Shown here: positions 1 through 64,000 of the stretch, one piece after another | Position numbering within the stretch: the stretch's first letter is position 1 | Layout of the letters: each line of letters opens with the position of its first letter | Assembly: GCA_016191145.1 (NCBI GenBank) | Contig: JACPPD010000003.1 | Location: 248,001-312,000, forward strand | DNA from: Ignavibacteria bacterium | GTDB taxonomy: Bacteria > Bacteroidota > Ignavibacteria > Kapaibacteriales > Kapaibacteriaceae | Direction: 5' to 3' | Length of the DNA: 64,000 nt | Notes under the pieces: generated by a model | What the model was told of the DNA's origin: nothing | Database searches by the model: none | The model's input: the letters and a program-made list of their open reading frames with translations, nothing else | Program-made: the position numbers and the translations under genes

Positions 1-221
1 CAAATCACAGCCAGCTTGAGACAATGAAAGATGTCAGTGTAGACATTCACTCAATGGCTGACGCACTTGTTGGTGAAACATCGGATCTGATTAAGCGCAA
101 GGTTGAGATGGCAATTGCTGAAGCCCTTGCCAGCGATGAAAACGTGAAACGCGTTGTTTCAGACAAGGTTGCCGAAAAGATTATCATCGCTATGCGTCAG
201 GCATTTCCCGAACGTTCATAA
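1..221 (+). CDS. C-terminal part of an unidentified protein, truncated by the window edge
   Basis: Frame 3 is open from the window edge (NHSQLET-MKDVSVDIHS...AFPERS*) to the stop at 221, so the listed ATG at 24 may be internal. Confidence 0.45.
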   Translation, partial: NHSQLETMKDVSVDIHSMADALVGETSDLIKRKVEMAIAEALASDENVKRVVSDKVAEKIIIAMRQAFPERS

Positions 222-246
222 GTAACTTCAAAACACGAAACCTGTC

Positions 247-282
247 ATAACGCCGTGGTACAGTCCCGTATCACGGCGTTAT
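247..282. other. Inverted repeat / strong hairpin just upstream of the PorU-like gene
   Basis: ATAACGCCGTGGTAC - AGTCCC - GTATCACGGCGTTAT; 15-bp arms with one mismatch, 6-nt loop, ending 7 nt before the ATG at 290. Confidence 0.7.
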
Positions 283-289
283 TCGTTAC

Positions 290-3200
290 ATGAGTTCTGC
301 TACACGTTTCCTTTCGCTGATTCTTCTCCCGATGTTTTCGGTAGGGATGATTCGTGCCCAGAGTGGGGGGAGCACCATGCTCACGTTTAATAACAAGCAG
401 CATACATACAGGCCGGGCGAACATTTGTACAGGCAAATTGATGTTCCCACGTTTGTTGATTTGAAGTGCACTCTAACCGTCCACACGTGGCTGCCGCGTG
501 CAGAATACTTTGATACAGTTGATTACGAAGTCTCTGCAACTGTGCGCCCCTTCGGTACCAGGGCGCGTGCTCCTGTGGCGCTTGTAGACGTCAATCCAAC
601 AAGGGTTTACAACGGAATGCGCTTCACCGCGGATTCGATTTCTGTATCAGTATCGTGGGGTGTTCCTTCTGTACAACCTGTGCCGGTAGTAGCCGGCGGA
701 CAATGGTACGATCCGGAAACACCTTATGCGCGAGTCAGGACAAAGCGTGATGGCGTGGCATTCATCGCAGCCGAAGATATTCTGCCACTGAATCAGCGCT
801 TCAGAGGAGTGAACATCAGCAATCTTGCATTGATTTGGAAGGGGGCTGAACAGTATATCGCAATCATAGATTCAGATAATAGCAATACATTTACAATATC
901 CGATACAATTCTCTTTCAGGGCCGAAGGCCAGTAGGAGATTCAACATTTTTTTATTCGATGACTGACTCCGTGTCGGTTTTTTTTCTTACCACGCGTACC
1001 GTCGGAGAACGCTTGCGCCTTAACCGTATAGGGAGCACCAATCCTTCGGCAGTCGTCGATAGGCTGTCCATTGAAGAACACGTTGAGCTCGATACCGGCT
1101 ATTATCACCTTGGCAGTGCGTACCAAGAGGATTATGGTGAATTCAATACCGACCTTGTGTGGCTTGAAGGTTTTTACTGGGAGCGGCTGAATGCAAATGC
1201 ATATCAGAAAGGAATTAATCGGTACCTGTTAACGCCTGCGCCAGGTGGCAATGTTTCATTCTCAGTTCTGTACGCTACCTCTACCGACGTTCAATCTGCG
1301 AATCCCGATACCAGAGCTGATTTCATCGTAAACGGGTATCAGCAGAAATTTCTCGCGTCTGATGGGTTCGACAAACGTAGAATAACTATTGATGCTTCGA
1401 CAGCCGACGTTGTAAGCGGACAGCAGTCGTTTGCGCTGTATTCTACTGGTATCGATTCTGTTCGGCTGAAGCTCGGATATATTTCCGACGTTTTGCTCGA
1501 TGCATTCGAAATTCAAGGCGACGTATTGCCGGTGCTGGACAGCGGACGCCTGAATGCACGCGTAGGAAAAATGGATGCACCCTATTCGTTGACAGTATCT
1601 AACGCATCATCCCCCGGATATCTGATTGACACAACAAATAAAACGTGGGCGCCCCTTTACACATCCGACGCTGGCAGAGTAATACGTGCGGGTTTATCGC
1701 CACGAGACAGAGCCTGGAGTACAGACGCGCTTACCCAGGGACTGTGGCGCGCTACAGCAACGATAGATAATTCGGTAGTCGAGGTTGATAGCCTTCAGAA
1801 TTTTCTGCTGGCTGTCAAGGGTAGTACCGACAATATCCCTGTAGTAACAATGTTTACTAATGCCGACGATCTTGCAGGTAAGATTGCAGAACTGCCCGCC
1901 AACACAGCTTGTGTTGTGATGAATGCGGGCGGTGCGGTTACCGGCAATCTGCAGAGTTCCATGGCATCAAAGAAACTCACTGTTCCCACTGAGTCAAATT
2001 GGGTAGTGGCAGGTATAGTCTCGAGTACTTCAGCATTTGGCAGTTCAAACGGAATTAAACCGTTTGGCACAACGCTTCGAGCGCGCTATTCGCCTGCCCC
2101 TTTCAAAGAACTTCGTGCAGATCTTCCGGCTTCGGAGTCAGGTCTTCTCTTCCTTGCCGATGGCACTGGGCTCGAGCATGCTCGTGTTGAGCAGGCAAAC
2201 TTGAATAATCTCGGTGCAGTTACCAGCCAAACAGATATGTTTATTATCACGTACAAGACCCATCGCGAGCAGGCTGAGCGCCTTGCCCAGCATCGCCGTA
2301 AAACGAATGGAGTTAATGTCCGTGTTGTTGATATCGATGACGTTATTGATGAATTTGGTTATGGTTTCAGAAGCCCCGAGGGACTGAGGCAGTACTTATG
2401 GCATGCTTACAGCACAGCAGCGGCGCCTAAACCGAAGTATGTGATTTTGTTCGGCAGTGCATCGTGGGATCCGCGCCTTGCTGTTAAGGGCGGGAACGTG
2501 AACGCACGATTGCCAGACCAAATCCCAACCTACGGTAGGCCCTCTTCCGATTATTATTTCAGCATGCTTGACGATCCCAAAGACTATGGAGTCCCAGAAG
2601 TAATTGTCGGCCGTATTCCCGCACTACTAAAGGAACACGGCGTAGCCGTCGTGGATAAAATTATTAGTCACGATACAACTGTGTTCCAACCATGGATGCG
2701 CCGGTGGATGTTTGTCGGAGGAGGATCGGAGGGTGAAGGGTTGTGTGATACATACAAATACATGCTCAAAGATCCTTTTGAAACAGGGATAACATTTACC
2801 GATCCTCCATTGTGTTTGGATACTGTGACCTTATGCAAATATGAAGCGCCTCCCAATGCGGGTTTTTACCTGAGGCAGGAAATCAATAAGGGTTTACAAT
2901 GGATGAACTATTTCGGTCATGGCGCCTTGGAGATTTTCGATATAACTGGTTGGGAACCAAATGAGCTGGCTAATCCCGGCAGGTACGGTGTTCTTGCAAC
3001 ATATTCGTGCCAGACCGGAGCCTATTCCAACCCAAGCAAACTCAGCAAGAACGGTCAGTACGTTACTGAACCCAATAAGGGATTTGTTGCTGCTGTTGGC
3101 GGAACAGGATGGGGAAGAGTTGCAACACTGACGTTCCTGTTGTACAAGATTCACGAAAATCTGCGCGACACAAGTGTGTCCACGATGTTCCGCTTCCTTG

Positions 3201-5893
3201 GTGATTTGTACTACGCGTCAAAAGTTGAATTTGCCTATCGTGGCGATCAGGATGGCCTCAACGCACTGCAGCAGAATTGCCTTCTGGGCGACCCGCTTTT
3301 GAGAATACGAATAGATACATTGGTCAATGTTTTTCTGCGGCAGGAAGATGTTACCGTAACAAATAAGAATGGCTCGACGGAACTCACCGATGCAGATTCT
3401 CTGGGATACGTTAACGTTATGCTTAACAACAGCGGCATTGGTACCGAAGCTCCCTTTGTTGTTTCGTTAAAGCATACATACACAAATTTCGACACTACCA
3501 CTCAGCAGATCGTCAGTGGCATTTGTGTTGGATCGAGGATTGTATTTCCGGTTCCCATTTTTGGGAAACCCGGAACACACACCATTGAAATCAATGCAGA
3601 TGCAGAGTATGTCTTGGATGGCGATACGTTGGACAATAAAGTCATAACTTCGTTTACTGTACTCCCCCAGGCGCTTCTACCATTGGACCCAGTGAGCCAT
3701 GGAGCAGTTACCCGAAGCAATTGGTTCGTTCGCGTGCTGGATCCAACTGATAAGGCAAATACTGTTCAGTTTGCAGTATGCGACGAACAGTCGCTGAAGC
3801 CGGAAAACATCCTGCTGCCATCGATGCCATCGGAAATCACACGCGACCGAAGCATCGTTGATTGGAAAACAACTGTTGCCAGAGACCTTCCCCTGGGACC
3901 GGCGTGGATTGCTGCATGGTTGACGTTTGAGGAAACGCAACAGTCGTCCGCTGTTATGTGGATTCCAATAACGATCACCGATGCAAAACCGGCATATACA
4001 GCAAGAGTATATGCAAATCTGATGAATGCCGATACACCGGATTCTTTGCAGTTAGATTCTGTAAACAATGTATACCGGCTTTCCGCACGTCAGCATACCA
4101 TCTACGTCCGCTCGAGTGGCTTATCCACGCCAAATGTTGATGTCCAACCAGTTCTTGAATTTCGTGTAGATGACAAGGTTTACCTCAAGAATCCATTTCT
4201 TCGGGGTATCAATCTGATGGTGATGAATGAAATCGACACTGTTCCGTATGCGTTCCGATGGTACGATACGTACTTCGATCCATACCCGCCCGAAGTTGGG
4301 TATAACGGTACAACGTCCGACCTCATTCGATTCTTGCGCGACTCTGTGACTACTGCTGACCGCGTGGCCTTTGCAGCGAGTAAGGAGTCGTTCTCAGGTT
4401 TTAAAAAAGATGATAATCTCGACTCGCTCAAAGAAATTCTTGGGTTGTATGGATCGAGGTTTGCAGATTCGCTCGACTCAGCCTCTTCGTGGGCAATGGT
4501 TGGGCAGCGTGGTATGCGTCCCGGTGAAGCCGCAGAATTATGGAAGGCAGCACCAGATTCCATTGTTACACTCATTACTTCTTTGCCATTTTATGCCCGG
4601 TCGGGTAAGGTTTCTACCGACTGGATTTTTGCAGGCAGTTCGTGGGACAGCGTTTGGTTGGAGCAATCGCAGAGCGGTGTGCAGTCTTCGATTGTCGGGA
4701 AAATGCTAGACGGCTCGGAAAGAGCCTTTAAGGATTTTTCAGACAGTTCAATTGTATGGCGGCCTGATACATCGCAGCAGTCTCCGCAGATGATACGGAT
4801 TCTGTGGAAACTCAATCATGTTGGCGGCGACACCGCTTCGGCCAGAGTGAGTGCCGCATATGTTTCGTTTACACCAGCTCATGAATGGATTCTCGAGCAA
4901 GACAACATCACACTCACACAGCCCGAAGTGTTAAGGGGCGACACAGCGTATCTGCGAGTGTTGGTTCGGAATGCAGACATACGGAATTCGACGCCACCTT
5001 CTCAAATGACGGTTACCGTCGATGGAACGTCGGCTGGTGCAATAGCATATCGCGGAAATACAACGATTGGACCAATTTCAGCCGACGATTCCCTTGGCGT
5101 TGTTGTTGCTATTCCAACAATAGCGGCAGGTTCGCAATCGAATGTTTCCGTCGTCTTCGACGAAAACCGCGAACAGTATCAGTTCTATACATACAACGAT
5201 AGAAGAGCAATTATACTTACTGTAAAAGAAGACAATACACCGCCAACAATTGCAGTGCAGGCCGACGGCAAGGATGTTACTCAGGGAGCTTATGTTCTGC
5301 GGAATGCGTTCATAGAGATACTGCTAAAGGACAATTCACAGCTTCCGATTAACGATTCAAACAGACTAGTAGTATTTATAAATGGAGATAGAATCAGAAC
5401 GTCGAATACGACAGATTACAAATGGTTAACATCGCAATCAACAGCGGAAGCATATCCGGGTAGCAACGTTAGGGCAGCGCTTCAGTTCAGATATCCACTC
5501 GAAATGGGGCAGAACAACGTTATCGTCCGGTCAAGCGACGCAACGGGAAATGAACAAGAATTCGAAACACAGTTGTGGACCACTGACAACAACGAAGTTG
5601 AGTCTGTGTCTGCATCTCCTACTCCAACATCGGGTCCCATTCGCTTTTTCGTTGTACTCAAAACAGATAGATCTGAAACCAGCGGCACCATTGAAATCTT
5701 CGATCTCAACGGCAGGAGGGTAAGGTCGTTGAATACTACGCTGTCTGTGGGTACCTCTGTAGTCGAATGGGATGGACTTGGTGACGACGGCCAGTCCATG
5801 CCCACGGGCATGTATGTGTATCATTTGCGAATGGACGATGCGACTGGTGCGCCCCTTTCAAAAGTATCGGGCAACCTGATGATCCTACGTTAA
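290..5893 (+). CDS. porU: PorU-like T9SS C-terminal signal peptidase / gingipain-type peptidase C25 family protein
   Basis: 1867 aa with signal peptide (MSSATRFLSLILLPMFSVGMIRAQ), C25-like motifs (YFGHGALEIF, LATYSCQTG, GFVAAVGGTGWGR) and a FlgD-Ig-like C-terminus (IEIFDLNGRRVRSL...MPTGMYVYHLRM). Confidence 0.75.
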   Translation: MSSATRFLSLILLPMFSVGMIRAQSGGSTMLTFNNKQHTYRPGEHLYRQIDVPTFVDLKCTLTVHTWLPRAEYFDTVDYEVSATVRPFGTRARAPVALVDVNPTRVYNGMRFTADSISVSVSWGVPSVQPVPVVAGGQWYDPETPYARVRTKRDGVAFIAAEDILPLNQRFRGVNISNLALIWKGAEQYIAIIDSDNSNTFTISDTILFQGRRPVGDSTFFYSMTDSVSVFFLTTRTVGERLRLNRIGSTNPSAVVDRLSIEEHVELDTGYYHLGSAYQEDYGEFNTDLVWLEGFYWERLNANAYQKGINRYLLTPAPGGNVSFSVLYATSTDVQSANPDTRADFIVNGYQQKFLASDGFDKRRITIDASTADVVSGQQSFALYSTGIDSVRLKLGYISDVLLDAFEIQGDVLPVLDSGRLNARVGKMDAPYSLTVSNASSPGYLIDTTNKTWAPLYTSDAGRVIRAGLSPRDRAWSTDALTQGLWRATATIDNSVVEVDSLQNFLLAVKGSTDNIPVVTMFTNADDLAGKIAELPANTACVVMNAGGAVTGNLQSSMASKKLTVPTESNWVVAGIVSSTSAFGSSNGIKPFGTTLRARYSPAPFKELRADLPASESGLLFLADGTGLEHARVEQANLNNLGAVTSQTDMFIITYKTHREQAERLAQHRRKTNGVNVRVVDIDDVIDEFGYGFRSPEGLRQYLWHAYSTAAAPKPKYVILFGSASWDPRLAVKGGNVNARLPDQIPTYGRPSSDYYFSMLDDPKDYGVPEVIVGRIPALLKEHGVAVVDKIISHDTTVFQPWMRRWMFVGGGSEGEGLCDTYKYMLKDPFETGITFTDPPLCLDTVTLCKYEAPPNAGFYLRQEINKGLQWMNYFGHGALEIFDITGWEPNELANPGRYGVLATYSCQTGAYSNPSKLSKNGQYVTEPNKGFVAAVGGTGWGRVATLTFLLYKIHENLRDTSVSTMFRFLGDLYYASKVEFAYRGDQDGLNALQQNCLLGDPLLRIRIDTLVNVFLRQEDVTVTNKNGSTELTDADSLGYVNVMLNNSGIGTEAPFVVSLKHTYTNFDTTTQQIVSGICVGSRIVFPVPIFGKPGTHTIEINADAEYVLDGDTLDNKVITSFTVLPQALLPLDPVSHGAVTRSNWFVRVLDPTDKANTVQFAVCDEQSLKPENILLPSMPSEITRDRSIVDWKTTVARDLPLGPAWIAAWLTFEETQQSSAVMWIPITITDAKPAYTARVYANLMNADTPDSLQLDSVNNVYRLSARQHTIYVRSSGLSTPNVDVQPVLEFRVDDKVYLKNPFLRGINLMVMNEIDTVPYAFRWYDTYFDPYPPEVGYNGTTSDLIRFLRDSVTTADRVAFAASKESFSGFKKDDNLDSLKEILGLYGSRFADSLDSASSWAMVGQRGMRPGEAAELWKAAPDSIVTLITSLPFYARSGKVSTDWIFAGSSWDSVWLEQSQSGVQSSIVGKMLDGSERAFKDFSDSSIVWRPDTSQQSPQMIRILWKLNHVGGDTASARVSAAYVSFTPAHEWILEQDNITLTQPEVLRGDTAYLRVLVRNADIRNSTPPSQMTVTVDGTSAGAIAYRGNTTIGPISADDSLGVVVAIPTIAAGSQSNVSVVFDENREQYQFYTYNDRRAIILTVKEDNTPPTIAVQADGKDVTQGAYVLRNAFIEILLKDNSQLPINDSNRLVVFINGDRIRTSNTTDYKWLTSQSTAEAYPGSNVRAALQFRYPLEMGQNNVIVRSSDATGNEQEFETQLWTTDNNEVESVSASPTPTSGPIRFFVVLKTDRSETSGTIEIFDLNGRRVRSLNTTLSVGTSVVEWDGLGDDGQSMPTGMYVYHLRMDDATGAPLSKVSGNLMILR

Positions 5894-5938
5894 AGAGGCC
5901 AGAAACACAGGGCGTTCTTGCGTATTTTCGCAGGATAT

Positions 5939-8392
5939 ATGGCACTGACAAATGAACGTATCCTGCCCGTCCTCATGGAGGACGAAATGCGGGACTCCTA
6001 CCTCGATTATTCCATGTCCGTTATTGTCTCGCGCGCTCTTCCAGACGTGCGGGATGGGATGAAGCCAGTTCACAGGCGCATCCTGTATGCGATGTACGAG
6101 CTGGGTATGACTCCCAATAGAGCGTATAAGAAAAGCGCTCGTATCGTTGGGGAGGTGCTGGGTAAATATCACCCACATGGCGACAGTGCAGTGTATGATT
6201 CAATGGTACGCCTTGCGCAGCCGTGGTCGATGCGTTATATGCTGGTAGACGGGCAGGGCAACTTCGGATCCGTCGACGGTGACTCGCCTGCGGCGATGCG
6301 TTATACCGAGGCACGCATGCACGCGCACGCTATGGAAGTGATGCGCGACATCGACAAGAACACGGTTAACTTTCGTTCGAATTTCGACGATTCTCTTCAA
6401 GAACCGTCTGTCCTCCCAACAGTTCTCCCAACACTGTTACTCAACGGCGCCAACGGTATTGCCGTTGGCATGGCCACGAACATCCCACCCCACAATCTCC
6501 GCGAAATCGTTAACGGCATTACGGCTGTAATCGATGATCCGACGATTACAACAGAGGAGCTGATGGGTCATGTTTCGGCTCCAGACTTTCCAACGGGCGG
6601 CATCATCTACGGGTACGAAGGAGTTCGGCTGGCGTACACATCGGGAAGGGGCAAGATTCTCGTTCGTGCCAAGGCTGCAATTGAAGCCAACAAGCAGGGG
6701 AAAGAAAGCATCATCATCACCGAGCTGCCCTATCAGGTAAGCAAGGCTGGGTTGATTGAAAAAATCGCCGACCTGGTTAAGTCAAAAGCGATCGACGACA
6801 TCAGCGACATCAGAGATGAAAGTGATCGAGACGGACTGCGCGTTGTGATTGAACTGAAACGCGATGGCGTGCCCATGGTTGTGCTTAACAACCTGTACAA
6901 GCACACACAGATGCAGGTAACCTTTGGCGTAATCATGCTTGCCCTGGTAAATGGGCGTCCGCGAGTACTAACGCTGAAGGAGATGATTGAAGAGTTCGTG
7001 AAACACCGCAACGAAGTGGTTGTTCGGAGAACTCAGTTCGACCTGGATGCCGCCGAGAAGCGCGCACACTTGTTGGAAGGCTTCATCATTGCTCTTGATA
7101 ATATTGATGAAGTTATCAAAACAATTAAAGAATCGAACGATGTGCCCATGGCGTCCGATAGGCTCCAAAAGAAATTTGGACTGTCGGAAGTGCAAGCCAA
7201 GGCCATCCTCGATATGCGATTGCATCGTTTGACGGGTTTGGAACGCGAGAAAGTTCAGGCTGAATACAGAGAGGTAATAGAAACAATAGAGCGCCTGAGG
7301 AATCTTCTGTCTTCGACTGAAATGCAACTATTGGTGATCAAAGAGGAACTGCGGGAACTCTCCGCTAAATATGGCGATGAACGGCGCACACTGGTTATCC
7401 ATGATGCTAAGAGCTTTACGCTTGAAGACATGATAGCCGACGAAGAAGTGATTATCACGATTTCTCATAACGGATATATCAAGCGTACGCCGGTAACAAC
7501 ATACAGACGGCAGAATAAGGGCGGAAGGGGCGTTTCGGGCGCCGGTACCTACGATGATGATTATGTGGAACACGTGTTTCGGACGTCGACGCATCACTAC
7601 CTCCTGTTCTTTACCGATCGGGGCAGAGTATATCGTATCAAAGTTTACGATATTCCCGAAGGATCCAGAAATGCAAAGGGTCGTTCACTGGCAAACGTTA
7701 TCCAAAAGCATTCAGACGAAAAGGTCACGGCCTATCTCCCCGTTACGGATTTTGAAAAGGAAGATGCTTTTATCTTTATGGTCACGAAATCGGGCACTGT
7801 TAAGAAGAGCACTCTATCGGATTTCGCCAACGTTCGAGCTAACGGTATCATTGCCATCAACCTCGATACAGACGACAGGCTGATTGACGCACGGCTCACC
7901 GATGGTACAATGGAAATATTAATCGGCTCATCGGCCGGACTCGCTGTGAGGTTTCACGAAACTGATGTACGGTCTATGGGACGCACGGCTGCAGGCGTGC
8001 GAGGCATATCGCTGGATGAAGGACACAGTGTTATTTCGCTTACAGCAGTAAGGTTTGCAGATGCTCAGGTAATTGTGGTAGGAGAGCGCGGGTACGGCAA
8101 ACGAACTGTGGTACAGGATTTCAGAAAAACACGCCGAGGCGCAAAAGGCGTCATCGCAATGAACATCACTGAAAAGACTGGAAAGATCTGTGCCATACTC
8201 GAAGTTAAAGATGTTGAGGATCTGGTTGTAATTACCGAAAACGGCATTTTGATTAGACAACCTGTCAAGGACATCCGCCTGTCGGGACGAAACACACAGG
8301 GCGTAAGACTCATTAGGCTTGAAGAAGGTGATGCCATTGCCGACATTACTACGGTTAACAGGGAAGAAGACGAAGGGAACGGCGAGGAGTGA
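5939..8392 (+). CDS. gyrA: DNA gyrase subunit A
   Basis: [44 protein letters not shown]... and C-terminal beta-pinwheel repeats; start likely at [10 protein letters not shown] (5939) rather than 5918. Confidence 0.97.
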
Positions 8393-10434
8393 ACGCAGGG
8401 GCATTCGGGGACTCGCGTACGCGTAGCCAATGGTCCTTTGCCATCGCCATAGTTTTTGTCTGCCTCTTTGCTCCGTCTCTCCATGCTGTCCAGGATACCA
8501 TTAGCCCACCGCATACCGACACGCACGACAGCTCTTTTGCCGAGCGTGTGGTGGAATCATCAGATTCGTTAACCACTCCACTGCTAACGATGGGATCTCT
8601 TGTTGCAATGATGCCAAGCGATTCACCTGGGCTGTCGGCGTTTTCGATAACTAAGTTTAACAGACGCACCATCCGATACCAAACAATGGGCGAGCTGCTT
8701 GCGCGCGGTACACCATACATGCCTCTTTCCCAAGGAGGATACGGACAGCAGGATGCGATTTCGGTGCTGGGAGGCTCGAACGTTGATTTGAGCGTCTCAT
8801 CCAACGGGCGGCCGCTCTTTGAACCGTGGTCTCAGCAATACAATCTTGCACAAGCGCCACCGGACGGCACGGAAAGCATTGAGATTTTAACCGGCGCACA
8901 TGCAATAGGCTTGGGCTCTACGCTTTCCCTAAGTGCAGTGAATATGCAGGACATGCAGCACAACACACCTACGCCGTTCTCTCAACTGTGGTATGGGCAG
9001 GGAGGGGGCGACTTCATCGCTGCAGATGTGTCCTTCTCTCAAAATGTTGCTCCTGGTTTGAATGCATCTGTCGGTGTGCGGCGTTCAGGCTCTCCCGGCC
9101 GATATACTAACACAGACTTTGATATTTGGAATTTGCGTATGGCTCTTCGTTATACAGTGGATACTCTGAATCATTTTGGATTATCATATTCTTTAGCATC
9201 GCAGAACACACAATTATGGGGAGGTTTGCGGACGATAATCCCGCTTGATCAATTAACGGAAAGAACAGCTCCCACAGTATTCAACGGCTTAAAAGATGAA
9301 TCCCGCCGTCACGATGTAACACTCACAGCAACCCATTTCTTTACTGCAGAGCGCACACAATCAATTACAGCACAGGTGTATGCATCAACTAACGACATGC
9401 TGAGAATCCGCGATTCAACACTGTATACATCTCCGACCGACACAATTGGCAAGATCACATTTTCATCTCGGCATTACGGAGCGCTTGTGCGCAGCGAACA
9501 TCATGTTAAAGATGTTACGCTAAATCTTGGCGCTGGCATCGATGCAGTTCTGCTTGATTCTACTGTTTACAACAGCGCAGTAAACGACTATCGCCCACAG
9601 CTCTTTGCACACCTTACTCTCCCGGTTTCTTCGTTTACGCTCTTCGCAGCGGGTAGGGCGACAATCGTAAATAATACAATTTTGTCGGGAGCCGGATTTG
9701 GGCTGTCCTGGAAATCTGCAGGCACTTCCCTGATACTCGATGCTTCTACCATTCAACGTGCACCGACTCCTGCTGAGGGACTTTCGCTACTACCGGAGCG
9801 TCAGTCTGTGCTTTCGTTCTCTTTCAAAGGTCGTTCATCATTAATTGACGTCGGCGCCATTGTATTCTACAGAGTTGACGATGCGCCGTTGATAACGTTG
9901 ACGGATCGGGATTCACGTCAGCAGATTCGAAAGACGACAACGTTCAACGGTCAGGCTCAGTCGATTGGAGGGGCCTACGTGTATGCAACCATCAGGACGG
10001 GGACGATCATCGAAGAGAAAGGAATTGGATCCGGACGCGGTTGGTGGCTTGAATTTCAACCGTTGATCCGGTCGCATTATCAGCCCAACGCCACAGATTC
10101 CACTAGACGTTTCCCATTACTGCTGGGTGAGCTGTCAGCATCGTTCGTGTACCAGACAGGACTGAATAGTATTCGTCTGGGCCTAACAGGAAAGGTTATA
10201 TCGCCAATGGCTTCTGTTCAATACGTGCCTTTAACATGGACGTACACATCTCCCGCAGACGTTCAGAGCTGGGCAGTCAACGGACTAGATGCGTTTTTGC
10301 AGGCGAGCTTGGGGAACGCATCGGTAAGAATAGCCTACGAAAATATTTTTGCGCAACGCTGGTACACTACTGCGATTGCCCCCTACATCATCCGCGACAT
10401 TAGGTTTTCTGTAACATGGTCATTTTTTGATTAG
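8389..10434 (+). CDS. TonB-dependent receptor/porin-like outer membrane beta-barrel protein
   Basis: Signal peptide, plug-like segment ([30 protein letters not shown]...[17 protein letters not shown]), alternating beta-strand pattern, aromatic C-terminus (SVTWSFFD). GTG start overlaps the gyrA stop. Confidence 0.7.
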
Positions 10435-10449
10435 GTTACAGTTACTACA

Positions 10450-12318
10450 ATGGTAATGTCTTCGACGATTCCCCGCATGTTTTTAGAAGTATGCAGCAGG
10501 TTCTCTGGTAAGCCTGAAAAAATTGCTTATGCAAAAAAGTCAGATGGGAAGTGGACCACATTTTCACACGACGAGCTGCGCGACGAAGTCGAATGTTTAG
10601 CTCTAGGCTTGCTTCAGCTTGGAATTGTTCCGGGTGAAAGAATTGGTATCGTAAGTGAAAACCGAACGGAGTGGGCTATTGCAGATTTTGCCATCACTGC
10701 GCTTGGCGCAGTAGACGTTCCCATATTCGCATCGCTCACTCCCGAGCAAGAAGCCTGGATTTTTCATGATTGCCAGATTCATTCCGTAATCGTGTCGACG
10801 GAGCTGCAATTGCGCAAGATTCTCCAAGTACGTGAACAGATACCATCGTTAAATACAATTATCATCATCAATCAGATAGATGATGTCACTCTTAACGAAA
10901 TCACCAGCAGATATGGAGTTGTGAACAATCCTGACGCAAGGAGGCTTGTAATCGGTTTTCGAGAAGTAGTTAATCTGGGGCGTATGGTATCGGACAAACA
11001 CGCTCGCAGGGAGAAATTCCAGACAATGGCCGAGCGTGTTAGACCAGAAGATTTACTAACGTTGATCTATACAAGCGGGACTACGGGGCATCCTAAGGGA
11101 GTGATGCTGACGCATAAAAATTTGACTTCAAACATTTCCGCTGCTGTAGATGCGTTTGACATCACGGACAACGACGTCTTTCTCAGCTACCTTCCAATGT
11201 GCCATTCGTACGAAAGAATGTCGGGCTACTACCTCGCATTTTATTGTGGCTCCACAACCTACATGGTTGATTCCATAGAATCTGTTGCCGAGTACATGCA
11301 TGAAGTGCGTCCAACTATTATGACGTCGGTGCCGCGACTTTTCGAGCGTATTCAAGCCAGGGTTCTGCGAGCCATCGAGAAGGATTCAGCACTGAAGCGG
11401 AAAATATTTCAATGGTCAATGGATGTAGGTAGTAAATATTATGATCAAACGAGAACGCGTGAGAAGGCAGCCGACGCCTTAACAAATATTCAGTACAGAC
11501 TGGCCGACAAGCTGGTGTTTTCCAAGGTCAGGGCACGCACAGGTGGAAGGCTTCGTTTTTTTATATCGGGCGGAGCGGCTCTGAACTTCGAAGTCGCAAA
11601 ATTTTTAGGTGTAATTGGACTCAAGGTTCTTGAAGGCTACGGTCTTACGGAAACTTCGCCAGTGCTGAGCATCAACAGAGACGGTGACGAGGAATTGGGA
11701 ACGGTTGGCAAGCCCCTTTCCAATGTGGAAATTAAAATTGCATCCGACGGTGAGATTTTGGCGCGTGGTCCAAACGTCATGAAGGGGTATTGGAATATGC
11801 CCGAAGAGACTGCAAATACCATTGACCGAGACGGGTGGATGCATACAGGTGACGTCGGCGAGTTCAATGAGCGTGGCAACCTGAAGATTACAGACAGAAA
11901 GAAGAACATTCTGATTACATCGGGAGGAAAAAATATTGCGCCTCAGCCAATCGAAGCTCTGCTGGTTCAAAGCCCACTGGTAGAGCAGGCCGTTCTCCTG
12001 GGAGATAAACGTGAATTTTGTACAGCACTGTTAGTTGTGGACAAGGAAGGGGCGAATGCATGGGCAAGTGCTATGAGCATTACGTTTGGCTCGTGGGAGC
12101 AGCTTGTACAATCAGAAGAGCTGCACAGCGCTATCGACGCCGATGTAAGACGGTTGCAACAGGGACTTTCAAAGTATGAAAAGGTCAGGCGTTTTTCCTT
12201 GCTTGCCGAACCGTTTACCGTCGAGAACGGCATGCTCACGCCAACACTTAAAGTCAGGCGCAATGCCGTAAGTAAACAGTATGCAGATTTAATTAATGAA
12301 ATGTACACGACCGCTTAA
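10450..12318 (+). CDS. Long-chain acyl-CoA synthetase (AMP-forming, FadD/FadD15-like)
   Basis: AMP-binding motifs LIYTSGTTGHPKGVMLTHKN, GYGLTETSPV, GWMHTGDVGEFNERGNLKITDRKKNILITSGGKNIAP. Confidence 0.93.
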   Translation: MVMSSTIPRMFLEVCSRFSGKPEKIAYAKKSDGKWTTFSHDELRDEVECLALGLLQLGIVPGERIGIVSENRTEWAIADFAITALGAVDVPIFASLTPEQEAWIFHDCQIHSVIVSTELQLRKILQVREQIPSLNTIIIINQIDDVTLNEITSRYGVVNNPDARRLVIGFREVVNLGRMVSDKHARREKFQTMAERVRPEDLLTLIYTSGTTGHPKGVMLTHKNLTSNISAAVDAFDITDNDVFLSYLPMCHSYERMSGYYLAFYCGSTTYMVDSIESVAEYMHEVRPTIMTSVPRLFERIQARVLRAIEKDSALKRKIFQWSMDVGSKYYDQTRTREKAADALTNIQYRLADKLVFSKVRARTGGRLRFFISGGAALNFEVAKFLGVIGLKVLEGYGLTETSPVLSINRDGDEELGTVGKPLSNVEIKIASDGEILARGPNVMKGYWNMPEETANTIDRDGWMHTGDVGEFNERGNLKITDRKKNILITSGGKNIAPQPIEALLVQSPLVEQAVLLGDKREFCTALLVVDKEGANAWASAMSITFGSWEQLVQSEELHSAIDADVRRLQQGLSKYEKVRRFSLLAEPFTVENGMLTPTLKVRRNAVSKQYADLINEMYTTA

Positions 12319-12347
12319 GCCGTACTGGTGCCAACGTTGCTAAGAAT

Positions 12348-12400
12348 CCGCTCCGGCAACTCATCTGTTATTCAATAAAATGATGAAATAGTTTCGCGCA
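12348..12400 (+). repeat. Left copy of an imperfect direct repeat bounding the accessory island
   Basis: CCGCTCCGGCAACTCATCTGTTATTCAATAAAATGATGAAATAGTTTCGCGC resembles 16659-16713 (CCGCCCCGGTAACTCATCTGTTACCCACCAAGATAGATAAAATAACTCCGCGC). Confidence 0.5.
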
Positions 12401-12640
12401 ACAATTTATGTAGGGAACGCCTTGCCAGCCCACGACTGCGCTGCGCGGCTAATTTCTACGATTGACAGGCTATTTTACTGACAACCCAGCGTGGGAAGGT
12501 CAACGTCTATTTTCTCGGACCGTCTCCTAAGTAAATGATTTTACATGTTCTGGTACCCAATAATTTACCTCGTCCGTTTACTTATAACGCGGTAATAGGT
12601 ATATATTATAAAGTGTGTAAGTTGTGTGGAGAACTAATGT

Positions 12641-12982
12641 TTGTTTAGTTCTGGAGATTTTGATCACTGGCTCAGCGTCGACGGAATCATTTTCGCACGA
12701 GAAATGAAAATCACGGCCGTTAATTGGGCTAACTATGTCTTCGGTCCTGAATATTATCTGCTTCCTCTTAGACGGGTGGAACAGTTCATTGCGGAGCACT
12801 CCAGACTGCCAGACGTGCCATCAGAAACAGAAGTCAAAGAGCACGGAATAGCTGTTGGTGAAATGCAGCAAATTCTGATGCGCAAGATTGAAGAACTTAC
12901 GTTGTACGTAATCGAGCTGTCGAAAAGCAATCACGATTTGAAAAGTGAACTGGAAGAAGTAAAGCAAGGACTGAAGAGGTGA
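12641..12982 (+). CDS. C-terminal coiled-coil tail domain of a Bacteroidota surface/'tail fiber'-type protein; stand-alone, probably a remnant
   Basis: Characteristic tail (WANYVFGPEYYLLPLRRVEQFIAEHSRLPDVPSETEVKEHGIAVGEMQQILMRKIEELTLYVIELSKSN) with a TTG start and almost nothing upstream. Confidence 0.6.
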   Translation: MFSSGDFDHWLSVDGIIFAREMKITAVNWANYVFGPEYYLLPLRRVEQFIAEHSRLPDVPSETEVKEHGIAVGEMQQILMRKIEELTLYVIELSKSNHDLKSELEEVKQGLKR

Positions 12983-13776
12983 GAACGACTCCCAGAATAT
13001 GGTTAGTGTTTGCTGTTGTTCTTATTGCGATGTCGGGGTGCAAAGACGACTCTGTAGCTCCCGAACCATGCGCCGGGTACAGGTACGAGCCCCCTTCAAT
13101 AACTGCGCATGAATGGGTTGCCTCGATTGAGACGGAGATCCAGGACACGATCTTCGGACAAACACTAATGAAGTTTAGGTCCACAAAGAAAAGTACGCGA
13201 TATTATTGGACAACATACTTCGACACGACGCGACTCTGGACAGACTCTGTGCTTGCATTGAGGTTTATGAATTATGGCGGTCCTGTAACTGTGCGCCTGA
13301 TTACGTTTACCGAACAGGATACGATTTGCGGAGACCGTGATGGATACGACACGACGTATCGAACTTTCTACGTTTTGAATGCAGAGACAAGTAAATCTCA
13401 GATACTTGGTAAGTTCTTCGGATACACAACGGAACGCCCTACTGAGCCTTTACTTGTGGAAATAGCAGAGATTGGCACGGGTCCGGTGGAAGGACAGGTA
13501 AAAATAAACGTTCCAATAGGCTGCAATTACCCTTCGAACCGGGAAAGGTACGGTACTGTTGAATTTCAGTATGGCTGGAGGACAATTCGATATAATTACG
13601 GAAAAAAGAAAGAATTTTGGTACGATAACTGTAAGAACATGTCTGCAACGGGTATCCTGTCACCGTCCGGTGATACGCTGAATTTGCAGTACTCTTTCAT
13701 AGAACCCACAGACGATGACCCATATCCCGATGAATCGTATAGAAGGAGCTTCAGTTTTACCGGGGTACGACGATGA
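12979..13776 (+). CDS. Hypothetical lipoprotein
   Basis: Lipobox-like MRTTPRIWLVFAVVLIAMSGCKDD; GTG start overlaps the previous stop; 265 aa, no family recognised. Confidence 0.65.
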   Translation: MRTTPRIWLVFAVVLIAMSGCKDDSVAPEPCAGYRYEPPSITAHEWVASIETEIQDTIFGQTLMKFRSTKKSTRYYWTTYFDTTRLWTDSVLALRFMNYGGPVTVRLITFTEQDTICGDRDGYDTTYRTFYVLNAETSKSQILGKFFGYTTERPTEPLLVEIAEIGTGPVEGQVKINVPIGCNYPSNRERYGTVEFQYGWRTIRYNYGKKKEFWYDNCKNMSATGILSPSGDTLNLQYSFIEPTDDDPYPDESYRRSFSFTGVRR

Positions 13777-14024
13777 AGATGGCATGCCAACTATCGGTTA
13801 GTATTCTACTGCTATTTACAATGTGCTTCGAATTGAATGCACAAGCTCCTTGCGAAATCGATTACACGCTGACTACTGATGTCAGTGCTCCAAGCAACAG
13901 GAAATTCCAGCACCGTCCAAATTTTTTTCAGTGGATTGGACAGGAGGAGTTTGCTGTAAACTCTCCCAACTTTCCAGGTGGAACCGTCAGATCTCCGTTT
14001 TTCCAGCACCACTATTACGGATGA
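13773..14024 (+). CDS. Short secreted protein, possibly truncated
   Basis: Signal peptide MKMACQLSVSILLLFTMCFELNAQA; ATGA overlap with the preceding stop; only 83 aa. Confidence 0.5.
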   Translation: MKMACQLSVSILLLFTMCFELNAQAPCEIDYTLTTDVSAPSNRKFQHRPNFFQWIGQEEFAVNSPNFPGGTVRSPFFQHHYYG

Positions 14025-14146
14025 CCTGCATGATTAAAGAGATGATTTGATTGAAGTGTTAAGGAATGGTAATGCTATGGAATTTCGCTTCTAACCCTAC
14101 CATTGAATCAACTTATGATTGCTGAATACTAACAAAAAGGTGTATT

Positions 14147-15283
14147 ATGAATTCTATACAAATATTTATGGTATTCTTTGTGATCTCGATGGCTTCATCG
14201 ATGGTACCAGTTGAAAGTTTCGGTCAGTTGTCATCGAATCGAGCGTTGAACCTTCAAATGCTCTCCAGGCAAAGAGCGGTGTACGATTCTTCGACATCAA
14301 TGCATCAAGTTAGGTATTCATATTTGAATCAGTTGCCACCGCTGTTAACTTCAATGCCAATCGAGCAATTGATAAGTTACATAGCAGTTGATAGTATTTT
14401 GAGAACTAACAGCAGAAAGAATATTTGTAGCTGGATACAGAGTCAGAATGGATGGAATGACACACTGAAAGTGTTGTCAAAGTATTACTATACTGTTGTA
14501 GACAAAGACCCTGGACGGTTTGCACAATATACAGTTGAGACACGTCTGAAAAGGGTGGTGGATACAAGCTCTCACATTTTGAGGTTATCTGACACATCGA
14601 GGGAATCTTCTATATCGACTGGTAGATACCGTACTTCGTTTTCGTCGATAGAGCAAGTATTATTAGATAAACTTGTTGAAGAATGGCCTGACTCGTCGAC
14701 TAGGCGAGCTTTTCGCGCGATAATTACGTCCGACATTATACTAAGAGTTCACATCTTAAGTATTGATTCGGTTGTAAACAAACTGACACAGACTCCAATG
14801 TATTCATTCGCCACAACCTGTTTTGTACTCGATACAATCAAGGGAAAGATTCTTCCGGGCGTAAGTGATCTAACTGCCTATGAAGGAAAATTTGATAGTA
14901 CTTCTCGCGCCTTGACTGTTCCTTTGTCGACACTAAGATTCGAGTACCTGCCAATTCTGTATCCAGAATATTTAGAATCAAATAGTGCTTCTGGATCTAA
15001 TATCGTTAGAGATTCAATGTTTGCTAATGAGAAAGGAGAATTTGCTATGCACACATCACAAGAATGCATCGTGTTCCTTTCATTCATGAATCCTCTTGTT
15101 GATGACAACTACGATTACTTCAATCTAAGTGTTAATCATTTCGCGAATGGTGGTGCACTGGCGATTGATAGCAGCACTGTTAAAGACCCCAATATGGTTT
15201 GGTCTGTTAGCGGTGTATTGTCTGTAGAAGAGTTCTATTCGGAGGTTGATTCGATTATCAATATTATTATGAACGGCACCTGA
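14147..15283 (+). CDS. Hypothetical secreted protein, 378 aa
   Basis: Signal peptide MNSIQIFMVFFVISMASSMVPVESFGQ; no family recognised; 15-nt gap to the next gene. Confidence 0.65.
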   Translation: MNSIQIFMVFFVISMASSMVPVESFGQLSSNRALNLQMLSRQRAVYDSSTSMHQVRYSYLNQLPPLLTSMPIEQLISYIAVDSILRTNSRKNICSWIQSQNGWNDTLKVLSKYYYTVVDKDPGRFAQYTVETRLKRVVDTSSHILRLSDTSRESSISTGRYRTSFSSIEQVLLDKLVEEWPDSSTRRAFRAIITSDIILRVHILSIDSVVNKLTQTPMYSFATTCFVLDTIKGKILPGVSDLTAYEGKFDSTSRALTVPLSTLRFEYLPILYPEYLESNSASGSNIVRDSMFANEKGEFAMHTSQECIVFLSFMNPLVDDNYDYFNLSVNHFANGGALAIDSSTVKDPNMVWSVSGVLSVEEFYSEVDSIINIIMNGT

Positions 15284-15298
15284 CGGACAGGAGCCAGT

Positions 15299-16535
15299 AT
15301 GAATACCAAACATATTCACGCGGTATTTACAGCGATATTTCTGATGCTTTCGTAGTCTTTGCCAAAGTTGTTGATTGCGCAGCCTACAAATCCCAACTAT
15401 CTTATTGACTATTCTAATAATTGTGTTAATGAAGCATACCCATATGAGTTTTGCACGGTAGTTGATGGCAGGGCAGCATATGTTGCCAAGTGTTCTTCCG
15501 ATCCAAATAACGAACCTGGTTTTGTACCTTATAAGCCTTCTATAACGTTAAATTCTATTTGCATCAATGTCGATTATGAGTCTTCATATCTTTGGGATGC
15601 AAATGCTGAGGAATTTAGCGGCATTGGTTTTGGACCAGTTGATAACACAGTGATTGTATTTGATCCTTATTTATCGCTCATGGGATGTCTTAATGACGCG
15701 GTACGAGAATGGACCAACTAATGCCAGAACCTTAATAATCCTGATCAACTATTTATTTACCAGTCGCCTACGAATAATTGTTGTCTTGATGTCTATTGGT
15801 CTGCTGATGAGAGAGAGGTAAGACCAAATGGAACGTGGGTCTTAGGTGTTACCTACAAACCTGGAAAATCGGAAACATCTTGTGACGGGGTAGCATGCAA
15901 AGTTGAGACCGGCGGTCAAAAAGGGCCACGTATCGTTCTAAATCAAAGTCCATTATGGATGGAGGTAAATGCCGACGGCTTACCAAAGAATTTCTTTTTT
16001 GACAAGCCATTGGACTCACAAACTAAACAGGTATTGGAAGACGGAGACTATATTTATTACAGATTCTGTACAATGATACTTCATGAGATCGGTCATTACT
16101 TCGGTTTTAAACATGGCAACGAGGTCGGATGTAATCACGACGGGTCAATCATGAAGGAATCTCTTGAACCTTACGAAGATGCAACCGATGATGTGGGTGG
16201 ACCGTTATCTGAAGACGACCGGTGTATGTTCAAGAAATTGTATTGCTGTCAAGAATCCGTAACAGATGTTGCCGAAGAAACCTCTCTGGAATCGGGCGTA
16301 CCCGATTGCTTAAAAATCGGTTCTAATGAAAACGTCACTTTCACTGTATTATGACATTCGAGGAGCCCGGATTTATGAGGCTGTAATTCCAAAATTTGAT
16401 TTAACCTCTCTACATGGATTAAATATTACAGATTTACTTTTAACGAGAATTTCAACTGGTATTCCAGTTGGGTTGTATTTCTTCACGCTTAGTAACCGAG
16501 ATTGTATAACGGCAGTAAGTGTGCCAAGATATTAA
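15299..16535 (+). pseudogene. Metzincin-like zinc metalloprotease with T9SS sorting-domain-like tail, interrupted by two in-frame stops and a frameshift
   Basis: AGGAG then ATG at 15299: MNTKHIHAVFTAIFLMLS*SLPKLLIAQP..., TAG at 15353-15355; TAA at 15719-15721 followed by 79 open codons into ORF 15959-16354 (same frame) with HEIGHYFGFKH (HExxHxxGxxH); a frameshift near 16326-16350 leads to YYDIRGARIYEAVIP...GIPVGLYFFTLSNRD. Confidence 0.75.
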
Positions 16536-16658
16536 CCGCACAAACATTTACGATGCTCCAAAATGTAAGTCTACTTTCACATCTTGAATTGGGTATATAT
16601 TCCAACGTAACTCCCCTCCGTTGTTGCCCTTAAAAGAGATACAGAAAGATTTTTCGTA

Positions 16659-16713
16659 CCGCCCCGGTAACTCATCTGTTACCCACCAAGATAGATAAAA
16701 TAACTCCGCGCCA
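16659..16713 (+). repeat. Right copy of an imperfect direct repeat bounding the accessory island
   Basis: See 12348-12400; this copy includes the short inverted repeat GGTAAC-TCATCT-GTTACC and abuts CGCGCCA...TGGCGCG (16707-16733). Confidence 0.5.
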
Positions 16714-16807
16714 TAACATACGAAAGTGGCGCGATGACAAAGCTTGATACAATGTTAAGTGTGGTGGAGGCGTGGAAGCAGAGTGGCCACTCTTCATATT
16801 TTTGTTC

Positions 16808-17260
16808 ATGCCCCTTACCACCCAAATCAACTCCGACCTTAAAGATGCCATGAAGTCTGGTGACAAAGTCCGCCTGGAAACGCTGCGCTCCATTCGGGCG
16901 GCAATACTGGATTTTGAGAAAAGTGGCGTCGATAGGGAAATGATGCCCGACGATGAACTAAAAATCCTGAACTCTGCCGCAAAGAAGAGAAAGGATGCTA
17001 TTGATATTTATGAAAAAAACGGAAGACAGGAAGCCGCAGATAAAGAACGGATGGAGCTTGACATTATTATGGGGTATCTGCCAAAACAGCTTACTGAAAA
17101 TGAAATTCGCGACATTATAAAAGATATTATCATATCGCTCAACGCAACTCAGCCCGGCGATCTTGGAAAGGTTATGGGCTCGGCCATGAAACAGCTAAAG
17201 GGGAGGGCTGATGGAAACGTCATCCAATCGGTCGCCAAATCCTTATTGGGAGCCGCGTAG
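16808..17260 (+). CDS. yqeY: GatB/YqeY domain-containing protein
   Basis: MPLTTQINSDLKDAMKSGDKVRLETLRSIRAAILDFEKSG...GYLPKQLTENEI...GKVMGSAMKQLKGRADGNVI; start placed at 16808. Confidence 0.92.
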   Translation: MPLTTQINSDLKDAMKSGDKVRLETLRSIRAAILDFEKSGVDREMMPDDELKILNSAAKKRKDAIDIYEKNGRQEAADKERMELDIIMGYLPKQLTENEIRDIIKDIIISLNATQPGDLGKVMGSAMKQLKGRADGNVIQSVAKSLLGAA

Positions 17261-17263
17261 CTA

Positions 17264-19654
17264 ATGGCTATGCCGGACTTAGAATGGGATTCGCTTCGTG
17301 AATTGGATTTACTGCAGGTTCTTGAATCCGTAAGTCGGCGTTGTGTTTCTGACCAAGGTAGAGACATACTTGCCAACCTCAGACCGTTCGACAAAGTGGA
17401 TACTCTCCGAGTTGAACTAAACTTGGTTCAGGAATGTCTCGACCTGCTGTTACTTAATGAACACCCGCCATTAAATCACCTGTCGGATGTAAGGTACCTG
17501 ATTAGGAAATCGCAAATTGAGGGGAATTTTCTTTCTGCTCCGGAGCTGATGACTGTATTGGAGTCGATGCAGACGTCGCGCTCTATCCGACGCTTCTTTT
17601 CCGTCAAAAACGAATCATCCCCCAATCTTCACGCGTTGTGCTCGGACCTACTTGACGACAAGGTGCTGGAGAAGCATATTCACGAATCAATCGATGAAAG
17701 CGGGTCGGTGCGCGATACTGCCAGCAGGGAATTGCAGACTATTCGACGCGACATCCATGAACTCGAAGCACGTCTTAGGCACCGGCTCCAGCGCATACTG
17801 AAAAAGTATGGCGAAGATGAACTCTTACAGGAAGATTTCATCACACAGCGCGATGGACGCTTTGTACTTCCGCTGCGAGCCGAAAACAAACGCGCCGTCG
17901 ACGGAATCATTCATGGCGTCTCACAAACCGGGTCGACAGTCTTCTTTGAGCCGGCTGAAACGTATGAAATGAACAACGATTTGTCGTTGCTGCACGGACG
18001 TGAGCAGCGGGAAATCATACGTATTCTTACAATGTTGACGTCTGAAGTCGGCTCTGTAGGCTCTCATCTCGAAGCTGCTTCCGAAATCCTGATACACCTC
18101 GATACATTAATTGCGCGTGCTCAGTATGCCGTGGATTTCGGCGGTATCAAACCAAAGATTGTTGACGAAGGAATCATCGAATTGACTAATGTTCGGCATC
18201 CTGTGCTTGTTCAGAATGCAAGGGCTTCGCAGTCAGATGTTGTTCCGCTGAGTGTATTGATTGATTCGAACAGCAGAGGCATTCTGATATCCGGACCCAA
18301 TGCTGGTGGTAAGACTGTTGCGATGAAGACAATCGGTCTCTCGCTCATCATGGCGCTGTGCGGAATATTCCCATTGGGAATGTGCACTATGAATATGCGG
18401 CGGATTTTCACGGCAATCGGCGATCACCAGTCGATTGAATCAAATTTGTCGACGTTTTCATCGCAAATCATTCGTATTCGCGACATCCTTGCAGAGTGTG
18501 GCGAAGAAGCAGTAGTACTCATCGACGAAGTGTGTGCAGGAACAGATCCGGCCGAAGGCGGCGCACTGGCGGCTGGTGTTTTGGATTCAATCATAGAACG
18601 CAGTGCATGCTTCATCGTTACCACACACCAGTCGTCTCTCAAGCAATACGCTCTAACACATCCACACGTCACGAATGCCTCGTTAGCCTTCGATGAAGAA
18701 AAGTTGCAGCCAACATTTCGGTTTCAGTTCGGCGTACCTGGGAACAGCTATGCCTTTGACCTCGCAACTAATGTTGGTTTACCTCAGGTGGTAATTGAAC
18801 GGGGCAGGAACTACCTTGATGAACGCCACGATGAGCTTGAGCAAAGTATCAATGCAATGCAGCGATTTCGCACCGAGGCGGAACAGGCACGCGCCAAGTC
18901 GGTCGAGGAGCGAAACGTCGCCGAAAAAATTCGTAAAGATCTTGAAGAACGACTAGAGGCCGTGAAAGCAAAACGTGGAGTAGTTGTGGAGGAAGCTCGC
19001 CAGGAAGCTCGCGAGCTGCTGCGAAGTGCCAACGCTCTGATCGAGAATACGATTCGAGAAATTCGTGAAGGTGAAAAGAGCGCTGCAGAGGCTAAGAAAT
19101 TATTTGAACAAAAGAAACAGACATTTGATATTCCGGCTTCTGCTGAAAGTGCCACAAACGAAGGTAGTGCAGCGATACATGTTGGATCAAAAGTTCAGGT
19201 ATCGGAAAGCGGTGCATTGGGGGAAGTTTATGCCATCGAAGGACACAATGCAGTGGTAGATGTAGGAGGTATCAAGTTTAGAATTAACGTAGAGAAGTTG
19301 GAGAGAATTACAGAGGAAAAGGGGAAGAAAGCTACACAAGTACATGCAAAGAGATTCGCCAGTGGAACAGATGAGAGACCTGAACGTGGACATGGGGAAT
19401 TCTCCGTCAGCGTTGTGCTGGATATGAGAGGCAAACGTGTAGATGAGGCTCTGCAAGAGCTAGAGAAGTTTATCGATAGGGCTATTGTGGCGGGTGCTCC
19501 ATTTGTAGAAATCATACACGGCAAAGGAACTGGCGCGCTGCGGTCTGCTGTACACAGTTATCTAAGTCAGAGATCGGAAATATCACAGTATCGTCAGGGA
19601 GAAATTCATGAAGGGGGCGATGGCATTACGATAGCGACAATTGCGATTCAGTAA
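17264..19654 (+). CDS. mutS2: Endonuclease MutS2 / ribosome rescue factor RqcU family
   Basis: Walker A GPNAGGKTVAMKTIG, VLIDEVCAGTDPAEGGALAAG, C-terminal Smr domain (LDMRGKRVDEALQELEKFID...IIHGKGTGALR). Confidence 0.95.
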   Translation: MAMPDLEWDSLRELDLLQVLESVSRRCVSDQGRDILANLRPFDKVDTLRVELNLVQECLDLLLLNEHPPLNHLSDVRYLIRKSQIEGNFLSAPELMTVLESMQTSRSIRRFFSVKNESSPNLHALCSDLLDDKVLEKHIHESIDESGSVRDTASRELQTIRRDIHELEARLRHRLQRILKKYGEDELLQEDFITQRDGRFVLPLRAENKRAVDGIIHGVSQTGSTVFFEPAETYEMNNDLSLLHGREQREIIRILTMLTSEVGSVGSHLEAASEILIHLDTLIARAQYAVDFGGIKPKIVDEGIIELTNVRHPVLVQNARASQSDVVPLSVLIDSNSRGILISGPNAGGKTVAMKTIGLSLIMALCGIFPLGMCTMNMRRIFTAIGDHQSIESNLSTFSSQIIRIRDILAECGEEAVVLIDEVCAGTDPAEGGALAAGVLDSIIERSACFIVTTHQSSLKQYALTHPHVTNASLAFDEEKLQPTFRFQFGVPGNSYAFDLATNVGLPQVVIERGRNYLDERHDELEQSINAMQRFRTEAEQARAKSVEERNVAEKIRKDLEERLEAVKAKRGVVVEEARQEARELLRSANALIENTIREIREGEKSAAEAKKLFEQKKQTFDIPASAESATNEGSAAIHVGSKVQVSESGALGEVYAIEGHNAVVDVGGIKFRINVEKLERITEEKGKKATQVHAKRFASGTDERPERGHGEFSVSVVLDMRGKRVDEALQELEKFIDRAIVAGAPFVEIIHGKGTGALRSAVHSYLSQRSEISQYRQGEIHEGGDGITIATIAIQ

Positions 19655-19660
19655 TTTCGC

Positions 19661-21109
19661 ATGATGTTCAGCAGAGTATTGATTGCAAATAGAGGTGAAA
19701 TTGCACTGAGAGTAATCCGCACGTGCAAAAATCTTGGGATTAGCACAGTTGCTATCTACTCAGATGTAGATGAAGCAGCACTGCATGTTGCCGAGGCCGA
19801 CGAAGCTATTTGCATTGGAGGGATTACGCCAAGAGAATCGTACCTCGACGTAGACAAGGTTCTCAATGCTGCACTGAAATCAGGCGCCGAAGCTATTCAC
19901 CCCGGCTATGGATTCCTGAGCGAAAACGCTGCTTTTGCAAGGTTGGTTGCCGAGCACAATTTCACATTCATTGGACCTTCGCCCGAGGCTATTGCAATGC
20001 TCGGCGATAAAACTGCTGCACGAGCTCTCGCAAAACGTGTTGATGTGCCTGTGGCGCCCGGCAGCGACGGATCGCTCTCATCGCTTGATGAAATCCGTGC
20101 CCTCATCGGCGATATTGGACTGCCGGTAATCATCAAGGCGGCAGCTGGGGGCGGTGGCAAGGGGATGAGGATAGTAGACAATGAGGCGCAGCTCGAATCG
20201 CTGTTCCGTCAGGCGCAGAGCGAAGCTTTGGCATCGTTCAACGACGAAAGAGTATTTATTGAGCGTTACATCGATCGGCCCCGACACATCGAATTTCAAA
20301 TTCTTGCCGATCATCATGGTAACGTTGTTTACTTTCCGGAGCGGGAGTGTTCAATACAACGCCGACACCAAAAGGTTATTGAAGAATCACCATCCGTCGC
20401 AGTCACTCCGTTACTCAGAGCGAAGATGGGCGAAGCTGCAGCTCGGCTTGTGCAGGCTGCCGGATATACCAATGCGGGTACACTGGAGTTCTTACTCGAC
20501 GGTAGAGGCGATTTCTATTTCATGGAAGTCAACACCCGTTTACAGGTTGAGCATCCGGTAACTGAAATGGTAACGGGTATTGACTTTGTTGAACAACAAT
20601 TGCGAATTGCTTCGGGAGAGCCAATGAGCGTGAGACAGCAAGACGTGATGCAGCCCAAGGGTCATGCCATTGAGTGCCGCATCTGCGCAGAAGATGTGTT
20701 CAGTGATTTCCTTCCTGATATCGGACGGGTGGAGTTCATGCGTTTGCCCGAAGGCACCGGAATACGCAATGACAGTGCTTTGTATGTAGGGTACGAAGTC
20801 ACAGTACACTACGATCCCATGGTTGCTAAGCTTATTGTATGGGCAGAAGACAGAAGCACATGCATTGAGCGAACAAAAAATGCTCTCGATCATTATCATC
20901 TTGCAGGATTTAAGACAACGATCCCATTTTGCAGGCTGGTGGTAGATTCCGAACCATTTTTGCTCGGAGAATATTCAACGTTTTTTACAAGGGATCACTG
21001 GCCCCTTAACCATAATCAAGATATTGATCAAATTGTTGGCGCAATTGCAGCAGCGGGATTTGTAAACGATCAAAAACGCCGTCGACCACTTCCAATAACC
21101 GAACTTTAA
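19661..21109 (+). CDS. accC: Acetyl-CoA carboxylase biotin carboxylase subunit
   Basis: [57 protein letters not shown]. Confidence 0.95.
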
Positions 21110-23346
21110 TGAAGATTTATTCTGAAATAGATGTTGATGTATCCACAGCTCACGAGTTGGGTCTTACAAGAGAGGAATACGATCGTATTTGCGAAATACT
21201 TGGACGAACTCCATCGTATACTGAGCTGGGAATTTTTGGTGTGATGTGGAGCGAACACTGCTCCTACAAAAATTCCATTCTTCTGCTTAAAACGCTGCCG
21301 CGCACTGGAAAGAGAATGCTGGTTGCAGCCGGAGAAGAGAATGCAGGAGTGATTGACGTCGGTGATGGATTCGGAATCGTGTTTAAGATCGAATCTCACA
21401 ACCATCCGTCGGCGGTGGAACCGTTTCAGGGAGCAGCAACAGGAGTAGGTGGTATTCTGAGAGACATCTTCACCATGGGTGCAAGACCAATAGCAGCGCT
21501 GAATTCCCTACGATTTGGCGAGTTAGACAGCGACCATACAAAATACTTATTCAAAGGAATTGTCCACGGTATTGGTAACTATGGCAACTGTTTTGGTGTT
21601 CCAACCGTAGCTGGCGAGGTCTACTTCGATCGGTGTTACACGGATAACCCGTTGGTGAATGCAATGGCTGTTGGAGTAGTTCGGACAGACCGCATGGCCT
21701 CAGCAACGGCTGAAGGAGTCGGCAACCCTGTATACATCATGGGTTCGAGTACCGGAAAAGATGGAATCCATGGAGCTTCGTTACTTGCATCGCGCGAATT
21801 TTCTGCCGAGTCGGAAAACATGCGCCCAACGGTACAAGTTGGTGATCCGTTTGCAGAGAAATTGCTGTTGGAAGCTACGCTGGAGCTCATTGCAAGCGGT
21901 GTAGTTGTTGGTATTCAGGACATGGGTGCTGCAGGAATCTCATGCTCGACATCGGAGATGAGCGCAAAGGGACATGTGGGCATGGAAGTCAACCTCGACA
22001 AAGTCCCCTTGCGCGAAGATGATATGTCGGCATACGAAATCATGCTGTCCGAGTCGCAGGAACGAATGTTGGTGGTTATTAAAAATGGTTACGAAGCACA
22101 GGCCAAAGAGATTTGCGAAATGTGGGAAGTGCCACTAACAGAAATTGGCGTTGTCACTGCCGATGGTTTTATCACCATTCGCAAGAGTGGTCGCCTTGTT
22201 GCTCACATTCCTGCAGAAAGTCTTGTCCTGGGCGGCGGCGCCCCGGTATACGAGCGTGAGCGCTCCAAGCCATCCTATTTACAGCTAACTCAGCGCAAGG
22301 TTGATGTTGGCCCCAAGCTACAGCAAGATGAATGTACAGGTGTGCTGCTGAAGCTATTATCGTCTGCGACCATTGCCAGTAAACGCTGGGTGTATGAGCA
22401 GTACGATTCACAGGTTGGGACTAATTCTATTATCCGATCTGATGGTGATGCCGCTGTGATTCGCATTAAAGAAATTCCTAATCGCGCAATTGCCGTATCT
22501 ACCGATTGCAATAGCCGTTACGCGTATCTCGACCCATACATGGGCGGAGCCATTGCTGTAGCGGAGGCTGCGCGAAACTGTGCATGCGTGGGCGCCGAGC
22601 CCGTGGCCATTACCAATTGTCTGAACTTTGGAAATCCGTACGATCCGGAAGTGTATTGGCAGTTCGCCGAAGCCGTGCGTGGTATTGGCGACATGTGCAG
22701 AGTGCTCAATACACCAGTTACGGGCGGCAACGTCAGCTTTCACAACGAATCTCAGCAGCACGCCATTTTCCCCACTCCTACCATCGGCATGTTAGGGTTG
22801 ATTGAGGACATTGATCGTACCGTGGGTAATTCCTTTACAAACGAAGGCGAAGTTGTTGTTCTCCTCGGATGGCAGCGAGCGGAACTTGGAGGTTCTGAAT
22901 ATTTAAAGATTGTTAAGGGGCGAATTACCGGTACTGCACCATTTATAGATCCCGACGAAGAGGCACGGCTGCAGCGTTCTGTTTTACGCCTTGTTCGCGA
23001 TGGAGTTGTTACATGCGCTCACGATTGTGCCGAAGGGGGCCTGCTTGTTGCACTTGCTGAAATGACGTTTCTGCATGGAATCGGAATCACGGCAGCAATT
23101 CCGTTTGCACACAATGCAGCAAACTTGTTTGGCGAAGCGCAGAGCCGCGTGCTGGTGTCGGTACCCCAGTCATCACTTGCAGCACTTAAGGCTGTCAGCA
23201 TGGAAGAATCCGTACCAATGGTGGAACTTGGCAGGACGGGAGGCGACGTCTTCGCAATAAAAGATCTCGTGGGCATACCAGTGTCTGATCTTAAAAATAT
23301 GTACGATACCGCGATTCCGGATATTATGTCAGTGAGCCTTGTATGA
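21109..23346 (+). CDS. purL: Phosphoribosylformylglycinamidine synthase subunit PurL
   Basis: [51 protein letters not shown]. Confidence 0.96.
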
Positions 23347-23789
23347 CAAACACAAGAAACTACATTGCATCATTGATGACGGCTGAATGGCTAGCGGCGT
23401 TATGGCCAACTATTATACGGATTGTACTTGGCGTTTTGATGATATACCATGGTGGCCGAAAGTTGTTCGGAGAGTTCGATAATGTGGTCGCAGACATTGC
23501 CGAGATTGGCTGGCCGTTGCCTTATATACAGGCATTTGCGACTGTGTTCATTGAATTTGCCGGAGGGATTTTACTAGTTGTGGGTCTGTTTACACGGCCA
23601 GTTGCATTTGCCAGTGTTGTGCTTTTTAATATCATCACTTTTTTATATCTCTACGTCAATCCGTTTCCTGCAAAGGAAAAGGCCTTATTATATCTCATCC
23701 TGTCTGTTTACGTTTTTTTTATGGGACCGGGTAAATTCAGCGTCGATCACTTTCTGTTTAAGAAAACCGCAGAGCAGAAGCAGGCTTAA
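23343..23789 (+). CDS. DoxX family membrane protein
   Basis: [20 protein letters not shown]...[19 protein letters not shown]; four hydrophobic helices. Confidence 0.85.
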
Positions 23790-24957
23790 TGCGAGTGATT
23801 GCGGCAATCGGAATCAATGATGCAAGAACTGCCAGCGTGACAGAAAATATTGGTATTAAAATGTATGGGAGTGGATCGAGTGAAATGGGAAGAATTGAAA
23901 CATAGTAAACCGATCCGTCCAACGAAATCAGATGCCATGCGTTTTGTGCATAGGCGAATGCAAGTGCAATAAGCGAACCCGTTACAGACCCCACACTGCT
24001 TAATCTGAGTGCTCGGGTTACAAAGATCAAAACGATTGAGCTTACTGGCATTCCGAGCGCCGTGAGTATTGCGATTGATTTTGTCTTCTGAATTATTGAA
24101 ACCAATACCATCGATATTATCGTGAAAGCTGCCACGATTGCAATGAGGCCAAGAATTATGGGGATAGGTTCCTTCTGTAGTTCAATCCAGGATGAAATCG
24201 AATAAAATCTCTCGCGCCACGAGATGATCATTGCGCTGCCATTTGTGATTTTACTAACATTATTGATTACAATCTGTGTATTTAGTTCAGGGTCGTCGAC
24301 GGTTAGAGCCAGCAATGTTGGCCTTGCAGCAGGTTCTAAACGCATTGCAGCATTGAGTATCGAGTCCGACATCACAATAGTCGCATTGTCGACTTCATAC
24401 ATTCCAGTCTGAAATAGGCCTGTAACGGTCATGGAAAAAAGTATTGGAGTGATAGTTCCTCCGCTTCGATCTCCGGCATAGAGAGTAATAGTGTCGCCGG
24501 GTGAAACACCCAGCGTTTGCGCCAGCAACCTGCCAATCACGCATCCCTGATTCGATATTGAACCGGCAACAACGAGGTTCGAAAGGCGTTCGGCAACACG
24601 CGGGGCTGGAAGCGCATGGATTGCCGCTCCGTCTATGCCGGAGCGCGAACGGACGAGTACTTCACGAACCGTGATTGCGTCGGTGCGGACAACATGCTCA
24701 ATATTGTTAATACGTTCGATTGTTTCGGTAACATTCTCTAGGCCGCCCTCCCTCCAAGACCGGACTTCTACATGAGACGTGTACTGCGTTGCTGTTTCGA
24801 GGATCAACTGCTCATAACCCGACAAGATGCTGATTGAAACAACAAGTGCCAGGCAGCCGATGCCCACACTTAGCAGTGATACCAGCGATGTAAACCGACT
24901 AAACCCATCTTGGCGCAAGCTTTTTGTAAAACGCGATGCTATGGTAAAAACAAGCAT
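23758..24957 (-). CDS. FtsX-like ABC transporter permease (LolC/LolE type)
   Basis: N-terminal helix then SVGIGCLALVVSISILSGYEQ, C-terminal FtsX-like four-helix pattern (IVAAFTIISMVLVSIIQKTKSIAILTALGM). Confidence 0.88.
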   Translation of the reverse strand: MLVFTIASRFTKSLRQDGFSRFTSLVSLLSVGIGCLALVVSISILSGYEQLILETATQYTSHVEVRSWREGGLENVTETIERINNIEHVVRTDAITVREVLVRSRSGIDGAAIHALPAPRVAERLSNLVVAGSISNQGCVIGRLLAQTLGVSPGDTITLYAGDRSGGTITPILFSMTVTGLFQTGMYEVDNATIVMSDSILNAAMRLEPAARPTLLALTVDDPELNTQIVINNVSKITNGSAMIISWRERFYSISSWIELQKEPIPIILGLIAIVAAFTIISMVLVSIIQKTKSIAILTALGMPVSSIVLIFVTRALRLSSVGSVTGSLIALAFAYAQNAWHLISLDGSVYYVSILPISLDPLPYILIPIFSVTLAVLASLIPIAAITRIKPASALRFS

Positions 24958-24963
24958 TCGTAA

Positions 24964-25806
24964 TTAGTAAAATCCACCGTCCGACTTTTTCCCAAGTAAT
25001 CCGGAATCGACGTAGTGCTGTTGAAGTACCGACGGCTGAAAGCGAGGCTCGTTGAAAAACTGCTGCCATTGTGATTTAGTGACGTCGAGATTCGTATCAA
25101 CACCAATAAGGTCCATCAGTTCAAACGGTCCCATGCGAAAACCAAGCCCCTTCATCAAATCGTCAACTTGTTTAATAGATGCCGCTCGTTCCATAACAAT
25201 GCGCAAAGCTTCGTTATAAAAGTTTCGGGCAACGCGGTTGACGATGAAGCCAGGCACGTCTCTGGCGATGACTGGCGTCTTACCAAGTTGTTTTGCAAAC
25301 GTTGAGCACGATGCAATGACGACATCGGAAGTATGCGGTCCTTTAATAACCTCGACAAGTTTCATGATGGCTGCCGGGTTGAAAAAGTGAAGCCCAACAA
25401 AGCGCTCGGGATGCTGAAGGGGGCGTGCAATCGCAGCTATCGATATCGACGATGTGTTTGTAGCAAGAATAGACGTTTCCGAAACAACATCTTCGAGTGC
25501 AATGAACAACTCGTGCTTTGATTCGAGATTTTCAACAATCGCTTCAATGATAAGCTGACATTCAGTGAGAACGTTCAGTGCAGAGGCTGTAGTCAATCTC
25601 GACAACATGGCAATTCTATCTGCATCAGACAGTCGGGTTTTTTCAACCATCTTCCCTATGTGCTCAGCGATGAAGCCAGCACATCGCTGAATTTGCTCAG
25701 GGGCTGAATCGAAAAGAATCACGCGATGTCCACCGAGCAGGCACGCGATTGCAATGCCCCTTCCCATAGTGCCGCTTCCACAAATTCCAATTGTCATGCT
25801 TGTCAT
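24964..25806 (-). CDS. 3-hydroxyacyl-CoA (3-hydroxybutyryl-CoA) dehydrogenase
   Basis: IGICGSGTMGRGIAIACLLGGHRVILFD, LATNTSSISIAAIA, GLHFFNPAAIMKLVEVI, PGFIVNRVARNFYNEAL. Confidence 0.93.
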   Translation of the reverse strand: MTSMTIGICGSGTMGRGIAIACLLGGHRVILFDSAPEQIQRCAGFIAEHIGKMVEKTRLSDADRIAMLSRLTTASALNVLTECQLIIEAIVENLESKHELFIALEDVVSETSILATNTSSISIAAIARPLQHPERFVGLHFFNPAAIMKLVEVIKGPHTSDVVIASCSTFAKQLGKTPVIARDVPGFIVNRVARNFYNEALRIVMERAASIKQVDDLMKGLGFRMGPFELMDLIGVDTNLDVTKSQWQQFFNEPRFQPSVLQQHYVDSGLLGKKSDGGFY

Positions 25807-25807
25807 A

Positions 25808-27019
25808 TTATGCCTCGCTTAGAACACCAAGTTCGCGTCCAACCTTTTCAAAAGCGGCAATTGCCCTGTCGAGATGTTCGCGTGTATGTGCCGCAGAGAC
25901 CTGAACTCTGATGCGGGCTTTGCCTTTGGGAACAACAGGGTAGAAGAAGCCGACAACGTATATGCCTTCATCGAGAAGTTTGTTTGCCATAACCTGTGCC
26001 AGTGATGCATCGTAAAGCATCACTGGCGTGATTGGATGCATACCCTCGACGATATCAAATCCAAGTTTTGAAATTCCAGCGCGAAAATATTTTGTGTTCT
26101 CTTCCAATTTGTCGCGCAATTCAGTTGTGCTGCTTAACAAATTAAAAGCGGCGATACCGGCGCCAACAATGGCAGGGGGCAGGGAATTCGAGAAGAGGTA
26201 GGGTCGGGATCGCTGGCGCAGCATGTCGATGATTTCCTGACGTCCTGTTGTGAATCCGCCAATGCCGCCGCCAAGCGCCTTACCAAGCGTACCAGTGATG
26301 ATATCAACTCTTCCGGAAACGCCGCAGTATTCAACAACTCCTCTTCCGTGCTTACCCATGAAACCCATCGAGTGGCATTCATCAACCATTACCAAAGCTT
26401 CATACTTTTCTGCCAGGTCGCAAATCTTATCCAGCGGAACAATTGTTCCATCCATCGAGAACACAGCATCGGTAGCGATGATAATATTTTTTACATCGGA
26501 ATTCCGGGCAGACTGCAACTGACTTTCAAGATCGCTCATATTGCACGATGCATACCGATACCGTTTGGCCTTACAGAGGCGTACTCCATCAATGATCGAC
26601 GCGTGGTTGAGTTCATCGCTAATAATTGCGTCATCTTCTCCTAAAAGGGGCTCGAAAACTCCTCCATTGGCATCGAAGCAGGCTGCATAGAGAATTGCAT
26701 CGTCTGTTTCACAGAACTCTGCAATCTTCTCCTCCAACTGTTTGTGTATGTCTTGAGTACCACAAATAAATCGGACACTCGACATGCCAAACCCATGAGA
26801 GTCGAGGTACATTTTAGCCGATTCGATAATTGTAGGATGCGAGGACAGTCCGAGATAATTATTGGCACAGAAATTTAATACTGGCAAATTCCTGCCCTGC
26901 ACCTTGATTTCAGGTCCCTGAGCCGACGTGATTACGCGTTCGTGTTTGTATAACCCTGCATCTTCTATCGAAGTAAGATCTTTCTCTAACTGAGATTTCA
27001 TGGAACCAAACATGTCCAA
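25808..27019 (-). CDS. kbl: Glycine C-acetyltransferase (2-amino-3-ketobutyrate CoA ligase)
   Basis: [56 protein letters not shown]. Confidence 0.92.
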
Positions 27020-27163
27020 ATTCCTGCTATTTTTGTGAACACAAATATCGCTCTCTGCGGTATTTCTCTTTTAACCTGGGCGACATCAGAGTAACACTGA
27101 GGTACATGAAATGTCATGCAGGTGATTAATCATTCCCTAAACTCATTACAATTCAGGACAAAC

Positions 27164-30163
27164 ATGAAGAACGGGGCATCGCTACGTCTTCTCTGCCTAC
27201 TGTTAGTTGTTACCGTCGGAGCTGGAGCACAAACACAATTTGAAATTGTTCGTTCAAAACTCAGGGCAACCTACGATCGAAAACTTCCCGATGGCACGAT
27301 TAAGGAAAGCAAACAAGTCAAGCGTTGGGAATGGTTTTGGGAGCCACGGCTAACGCCAAGTGGGGACTTTCCAACAGCATTACATTATTACAATGAAGTA
27401 CAAGCCGTAGAATCGCGTAAGAAGTCCGAAGATGTGCAGGCAAAGCCTACATGGAAGGAGCTCGGCCCCACTGCGCCAGATCTGCCAAGCGAATCCGCAG
27501 CATGGAATGGTATTGGTCGGGTCAATACATTTACATTTTCTCCTAGCAACAGCAACATTATCTGGCTTGGGTCTGCGCAGGGTGGCATTTGGAAAACCAC
27601 CGACGGAGGTGGCAGTTGGTCGGCAATTAATGTGAACGGATTCCCAACATTTGGTGTAAGCGACATTGCAATATCTGCGAGCAATGAAAACGTTATCTAT
27701 GTTGCCACGGGCGACGCCGATGCAACGTTTCCTGGAGAAATGTCATCGTATCCAGGATTTACATACGGAGTAATCAAATCAACCGACGGCGGAGCTACGT
27801 GGTCGGCCACTGGTCTCTCGATGACTCCAGAACAGAACAATGTTATTGCGCGGTTGTGGGTTGACCCCAGTAATGCTAACATCGCTATTGCCACTACCTA
27901 TACGGGTTTACGGAAAACAACCGATGGCGGTGCCACGTGGAATTTGGTTTCTGCTTCCTTACAATTTCGAGACCTTATTGCAAACCCATTTGCATCCAAT
28001 CAGCTCTACGCAACTACATTTTCAAATGGTGGCGGTGCCAGTATTTTCCGTTCGTCTGATGCAGGGAATACGTGGACATTGATCCTGAGTGTAGCCGAAG
28101 CCAATAGAATAAGGCTGGCAGTAACTAAGGACGATCCGAAAATTGTTGGCGCCGTTGCATCAAGCGCTTCAACCAATGGTTTATTTGCTATTTATAAGTC
28201 TTCAGATTACGGCTTGACGTTTGTTAAATCCGTTCCTCCGCAAAACCTTCTTGGATGGTCTGCCACCGGTAACGACTGGCAGTATGGAGGGCAGGGCTTT
28301 TACGATTTGGCTATGGAGATTTCGCCAACTGATGCCGATAAATGGTTTGTTGGTGGGGTTAATGCCTGGAGATCTACAAACGGTGGACAATCGTGGGTTC
28401 TTTCAGCCGATTGGACTGGTAACAATGCTCCTTGGGTGCATGCTGACCATCATTTTATGAAATATTCGGCAACACAAAATGTGATTTACACCGCTTCCGA
28501 CGGAGGTATTGCCCGGTCGACAAATAATGGCGTGTCGTGGCGAGATGTGAGCAATGGACTAAAAATTCAGCAGTACTACGGGCTCTCAACAACTGACATG
28601 AATTCCACTCTCACGTTGGCAGGTGCACAGGACAATGGGACAGCTCGGACGTTAAACGGATCTGTTTTTTATCATGTGCTTGACGGCGACGGGATGGCCA
28701 GTGCAATCGACTATGACGATCCATCGCTAATGTATGCAAGCATGCCATACGGACAATTCTACAGTTCATCTAATCAAGGCAATTCGTGGCGATTAATAGC
28801 AAATGTTAATGTACTGGGTGAATCCAATAGAGCATGGGTAGCGCCGATTGTTGCTGATCCAACGATGACGGGAACTGTTTACGTAGGCTACACGCAGATA
28901 TACAAGAGCACAACTAGCGGAGCATCATGGCAAAAAATTTCTCAGATCCAAACAAATGCTGCCATGAGACTCATTGCTGTGGCTCCTTCTGATAATAATT
29001 TTATTTATGTTGCTTATAACAGCACCATTATGTTCACTACTGATGGTGGGACAACGTGGTCTCAGCAAAATGGTATTGGATCATTCATTCAGGATATTGA
29101 AGTACATCCAACAGATCCAAGAAGATTTTGGGTTGCAATTGGTGGCTTCAGCGCCTCGACCAAGATTTTCGAGATTAACAACGGCAAGGTTACTAACATT
29201 ACAGGGTCCGGTCTTCCCAACGTTCCTGCCAATGCAATCGTGTTTCAAAAGGGACCATTGAATAGACTGTATTTAGGTACGGATATCGGCGTCTTTTTTA
29301 AAGACGAAGGATCGTCGTCCTGGGAGATGTATGGACAGGCAATGCCCACAACTGTTATCACGGATATGAAACTCGTGTCTACTGCAAATAAGCTGAGAGT
29401 ATCCACCTATGGCAGAGGAGTATGGGAAGTTGATGTAACACAGTGTATTGCAAGTGTTCCAAGTATCACAATACAAGGTGCGTCGACTATTTGTTCAGGC
29501 GATACCATCGTGCTAAAGGCATCAAGCGGATACGCACAGTATCAGTGGTCGAATGGTGAGACTGGCGATAGGATTAAACTCAGCGCTTATTCTCAGACAG
29601 GCGAGTACACCGTTACCGTCGAGGATTTTGCCGGATGTCGAAACGTTTCTGTACCAGTATCGGTAACGATTCTCAGGGGCCCGATTAAACCCCAGATCTC
29701 ACTAAAACAGCCCGACACTCTCCGCTCAAGCGCTATAGGAGGAATAACTAAATTCCAGTGGTATTTAGGCGACTCAAAAATTCAGGGGGCAACATCACGC
29801 CAATTTTCACCTTCGGCCAGTGGATTGTATAAGGTTGAGGTTGAGAATAGCGAGGGATGTAAGGCTATGTCGGACCCATTTCAGTTTGTTCTGCAGCCGA
29901 CGTCTGTTGCCGACGGTGGATCGGCTTCGACCTTCAGGGTATGGCCAAATCCTGCAACAGGTCAAATAGAGATTCACATGCCGACAGGCTCAGGGAGGGC
30001 GATTGAAATTGTGTCGATTACTGGTGCAATACAGGTGGTGCGTAATGTCGACGGCGGCGTTTCCGAAGAAGTCATCAATATTGAATTCTTGTCAGCAGGC
30101 ACTTATGTGCTGCGGGTACGCAGCGGTGAGTCGATTTGGTCGACATTATTTGTTAAACAGTAA
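27164..30163 (+). CDS. Secreted sortilin/BNR-repeat (beta-propeller) protein with T9SS C-terminal sorting domain
   Basis: Signal peptide MKNGASLRLLCLLLVVTVGAGAQ, repeated SxDGGxTW (KTTDGGGSW, KSTDGGATW, KTTDGGATW), C-terminus VWPNPATGQIEIHM...GTYVLRVRSGESIWSTLFVKQ. Confidence 0.9.
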   Translation: MKNGASLRLLCLLLVVTVGAGAQTQFEIVRSKLRATYDRKLPDGTIKESKQVKRWEWFWEPRLTPSGDFPTALHYYNEVQAVESRKKSEDVQAKPTWKELGPTAPDLPSESAAWNGIGRVNTFTFSPSNSNIIWLGSAQGGIWKTTDGGGSWSAINVNGFPTFGVSDIAISASNENVIYVATGDADATFPGEMSSYPGFTYGVIKSTDGGATWSATGLSMTPEQNNVIARLWVDPSNANIAIATTYTGLRKTTDGGATWNLVSASLQFRDLIANPFASNQLYATTFSNGGGASIFRSSDAGNTWTLILSVAEANRIRLAVTKDDPKIVGAVASSASTNGLFAIYKSSDYGLTFVKSVPPQNLLGWSATGNDWQYGGQGFYDLAMEISPTDADKWFVGGVNAWRSTNGGQSWVLSADWTGNNAPWVHADHHFMKYSATQNVIYTASDGGIARSTNNGVSWRDVSNGLKIQQYYGLSTTDMNSTLTLAGAQDNGTARTLNGSVFYHVLDGDGMASAIDYDDPSLMYASMPYGQFYSSSNQGNSWRLIANVNVLGESNRAWVAPIVADPTMTGTVYVGYTQIYKSTTSGASWQKISQIQTNAAMRLIAVAPSDNNFIYVAYNSTIMFTTDGGTTWSQQNGIGSFIQDIEVHPTDPRRFWVAIGGFSASTKIFEINNGKVTNITGSGLPNVPANAIVFQKGPLNRLYLGTDIGVFFKDEGSSSWEMYGQAMPTTVITDMKLVSTANKLRVSTYGRGVWEVDVTQCIASVPSITIQGASTICSGDTIVLKASSGYAQYQWSNGETGDRIKLSAYSQTGEYTVTVEDFAGCRNVSVPVSVTILRGPIKPQISLKQPDTLRSSAIGGITKFQWYLGDSKIQGATSRQFSPSASGLYKVEVENSEGCKAMSDPFQFVLQPTSVADGGSASTFRVWPNPATGQIEIHMPTGSGRAIEIVSITGAIQVVRNVDGGVSEEVINIEFLSAGTYVLRVRSGESIWSTLFVKQ

Positions 30164-30250
30164 AGAATGTGCCGATAACGCCTTTGTCAAACCGCAAAGA
30201 ACGTGTCGATAACGCCTTTGTCAAACCGTAAAGAACGTGTCGATAACGCC
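30149..30250. repeat. 34-bp tandem repeat, 3 copies, spanning the convergent 3' ends of the BNR gene and mnmA
   Basis: TTTGTTAAACAGTAAAGAATGTGCCGATAACGCC / TTTGTCAAACCGCAAAGAACGTGTCGATAACGCC / TTTGTCAAACCGTAAAGAACGTGTCGATAACGCC at 30149, 30183, 30217. Confidence 0.95.
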
Positions 30251-31330
30251 ACCGCCAACAACATCATCTCCGTCGTACACTACTACGGACTGACCTCGCG
30301 CGATAGCTTTTCGCGGTTCATCAAACCGCACATGTAGGGTGCCCTCATCATTAACCCAACAAATCCCGGGGGCACCGGCATCTTTATAACGAATTTTAAC
30401 ATTAAACCGCTGAGGCTCTGATAACTCTGCAACTTTCTGCAGATTCACGGAATGTGCAGTTAGTGCGTTATGGTAGAGTTTGCCTTCCAACCCCACTTCA
30501 ACTGTATTTGTTTCCGGGAGCACATCAAGCACAAAAAGCGGCTCTGAGTGCGCGATACCAAGCCCCTTACGCTGACCTATTGTATAAAACGGGAATCCCT
30601 CGTGTTTTCCGATAACAGTCCCATCAAGAATAATGTCGCCAGGTGCGACTTTTTGGTTGAGATCGTCGACGTTGTCGCGCAAAAATCTTCGGTAATCATT
30701 ATCGGGAATGAAGCAGATTTCAAATGATTCACCTTTGTTTGAAAAATCGAGCCCGAGGCGTGCGCCTTCGGAGCGCGACCGTTCCTTGGTGAAGCCGGAA
30801 AGAGGGAAGAGCGTTCGCGACAGATGCTCCTGCCTGACGCTCCAAAGCATATAGCTTTGGTCTTTTTGTTCATCGCGACTGCGCCGAATCCACCGTCGGC
30901 CCGATGATGCGTCGAAACCAATTTCCGCGTAGTGTCCGGTTGCAATAAACTCGGCTCCAAGCGCATCTGCTTTACGCAGCATTTCTTCCCATTTGATTGT
31001 TCTATTGCAGCGTACGCACGGATTAGGTGTATTTCCATCGAGGTAATCCTGGATGAAATAGTTAATCACCTTCGACCTGAAGACCTCGCTGAAATCAACC
31101 GTGTAGTGGGGGAAGTCGAATTGCATCGCCACCTTGCGGGCGTCATTGATGCCATCAAGGGAGCAGCACGACGAGTCGTTGCCAACATTACCCCCAACGT
31201 CTTCGTAGCGGTAGGTTTTGATGGTGATGCCAATGACGTTGTATCCCTGTTCGACGAGCAAGCCCGCGGCAACGCTGGAATCGATGCCGCCGGACATACC
31301 GAGGATGACTTTGTTAGGGTCTCGAGTCAT
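30221..31330 (-). CDS. mnmA: tRNA-specific 2-thiouridylase MnmA
   Basis: VILGMSGGIDSSVAAGLLVEQGYNVIGITIK, PNPCVRCNRTIKW, FATGHYA-like FIATGHYAEI, TIGQRKGLGI. Confidence 0.96.
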   Translation of the reverse strand: MTRDPNKVILGMSGGIDSSVAAGLLVEQGYNVIGITIKTYRYEDVGGNVGNDSSCCSLDGINDARKVAMQFDFPHYTVDFSEVFRSKVINYFIQDYLDGNTPNPCVRCNRTIKWEEMLRKADALGAEFIATGHYAEIGFDASSGRRWIRRSRDEQKDQSYMLWSVRQEHLSRTLFPLSGFTKERSRSEGARLGLDFSNKGESFEICFIPDNDYRRFLRDNVDDLNQKVAPGDIILDGTVIGKHEGFPFYTIGQRKGLGIAHSEPLFVLDVLPETNTVEVGLEGKLYHNALTAHSVNLQKVAELSEPQRFNVKIRYKDAGAPGICWVNDEGTLHVRFDEPRKAIARGQSVVVYDGDDVVGGGVIDTFFTV

Positions 31331-31353
31331 AATTGAACCATATAACTGGCATA

Positions 31354-31432
31354 CAACTTAAAAAAAACACCATACCATCACGATGCCGGGTATCAAGAGA
31401 TACCCGGCATGGTTGTAAACGTGGTTTTTTTT
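31354..31432. terminator. Bidirectional terminator-like hairpin with flanking A- and T-tracts
   Basis: A-tract, ATGCCGGGTATC-AAGA-GATACCCGGCAT (12-bp perfect stem, 31383-31410), then GTGG + T-tract; lies between divergent genes. Confidence 0.75.
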
Positions 31433-31513
31433 TAATAGCCACCTGTTCCGTTTTCCCAGTCCTATTTTTGCCTCGACCCACCTCTGTGCATTCCATAATA
31501 AATAGGAGACTCA

Positions 31514-31834
31514 GTGCCCGTGTTTGTTGTAAATGATTCGGATCTGCCGGAAACTTTGTCGGCGCACGACAGAGTCATCATCCAGTTTCATGCAGATTGG
31601 TGCGGTTCGTGTAAATTGTTTGCGCCGCAGTTCAGAAGACTAAGTGATGATCTGAAGTTTACTTCCGTCAGCTTCGTCTCGGTAAACTCTGAGAATAATC
31701 CTATTGCAAGGAAACTTGCAAATGTCGATAACCTGCCATTTTTTGCAACGTTTCGAAATGGATCGTTAGTTGAAAACACCGCAACAGCAAAGGAGGAAAC
31801 TGTTGTCGGTATGCTGGAAAGGTTGATGCAATGA
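31514..31834 (+). CDS. Thioredoxin family protein
   Basis: VIIQFHADWCGSCKLFAPQFRRLSDDL...VDNLPFFATFRNG (WCGSC active site). Confidence 0.9.
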   Translation: MPVFVVNDSDLPETLSAHDRVIIQFHADWCGSCKLFAPQFRRLSDDLKFTSVSFVSVNSENNPIARKLANVDNLPFFATFRNGSLVENTATAKEETVVGMLERLMQ

Positions 31835-32073
31835 AAACTACAGCTATTAGGCAGTTGGTTGAATCGTTCGAAGAGTCATCCCTGCTTCGAGCGGAGGCTG
31901 ACTTGCTGGAAGGCAAACATCCGTCGATTCCTGTGCCTGGCGACGACGAGGGCGAACAGCTAACACACGTCATTGGCGCCCTGTGGGTTACCAATTACAT
32001 CAGCAATACAGGCATGGGTTTTCAGGATGCACTAATAGAATATGCACGGAAAGTGCGATCAAGCATATCCTAA
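31831..32073 (+). CDS. Small conserved-looking protein, possibly DUF6952-like, coupled to thioredoxin
   Basis: 80 aa acidic protein with ATGA overlap to the thioredoxin stop; family name recalled from memory, not searched. Confidence 0.55.
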   Translation: MKTTAIRQLVESFEESSLLRAEADLLEGKHPSIPVPGDDEGEQLTHVIGALWVTNYISNTGMGFQDALIEYARKVRSSIS

Positions 32074-32079
32074 CTATTA

Positions 32080-32712
32080 TTAGTTTGATGCCAGATAGGT
32101 TGCAACTGCAGTGTGACTTTCAGATAAACCTTGTGCACCCAGATGCCAGTTGGCCGGACAAACCTCTCCATGCTCTTCGTGGAATTTGAGTGCGTCTACT
32201 ATCCTCATAGCTTCGTCGACGCTTCTTCCCAAAGAAAGGCTGTTTACTAACTGATGCTGAACGATTCCTTCCTTGTCAATAAGAAATAGTCCTCGCAACG
32301 CAACCAATTCACCAACTGCCGTCAAGCCACCTTCATCGTCGTATTCGTAATGCCCGTCGAGTACGTCGAAATTCGATGCAATGGTCTTGTTTGTGTCGGC
32401 AATGATGGGATAGGTAACGCCCTGAATACCACCCGCCTTCTTTGGTACCTGAAGCCAGCCCCAATGCGATTCCTCCGTGTCGGTGGAACATGCAACGATT
32501 GCCACATTCTTCGATTCAAACTCAGGAAGCCGCTCCTGGAATGCATGGAGTTCAGTCGGACAAACAAACGTGAAATCCTTTGGATAAAAGAATAGAATCA
32601 CGTGCTTCCTGCCAATAAACTGGTCTAATGAAAAATTGTTTACAATGTCTCCACCATCAACTACGGCCTTGGCCGAAAATCTGGGCGCCTTCTTGCCAAC
32701 TAAAACTGACAT
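32080..32712 (-). CDS. Peroxiredoxin (AhpC/TSA, 2-Cys)
   Basis: MSVLVGKKAPRFSAKAV...LFFYPKDFTFVCPTELHAF...HGEVCPANW; start set at 32712 since the longer ORF runs antisense to tgt. Confidence 0.93.
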   Translation of the reverse strand: MSVLVGKKAPRFSAKAVVDGGDIVNNFSLDQFIGRKHVILFFYPKDFTFVCPTELHAFQERLPEFESKNVAIVACSTDTEESHWGWLQVPKKAGGIQGVTYPIIADTNKTIASNFDVLDGHYEYDDEGGLTAVGELVALRGLFLIDKEGIVQHQLVNSLSLGRSVDEAMRIVDALKFHEEHGEVCPANWHLGAQGLSESHTAVATYLASN

Positions 32713-32790
32713 ATTAGTTCCAAACACCTGATAAAGTGATCGAATATTCCAATCTTTGCAACATAACCAATGACAAATGACCGTTAAATA

Positions 32791-33909
32791 ATGATCATTG
32801 ACCACGTTGACCCGTCCGGGGCACGCGCTGGACGAATCAACACAGATCATGGTGTAATCCCAACACCAATGTTTATGCCGGTTGGAACGCAGGGAGCGGT
32901 GAAAGCGTGCGACTTTAATACACTGCTCAGCCTCGATGCGCCAATCTATCTTGCGAATACGTACCACCTCTATCTGCGTCCAGGCGCAGAAGTTCTAACT
33001 TCGGTAGGGGGCTTGCATCGCCTGTGTGGATGGCGGCGTCCGATTCTCACCGACAGCGGCGGGTTTCAGGTCTACTCTCTGCGCGATCTTCGTACCATGC
33101 AAGAAGAAGGCGTCACTTTTAAATCGCACCTCGACGGATCCAAGCACTTATTTACACCGGAAAATGTTGTCGATACTCAGCGTGCAATCGGAAGCGATCT
33201 TTTTATGGTGCTCGACGAATGCACTCCATACCCGGTATCGCACGAAGAAGCTGAACAGTCTGCGGCTCTCACTGCAAGATGGGCAGTTCGCTCTAAACAA
33301 CACCACAGCGAAACACCATTTTTGTATGGGCATCGGCAGCTTCAATTTGCAATTGGACAGGGAAGTGTGTACTCCGATATTCGGCGTTCGTGTATGCAGC
33401 AGTTGGTTGATTTGGACTTTGATGGATACGCAATCGGTGGTCTCAGTGTGGGTGAACCACACGACGTGATGTATGGCGTCACTGCGCTCAGTACGTCGCT
33501 CATGCCTCCCGAAAAACCCCGATATCTTATGGGCGTCGGAACTCCAGAAAATATCTTGCATGCTATAGGCCTCGGCGTCGACCTCTTTGACTGCGTAATG
33601 CCAACGCGCAACGCCCGAAACGGTACTATTTTCACAACAAAGGGGCGGTTTAACGCCCGTAATGCAAAATGGAAGCTGTCCGATGAGCCTATCGACGAAG
33701 AAGTTGGCTGCCATACCAGCTCAAACACGTCTTTGGCGTATCTTCGCCATCTATTCATGGCTGGTGAAATTCTCGGGCTGATGCTAGCAACAGCTCAGAA
33801 TATTGCCCTGTATCTGTGGCTTGTTCGCACAGCACGCGAAAAAATTCTTGATGGTACGTTCCGTCTGTGGGCAGCGGCAACCATAGATCAGTTGAACGCC
33901 CAACGATAA
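32791..33909 (+). CDS. tgt: Queuine tRNA-ribosyltransferase
   Basis: ILTDSGGFQVYSL, GGLSVGEPHDVMY, RYLMGVGTPENILHAIGLGVDLFDCVMPTRNARNG. Confidence 0.96.
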   Translation: MIIDHVDPSGARAGRINTDHGVIPTPMFMPVGTQGAVKACDFNTLLSLDAPIYLANTYHLYLRPGAEVLTSVGGLHRLCGWRRPILTDSGGFQVYSLRDLRTMQEEGVTFKSHLDGSKHLFTPENVVDTQRAIGSDLFMVLDECTPYPVSHEEAEQSAALTARWAVRSKQHHSETPFLYGHRQLQFAIGQGSVYSDIRRSCMQQLVDLDFDGYAIGGLSVGEPHDVMYGVTALSTSLMPPEKPRYLMGVGTPENILHAIGLGVDLFDCVMPTRNARNGTIFTTKGRFNARNAKWKLSDEPIDEEVGCHTSSNTSLAYLRHLFMAGEILGLMLATAQNIALYLWLVRTAREKILDGTFRLWAAATIDQLNAQR

Positions 33910-34029
33910 GATCGTTGCAAAACGTAGTCATAAGATCTTAGCAAATGGCAGCTATTACGATCTAACTAAAAAACGGAACGACGGAATCTTAGCAATACGG
34001 AATCACATCATCTCAGTAACCGAACACCA
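33907..34029 (+). repeat. Degenerate ~24-bp tandem repeat (about 5 units) starting at the tgt stop codon
   Basis: TAAGATCGTTGCAAAACGTAGTCA / TAAGATCTTAGCAAATGGCAGCTA / TTACGATCTAACTAAAAAACGGAACGA / CGGAATCTTAGCAATACGGAATCA / CATCATCTCAGTAACCGAACACCA. Confidence 0.6.
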
Positions 34030-34047
34030 TTAACTGCAAAGAACTCT

Positions 34048-34356
34048 ATGCTTTTATTAGCTCCACCTCCCTCTAACGGCGCACAAGGCGGTATAATGGA
34101 CATGGTACCCACCTTCCTCATGATGGGTGCTGTTATCCTGATTTTTTACTTCATGATGATCAGACCACAACAGAAGCGACAGAAGGAACATCAGAAATTG
34201 CTTTCTTCGATTAAAAAGGGAGATGCAGTTGTGACTACAAGCGGGATGCATGGACAGGTTTACGACGTGGACGAGGCAACCGTCGTTATCACCGTTGGAA
34301 ATAACATGCAGATTAAATTCGATAAGTCTGCAATTGCAAGCGTGGAATCGAAATGA
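34048..34356 (+). CDS. yajC: Preprotein translocase subunit YajC
   Basis: FYFMMIRPQQKRQKEHQKLLSSIKKGDAVVTTSGMHGQV. Confidence 0.93.
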   Translation: MLLLAPPPSNGAQGGIMDMVPTFLMMGAVILIFYFMMIRPQQKRQKEHQKLLSSIKKGDAVVTTSGMHGQVYDVDEATVVITVGNNMQIKFDKSAIASVESK

Positions 34357-35555
34357 ATCTCGATCGGATCGAAAGTGCAGTAGCAGATCTGAAACTAGGC
34401 CGATTTGTAGTTGTTGTCGATGATGAAGACAGAGAAAATGAAGGCGACCTAATCTGTAGTGCCGAATTGTGCACCTCTGAGCATATCAACTTTATGGCGA
34501 GTGAGGCAAGGGGCCTAATATGCGTGAGTGTTACGGAAGAGCGAGCTCGGCAGCTCGATCTGCCTTTGATGGTGAATAATAACACAGCTCTGCATGGTAC
34601 GAGATTCACAATCAGCGTAGACTATCTGCATGGCACTGCAACAGGCATATCCGTTAGCGACAGAAATGCCACCGTTCATGCAGTTGCAGACGATGAATCC
34701 GTGCCTACGGATTTTGCACGCCCTGGCCACATCTTCCCTCTAATTTCCATGGATGCCGGAGTGCTGCGCAGGGCCGGCCACACCGAAGCCGTAACAGATT
34801 TGATGCGCCTGGCTGCACTGAAGCCAGTGGGTGTGCTTTGCGAAATTCTTAAGTCGGATGGATCTATGGCGAGAATGCCTGATCTCCAGGAATTTGCAGA
34901 ACGGCATGAACTAAAAATTATTAGCGTTCAGGACCTTATAGCCTACAGGCGAAATCACGAAGTGTTGGTTCAGCTGGTAGCCGAAGCAAAGCTTCCGAGT
35001 GAATTTGGATCGTTTACTGTAAAGGTTTATGAAAATATTTTGGATCGCGAAGAACACGTTGCCGTTGTTAAGGGTGAAATTGATTCGTCGCAACCCGTAC
35101 TTGTCCGCGTACATAGCGAATGCTTAACTGGAGACATCTTTGGTTCCCATCGCTGCGACTGTGGTCCGCAGCTTCATGCCGCTCTCAGAAAAATTGAAGA
35201 GGAAGGAAACGGAGTAGTGTTATATATGCGCCAGGAAGGGCGTGGTATTGGTTTGATCAATAAAATTAAAGCATACGCTTTACAGGAGCAGGGCCTTGAC
35301 ACAGTTGACGCAAATATCACACTCGGTTTTCAGCCAGATCCCCGCGACTATGGTATTGGTGCCCAGATACTCTATGACCTCGGAATTCGCAAAATGCGGT
35401 TGATGACCAATAATCCGCAAAAACGGGTAGGCTTACAATCGTATGGTTTGGAAGTCGTTGACTTAGTTCCGCTCGAAATCCAGGCAACCCAGCATAACCA
35501 GCAATACCTGGAAACAAAGCGGGATAAGCTGGGACATTTATTACGTCATTTATAA
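34353..35555 (+). CDS. ribBA: Bifunctional 3,4-dihydroxy-2-butanone-4-phosphate synthase / GTP cyclohydrolase II
   Basis: VVVDDEDRENEGDLICSAE, RPGHIFPL, RVHSECLTGDIFGSHRCDCGPQL, RQEGRGIGL. Confidence 0.95.
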   Translation: MNLDRIESAVADLKLGRFVVVVDDEDRENEGDLICSAELCTSEHINFMASEARGLICVSVTEERARQLDLPLMVNNNTALHGTRFTISVDYLHGTATGISVSDRNATVHAVADDESVPTDFARPGHIFPLISMDAGVLRRAGHTEAVTDLMRLAALKPVGVLCEILKSDGSMARMPDLQEFAERHELKIISVQDLIAYRRNHEVLVQLVAEAKLPSEFGSFTVKVYENILDREEHVAVVKGEIDSSQPVLVRVHSECLTGDIFGSHRCDCGPQLHAALRKIEEEGNGVVLYMRQEGRGIGLINKIKAYALQEQGLDTVDANITLGFQPDPRDYGIGAQILYDLGIRKMRLMTNNPQKRVGLQSYGLEVVDLVPLEIQATQHNQQYLETKRDKLGHLLRHL

Positions 35556-35576
35556 TGAGCTTGATGGAGATGATCT

Positions 35577-36053
35577 ATGGCCTCTAATGCCATTTACGTA
35601 ACGCGTGAGTGGTTACAATCTTTGCAGGTTGAACTGCAGGAACTGAAAATTCACGGCCGAAGGGATATTGCACAAAAAATAGCAGATGCCAGATCGCATG
35701 GCGATCTGTCGGAAAACGCAGACTACGATGCTGCAAAACATGCGCAGGAACTGTTGGAAATACGAATCTCAAAACTTGAAACCACCCTTGCCAGAGCGCA
35801 GGTGATTGAACCAGGTGATTTCCCCAACGATAAGGTGTACATTCTTTCGCGAGTAAGGCTCCTGAATTACAAGAATAAGAAGGAGATGGAGTACCTGCTT
35901 GTGAGTCCCGAAGAGGCGGATGTAGAACAGAATAAATTGTCTGTTACCAGCCCCTTAGGCAAGTCCTTATTGGGTAAGGTAGTGGGTGATGTAGTTGAGA
36001 CGAATGCGCCTGCCGGCTCCGTAAAGTTTGAAATTCTGTCGATTTCAAAATGA
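35577..36053 (+). CDS. greA: Transcription elongation factor GreA
   Basis: ADARSHGDLSENADYDAAKHAQ..., SPLGKSLLGKVVGDVVETNAPAGSVKFEILSISK. Confidence 0.94.
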   Translation: MASNAIYVTREWLQSLQVELQELKIHGRRDIAQKIADARSHGDLSENADYDAAKHAQELLEIRISKLETTLARAQVIEPGDFPNDKVYILSRVRLLNYKNKKEMEYLLVSPEEADVEQNKLSVTSPLGKSLLGKVVGDVVETNAPAGSVKFEILSISK

Positions 36054-36096
36054 GTATCGAAGGTATTCTGTCGAATCCAAAATGAGTAGTGGCGGG
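36033..36096 (+). repeat. 32-bp tandem duplication covering the greA stop codon
   Basis: ATTCTGTCGATTTCAAAATGAGTATCGAAGGT followed by ATTCTGTCGAATCCAAAATGAGTAGTGGCGGG. Confidence 0.75.
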
Positions 36097-36259
36097 TCTG
36101 TTTGTGTTTGACAGAATTCTAAAAATGTCGGTGTTCAATGAGCTATTTCTGCATGGAATTTTTTTTTGTTCAGAAAGACGATATGTTTGATACGGACTTT
36201 TCCAATCTGATTGGTCCCTAACCTCAATTTGTGCCTTTTACACTTTTCGGAGATCCCGA

Positions 36260-37519
36260 ATGTTCACGTCATTTACAAAAATGGGAATCGGTGTGCTTGC
36301 CATCATGCTCGTAAGTACTGCGTGCAGCGTCGACAACACTCCCTCAGCCACTGCGCCAACCGATGAAGCTCCAGTATACAGAAGCGGCGATGTAATTCCC
36401 GGCCAATACATTATCGCATTTTATGAATCAGCAGTTGCAACCAAGGGAGAAACCTTGCAGAGCATGACGCACGAAGGGCGGGTTGAACTCGTAAACCAGG
36501 CCGCATTGCGTCTCGCAGACCGTGTGGCTGTTAGTGGCTCTGCTATCAGGGCAACCTACGGCTCTGCAATCAAGGGCGTGGTGATGACTCTTACAGATAA
36601 CCAGCTTGCAGCCCTGCGCAAGGATCCCAGCGTCCGCTACATTGAACAGGACAGATGGGTTTCGCTGCCTCCATTCGAGATTTTGGCACAAGACGAATTG
36701 GGAATCAACAACAATAGTGGAAACGGTGGGGGAACGCAGTCTCAGCCAGCGCAGGTAACACCATGGGGCATAACAAAGGTTGGCGGCCCGGAAACACCAT
36801 CGACGACCATCAGAGCGTGGATTGTTGATACTGGCATACAGGCGAGCCACCCGGATTTGAATGTCGATGCAAGTCAGGGGAAATCCTACGTTACAGGGGT
36901 GACTAGTACCGATGATGGAAACGGACACGGTACCCACGTTTCCGGTACCGTAGGGGCAAAGGACAACACTATCGGAGTTGTTGGAGTTGCTCCTGGCATC
37001 ACACTTATTCCAATGCGAGTTCTTAACAAGCAAGGATCGGGACAGTTCTCATGGTCGATCAGTGCATTCGATTGGATTACAGGTCATGCTTCCAGCGGCG
37101 ACGTTGTGAATTACAGCGTAGGCCCAGGCAGCCGCTATACGAGCATAGCACTGGATGATGCCGTAACTGGGATGGCTGATGCAGGTGTTATCGTCTGCAT
37201 AGCAGCGGGAAATTCTACTGACGACGCTTCGTATTATTCGCCAGCGAGAGTTGACTATACTAACGTGTACACCATTGCGGCAATGAGTAGCACCACTACG
37301 TGGGCAACATGGTCCAACTATGGCTCTCCAGTGGATTGGATTGAGCCAGGCGTAAGCGTTAAAAGCACATGGAAAGGTAGTTCGTACGCAACCATTAGTG
37401 GAACCTCGATGGCTACTCCCCATGCCACAGGGATGTTTGCCGTGGGAGGCATTACCTCTGGCGGCACTGTTAGCAGCGTTCCGTCGGGTACAGTGGATGA
37501 CTGGGGGAAGCGCGACTAA
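36260..37519 (+). CDS. S8 (subtilisin-like) serine peptidase, lipoprotein-type signal, I9-like propeptide
   Basis: MLVSTACSVDN lipobox; WIVDTGIQASHPDL, NGHGTHVSGTVGAKDN, GTSMATPHATGMFAV. Confidence 0.93.
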   Translation: MFTSFTKMGIGVLAIMLVSTACSVDNTPSATAPTDEAPVYRSGDVIPGQYIIAFYESAVATKGETLQSMTHEGRVELVNQAALRLADRVAVSGSAIRATYGSAIKGVVMTLTDNQLAALRKDPSVRYIEQDRWVSLPPFEILAQDELGINNNSGNGGGTQSQPAQVTPWGITKVGGPETPSTTIRAWIVDTGIQASHPDLNVDASQGKSYVTGVTSTDDGNGHGTHVSGTVGAKDNTIGVVGVAPGITLIPMRVLNKQGSGQFSWSISAFDWITGHASSGDVVNYSVGPGSRYTSIALDDAVTGMADAGVIVCIAAGNSTDDASYYSPARVDYTNVYTIAAMSSTTTWATWSNYGSPVDWIEPGVSVKSTWKGSSYATISGTSMATPHATGMFAVGGITSGGTVSSVPSGTVDDWGKRD

Positions 37520-37530
37520 AAATTTTCCCT

Positions 37531-38382
37531 ATGGCTTGGTTTTTACGCAAGACCCGAAACATCTCGGAATCGCACCAGCGAGAGATGCCAGACGGGTTGT
37601 GGACGAAATGTCCTGACTGTTCGACGGTGATTTATCGGAAGGAACTTGAGGAGCATGCATTTACATGCAGAACCTGCAATCACCACTTCCGCATTGGCGC
37701 TTCAAAGTACATTTCTGTGTTGCTTGACGAAGGCACGTGGGTTGAAGCAGACAGGCAGGTAAGGTCGGCGGACCCGCTGGATTTTGTTGACACCCGTCCC
37801 TATAAGGCACGCTTAAAAGAAGCTTATACCCGTACCGATTTGCCCGATGCTGTGACGACGGGTTCCGGCATACTTTCGGGAACTCCAATAGAGTTCGGAT
37901 GCATGAACTTTGGCTTCATTGGCGGATCTATGGGAAGCGTTGTTGGTGAAAAGTTTGTTCGCACCTGTAAACGAGCGCTCCACCGCAAACATGCACTCGT
38001 GTTTGTAAGCGCCTCGGGCGGCGCCCGCATGCAAGAGGCAGCGCTGTCACTGATGCAGATGGCAAAAACAAGCGCTGCACTGGCCGAACTGGCAGAAGCG
38101 CGGCTGCCGTTTGTGTCGGTACTCACCGATCCCACAACGGGTGGTGTTAGCGCATCGTTCGCCATGCTTGGCGATGTAATCATCGCAGAGCCCAAGGCGC
38201 TTATCGGCTTTGCCGGACCACGCGTTATTGAGCAGACCATTCGCAAAAAACTTCCCGATGGATTCCAGCGCTCAGAATTTCTTCTAGAGCATGGTTTCCT
38301 GGACATCGTTTCGCATCGCAAAGAACTCAAGGAAACGATTTCTACTGTGATACAACTTCTGTCGGGAACGAATCATGCTTGA
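37531..38382 (+). CDS. accD: Acetyl-CoA carboxylase carboxyltransferase subunit beta
   Basis: Zinc finger CPDCSTVIYRKELEEHAFTCRTCNHHFRI; SASGGARMQEAALSLMQMAKTSAAL. Confidence 0.95.
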   Translation: MAWFLRKTRNISESHQREMPDGLWTKCPDCSTVIYRKELEEHAFTCRTCNHHFRIGASKYISVLLDEGTWVEADRQVRSADPLDFVDTRPYKARLKEAYTRTDLPDAVTTGSGILSGTPIEFGCMNFGFIGGSMGSVVGEKFVRTCKRALHRKHALVFVSASGGARMQEAALSLMQMAKTSAALAELAEARLPFVSVLTDPTTGGVSASFAMLGDVIIAEPKALIGFAGPRVIEQTIRKKLPDGFQRSEFLLEHGFLDIVSHRKELKETISTVIQLLSGTNHA

Positions 38383-39295
38383 TAAATCACAACGGGTTCG
38401 TCTGATAGGATTTCCAATTGACCTTGGAACGGACAGGCGCGGTGTGGACATGGGGCCATCGGCTATGAGGATTGCAGACATTGACCTGCGACTTCAGGCC
38501 CTGGGGTACTCCGTGATTGATGAGGGCGATATTCCAATTAGGAATATCGAAATCCAGGAAGAGCAGCATGCCCGACTGAAATATTTACCCGAAGTAGCAG
38601 AGATGAGCCATGTACTCTCAACACGAGTAAAGGATGTTCTGGATTCAGGCGAGTTTCCGCTTATCATCGGCGGCGATCATTCGATGAGCATTGGTTCTCT
38701 TGCAGGCATCGGTGCACATTGTAAAGAAAATGATAAAACACTCGGAGTCATCTGGATAGATGCGCATGCAGATATGAATACTGCCGAGACAACACCATCG
38801 GGGAACATACATGGTATGCCCCTTGCCATCGCAATGGGATATGGTGATTCGTCGCTAACATCGATTGGCGGCGATTTTCGCAAACTCGATCCGCGCAATC
38901 TGGCAATCATTGGTCTGAGATCGATAGATCCTGGCGAGCGCTTGCTGATCAAGGAACTTGGTGTAGCGGCATACACGATGTTTGACATCGACAAACTTGG
39001 AATGCACGAAGTGGCAACGAGAATTTTAGAAGAGATGTCAAGGTCTGTAGACCATCTTCACATTTCGTTCGACGTTGATGGCGTTGACCCCGACATTGCT
39101 CCAGGCGTTGGCACACCCGTCCCTGGAGGCCTTACATTTCGAGAAACCCACTTGTTCATGGAGATGATTTCAAGGATCGATGCATACGCTTCTCTCGATG
39201 TAGCTGAAGTAAATCCGATATTAGATGTCAGAAATAAAACAGCGGAATTTGCGGCAGATGTTGTCGCGTCATCAATGGGTAAGAGGATTTTGTAA
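38375..39295 (+). CDS. rocF: Arginase
   Basis: GGDHSMSIGSLAG, WIDAHADMNTAETTPSGNIHGMPLA, SFDVDGVDPDIAPGVGTPVPGG. Confidence 0.93.
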   Translation: MLDKSQRVRLIGFPIDLGTDRRGVDMGPSAMRIADIDLRLQALGYSVIDEGDIPIRNIEIQEEQHARLKYLPEVAEMSHVLSTRVKDVLDSGEFPLIIGGDHSMSIGSLAGIGAHCKENDKTLGVIWIDAHADMNTAETTPSGNIHGMPLAIAMGYGDSSLTSIGGDFRKLDPRNLAIIGLRSIDPGERLLIKELGVAAYTMFDIDKLGMHEVATRILEEMSRSVDHLHISFDVDGVDPDIAPGVGTPVPGGLTFRETHLFMEMISRIDAYASLDVAEVNPILDVRNKTAEFAADVVASSMGKRIL

Positions 39296-40061
39296 GGGGC
39301 TGGTAACACTCATCGTGTTTGCATCTTCATGCGCTGGAGCATACCCTCAACAAACTCGGTCTTCAAAGCCGTTTCGCACGTCATTTGAAGTCGGTTGGGT
39401 ATTTGGCATCGATGCGAGCCAATTTTTCCGAGATTACCAGGCTTACCTTGGCGGAGGAGCTTCTGGTTTTAATTCTCCAACGAACGTTGAATTATCAATT
39501 GGGACATTCCAGTTGAGCAAAGCACCATTTAGCTTGGACGTTGGATATTATCGAGCGTCCGTTAGAGAGACCTATGAGTACAATCCCGATAGAGCCCCCA
39601 TCCCCAATGGACCCACGCAATCGGTTACGCAAACAGTTTTGCTAACCGTTGTACCGACTACCATTGGAATCGGGTATTTCCAAATGAACAGACAGTTCAG
39701 CACGTACATTGATGTTGCGGCCGGGCTGGCATTTGCGAACATGTATTGGGAGGAACGGCTTTCTGAATCTATTAAACCCGGAGCGCGGCTGTCCGGAGTG
39801 AGGTACGATGATTGGCAAATAGCGCCTGCAGTTGCCATCAAAGCTGGTGTCGCACTGTTTTTTGATAAACGTATTACAGAACGAGCAAGAGCGGGGATTA
39901 ATATTGAGTCGGGTTATTCGTTCATCCCGATGTACATTCCGATGTTTCAGGAGACGGCAAAGTTTCTTGCAGTTTCGCCCAGTGCAAACAAGGAGTATTA
40001 TTTTCAAATGGGAGGCTTGCTGTTGAGATTCGGGTTGCTGTTAGTTCTGGACCCGCGATGA
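39225..40061 (+). CDS. Hypothetical outer-membrane beta-barrel protein (start uncertain)
   Basis: Hydrophobic signal (GLVTLIVFASSCAGAYPQQ) and amphipathic strand pattern; the ORF start overlaps arginase by 71 nt so the true start is probably further in. Confidence 0.6.
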   Translation: MSEIKQRNLRQMLSRHQWVRGFCKGLVTLIVFASSCAGAYPQQTRSSKPFRTSFEVGWVFGIDASQFFRDYQAYLGGGASGFNSPTNVELSIGTFQLSKAPFSLDVGYYRASVRETYEYNPDRAPIPNGPTQSVTQTVLLTVVPTTIGIGYFQMNRQFSTYIDVAAGLAFANMYWEERLSESIKPGARLSGVRYDDWQIAPAVAIKAGVALFFDKRITERARAGINIESGYSFIPMYIPMFQETAKFLAVSPSANKEYYFQMGGLLLRFGLLLVLDPR

Positions 40062-40165
40062 GTTGGAAAGAATTCAAAAAAAGATGAATGAACTTGAACC
40101 TAACCTTCCCGATGCCTACATTGAATTATATACGGGAGCATACACAAGTATCAAAGGAGATAGCA

Positions 40166-40471
40166 ATGGATGTTCATATCACAACGAGGCATTGCCAGCT
40201 TACCGATAACGAACATGAAGCCGCAGTAAAGGCGGCACAGCATTTGGAGCGGTATTATGGATCCATCATTCGTGTAGACATCATTGCTGCCGAAGACGGT
40301 GGGATTAAGAGTGTTGAATTTGCAGTGCGTGTGCAAGGTCATACTATTGTTGCAAAGGAACAAGGACACGATCATTTCAAGGCCATTCATACGGCAAGAG
40401 AGAAATTGGAGCGTCAGCTTAAGCGTTTAAACGACAGACTTCACAACGTTCGATCAACTGTTGCCTCGTAA
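40166..40471 (+). CDS. hpf: Ribosome hibernation-promoting factor, HPF/YfiA family
   Basis: MDVHITTRHCQLTDNEHEAAVKAAQHLERYYGSIIRVDII...HDHFKAIHTAREKLERQLKRLNDRL; start placed at 40166. Confidence 0.9.
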   Translation: MDVHITTRHCQLTDNEHEAAVKAAQHLERYYGSIIRVDIIAAEDGGIKSVEFAVRVQGHTIVAKEQGHDHFKAIHTAREKLERQLKRLNDRLHNVRSTVAS

Positions 40472-40489
40472 TCAATAGAGGCTACTTCA

Positions 40490-41509
40490 ATGGCACCAAT
40501 CAGAACCGCCTCGCCCGTGGTGAAGGAGTCGATTACCGTACGAGAACTCCTCAAAGGACCGGTTAATCTAGAGGCAGTAACAGGGGAAATAGGTCTGGAT
40601 AACCTCATCACAGACAAAAACCTCCACAGGCCTCAGCTTGCGTTGGCAGGCTTTACCGAGCTGTTTACATACTACCGTGTTCAGCTTTTTGGCAACACAG
40701 AATTTTTCTATTTGCTTAAGAGCCTGCATGAAGATGCACGCCGATCTGCCTTCAGAACTATTTGTGCTTTTAACGTGCCGTGTATTGTCTGCGCAAACGG
40801 TCACGTCCTGCCACCAGATCTAATTGCCATTGCTCACGAACACAATGTGGCAATCCTCACAACTCCGTTCGATACATCGAAAACCATCTATGCCATTGGA
40901 GAATTTCTCGACGATCAGTTCTCGCAACAAGTCACGGTTCATGGTTCGTTTGTCGACGTCTATGGCGTAGGCATGCTGTTCGTAGGTAAGAGCGGTATCG
41001 GCAAAAGCGAGATTACGCTGGATTTAATTGAGCGAGGACACAGGCTTGTTGCAGACGACATTGTTGTACTCTCAAAGAAACGTGAATCAATTCTGATGGG
41101 TACTGGGACTACGCTGGTACGGCACTTCATGGAGATACGAGGACTTGGTGTAATCGACATCAGGCAGATGTTTGGTGTTCGGTCAATACGATTTCAAAAA
41201 CGTCTCGAAATCATTGTTGAATTAGAAGTATTTGAACAAAATCGAGAATACACACGGACTGGCCTCGATGAGTCTCTCACTCCCATCATGGCTGTGGACA
41301 TTCCTACGGTAAACCTTCCAATTTTCCCGGGTAAGAACGTTACCGTTATCTCCGAAACAATTGCATTGAATTACTTGCTCAAGACCTATGGTTACAATGC
41401 TTCTCAGGAGTTATCTGAGCGACTGGACGAAGAAATTATTAAGCGATCAAAACACATAGGGTCTTATGAACAACGCCATGTTACTTATTTCCAGGGTGAT
41501 GATGAATAA
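40490..41509 (+). CDS. hprK: HPr kinase/phosphorylase
   Basis: VYGVGMLFVGKSGIGKSEITLDLIERGHRLVADD, MEIRGLGVIDIRQMFG. Confidence 0.94.
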   Translation: MAPIRTASPVVKESITVRELLKGPVNLEAVTGEIGLDNLITDKNLHRPQLALAGFTELFTYYRVQLFGNTEFFYLLKSLHEDARRSAFRTICAFNVPCIVCANGHVLPPDLIAIAHEHNVAILTTPFDTSKTIYAIGEFLDDQFSQQVTVHGSFVDVYGVGMLFVGKSGIGKSEITLDLIERGHRLVADDIVVLSKKRESILMGTGTTLVRHFMEIRGLGVIDIRQMFGVRSIRFQKRLEIIVELEVFEQNREYTRTGLDESLTPIMAVDIPTVNLPIFPGKNVTVISETIALNYLLKTYGYNASQELSERLDEEIIKRSKHIGSYEQRHVTYFQGDDE

Positions 41510-43280
41510 TTTTAGTAAATGTACACGGGTTGTTTGTTCGGCTGCATTGTTGTGTTGTTTACTAGTATTGTCTGCATGTAGCAGCCACGAATCTCAGCAA
41601 GTTGAAGACGCGAAGCCAGTGTTCGGCGAATGGGTGGTTGTTCATGAGTTGTCAGATCCCGAAGGACTCAATCCGGTTGTTACCAACGACGCATCGGCCA
41701 GTGCAATTTTTAACAATGTCTTTGAACGGCTGCTTGATCAGGACTTTGAAACACTCGAGCTAATACCCGTCCTGGCCGAGGCACGACCAACGATTTCAGA
41801 CGACCATCTGTCGTATACCTTTACCCTGAGAAAAGGAATTACGTTTAGCGACGGGCATCCGATGACCACTGCCGATGTGGTTTTTTCGTTTAAGGCGGTT
41901 AAGAATCCTCTAATCGTTGATGGTGCTGCGTTGAGAAACTACTTTCTCGATATGAAAGACATTACTGCAACTGACGATAGGACGTTCACGGTAACAATGT
42001 CGCAGCCATACTTTCTGGCCGAGTATCAGCTTGGCAGCTATTGGATTATGCCCAAACATATTTTGGATCCTAAGGGGCTTACAGACAAGTACACAGTTGA
42101 GGAAACGAACGACGTTGTTCGCGCACAGCGTAATCCTGCCTTGAAAGAATTCGCTGAGTGGTTTAACACTGCTACTGTTAAACTCGACCCCAAGGTAAAC
42201 ATCGGGTCTGGTCCGTATGTGTATGAATCATGGTTCACGGGTGAATCTGTTATCCTCCGTAAGAACAACGAATGGTGGAGGCAGGGAACGGACAAATGGC
42301 ATCCGGCATATCCAGGTAAAATAATTTATAAAGTTGTTAACGACAGAAACACCGCCGTTGTCTCGGTAAAAAACCAGGAAATTGATTTCATGGAATTTGT
42401 TCCGCCGCCCAAATACACCGAAGAAGTCGACACTACCGCACTGAAGCATCTGGCCAAGAAACCATTTAAAACTCAGGTTTATTCATACATTGGCTGGAAT
42501 ACACAGCGCTTCGTGCTTGCAGATAAGCGTGTTAGAAAGGCTCTCTCATATTTGGTCGATCGCAATGCATTGATGAAACAGGTGCTCAGAGGGCTTGCCG
42601 AACCGATGAATTCGCCGGTATACATTGGAACTAAGGAGTATGACTCTACCATTCCGCCTATACCATACGACCCTGCACGCGCACGCCAGCTACTTTCCGA
42701 AGCAGGATGGACAGATTCCAATGCCGACGGGTATTTGGACAAGATGGAGAATGGTAAACGCGTCGATTTGAGGTTTAAATTTTTATTGAATGCAGGGAAT
42801 GAAGCACGGGAGCAAATTGCGCTGATTCTTGCAGATGAGTTTAAGCGTGTGGGGATCAGGGCAGAACTGCAAAAACTTGAGTGGTCTGTGTTTCTTGAAA
42901 ATCTTAGGACGAGAAATTTCGATGCATATATTGGATCGTGGGTAAACGATCCTATTCCGACTGATCCGTATCAGCTATGGCACTCATCGCAGGCAACTAA
43001 TCACGGCTCTAACTATACAAACTTTAAGAATGAACGTGCCGACAAGCTAATGGAATTAAATCGCCTGGAGTTCGACGAAGCTAAACGAATTGAGTATATG
43101 AAGGAATTCCAGCGAATTGTTGTCGATGAACAACCCTATACATTTTTATGGATGCCATACTATCCGGCGGTGTATAACAAGCGACTTAACAATGTACTGT
43201 TCTCGTATGTCCGTCCCGGATATAATCCAACACAATGGTGGGTTTCAAAGTCGCAGTGGAGGCTTGCAGCGGCCCCATGA
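41499..43280 (+). CDS. ABC transporter substrate-binding lipoprotein, peptide (OppA/DppA) family
   Basis: Lipobox LLVLSACSSH; LSYTFTLRKGITFSDGHPMTTADVVFSF; C-terminal YPAVYNKRLNNV. Start set at 41499. Confidence 0.92.
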   Translation: MMNNFSKCTRVVCSAALLCCLLVLSACSSHESQQVEDAKPVFGEWVVVHELSDPEGLNPVVTNDASASAIFNNVFERLLDQDFETLELIPVLAEARPTISDDHLSYTFTLRKGITFSDGHPMTTADVVFSFKAVKNPLIVDGAALRNYFLDMKDITATDDRTFTVTMSQPYFLAEYQLGSYWIMPKHILDPKGLTDKYTVEETNDVVRAQRNPALKEFAEWFNTATVKLDPKVNIGSGPYVYESWFTGESVILRKNNEWWRQGTDKWHPAYPGKIIYKVVNDRNTAVVSVKNQEIDFMEFVPPPKYTEEVDTTALKHLAKKPFKTQVYSYIGWNTQRFVLADKRVRKALSYLVDRNALMKQVLRGLAEPMNSPVYIGTKEYDSTIPPIPYDPARARQLLSEAGWTDSNADGYLDKMENGKRVDLRFKFLLNAGNEAREQIALILADEFKRVGIRAELQKLEWSVFLENLRTRNFDAYIGSWVNDPIPTDPYQLWHSSQATNHGSNYTNFKNERADKLMELNRLEFDEAKRIEYMKEFQRIVVDEQPYTFLWMPYYPAVYNKRLNNVLFSYVRPGYNPTQWWVSKSQWRLAAAP

Positions 43281-43924
43281 AGCGACATGAACTGCGCGAA
43301 ATTATAGCCGGAGGAGAATCATCTACAGTCGAGTTCAAACGTAAATTCACCTCTGCAGAAAAATTTGCCAGAGAAATCATTGCGTTTGCCAATACTGTTG
43401 GAGGATATCTCATTATTGGCATCGATGACGACGGATCTATTGTCGGCATCGAAAGCGAAAAAGAGGAAGTGGAACTTGTTCGTATCGCTCAGCAGATGAT
43501 TACGCCAGACCTGCCCCTTGATGTTGAAATAGTCGAGATTGAGTTCAAAGATGTCGTTGTTGTCCACGTCCCCAATAGTACCCAGAAACCGCATAGATTG
43601 ACAAGCGCCGATCCCAAGGAGCGACCACACCAGCGAAAAGCGTTTATCAGGCAGGGTGAAAGCAGTGTGACGGCTTCGAGGGAAATGGTGCGGATTTTAG
43701 AAGGTATGAGCCCAGCGTCAGCACCGTTTACGCTGTCCATCGGCGACCGCGAACAGCGCTTGTTTACGTATCTGGAACGGTACGGCCAGGCAAGCGTGAA
43801 TGATTTTGCCCGCCTCGTAAACATTTCGCGTCGAAGAGCATCTCAGATCTTAGTCAAACTCGTACGCGCAGGTGTGCTGCACATCCACACTGCAAATGGG
43901 CACGATTTCTTCACTCTTGTTTGA
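43277..43924 (+). CDS. AlbA_2 (Schlafen-like AlbA) domain protein with C-terminal winged-helix-like region
   Basis: ESSTVEFKRKF...FAREIIAFANTVGGYLIIGIDDDGSIVGI; C-terminal VNDFARLVNISRRRASQILVKLVRAGVLHIH; ATGA overlap with the upstream stop. Confidence 0.8.
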   Translation: MKRHELREIIAGGESSTVEFKRKFTSAEKFAREIIAFANTVGGYLIIGIDDDGSIVGIESEKEEVELVRIAQQMITPDLPLDVEIVEIEFKDVVVVHVPNSTQKPHRLTSADPKERPHQRKAFIRQGESSVTASREMVRILEGMSPASAPFTLSIGDREQRLFTYLERYGQASVNDFARLVNISRRRASQILVKLVRAGVLHIHTANGHDFFTLV

Positions 43925-43969
43925 GTGTTAATCATCCGGGCCGACGTCAATAATCATCATTTGCGAAAG

Positions 43970-45766
43970 CTATTGCTGCTTAACAAAGAGAGTGTTGTAA
44001 ATACTATTCGTTGTTGATATTCTCAGATTATACAATCCTGACGGAAGAACCGAAAAAACATCGGAACTCAGGTAATATTCCTGATTATTCAAGATTGTAT
44101 TAAATCTCTGCATGAGTTGGCCTGCTGCAGAAATTATCATTATCTCTGCTTCGCCGCTTGTGGGTGACTCCACAACAGCACCCGAACCATCGGTGATCGG
44201 ATTGGGATAAATGTGCAACAGAGTTCCGCGTAACGGACCCTCTGCTACACTTGTTATGGTAGGCGTTACCTGAGCCACAGCGCTCCAGATGCTGTTGCCG
44301 CATTCGTTAGCCGATCGGACAGCCCAGAAGAAACCTACCCCCGAAGGAATTGAGGAAACAGGCAGATCGTAAGAATTACCCACTATCAGCGAGTCTTCGA
44401 AGAAGGGCGAGTTCATATTTGCCTGCGTCGAAAAACGAATGTAATACGATGTTGCATCGTTTACCGAGTTCCACCTAAACGTCAGACTCTTATCGAAATC
44501 TGCACTCACTGCACCCTTGGGACCAACAAGAGTAGGTGAGGGTGGGTTTTTACCATCTGTTGTAAACGAAAACACAACCGACCAAGCTCCGGCCCCTGCA
44601 TCGTTGATTGCACGGACCCTCCAAAAATATTTGGTTCCGCATGCCGGAACGCTCGATGTAATGGTCGTGCCAGTAAGAGTATCCTTGAACACAAGTGCCT
44701 GAGGAGTGAACGAACCTAATGATGCAATCTGAACTTCGTACCGATTTGCGAATTGCACAGGCTGCCACTCAAACGTTATTAGAGTTCGTATAATCCTCGT
44801 TGCATTGTTTATGGGAGTTCGGAGCACTACCGTTCCGGGGACCTGAGCCGATGGGATAAAATCGACTTTATAATTATCTCCTTCAAAAGTAATATCTTTT
44901 ACAATATTGCCATTGAGTACGCCTCCAGAGGCCGTTATGGTAACACTTCCACTCCCTGAGAATGGAATTGCATATCCGCCAGATGAAGAAGTAACGGCGT
45001 AGTACTGTCCCCTTGAAGGCATTACGCGAACGCCGGCTATCCCCTCGCCGGGATCGTATATGCCGTTGAAATTTTGATCGCTGTAGCATACACCAACGAT
45101 GTATCTGACGCTTCGTATTGAAAAGTCCTGAGTGATAACGTATGGACCAGTAGTACCCTGCTGCAAACCTCCGCCGCTGTATATAATGCCAAGTCCAACT
45201 TCAGTGTAAACATCTGTATCGAAGTTGAGAATGTTTCGCCTATGGCCTAATTCAATTTGATTTTGTTCACCCCAATCAACGATGAAGCCGGCATATCCAT
45301 ACCACACAGAATTCGAATAAGCCGATACGTTTTCTCCATACATACCCTGAGGATAGTAATTTTCGCGAGCAAACCGATCGGATATTTGTGAGCCATCGGA
45401 TCCTACGTGTCCCTGAAAATTATTTGCAATCATGTCTGCAGTATGCTTTTCTGATGCAAGAAGCAATGAAGGATGAAATGCCAACGGTGGACGCGAAGGA
45501 TATGCTGTAAAAGCCTGCTTTGTTGCCTGCCTGTCTATTTGCCAATAGGTATAAGCCTGTTGTACTTCAGGATCGTCGGTATCTATCACTTGTATACCTG
45601 CCGCGGCAGGATTTGCGCGAGCATTGTTCATCAGTTCAAGCATGTATTGTTCATCATCCGAAGGATCTCCGTGCGAGTACTGCTCCGTCGGCTGAGTGTG
45701 AGCCGGAATAGCAGCACACACCAAAATGAATGCGAGAAATGGAAGGGGGCTTCTCAACGTTTTCAT
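43970..45766 (-). CDS. CAP (SCP/PR1) domain secreted protein with FnIII-like modules and T9SS sorting domain
   Basis: YMLELMNNARANPAAAGI, HPSLLLASEKHTADMIANNFQGHVGSDGSQ, GENV, GHRRNIL; C-terminus IYPNPITDG...LPSGLYNLRISTTNSIYNTLFVKQQ. Confidence 0.9.
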   Translation of the reverse strand: MKTLRSPLPFLAFILVCAAIPAHTQPTEQYSHGDPSDDEQYMLELMNNARANPAAAGIQVIDTDDPEVQQAYTYWQIDRQATKQAFTAYPSRPPLAFHPSLLLASEKHTADMIANNFQGHVGSDGSQISDRFARENYYPQGMYGENVSAYSNSVWYGYAGFIVDWGEQNQIELGHRRNILNFDTDVYTEVGLGIIYSGGGLQQGTTGPYVITQDFSIRSVRYIVGVCYSDQNFNGIYDPGEGIAGVRVMPSRGQYYAVTSSSGGYAIPFSGSGSVTITASGGVLNGNIVKDITFEGDNYKVDFIPSAQVPGTVVLRTPINNATRIIRTLITFEWQPVQFANRYEVQIASLGSFTPQALVFKDTLTGTTITSSVPACGTKYFWRVRAINDAGAGAWSVVFSFTTDGKNPPSPTLVGPKGAVSADFDKSLTFRWNSVNDATSYYIRFSTQANMNSPFFEDSLIVGNSYDLPVSSIPSGVGFFWAVRSANECGNSIWSAVAQVTPTITSVAEGPLRGTLLHIYPNPITDGSGAVVESPTSGEAEIMIISAAGQLMQRFNTILNNQEYYLSSDVFSVLPSGLYNLRISTTNSIYNTLFVKQQ

Positions 45767-45805
45767 TGTCGACCTGCGGAAAATATCAGGACATAAATCT
45801 ACGGA

Positions 45806-46528
45806 TTACAGGTCTCCGTTCTGAGGCCTCATGATAATTTCTTCGATATGAGTCCGCGGATTGTCAAGGTTCGAAACAAGAAATGCTACCACATCTGCAA
45901 CGTCATCGGCAAGCATCATTTTAGAGCCCAATTCGTCGATTTCCTGCAAATCCCACATCTCCGTTGATGTTGCTCCAAGAATAATGTCGGTGACCTTTAT
46001 ACCATGGTCTCTGACTTCGTTACGCAGCACTCGGTTCATTGCCAGTAAACCTGCTTTAGACGATCCGTAGCCTCCGTTACCTTCATAAGCTGTGATTGCG
46101 GCAATAGAATTGATGGTAATAATCATCCCATTGTTGTGCTCGATCATCGAAGGAAGCACGGTCTTCGCGGAAAGAAAGCCCCCTGTCAAATTTATTTTCT
46201 GCATATCAACAAACTCGCCTTCACTCATGTCAACGAGGCTTTTCCAAATCCCCAGACCAGCGCTGTTTATAAGAACATTAACTGGACCGAACACTTTCTC
46301 AGCGATGGCATGACTTCGCGCGAGGCTTGCGGCGTCGGCAACATCACATACTAATGTTTGTGATGTTTGCTTTGGCAATAATCTTTCCACCTGCTTTAAC
46401 GAGGCTTCGTTGCGGGCTGAGAGGGTTAGGTTGCACGTCGAACTCAATGCCTTGGCAATTGATAAACCGATTCCTCGCGAGGCGCCCGTTATCCAAATAT
46501 GTTTGCGTATTGTATCCGGCTCAGGCAT
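45806..46528 (-). CDS. SDR family oxidoreductase
   Basis: WITGASRGIGLSIAKALSS, LINSAGLGIW, YGSSKAGLLAMNR. Confidence 0.9.
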   Translation of the reverse strand: MPEPDTIRKHIWITGASRGIGLSIAKALSSTCNLTLSARNEASLKQVERLLPKQTSQTLVCDVADAASLARSHAIAEKVFGPVNVLINSAGLGIWKSLVDMSEGEFVDMQKINLTGGFLSAKTVLPSMIEHNNGMIITINSIAAITAYEGNGGYGSSKAGLLAMNRVLRNEVRDHGIKVTDIILGATSTEMWDLQEIDELGSKMMLADDVADVVAFLVSNLDNPRTHIEEIIMRPQNGDL

Positions 46529-46531
46529 CGG

Positions 46532-47695
46532 TTACCGCAAATCTGATTGATTGATGAGTAAAAGCAATTCTTCCGCCGTCTGCGAAAGTTCTGCGTCTCG
46601 CTTTCCCATCACTAAACGTGCAACTTCGATTGCTTTCTTGAATTCATACGCAGTTGTAGCCTTATCGTCTGCCCATGAATAGGAACGGATAAGCTTATCC
46701 GGGAACTCCGATAAAACGACGTTACAAAATATACCGCACACCGTTCCGGTAGAGAACTTAGTACCTATGGCAGATTTTGAATGGTCACCCATTAGTAAAC
46801 CAATCATGATTCTCTGCGTGTCTTCTTCGCCCCATGGTAATTGGATTCGGATATGTCCGTATGTGTTCTTCAAATCCGATGTAATGGTTCCAGCGCCGAG
46901 GTTTACCCAATGCCCAAGGTAGGAATGGCCAAGAAACCCATCGTGCTGTTTGTTTGAATACCCTTGAATGATGCTGTGTTCGATTTCTCCTGCAACCTTG
47001 CATACGGGTCCAATCACGGACTCAGTTATCGAAGCATGTGCCTTAACGAGAGTGTTTCTTCCAATTACCGAAGGTCCGGTTATTACGGAATGGGGTCCAA
47101 TTTGTGCGCCCGACATGATGATTACCTGTCCGCCGGATTCGTCAATTACACACGTATCGTGGATACTCGATCCCGTAAAATCATCTTCATCAACTAAATT
47201 AGCATCCCACGAAACTGCATCGCCAATGTGGTCTAACGCATGCCACAGCCGCGAAATGATGTGCCCCGTCACATCAATCGTTCTGCAAGTATTCACATCA
47301 ATCGTGTCAAGATACTGTGCTGCTTCCGATGGTGAGGCAGGGGGCTTGGGCAGGAAAGCCCCCACGGGATGACCGGAGCAGAAGAATGCAATCGGGTCGG
47401 TAGAGTGCATGCACGTATCTACGACTTGCTGCATCACTGTTGGCGACATGAGCACATTCGCAGTCATAATCAATGTTGGTTCCAAAACAAACGATGGCGT
47501 CTGCTGATTCCGTTCAACATATTCGCGCACATGGAGGTCGCGATGCGATGCAACCGTCACCACGCAATCGGGCACGCTCTTCGTCCACCGCTCCACAATC
47601 GTGAAGGCACCGCACCGCAGTTCCCATGAGCAGTGTGTTATCGAAAAGGGATACAGCCCTTCAACTCCTTCGTGTTCAATGAGAAGTACCTGCAT
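46532..47695 (-). CDS. GlmU-like putative sugar nucleotidyltransferase/acetyltransferase (Bacteroidota-type)
   Basis: Left-handed beta-helix hexapeptides (GAQIGPHSVITGPSVIGRNTLVKAHASITESVIGPVCKVAGEIEHSIIQGYSNKQHDGFLGHSYLGHWVNLGAGTITSDLKNTYG) with a divergent N-terminal domain. Confidence 0.85.
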   Translation of the reverse strand: MQVLLIEHEGVEGLYPFSITHCSWELRCGAFTIVERWTKSVPDCVVTVASHRDLHVREYVERNQQTPSFVLEPTLIMTANVLMSPTVMQQVVDTCMHSTDPIAFFCSGHPVGAFLPKPPASPSEAAQYLDTIDVNTCRTIDVTGHIISRLWHALDHIGDAVSWDANLVDEDDFTGSSIHDTCVIDESGGQVIIMSGAQIGPHSVITGPSVIGRNTLVKAHASITESVIGPVCKVAGEIEHSIIQGYSNKQHDGFLGHSYLGHWVNLGAGTITSDLKNTYGHIRIQLPWGEEDTQRIMIGLLMGDHSKSAIGTKFSTGTVCGIFCNVVLSEFPDKLIRSYSWADDKATTAYEFKKAIEVARLVMGKRDAELSQTAEELLLLINQSDLR

Positions 47696-47699
47696 GGCA

Positions 47700-49307
47700 T
47701 TACTCTTTGAGTGCCCGTTTCAGTGAGGCTTTTACAAATGCAGTGAACAGCGGATGACCCGTAACAGCACGAGATTTGAGCTCCGGATGAAATTGCACGC
47801 CAACAAACCATGGATGTTTTGCCAACTCGATGATTTCAACAAGGTGGCCATCGGGCGACACTCCGCTGCACTTTAGACCGTGCGATTCCAGCAGTTCGCG
47901 AAAATCGTTGTTGAATTCGTACCTATGCCGATGCCGCTCCGAGATATGCTCGTATTTGTACGCTGCAAACGCTTTCGATCCCGCTTCCAGACTGCAGGGA
48001 TAGGCGCCGAGCCTCATCGTCCCACCCTTATCTACAACGCCCTGCTGATCGTGCATAAGATCAATAACGTTAAATTTGCCTTTTTTAAATTCCGATGAAT
48101 TCGCTTCAGCAATTCCGGCAACATTCCTTGCAAATTCGATAACGGCACACTGCATGCCCAGACAAATGCCAAAGAAGGGGATTCCGTTTTCTCGCACATA
48201 CTGTATTGCGTTGATCTTCCCCTCCACGCCGCGGGAGCCAAACCCTGGCGCTACCAGGATTCCATGCAGATCGGCAAGCTGCTCCGCGGCGGTTTCCTGA
48301 GTGATTGCCTCAGAATCAATCCAGCGTACAACAACCTTGGTGTTGTTAACAGCGCCGGCATGGATGAACGCTTCGGTGATGCTCTTATAACTATCCTTGT
48401 ATCTGACGTACTTACCCACCAGCCCTATGGTGATGTGGTATTTGGGCGACTTGATTCTGTGAACGAATCGCGCCCATGTTTCAAGGTCTATCTGCGAGCG
48501 TTTAAGACCCAGCTTTTCACAGACTATGTCGTCCAAACCCCGCCGTGCAAACATCATCGGCACTTCATAGATTGATTCGGCATCGAGAGCTTCGATGACG
48601 GAGCGTTCCTCGACGTTGCAAAAAAGAGCAATTTTTTGTCTGATGTCCTTATCGATTTTTTGCTCTGCCCGGCACAGAAGTATGTCGGGCATTATTCCGT
48701 GCTCCATGAGTGTCTTAACAGAGTGCTGACTCGGCTTCGTCTTGAGTTCGCCTGCACTGCGGATAAACGGCACGTACGTTAAATGAACGTTCAGGACGTT
48801 GTTCTTTCCGAGTTCCAGACCCAACTGGCGCGAAGCTTCCAGGAAGGGCAGGGACTCGATATCGCCTACGGTACCGCCGATTTCAATGATCACCACATCG
48901 TACACGCCGTGAAATGCCTGCATGCGAGCTTTAATCTCATCGGTGATGTGTGGGATTACCTGAACGGTCTTACCAAGGTATTCGCCGCGGCGTTCTCTTG
49001 TGATTACATCATAGTACACCTGTCCTGCCGTTGCAGTGTTTTTTCGGCTCATACTCTCATCGAGATAGCGCTCGTAGTGGCCGAGGTCCAGATCCGTTTC
49101 TGCACCGTCATCGGTAACATACACCTCTCCATGCTGGAAGGGATTCATGGTTCCCGGATCGACGTTGATGTAAGGATCGAACTTGAGAATTGTAACAGCA
49201 AACCCGCGCTGCTTTAACAGCAAACCAATGGAGGCTGAGGCAATACCTTTTCCAAGTGATGAAAGAACTCCGCCCGTAATGAAAATGTACTTCGACGTCT
49301 TTGGCAC
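47700..49307 (-). CDS. pyrG: CTP synthase
   Basis: [72 protein letters not shown] domain [12 protein letters not shown] start at 49307 preferred. Confidence 0.96.
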
Positions 49308-49430
49308 ACGGCCCTCAGTGTTATGAAGTGTTGGATTTTTTCGGTACTCGGATGTGTACCAATTCAGGACGGGATCGAAACTACGGATGTCGGAGCGAAG
49401 CAACAACTGAAACGTTGCTAACTTGCCGAT

Positions 49431-50681
49431 ATGGTGCGTGCGGGAAGGTCATTTTTCAGTCTGGTTAGCCCCCTAACAGGCTTAACAGTCCTTGCTCTGT
49501 TTACCTCTGCATGTTCACGGCAGGACAGCGGTGAGCCACGGGAGACTGTTATTCGATTTTGGCATTTCTGGAGTGAACCTTCACAAAAGTTAGTGTTGCA
49601 GGAGATTGTTAGCGAGTTTGAGAGCACTACGGGCACGCGAGTAGAGCTTACGGAGTTATCGTGGAATGATGGTAAGGCAAAACTTCAGGCAGCATTCAAC
49701 TCTGGTGCGCCTCCAGATGTTGTAGAGCTTGGCTCTGACTGGGTTGCACAGTTTTCGTCGGCGGGAGTGCTGATGGCTCTGCCGCTCGACAGTACGTTTA
49801 CATCAGGATTTATTCCGTTCAGCCAGCCTCCTGCAATGTGGAATGGAAGGGTATTTGCATATCCATGGACTGTTGACACACGCGTGTTGTGGGTGAACAC
49901 GGACTTAGTTGCAGCATCGGGTTGGAAGCAGCCCATCACCACTCTGAATGATCTGCTTGCAGCAAGTGAAAAAGTACACAGTAGTGGTTCGTTTGGATTT
50001 GGCGCCAATGGCGCAGACGTTCACAGATTGTACAAGAAAATTCTGCCGTTTATGTGGACGTTGGGAGGTGATGTTCTCGATGAAAACGGCCGGCCGCATT
50101 TAAACAGCGAAGCCAACATCAAAGCTCTTACTCTGTACGCAGACCTTGCACGAACAGGTTTTATTGAGACGCAGCGTCAGCTCGACGCCGCATACCTCAA
50201 CGGCAAGGTCGCATTTTGGATATCGGGGTCCTGGTTAATACCAAGAGTTAGATCTCTTGCAAAATTTCGTTCAGAAGCTCATCTATTACCGGGATTTAAT
50301 TCACATCCGGGAATCTCGTTTGCAGGCGGAGAGTACCTAGCCGTGAGCCGTGCAACACGCAACCAGCAGCGTGCACGAGAATTAGTAAAATTTCTTACCG
50401 AATCCGAACAGGCCATGAAGCTGTGTTCTGCCATTCCAGAAGCTGGATTCCCATCTGCACGCATAGCCTACCAGCATGAATCGCTTATCAGCGATTCATT
50501 AAAAGCAGTCTTTGCAAGGCAGTTGGACAATGCACGAATGACGCCTGTTCATGCACGCTGGCTCGATCTGGAATTGATTATCGAAAATGCAACGGTACGC
50601 GTGCTACTGGGCGAAGAAACGCCTCAGGAATCGCTGGAAAAAGCTCAGTTAGAAGCGCTGTTGTCTGTTACTGAGCAATAA
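49431..50681 (+). CDS. Extracellular solute-binding lipoprotein (family 1, sugar type)
   Basis: [12 protein letters not shown] lipobox; [65 protein letters not shown]. Confidence 0.88.
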
Positions 50682-51504
50682 GCCTGTGAACTACTCGCTC
50701 ATTTTTATCGGTAGTTAATATCACAAGGTACATGCCTGACGGAATGTTGTTCAATGTGAACGCAATCTGGCCGTCGCCTGTGCCGCGGCGGACGTTTGAT
50801 GCTAAGTCTGCAGGTTTTGTGCCCGACAAATCAAACAGAGAAAGATTGAGCATTCGGCTCGCGGCCAACTTGTATGCAATGGTAGCCCCTCCGTCGGCTG
50901 TTGGGTTGGGATACACGCGACTGTAGCTTAAAGGTCCTTCCGACGTTCAGGTCTCTTGCAATGCTGGCTGATGAACTGATGATGCATCGGCTGGATTCTT
51001 TTCCTTACGATACACGAGGACAATTTTACTGCTGTGAATGAGATCGGGGAATCTGAGCATGTGTTTATTGAATCGCTCGGTAGAGTCTATCCTCCTAAAA
51101 TAGATGTTCATATCATTTAGTTGTTTTAGAATGGTGTTGGCTGACTCCAAGGCTATAAGAGTAGAATTCATAATGGAATCAAAATAGAGGGTTTTAAACA
51201 TTGAGCGGATGGAATCCAAACGTACATCCGTAGAATTCAAAACGGAATCAAAATTGAGAATCCTAAACATTGAGCGGATGGAATCCAAACGTACATCAGT
51301 AGAGTTCATAACGGAGTCGATATTGAGTGTCTTAAAGATTGAATCGATGTGTCTGTTGTTCACCGACGTGCCGATGTTCAGGCTTTGCAAAACTGAGTCT
51401 ATGTTCACCACCTGCAGTACGGAGTCCATGTTCAGCCGATGAAGTATAGAATCAATGTTAATCTCATCGGTTCTCTCAAAATTTACACTGCCATTGGATT
51501 TGCG
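50668..51504 (-). pseudogene. 9-residue-repeat secreted protein with T9SS sorting domain, split by one in-frame TGA
   Basis: ORF 50947-51429 (...HQPALQET*) and ORF 50668-50916 share a frame; between them TSEGPLSYSR-VYPNPTADGG is open apart from TGA at 50947-50949. Frame open to 51504 with no ATG upstream of 51429. Confidence 0.7.
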
Positions 51505-51521
51505 TTAACGGTGAAAAAATT

Positions 51522-52145
51522 TCAGCTTTCCGTTATCATGTTCAATCCTGACTTCCATCTCAATGATGTCGCGTAAGTGGGCTTGATGGAATCCGGCAGA
51601 GTATTCATGAATTCCATATTAGGCTGATACCACATCACAACATCATCGTCAGGCATTTGGCTTGCAACAGGAATCAGCATGTTTGCATCGATTGTCCGTG
51701 CAGACGTTGAACCGATTACACGCCCCCTACCAGTCGAAGATGTAAACATTACGGGAAGCGGTCGGGGACGGTCCAAAAACACATCTTCCTGTGGGCGGTT
51801 GTTGCGATAGAAACAGAGCTTGACGCGTTGCTGCTTTGAATCGTCCGGACATGATGTTAAGCTGTCGGATTCAAACAGGCCGAAATAAATTGCTGCCAGC
51901 GATTGCTGGCGTATCGAAAGAGATGATTCCACTGCGTCATCACATCGGAGTGCAAAGAACAAAATCTGGTCTGTCGCTTCTTTGATGGTTGCGAATTGTA
52001 TATGCCGAGAATTTTCATCGTCGCCGACGCGTTCACTTGCAGATTCAACGGTACCTGGCTTGTTCTCATCGATGTTTGACGGAAAGATGACGCCAGAAGA
52101 CAAAACAACGCTCGTGCCTACCTCAGATTTATCCCGAAGTATCAT
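51522..52145 (-). pseudogene. Remnant of a membrane anti-sigma-like protein (TM segment plus extracytoplasmic region)
   Basis: In-frame upstream of the ATG: *LAALAVAVGVTSMILRDKSEVGTS..., a TM-like stretch opening right after a stop; N-terminal cytoplasmic domain absent. Confidence 0.45.
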
Positions 52146-52434
52146 CGAGGTAACACCTACAGCAACTGCCAGCGCTGCCAGCTACGGTATGAGAATAATT
52201 GGTGACCCATCGTCTTCGCTTAACAATTCTGCTTGCAATGGTAAACAGGTACGACGCAAATGCCTGGTGATCCCTGAGTTTTTCAAAACGTTCAAAAGCT
52301 ACGAGAACACATTCAGGCACAACGTTCTCAGCATCGTGTTTTGTGCGCACCATCGACCTTACGAATCGCCACAATGCGTCTTGATGCGGTTCCAACAGAA
52401 TTAGAAATTGTTCTGACAAACTGTCCGGATGCAT
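52129..52434 (-). pseudogene. Truncated ECF sigma factor (region 2 only)
   Basis: LLEPHQDALWRFVRSMVRTKHDAENVVPECVLVAFERFEKLRDHQAFASYLFTIASRIVKRRRW matches sigma-70 region 2; no region 4 follows. Confidence 0.65.
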
Positions 52435-52504
52435 TGTAGAGTTTGGTTAACAAACAGGTTGCACAACTCGGCGTAGGTGTCTGTACTACCAGAAAAGTTT
52501 CATC

Positions 52505-53695
52505 TTAATCCTGATAATGGATTTTGATGCTATCTGAAGCATTCCGCGCAAGCTCTCTGAGCCTGACAACTGCATCACGATATGCGTCGGCTCCATGCAC
52601 TTGCTCGGATGCAAGGGCAACACCCATTCTGCGGTATTTGTGTGCCGATGGTTTACCGAAGATTCGAATCTCGACATTCGGACTACTGAGAGCCTCTTCG
52701 AATCCTGTGAAGTCTGGTTCAACAGCGCTTGCAGCATCGGCCAGAATAACTGCCGATGCTCCTGCTTTTAGTAAGGATATTTCCGGAATCGGATAGCCGA
52801 GAACTGCGCGAGCATGAAGTTCAAATTGATTGAGATTAGTGCATCCGCTGAGTGTAACCATGCCGGTGTCGTGCGGGCGCGGAGAGAGTTCGCTGAAATA
52901 CACATCATCTCGAGTCAGGAAGAACTCCACGCCCCAAATCCCTGCACCCGTCAGCGAGTCAGTAACTGCCCTGCCCATTCCCTGCGCTTTTTTGAGTAAT
53001 GAAGGGGGCATATCATGCGGCATCCACGACTCCTGATAATCACCGCGCTCCTGACGGTGGCCAACGGGAGGACAGAACAGAGTGGGACCGTTCATCTGAG
53101 TGACGGTGAGCAACGTAATCTCTGATTCGAACGGTATGAATTCCTCAACGATCATTTCTCGAACATCGCCGCGCGAGCCTTCCATTGCATATTCCCAGGC
53201 ATGCTGAACGTCGGCTGCTGTATGCACTATGCTTTGCCCCTTCCCGCTCGAAGACATTAGCGGCTTTACAACACATGGGATTCCAATTTGCTGGACGGCG
53301 TCTATAAAGTCCTGTCTGGTTTGAGCATACATGTAGCGAGCCGTCCTCAGTTTGAGGTCCGAAGCTGCGAGCTCTCGAATTGCCTTTCTGTTCATCGTCA
53401 TGTTTACTGCTCTTGCACTTGGAACCACATGAATTCCTCTGTGCTCATAATCAAACAATCGTTCAGTTCTTATCGCTTCGATTTCCGGTACAATGATGTC
53501 CGGTTCTATTTCCTGTACTACGGCATCGAGCGAAGGCCCATCGAGCATCGAAATCACACGCGAATCGTCGGCGACCTGCATCGCAGGCGCATTGCGGTAG
53601 GAGTCGACGGCAACTATATGGTGACCGTACCGCTTAACTGCAATTACGAATTCTTTGCCAAGTTCTCCACTACCAAGGAGTAAGATTTTCTTCAT
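52505..53695 (-). CDS. purT: Formate-dependent phosphoribosylglycinamide formyltransferase
   Basis: [83 protein letters not shown]. Confidence 0.95.
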
Positions 53696-53740
53696 TGATC
53701 AATATATTTAGTGAACGATAAATTGTTCAGTTCGGAATAA

Positions 53741-56245
53741 TCAAAGTGTGCCGGATGCATCTACGTCGACTGATACCCGCACTGCCGACGAAGCATACGA
53801 TTCGAAATATGCCGAAATAACAGCATTCAAAACAGAGCGGCACGCCGATCCAGAGGGATCGACTGCCTTGGGATTCTTAATCACGATAACTCGTCGGAAT
53901 CGGTTTCGTATTCTTTGGATAGGGGGCAGTTGAGGCGGGTAGCAAACGAGAGCGGGATGGTTAGTCGGTAAAAGTTTTGAAACTACTGTAGCAGCATGTT
54001 CTACGCGCTCCTGGTTTGAGCCGCTGAAATGTATTACAATGAATCGGGAATAGGGAGGATACAGCAGCTCTCTTCTCAATACGAGTTCATGTTCGCGCCA
54101 TTCCTTCTGCGAATTATTTATGACTGACTGAATGACGGGATGCTCCGGAGAGGAAGTCTGGATGATTACACGCCCCGGATGCGATGCAGCCCTGCCGGCA
54201 CGACCCGAAACCTGAATCAGCAATTGGGATGTTCGCTCATGTGCTCTGAAATCATTTTGGTACAGAGACTGATCGGCATTCACAACACCAACGAGCGTGA
54301 CTCTTGGAATATCCAGACCCTTGGAAACCATCTGTGTGCCAATGAGAACGTCGACCCTGCCTTCAATGAATCGGGTAAGAATGCTGCGATGTGCCCCTCG
54401 TCTGCGAGTGGTATCGGTGTCCATACGCTCAACAGCAACCTTAACTCCCGGAAGCGCCGTACCAAGCGCCTTGTTAACGTCTTCCTCAATGCGTTGAGTG
54501 CCAATTCCACTTTCAGTTAAATCAACACCACCGCACGTTATACAAACAGTTCGGGCTCGTTCGGTGTGTCCGCAGTAGTGGCACTTAAGCATGCCTGTTG
54601 CCTTGTGCCACGTTAACGATACATCGCAGTTTGGACACTCTGGAACTGTACCACAGTCCTGACACTGCATTTGAACTGCATAGCCCCGCCGGTTGAGAAA
54701 AAGAATTGTGCCTTCTTTTTTACCAATGCGATCGATTATGGCATCGAGCAGTTGCCCGGAGATAGTACCGAAAGCGTTTCCGGTCCGGCGTTCCTCCCGC
54801 ATATCTACCAGCTCAATCTGTGGAAGGGTTGCCCCATCAATGCGTTGCGATAGAGTGAGATTTATAAAGCTTTTTATTTCGACGTTATAAATACTCTCAA
54901 GCGAAGGTGTTGCCGATCCCAGGACAACCGGACACTGTTCCAATTGTGCACGCATGATTGCTGCGTCTCTTCCATTATATCTCGGCGACGGATCCTGCTG
55001 CTTGTATGAAAGTTCATGTTCTTCATCAACAATTATTACACCCACGTTCTCCAAAGGTGCAAATATTGAAGACCGTGCTCCGATAACAATTGCCAGTTCA
55101 CCTTGGCGAATGCGGCGCCACGTGTTCACTCGTTCGCTCACGGCCATGCCCGAGTGAAGCACTGCAATCTTGTCGCCAAAAACAGCTCTGAACCGATCCT
55201 GCAATTGAGGTGTGAGAGATATTTCTGGAACAAGCATTAAACATGTTCTGTTTTTATTGAGCACAGCATTCATTATGCGCTGATAGATTACCGTTTTTCC
55301 CGAGCCGGTGATTCCCTCAAGAACATATGGAGAGAACGTGCCTAGTCCTTCGGTGATGGAAGCAACTGCTTTGTGCTGTTCATCGGTAAGGTCAATATCC
55401 CGCTCATCAATTGTTTGCAATGGGAATTCAACAGCATTATCCTGCGGTTGTGGATGTACAGTGGTTTCCACTGCAAGCCCCTTATCAATCAGAGCATCTA
55501 TTACAGCAACACTCACACCCAACTCTTTATGCAAGTGCTGCACTTGAACGGGTCCTTCCTTGCGATGATAGGCAAGGTAGAGCTGGCCCAGCACAAGGCT
55601 TTGTTTTGGGGCGCGGGCATCGAGTGCATCGAGAGTTTGTCTAATCAAATCTTCGTTTGTTGCAAGAGCCTCGGCAACCGACACAGCGCGAACTAAACGA
55701 ACGGTGCGATCGCGTTCGATTTCTGTCTGAACAGTGATATAACCGAGACGCTGAAGCGCATCGATCTGATACGAGATAGTCGTACTATTTAGTTGTTTTT
55801 GCAAGTAGTCTATGGTAACGTCTTCGGGATGACTATCGAGCACTCGCAGCAGCTCAGCCCTCTTCGGCGCTTTCTTTGCCATCTCTTCGAGTTCAGTCGT
55901 ATCGACAGATTTCACCAGAGTTATGCGCACCACACTCGAAGGAGCCAGTCCTGTGGGTAAGGCTGCATCGATTACTTCGCCCCACGAGCACAGGTAGTAC
56001 TCACCGATCCTGCGAGTGAGTTCGAGAATGGTTTGCGGAAACGCAGGCACATCGTCGAGGACTTCCTGAATTTCTTTAGCGCCTTGGTATTTTTCAGCAT
56101 TAACACCCACAATCGTTCCCGTTACGATGCGACGTCCCAATGGCACCAACACCCGAGAACCAACCTTAATTTCTTGTGTTGAGAGATATGTTAGGGGGCT
56201 TGAACGCGGAATCGGAAGAGCGACACGGTAGTATGCAGTCTGCAT
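53741..56245 (-). CDS. priA: Primosomal protein N' (replication restart helicase)
   Basis: LEGITGSGKTVIYQRIM, VDEEHELSYKQQDPSPRYNGRDAA, zinc-binding CQDCGTVPECPNCDVSLTWHKATGMLKCHYCG; start placed at 56245. Confidence 0.94.
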   Translation of the reverse strand: MQTAYYRVALPIPRSSPLTYLSTQEIKVGSRVLVPLGRRIVTGTIVGVNAEKYQGAKEIQEVLDDVPAFPQTILELTRRIGEYYLCSWGEVIDAALPTGLAPSSVVRITLVKSVDTTELEEMAKKAPKRAELLRVLDSHPEDVTIDYLQKQLNSTTISYQIDALQRLGYITVQTEIERDRTVRLVRAVSVAEALATNEDLIRQTLDALDARAPKQSLVLGQLYLAYHRKEGPVQVQHLHKELGVSVAVIDALIDKGLAVETTVHPQPQDNAVEFPLQTIDERDIDLTDEQHKAVASITEGLGTFSPYVLEGITGSGKTVIYQRIMNAVLNKNRTCLMLVPEISLTPQLQDRFRAVFGDKIAVLHSGMAVSERVNTWRRIRQGELAIVIGARSSIFAPLENVGVIIVDEEHELSYKQQDPSPRYNGRDAAIMRAQLEQCPVVLGSATPSLESIYNVEIKSFINLTLSQRIDGATLPQIELVDMREERRTGNAFGTISGQLLDAIIDRIGKKEGTILFLNRRGYAVQMQCQDCGTVPECPNCDVSLTWHKATGMLKCHYCGHTERARTVCITCGGVDLTESGIGTQRIEEDVNKALGTALPGVKVAVERMDTDTTRRRGAHRSILTRFIEGRVDVLIGTQMVSKGLDIPRVTLVGVVNADQSLYQNDFRAHERTSQLLIQVSGRAGRAASHPGRVIIQTSSPEHPVIQSVINNSQKEWREHELVLRRELLYPPYSRFIVIHFSGSNQERVEHAATVVSKLLPTNHPALVCYPPQLPPIQRIRNRFRRVIVIKNPKAVDPSGSACRSVLNAVISAYFESYASSAVRVSVDVDASGTL

Positions 56246-56322
56246 TATCGAACAAATGTATGAGGCTCGGTAACGTTCACACGATTCGCAATAATTTTCA
56301 AGAAGAATCGACCTGCCAAACC

Positions 56323-57495
56323 ATGCTGACCAGAACGATAAAAAATGTTGTTTCAGCCATTGCGATGGCTTTGTTGTCGCACCCACTTGCATTACCGGAA
56401 TTACGCGCGATGCCAGGTACATCTGTCTCTGACGACATCTCGCAGGGACGGCAGAACGCAATAACGCGGGCTGTTGCTAAATGCTCTTCCGCCGTTGTTG
56501 GTATCAACGTTACTGAGATTAGAGAGCAAGTGTATCGAGACCCATTTGCTGATGATCCATTTTTTCAGCAATTCCTGCGCCGGCGGGAATACGTTCAACG
56601 GTACAAGGTTCACGGTGTAGGATCCGGTTTCATTATTTCGAAGGATGGTTTTGTCCTTACCAACGATCACGTTGCCGGCAAGGCTTCGAAAGTTGTAATC
56701 ACCATGACGGACGGAAAGAAATTCGACGCGAAGGTTGTTGGTAGTGATGCCGTTTCTGATGTTGCACTGTTGAAAATTGATGGGGCAAACCTTCCCTACC
56801 TGGAGCTGGCTAATAGCGAAGACGTTATTGTGGGCGAATGGACTATTGCATTCGGAAACCCCTTTGGATTATTCGACTACAATGCAAAACCAACGGTAAC
56901 AGTTGGAGTTGTAAGCAATACTGGCGTTAACTTTACCCAACCTGACTACAGCGGCGAAGAGCGTGTATATAAAGGCATGATTCAGACAGATGCAGCCATT
57001 TCATCGGGCAACAGTGGAGGTCCGCTGGTGAATGCCGTTGGCGAAGTAATCGGTATTAACACCGTCATTTATTCAACAGCACAGAGTGCAAGCGGAGCAG
57101 GATCCATTGGAATTGGTTTTGCAATTCCAATTAATCGCGTCAATAGCATTGTAAAGCGGCTGAAAGAAGATGGTAAAATCGATCGGAATTTTTGGACGGG
57201 AATGCGCCTGCAGGAAATCACCCAGGAAATAGCTGAGTACTATGATCTCAAACAAGCGGAAGGTATACTGGTGACGCGCATTGCAGGCAATAGCCCGGCA
57301 GACAAAGCAGGACTAGAGCCGGGTGATATCATCATTGCAATCAATGGTGAACAGGTTGTCAATAACAACGACCTTAATCTTGCAATCCTCGATGGCGTTG
57401 TTGGACAAAAAATTACCATGACCATACTGAGAAATAAGGAAACGATGAAGCTGACGATGACGCTTGAGAAAGCTCCGGGGGGAATGCGTGACTAA
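56323..57495 (+). CDS. degP: S1C serine protease, DegP/HtrA family (trypsin + PDZ)
   Basis: [80 protein letters not shown]; start at 56323 preferred. Confidence 0.92.
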
Positions 57496-58237
57496 CGCAA
57501 ATATCGGATCGGTTCTCCGTGCAGATAAGCTGAAAAAGATTTACGGGAAACGTACCGTCGTTCACGATAGTTCCCTACAGGTTCGGCAGGGCGAAGTGGT
57601 AGGTTTATTGGGACCCAACGGAGCAGGAAAGACCACAACGTTCTACATGATTGTCGGCTTGGTTGCGCCGGAATCGGGAAGGGTCTTTCTCAACGAAACA
57701 GAAATCACTTCGAAACCAATGTATCGAAGGGCTCGCGCCGGACTTGCCTACCTCCCTCAGGAACCCAGCATCTTCAGAGGCATGAGCGTTGAAAACAATA
57801 TCCTTGCCGTTCTCCAACTCAAAAAAATGTCTGGTGCGGACCGACGAAGCCGCCTTGAAGGATTGCTGGAGGAATTCGGTATCGCTCATGTTAGAAAAAG
57901 CAAGGGCTATATGCTGTCGGGCGGTGAGCGACGTCGCTGCGAAATTGCCAGGGCATTGGCATCGGATCCCAAATTTATCTTACTCGACGAACCGTTTGCC
58001 GGGATCGACCCATTGGCAGTTGAAGAAATCATGAAGATTGTTCGGCATTTAAAAGACAAGGGCATTGGAGTATTAATCACAGATCACAACGTCCACGAAA
58101 CGCTTTCCATCACCGACAGGGCATACATCCTGATTGATGGAAGTATCTACGTCAGCGGCACTGCCGAAGAAGTGTCTAATAATCCTGGTGTTAGAAAGAA
58201 CTACCTTGGCGAGAATTTCACCCTTGCCAGGTATTAA
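57488..58237 (+). CDS. lptB: LPS export ABC transporter ATP-binding protein LptB
   Basis: [84 protein letters not shown] start at 57488. Confidence 0.95.
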
Positions 58238-58251
58238 GCAAGCAACAAGAA

Positions 58252-58355
58252 CATGCCGGGAGGCATATGCTGCCGGGTAACATGCCGGGAGGCATATGCT
58301 GCCGGGTAACATGCCGGGAGGAATATGCTGCCGGGTAACATGCCGGGAGGAATAT
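58252..58355 (+). repeat. 29-bp tandem repeat, 3.6 copies, with hairpin potential in each unit
   Basis: CATGCCGGGAGGCATATGCTGCCGGGTAA at 58252 and 58281, one-base variant at 58310, partial at 58339; no spacers. Confidence 0.95.
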
Positions 58356-58478
58356 ATCAGGGAACCTCATTCATGTTTTATTCGGCGACGTAAGAGGTTG
58401 ATAGGTAGTGACCTTAACTTTTGCAAATGATATTTTTTCTATCTAACTTGGATGTTACGTACTTCTGTTACGTAAAGG

Positions 58479-58528
58479 TGGGCTTGGGGCAACATGAGAG
58501 TTTGTGCCAAGCCCATTGCTTTTATTTT
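58479..58528 (+). terminator. Rho-independent-like terminator between lptB and the convergent TonB receptor gene
   Basis: TGGGCTTGG (58479-58487) pairs with CCAAGCCCA (58507-58515), followed by TTGCTTTTATTTT. Confidence 0.65.
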
Positions 58529-60717
58529 ACTTCAAATTGTATCACCACACTCCGTGCCGGACTTAGGTTGGCGACAGCTTCGGTATAGTAGTAATCAAAA
58601 ACATTGCGTCCAACCAGACCTATGCGTATCGTCTGGCTGTACCAGTTCCTGATTGTCCAAAACAACCTGAGATCAACAACGTGCGCTGCAACACGAGCAC
58701 CTGCATCGGGGATAAAGAGCACAAGCCTGTTGTCGATGTTTTGAACTCGACTCTGAAAACGATATTCTGCCTGAAATTCAAGCGATTCGAATGGAGTCCA
58801 CGAACCTAGTGTGTACCACAGAATATTGTTGCGATACTTAAGCGTTTCGTTCAAAATCAAATCCTTTGGCAGCATGGCAGTGATGCCAGAGGCAATTGCA
58901 ATATCTTTTGAGACCATTGCCCGCGCGGTTAGCTCCATTCCAAAAATTCGTGCTCGAGTAACATTCGTAAACTGAATAGGAACGTTGGGATCGTCAAAGG
59001 CAAACGTGGGTTCGATAAGATCGTAAAGTTCGTTATCAAAAACTGCAGCATCCAGTTCAATTGGTATTAACCATTCGGTTGTTGAATAGCGCATGCCAAG
59101 CTCTGCCGACCATGAGGTTTCCGGCTTGATGTTCGGATTGGGCTTAACATCGAACGGACCATACTTGATGTTAGCATATCGCTCAGCGATTGTTGCGGCT
59201 CGAAAGCCCCTTCCCACCGATGCCCTAATGTGTAACGCGTCGAGTAACTTCCACGACATACCGAGCTTCGGTGAAAATTCCAGTTGAGCAGGCAATGAAT
59301 ATGTTTCTTCACGATCGGCACGCAGACCAGCAGTGATTATCATTGAATTGTCGAACGTGTATTCACCCTGTGTAAATGCACTGAACAACGTCTGTAGTTG
59401 ATTCCCATACACATCGGCACGCACGGCGTTGATTTTTCCAGAGATGCCACTTGTTGCAGTAAACACTTCGGAAAATGAATGCGTAATGTGACCATCGACA
59501 TTCCATGCATACGCAATAGACTGATTTGAATCGAGAGCCGCGTTATCAACGCGATTTTCAAAACGCGTTCTATACATACCTGGCCTGATGGTCAGCGATG
59601 TCTTTGAATCTATTAATTGCATCCACTCTCCAAATACTGCGATTTTCTGAGTCCACAGACGCTCGTTCAAGTCCTGCGCTGGCGGCGGACGTGTTGCATT
59701 GCGCAGATCCTTCCAATAGATAAAATTTTCAACATTTGATTCCGAAAACAGCGTGGCAACAGTAAGCTTAGCTTTATCCACGGGCTTCCATTGCACCTTG
59801 CCCCAGCCGAAACCGCGAAGTGAACGATCGAACTGACGGTAGCTTTCATCCGATCGGATGCCTCCGCTCAGGTTGATGCTAAATTTATCTATGGTTTGCG
59901 TCGCCCGCAGGTCCGCTCCCCACTGCGTTGGAACGGTAGTGCGGTATTTCCACTCGCCGTAACGAGGTTCAGTGTATGCTCCGCCATAAACTCTGGCGTT
60001 GATGTGCATACCCTCCTTAGGCGATTCTGTAAACATGCTTACTACTCCTCCCAAAGCACCAGTGCCATACAGAGCCGATCCGGCGCCCTTGATAACTTCG
60101 ATTCGTTCTACATCTGCAACGGGCATCACTTCAAACTTGACGTCGCCATTATCGCCAGAAAGCACGGGGAAGCCGTCCAGCAGCACCATTGTTCTGGAAC
60201 CGACGCCGAACGCAAAGCCGCTTGTACCCCGAACACTGATTTGATCGCGCACTACATTGACTCCGCTTACATACCTCAGAGCTTCGTCGAGTCTTGTAAC
60301 GTTCCTCTGCGTAAGCTCACGTTGATTTACGGTCGACACAGATATCGGAACGTCCTGCACATTTTGGACTGTCTTATTTGCCGATACAATTATTTCACCT
60401 GTTTTGATACTTGTTTGTAACATGGTAAGAACAACTTCAATAGAGCCATCATCCTTGATGAATGCCGTTACCGAAGTTGGCTCGTACCCGATCAAAGTCG
60501 CCTTAATAGATATTTTTCCTATGGGCACATACCGGAGAACAAAGCGTCCCGATGAGTTGGTGATTGCTCCGAGCTGCGTGCCTTCGATACCAATAGACAC
60601 CCCTGCGAGTGGCGATCCGTCCTCTCTGTCTGTTACAAAACCGTTTATCGTTCCCACCTGTGCAAGTGCATTGGTGCATGTAATGATGAGAACGCAAAAT
60701 GTCGGAATGAAATTCAT
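58522..60717 (-). CDS. TonB-dependent receptor with N-terminal carboxypeptidase-regulatory-like domain
   Basis: GFVTDREDGSPLAGVSIGIEGTQLGAITNSSGRFVLRYVPIG; plug VPISVSTVNQRELTQRNVTRLDEALRYVSGVNVVRDQISVRGTSGFAFGVGSRTMVLLDGFPV. Confidence 0.93.
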   Translation of the reverse strand: MNFIPTFCVLIITCTNALAQVGTINGFVTDREDGSPLAGVSIGIEGTQLGAITNSSGRFVLRYVPIGKISIKATLIGYEPTSVTAFIKDDGSIEVVLTMLQTSIKTGEIIVSANKTVQNVQDVPISVSTVNQRELTQRNVTRLDEALRYVSGVNVVRDQISVRGTSGFAFGVGSRTMVLLDGFPVLSGDNGDVKFEVMPVADVERIEVIKGAGSALYGTGALGGVVSMFTESPKEGMHINARVYGGAYTEPRYGEWKYRTTVPTQWGADLRATQTIDKFSINLSGGIRSDESYRQFDRSLRGFGWGKVQWKPVDKAKLTVATLFSESNVENFIYWKDLRNATRPPPAQDLNERLWTQKIAVFGEWMQLIDSKTSLTIRPGMYRTRFENRVDNAALDSNQSIAYAWNVDGHITHSFSEVFTATSGISGKINAVRADVYGNQLQTLFSAFTQGEYTFDNSMIITAGLRADREETYSLPAQLEFSPKLGMSWKLLDALHIRASVGRGFRAATIAERYANIKYGPFDVKPNPNIKPETSWSAELGMRYSTTEWLIPIELDAAVFDNELYDLIEPTFAFDDPNVPIQFTNVTRARIFGMELTARAMVSKDIAIASGITAMLPKDLILNETLKYRNNILWYTLGSWTPFESLEFQAEYRFQSRVQNIDNRLVLFIPDAGARVAAHVVDLRLFWTIRNWYSQTIRIGLVGRNVFDYYYTEAVANLSPARSVVIQFEVK

Positions 60718-61220
60718 GGTAGCGGCTGAGGGGGAAGGTTATCGAAGTCTACGAGAAAGTCTATGTTGACCACTGAGCCTACATTAACAACAACTTGTCC
60801 CGGCGATGAAGGATCGCCTTTCTCAGAATACACTGCAAGCATTTTCCAATCTGCAAGAAAATTGGGTCCATCACGCATTGCCACAACAACATAGTTGAAT
60901 GTTCTGGGTGGCATAGGAATTCGAAATCGATATTCTGTGGATTCAACACTGTCGGGTAGAGTCTCGCTAATAACTACCTGACTGTTTTGAAATGATTTCA
61001 AAATATCATCGGTGTTAAGGGGCTGGTTTTCGAACGCAATCACAAGAACCTGATAAACTGTGGTATCTGGCCATGCGTCAACCCCTCCTTTGTATGTTAT
61101 CGTACCCTCGAGGTATGAATCGGGCGGCAGGTCGCCCGGATCTAATCCATTGCAGGCTGCAGCGAATGCTATGACCACGAATGAACATGTTATCATTGTG
61201 ACGATCGGAACGTACTTCAT
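60714..61220 (-). CDS. Hypothetical lipoprotein upstream of, and coupled to, the TonB receptor
   Basis: Lipobox-like FVVIAFAAACNG; 4-nt overlap with the receptor start; same strand. Confidence 0.7.
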   Translation of the reverse strand: MKYVPIVTMITCSFVVIAFAAACNGLDPGDLPPDSYLEGTITYKGGVDAWPDTTVYQVLVIAFENQPLNTDDILKSFQNSQVVISETLPDSVESTEYRFRIPMPPRTFNYVVVAMRDGPNFLADWKMLAVYSEKGDPSSPGQVVVNVGSVVNIDFLVDFDNLPPQPLP

Positions 61221-61257
61221 CAGCGTTCAGACAACCATTGAATAGAAGTTGGAAACT

Positions 61258-62751
61258 ATGCTAAGGATTCTATCTCCGCAAGACGTCAAAGATATCGACA
61301 CTGCATGTGTTGACTCGGCAGGCATTCCCATTGCCACGCTTATGGAGAATGCTGCTACGAGCATATCTGAGATTGTTCTTGTGCGATATCCCGAACAGAG
61401 GCGAATACTGGTGCTATGCGGCAACGGTAATAACGGGGGTGATGGCTTTGCTGTTGCCAGAATGCTGAGCGAACTGCATACAGTAACGGTTGCTGCCGAC
61501 GTGGATGAGGAAAAAATGTCGGATGCAACACGTGCGAATTTTCTGCGGATAAAAAATTCGTTACCTATGCTATCACTACGGGAAGCACAGTCTGTTGTTA
61601 ACAATGTTGATGTTGTTATTGACGCAGTGTTTGGCGTTGGCTTCAGAGGTAGTTTAAAAAGTACCGAAGTTGATTGGTTCTCCGAAATTCGAGCCCCTTT
61701 CAAAATTGCTATTGATGTTCCGTCGGGGCTGGATGCGCTTACTGGGAGCGCCGACGAATTTACGTTTTGTGCAGACCTGACAATATCCATGGAAGGGTTG
61801 AAGCTAGGCATGGTGTGCGATAGGGGACGCCGAGTGAGTGGCGAAGTCTGCATTGCTACAATCGGTGCACCACTTGATATTCTTGAAATGCATACCACTG
61901 CATTTGCCCTGGAGCAATCTGATGTCAGACAAATACTTCCTGAGCGGCAGAGGCAGACATCGAAATTCGACTACGGCCATGTACTGGTAATTGCCGGATC
62001 GGCTTCCATGCGAGGAGCCGCAGCGCTAACATCGCACGCTGCCTTGCGAGCGGGCGCGGGCTTGGTGGAATTGGTGACGCCATCGATTCATCCACTGATT
62101 CCAAGGGAAGTCATTGCAACAGAGGCTCCGGCGACAAGCGAGGGCACGTTTTCTTTGCAGGCACTGGACATCCTTCGGGCAAAAATTCAGCGGGCAACTG
62201 CAATCGCCGTCGGACCAGGAATTGGAGACAATCGTGAGTCACTTGAACTATTGGTCGACGTATTGAACGGTGTTAATGAACGAGTTCCGATTGTAATTGA
62301 TGCTGACGGCTTGAGAATAGTAAATAAAATTACGACGACGCTGAAGCATTGTGTGCTTACTCCTCATCATCGTGAATTTGAATATGTTGTTGAGAGAAAG
62401 GGCAGACTGTCCGGCTCTACATGTTTGGAACGCATCACAGCAAGCAGGGACCTTGCACAACAACGAAAGTGTATAGTACATCTCAAGAGTCATCCATCAA
62501 TTACAACCGATGGCGCCAAAACATACCTAACATTAGGAGGCAATCCAGGAATGGCCACTGCGGGCAGTGGCGATGTGCTTACTGGAATCATAGCGGGATT
62601 GTGTGCACAGCACGTTCCGCTACTACAGGCAGCCGCTTTGGGGGCGTATATACATGCGGCGGCGGGAGACGCCGCAATCAGGAACAGAGCGCCCGAGAGC
62701 ATTATTGCGGGCGACATAGTCGAGTCTATTGGCGATGTTATTCCATCCTAA
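61258..62751 (+). CDS. nnr: Bifunctional NAD(P)H-hydrate epimerase / ADP-dependent NAD(P)H-hydrate dehydratase
   Basis: ILVLCGNGNNGGDGFAVARML, DAVFGVGFRG, VLVIAGSASMRGAAALTSHAALRAGAGLVEL, GNPGMATAGSGDVLTGIIAGL. Confidence 0.95.
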   Translation: MLRILSPQDVKDIDTACVDSAGIPIATLMENAATSISEIVLVRYPEQRRILVLCGNGNNGGDGFAVARMLSELHTVTVAADVDEEKMSDATRANFLRIKNSLPMLSLREAQSVVNNVDVVIDAVFGVGFRGSLKSTEVDWFSEIRAPFKIAIDVPSGLDALTGSADEFTFCADLTISMEGLKLGMVCDRGRRVSGEVCIATIGAPLDILEMHTTAFALEQSDVRQILPERQRQTSKFDYGHVLVIAGSASMRGAAALTSHAALRAGAGLVELVTPSIHPLIPREVIATEAPATSEGTFSLQALDILRAKIQRATAIAVGPGIGDNRESLELLVDVLNGVNERVPIVIDADGLRIVNKITTTLKHCVLTPHHREFEYVVERKGRLSGSTCLERITASRDLAQQRKCIVHLKSHPSITTDGAKTYLTLGGNPGMATAGSGDVLTGIIAGLCAQHVPLLQAAALGAYIHAAAGDAAIRNRAPESIIAGDIVESIGDVIPS

Positions 62752-62763
62752 CAAGTTTTTATT

Positions 62764-63150
62764 GTGACACTGAGAATTATACTGACGGCACAGTTTATTG
62801 CCTTATCTGCACTCATCTATTGGCTTTCAGATATTCCTAACCTGGTGCCTCCGTATCTGGGATTTGACTTAAGCGATAAGGTTATCCATGCCCTTGCATT
62901 TTTCACATACGGCATTAGTTCACAATTAGCTGTGCTAGGCTGGATGCCCAATGCTGTTACGGGATTGAGAGTGACAGTATCAACATCAATTGCAGTGATG
63001 TATGCCGCCACTGATGAAGCCCATCAGTTAATGGTACCTGGAAGAACTGGAGCCTTAGATGATTTTGTAGCCGACTGCATTGGCATTGCATTAAGTCTGC
63101 TATTGCGTTCAATTCTCGGGAAAATCATACTCCGGTTCCATCGGGGCTGA
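62764..63150 (+). CDS. VanZ family protein
   Basis: LSDKVIHALAFFTYGI...YAATDEAHQLMVPGRTGALDDFVADCIGIALS. Confidence 0.85.
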   Translation: MTLRIILTAQFIALSALIYWLSDIPNLVPPYLGFDLSDKVIHALAFFTYGISSQLAVLGWMPNAVTGLRVTVSTSIAVMYAATDEAHQLMVPGRTGALDDFVADCIGIALSLLLRSILGKIILRFHRG

Positions 63151-64000
63151 GTCGGCCTCAACTTCCTGAAACGTAATTGGTACTGGTTGAGTCCTCGATG
63201 AATCGTAAGAATAGTTAGCAAGTACGGTGATTGCGATGTTCTCGGCAGCTTTATATGATCTAACGTTCGCACCGTTCGAGATGAAGGAAAATGCAAGCTG
63301 CTCACCGTCGAGCGTTGTAACATATCCCGAAATGGAGCTTGTGTTTCTCAACGTGCCTGTTTTACCATGAGCATTGTTTGCCGCGAATGTGCCAAGCATT
63401 CTGCGTCGCAGGGTTCCATCCACGCCGGCAATGCTTAGAGTTGATTTGAAAACATCGCCGTAACCAGAATTGGCAACCTGGTTCAAGAGACTAACCTGTG
63501 TGAGAGCGCAAACTTTATTTCGGCGCGATAATCCGCTTCCATCGTTTAACAGGCTTCCATTTCGTTCTACCCGTAATGAATCGAGAGTGGCAAGCACTTT
63601 GTTCCTTGCACGGTCTGCAGTATTTGTCTGTCCGCCATACAGGCCCCCTACAATTTTAAAGACGTGTTCGGCAAGATAATTGTCGCTGCGTTTATTAACA
63701 ATACTGACAATATCTGTTAGGGGGCGTCTGAACGTTGCGATCACTCGTGACGAAGCTGGAGCCACCTTGGTGAACACCGTATCGGAAACAGAAATTCCAC
63801 CAGAGCGCATTCGGTTGGAAAGTGCGCCTGCGGCAACGAGGGCAGGGGAGTACATGCCAACGTATAGTGTAACGGTTCTGTTTCTTCCGGGAGAACCTTT
63901 GTATTGGAGTAGTTGAAAGCCATTTGGCTGTACTACTGAGACTACCGATACCCTTGGCGCGCGTACCTTTCTGGCACGTTTGCGCCGTTTCCGTTGTCTG
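63109..64000 (-). CDS. dacB: D-alanyl-D-alanine carboxypeptidase (PBP4/DacB family), N-terminus beyond window
   Basis: VNKRSDNYLAEHVFKIVG (SxN), DGSGLSRRNKV, AHGKTGTLRNTSSISGYV (KTG); frame stays open to the window edge. Confidence 0.88.
   Translation of the reverse strand, partial: RQRKRRKRARKVRAPRVSVVSVVQPNGFQLLQYKGSPGRNRTVTLYVGMYSPALVAAGALSNRMRSGGISVSDTVFTKVAPASSRVIATFRRPLTDIVSIVNKRSDNYLAEHVFKIVGGLYGGQTNTADRARNKVLATLDSLRVERNGSLLNDGSGLSRRNKVCALTQVSLLNQVANSGYGDVFKSTLSIAGVDGTLRRRMLGTFAANNAHGKTGTLRNTSSISGYVTTLDGEQLAFSFISNGANVRSYKAAENIAITVLANYSYDSSRTQPVPITFQEVEADSAPMEPEYDFPEN

Follow-up and report, generated by a model that had tools for sequence, protein, structure and literature searches.

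Bacterial short tandem duplications and minisatellites, which arise by slippage or illegitimate recombination, show exact-length head-to-tail copies, stepwise gain at a single locus and divergence by point mutation. In those used here for comparison, the repeat sits inside a protein or a promoter. Spontaneous rearrangements in Salmonella include frequent duplications, generally at short repeats (PMC3411829). A second related phenomenon is the turnover of overlapping genes by stop-codon movement, in which overlaps between adjacent genes are gained, lost and resized (PMC2174442, PMC3887535, PMC4161906). Overlap models invoke change through point mutation or relocated stops and starts (PMC2174442, PMC4161906), and a 2014 paper remarks that published work had treated the creation of overlaps, not their loss (PMC4161906). 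Work on the fate of overlaps in Salmonella tallies separated pairs; a term search of that paper gave no hit for duplication (PMC3843671). Word searches of the literature, of partial coverage, found no paper on the loss of overlaps, or the separation of convergent genes, through tandem duplication of a shared end.

The window, a stretch of 64,000 nucleotides from the genome of an Ignavibacteria bacterium, contains a 34-bp tandem repeat at the junction of two convergent genes. The repeat has the features of the bacterial tandem duplications listed above, and the class of mutation is ordinary (short tandem duplication). Unlike the minisatellites, the unit covers the 3′ termini at which a convergent gene pair overlaps, and the outcome is that a gene overlap is lost. 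The locus also resembles overlap turnover by stop-codon movement, but here both coding ends are intact and it is the DNA between them that grows.

The repeat array and the two genes

Three head-to-tail units of 34 bp, without indels, span the junction between 30149 and 30250 (period 34, 3.0 copies, score 169 in Tandem Repeats Finder). A second repeat search gave the identical three units in register. The units (U1, U2 and U3) differ pairwise at five (U1-U2), four (U1-U3) and one (U2-U3) of the 34 positions. Identity at period 34 is 62/68, compared to a maximum of 36-38/68 in 10 simulated windows searched at periods 20-119; the similarity is far above chance. With adjacent head-to-tail copies above chance, the array is a minisatellite-type short tandem duplication, and it is present at one place only in the 2.47-Mb genome. 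The threefold repeat with stop codons described in the initial annotation is thereby confirmed, with one stop in use in each outer unit. The features are listed in Table 1.

Table 1. Features of the convergent junction (window coordinates)
Feature	Coordinates	Strand	Content and evidence
Sortilin/BNR-repeat protein gene (BNR gene)	27116..30163	+	Secreted, C-terminal T9SS type A sorting domain; ORF; PF15902, PF18962
Repeat unit 1	30149..30182		BNR gene 3′ end (FVKQ-stop); relic mnmA ending GVIGTFFTV-stop on the - strand
Spacer between opposed stops	30164..30220		57 bp, formed by the two added copies (2 × 34 - 11)
Repeat unit 2	30183..30216		Used by neither gene; CAA in place of the TAA stop of the BNR frame
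Repeat unit 3	30217..30250		mnmA 3′ end (GVIDTFFTV-stop); relic BNR ending FVKP-stop
mnmA, tRNA 2-thiouridine(34) synthase	30221..31330	-	ORF; PF03054, PF20259, PF20258

The gene calls are sound, as the match to the T9SS sorting domain TIGR04183 in the BNR protein (model positions 1-72 of 72, residues 942-1015) runs through the last residue, 1015, and the mnmA product scores above the cut-off of the MnmA equivalogs NF001138/TIGR00420. The conserved C-termini of both proteins are preserved, TIGR04183 to the last residue and PF20258 of MnmA to residue 363. The BNR gene has a syntenic orthologue in 10 family genomes. Its stop is located at base 15 of unit 1 (TTT GTT AAA CAG TAA), and the mnmA stop, on the opposite strand, at base 5 of unit 3. 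Both gene endings are present, in some form, in all three units. The BNR frame reads FVKQ-stop, FVKPQ and FVKP-stop in units 1, 2 and 3, and the mnmA frame reads GVIGTFFTV-stop, GVIDTFFAV-stop and GVIDTFFTV-stop. The ORFs and the unit translations agree with the earlier reading that unit 1 combines the BNR stop with a reversed mnmA-like ending and that unit 3 holds the current mnmA end (GGC GTT ATC GAC ACG TTC TTT ACG GTT TGA).

Comparison with relatives

The comparison set contained one genome per species; the neighbouring genomes are among MAGs labelled Candidatus Kapaibacterium or Ignavibacteria. In the nearest relative compared, the congener G001 (JAGVJW010000208.1, L033), the MnmA and BNR proteins are 91% and 87% identical in amino acid sequence to those of the window, and gene order, orientation and neighbours are alike. 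The G001 junction has one 34-bp unit, and within it the BNR gene and mnmA have 11 bp in common (endings ESIWSTLFVKQ-stop for BNR and GVIGTCFTV-stop for mnmA). The alignment of the two junctions has a single clean gap of 68 nt with well-conserved flanks on both sides. The arithmetic of the spacer is exact, as 57 - 2 × 34 = -11, the overlap of G001. The initial annotation had predicted single-copy relatives in which the stops overlap, and G001, with orthologous genes, is such a relative. Its single copy and the exact arithmetic also support the proposal that both genes once ended in one overlapping 34-bp stretch.

In the congeners G002, G005 and G004, the two genes overlap by 24, 24 and 21 bp, in single copy and with no repeat. 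Since the pair overlaps without a repeat in all four congeners that have mnmA (11, 24, 21 and 24 bp), parsimony indicates that the single-copy overlap is ancestral for the genus. With this overlap in the reconstructed ancestor, a spacer equal to the added copies minus the overlap and both C-termini kept, the junction is a case of an overlap converted to a spacer. Six genomes that belong to other genera of the family have the BNR gene and mnmA at distances of -14, -11, 0, +4, +16 and +36 (the partner gene of one of these, G011, is cut by the contig end), and the spacing ranges from -24 to +57 across the family. The FFTV ending of mnmA is specific to the species pair of the window and G001; the other congeners end differently and still overlap (-24, -21, -24). 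No recognisable mnmA was found in the genus member G003 (98% complete) by protein and TIGR00420 searches; nearly all other relatives have the gene.

Order and probable mechanism of the duplications

The units were polarised with G001 as outgroup. Nine positions are variable, five of them within the array; at the remaining four (3, 17, 18 and 32), G001 differs from all three units. U2 and U3 together carry derived bases at positions 11 and 24, U1 carries them at 6 and 20, and U2 has one at 13, with no homoplasy and no conflict. As U2 and U3 have two derived bases in common and U1 has two of its own, the pattern indicates two sequential duplications, the first separating U1 from the ancestor of U2 and U3 and the second U2 from U3; this branching order is given by two plus two substitutions among few variable sites. 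A single-event triplication is contradicted by the same pattern. At 4/34, U1 and U3 have diverged less from each other than the fourfold sites of mnmA have between the window genome and G001 (0.34). This fits duplication later than the separation from the G001 lineage, a timing that is rough because the sites are few and the units partly coding.

We propose that an ancestral single overlapping junction underwent two successive tandem duplications after the split from G001, giving the 57-bp spacer, and assign to this reading a probability of about 0.93. In the ancestor, the junction would have been a single 34-bp stretch with an 11-bp tail-to-tail overlap of the BNR/T9SS gene and mnmA at unit positions 5-15. 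Once the G001 lineage had separated, a first tandem duplication of the junction would have given two units, which diverged, and the mnmA-proximal unit would then have been duplicated again. The left gene would end in the first copy and the right gene in the last, each at its own stop. A duplication across both 3′ ends should thus be harmless at any length, with divisibility by three irrelevant. The overlap would become a 57-bp spacer with protein lengths unaltered, and each end copy would be freed from coding for two proteins. This anatomy suggests why the duplication was tolerated: each gene retains an undamaged end copy. At position 6, U1 has a change that is synonymous for the BNR gene and affects the relic stop of mnmA. 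U3 has one at position 11 that is synonymous for mnmA and replaces Q by P in the BNR relic. In U2, the middle copy, the BNR-frame stop is already gone. These substitutions match a released constraint.

The microhomology at the breakpoints, read by eye, is CGTCAA/CGCCAA, a 5/6 match spaced 34 bp apart and offset by two bases. Because it is weak and imperfect, replication slippage, or illegitimate recombination of a similar kind, can only be inferred as the event behind the duplications. The Salmonella duplications (PMC3411829) also arise spontaneously, but the verified ones had at least 11 bp of junction microhomology. Of the initial proposal that slippage duplications arose from one junction, the duplication stands, as two stepwise events in place of one triplication, and slippage is the presumed route.

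Tandem arrays elsewhere in the genome and genus

In a survey of 792 kb (0.8 Mb, about a third of the genome), a crude ORF caller identified 97 convergent junctions, of which 26 overlap; the sample contains 51 tandem arrays. The array at 30149-30250 is the only one of the 51 that lies over two opposed stops. Two further duplications in the sample span a gene-gene junction. In L126 (11029-11176; 80 bp × 1.9), the duplicated stretch takes in both the stop of a T9SS-tailed gene and the ATG of the co-directional gene that follows; this junction is single copy in G001. In L146 (16639-16710; 36 bp × 2), the repeat lies across a 16-bp co-directional overlap, and the downstream gene has its RBS, start codon and initial residues (MRTLLVFTIT) in two copies. 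The congeners yielded no orthologue by which to polarise it. As two other arrays span gene-gene junctions, junction duplication may recur.

The density of tandem arrays is 5.3 per 100 kb in this genome and 6.3, 7.7 and 10.3 per 100 kb in G001, G002 and G005. A 400-kb sample of G004 (L168-L187) has 0.5 per 100 kb, ten-fold below this genome and the three congeners. An excess of arrays specific to the host, seen against G004 only, vanished when G001, G002 and G005 were sampled. The host genome is not unusually repeat-rich; its density is like that of three of the four sampled congeners. Loss of repair genes was considered as a cause and rejected, as mutS1 and recJ are present here as in the congeners.

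Other repeats were observed in the course of the survey. A dispersed family of 29-bp tandem arrays, of approximate sequence TGCCGGGAGRCATATGCTGCCGGGTAACA, is located at 58250-58355 of the window and, for example, in L148 (10694-10834), L132 (2222-2370) and L125 (340-474). This genome has 53 matches to the family and G001 has 29, against none in four other congeners and 16 other relatives, and the family looks lineage-specific and mobile or expanding. A perfect 12-bp inverted repeat, ATGCCGGGTATC-AAGA-GATACCCGGCAT, is located at 31383-31410, where mnmA and a thioredoxin-like gene diverge; ATGCCGGG is common to its arms and the 29-bp family. At 51160-51342, an in-frame 69-bp tandem repeat (2.7 copies) lies within a coding region.

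Alternative explanations

The duplication could have been kept by selection, since it does remove the overlap and might thereby free the ends from conflicting coding demands, or keep the two convergent transcripts from colliding or overlapping in antisense. The later substitutions fit relaxed constraint, and the spacing varies across the family. Against this, the case is one lineage and 34 bp, the congeners retain overlaps of 21-24 bp, and the 26/97 convergent junctions that still overlap in the 792-kb sample (crude ORF caller) argue that overlap is tolerated. We regard selection as unlikely, and neutral slippage, with neutrality itself inferred, as the most likely and most economical explanation.

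Tandem arrays do contract, and only one close relative was compared, so that three copies might be ancestral, with G001 and the other relatives contracted by two. However, every other congener with mnmA is single copy and overlapping, and the G001 unit has ancestral bases as in U1 at positions 11 and 24 and as in U2/U3 at positions 6 and 20. A collapse would need several template switches, because the G001 bases match different units at different positions. We consider this reading very improbable.

Equally improbable is a function for the repeat as a bidirectional terminator, a binding-site array or an RNA structure. Its location between convergent genes is where terminators are expected, but the array is found nowhere else in the genome and is absent from relatives, and the two coding ends explain its sequence. 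No inverted repeat was found in the array, and no terminator site, with none beyond shuffle expectation. The folding z-scores of the array (-0.7 to +0.86 against shuffles) give no signal. An intrinsic terminator or RNA element was rejected on finding neither a stable hairpin with a U-tract nor a structured fold, and a CRISPR or dispersed repeat family on the single genomic location and the lack of spacers. Finally, an assembly artefact is conceivable, given that the repeat is short and the assembly has multiple contigs. It is the least probable reading of all, as the units differ from one another by one to five substitutions, the array is only 102 bp long, both genes are intact and the unit phylogeny is internally consistent.

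Discussion

The loss of overlaps is less studied than their origin (PMC4161906), and this junction, read as two successive duplications of a single overlapping end, is a worked example in which the ancestor, the order of the intermediates and the outcome are readable. Its interest is as a clean, fully polarised case of overlap loss and not as a new type of system. Duplication of both stops separates the genes with product lengths unaltered and yields non-coding DNA of known origin. Tandem duplication of junctions may be a general, protein-silent way for compact bacterial genomes to shed overlaps and gain intergenic DNA; we would put the chance of this at somewhat below even. If true, such duplications would be tolerated at any length, with one intact end per gene and relic stop codons as a readable record. 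Junction duplication is seen at the convergent 11-bp overlap described here, and possibly at L146, with its 16-bp co-directional overlap, and at L126, a near-abutting co-directional pair. Because both relic stops and copies remain recognisable, how often this route is taken can be counted genome-wide in any clade.
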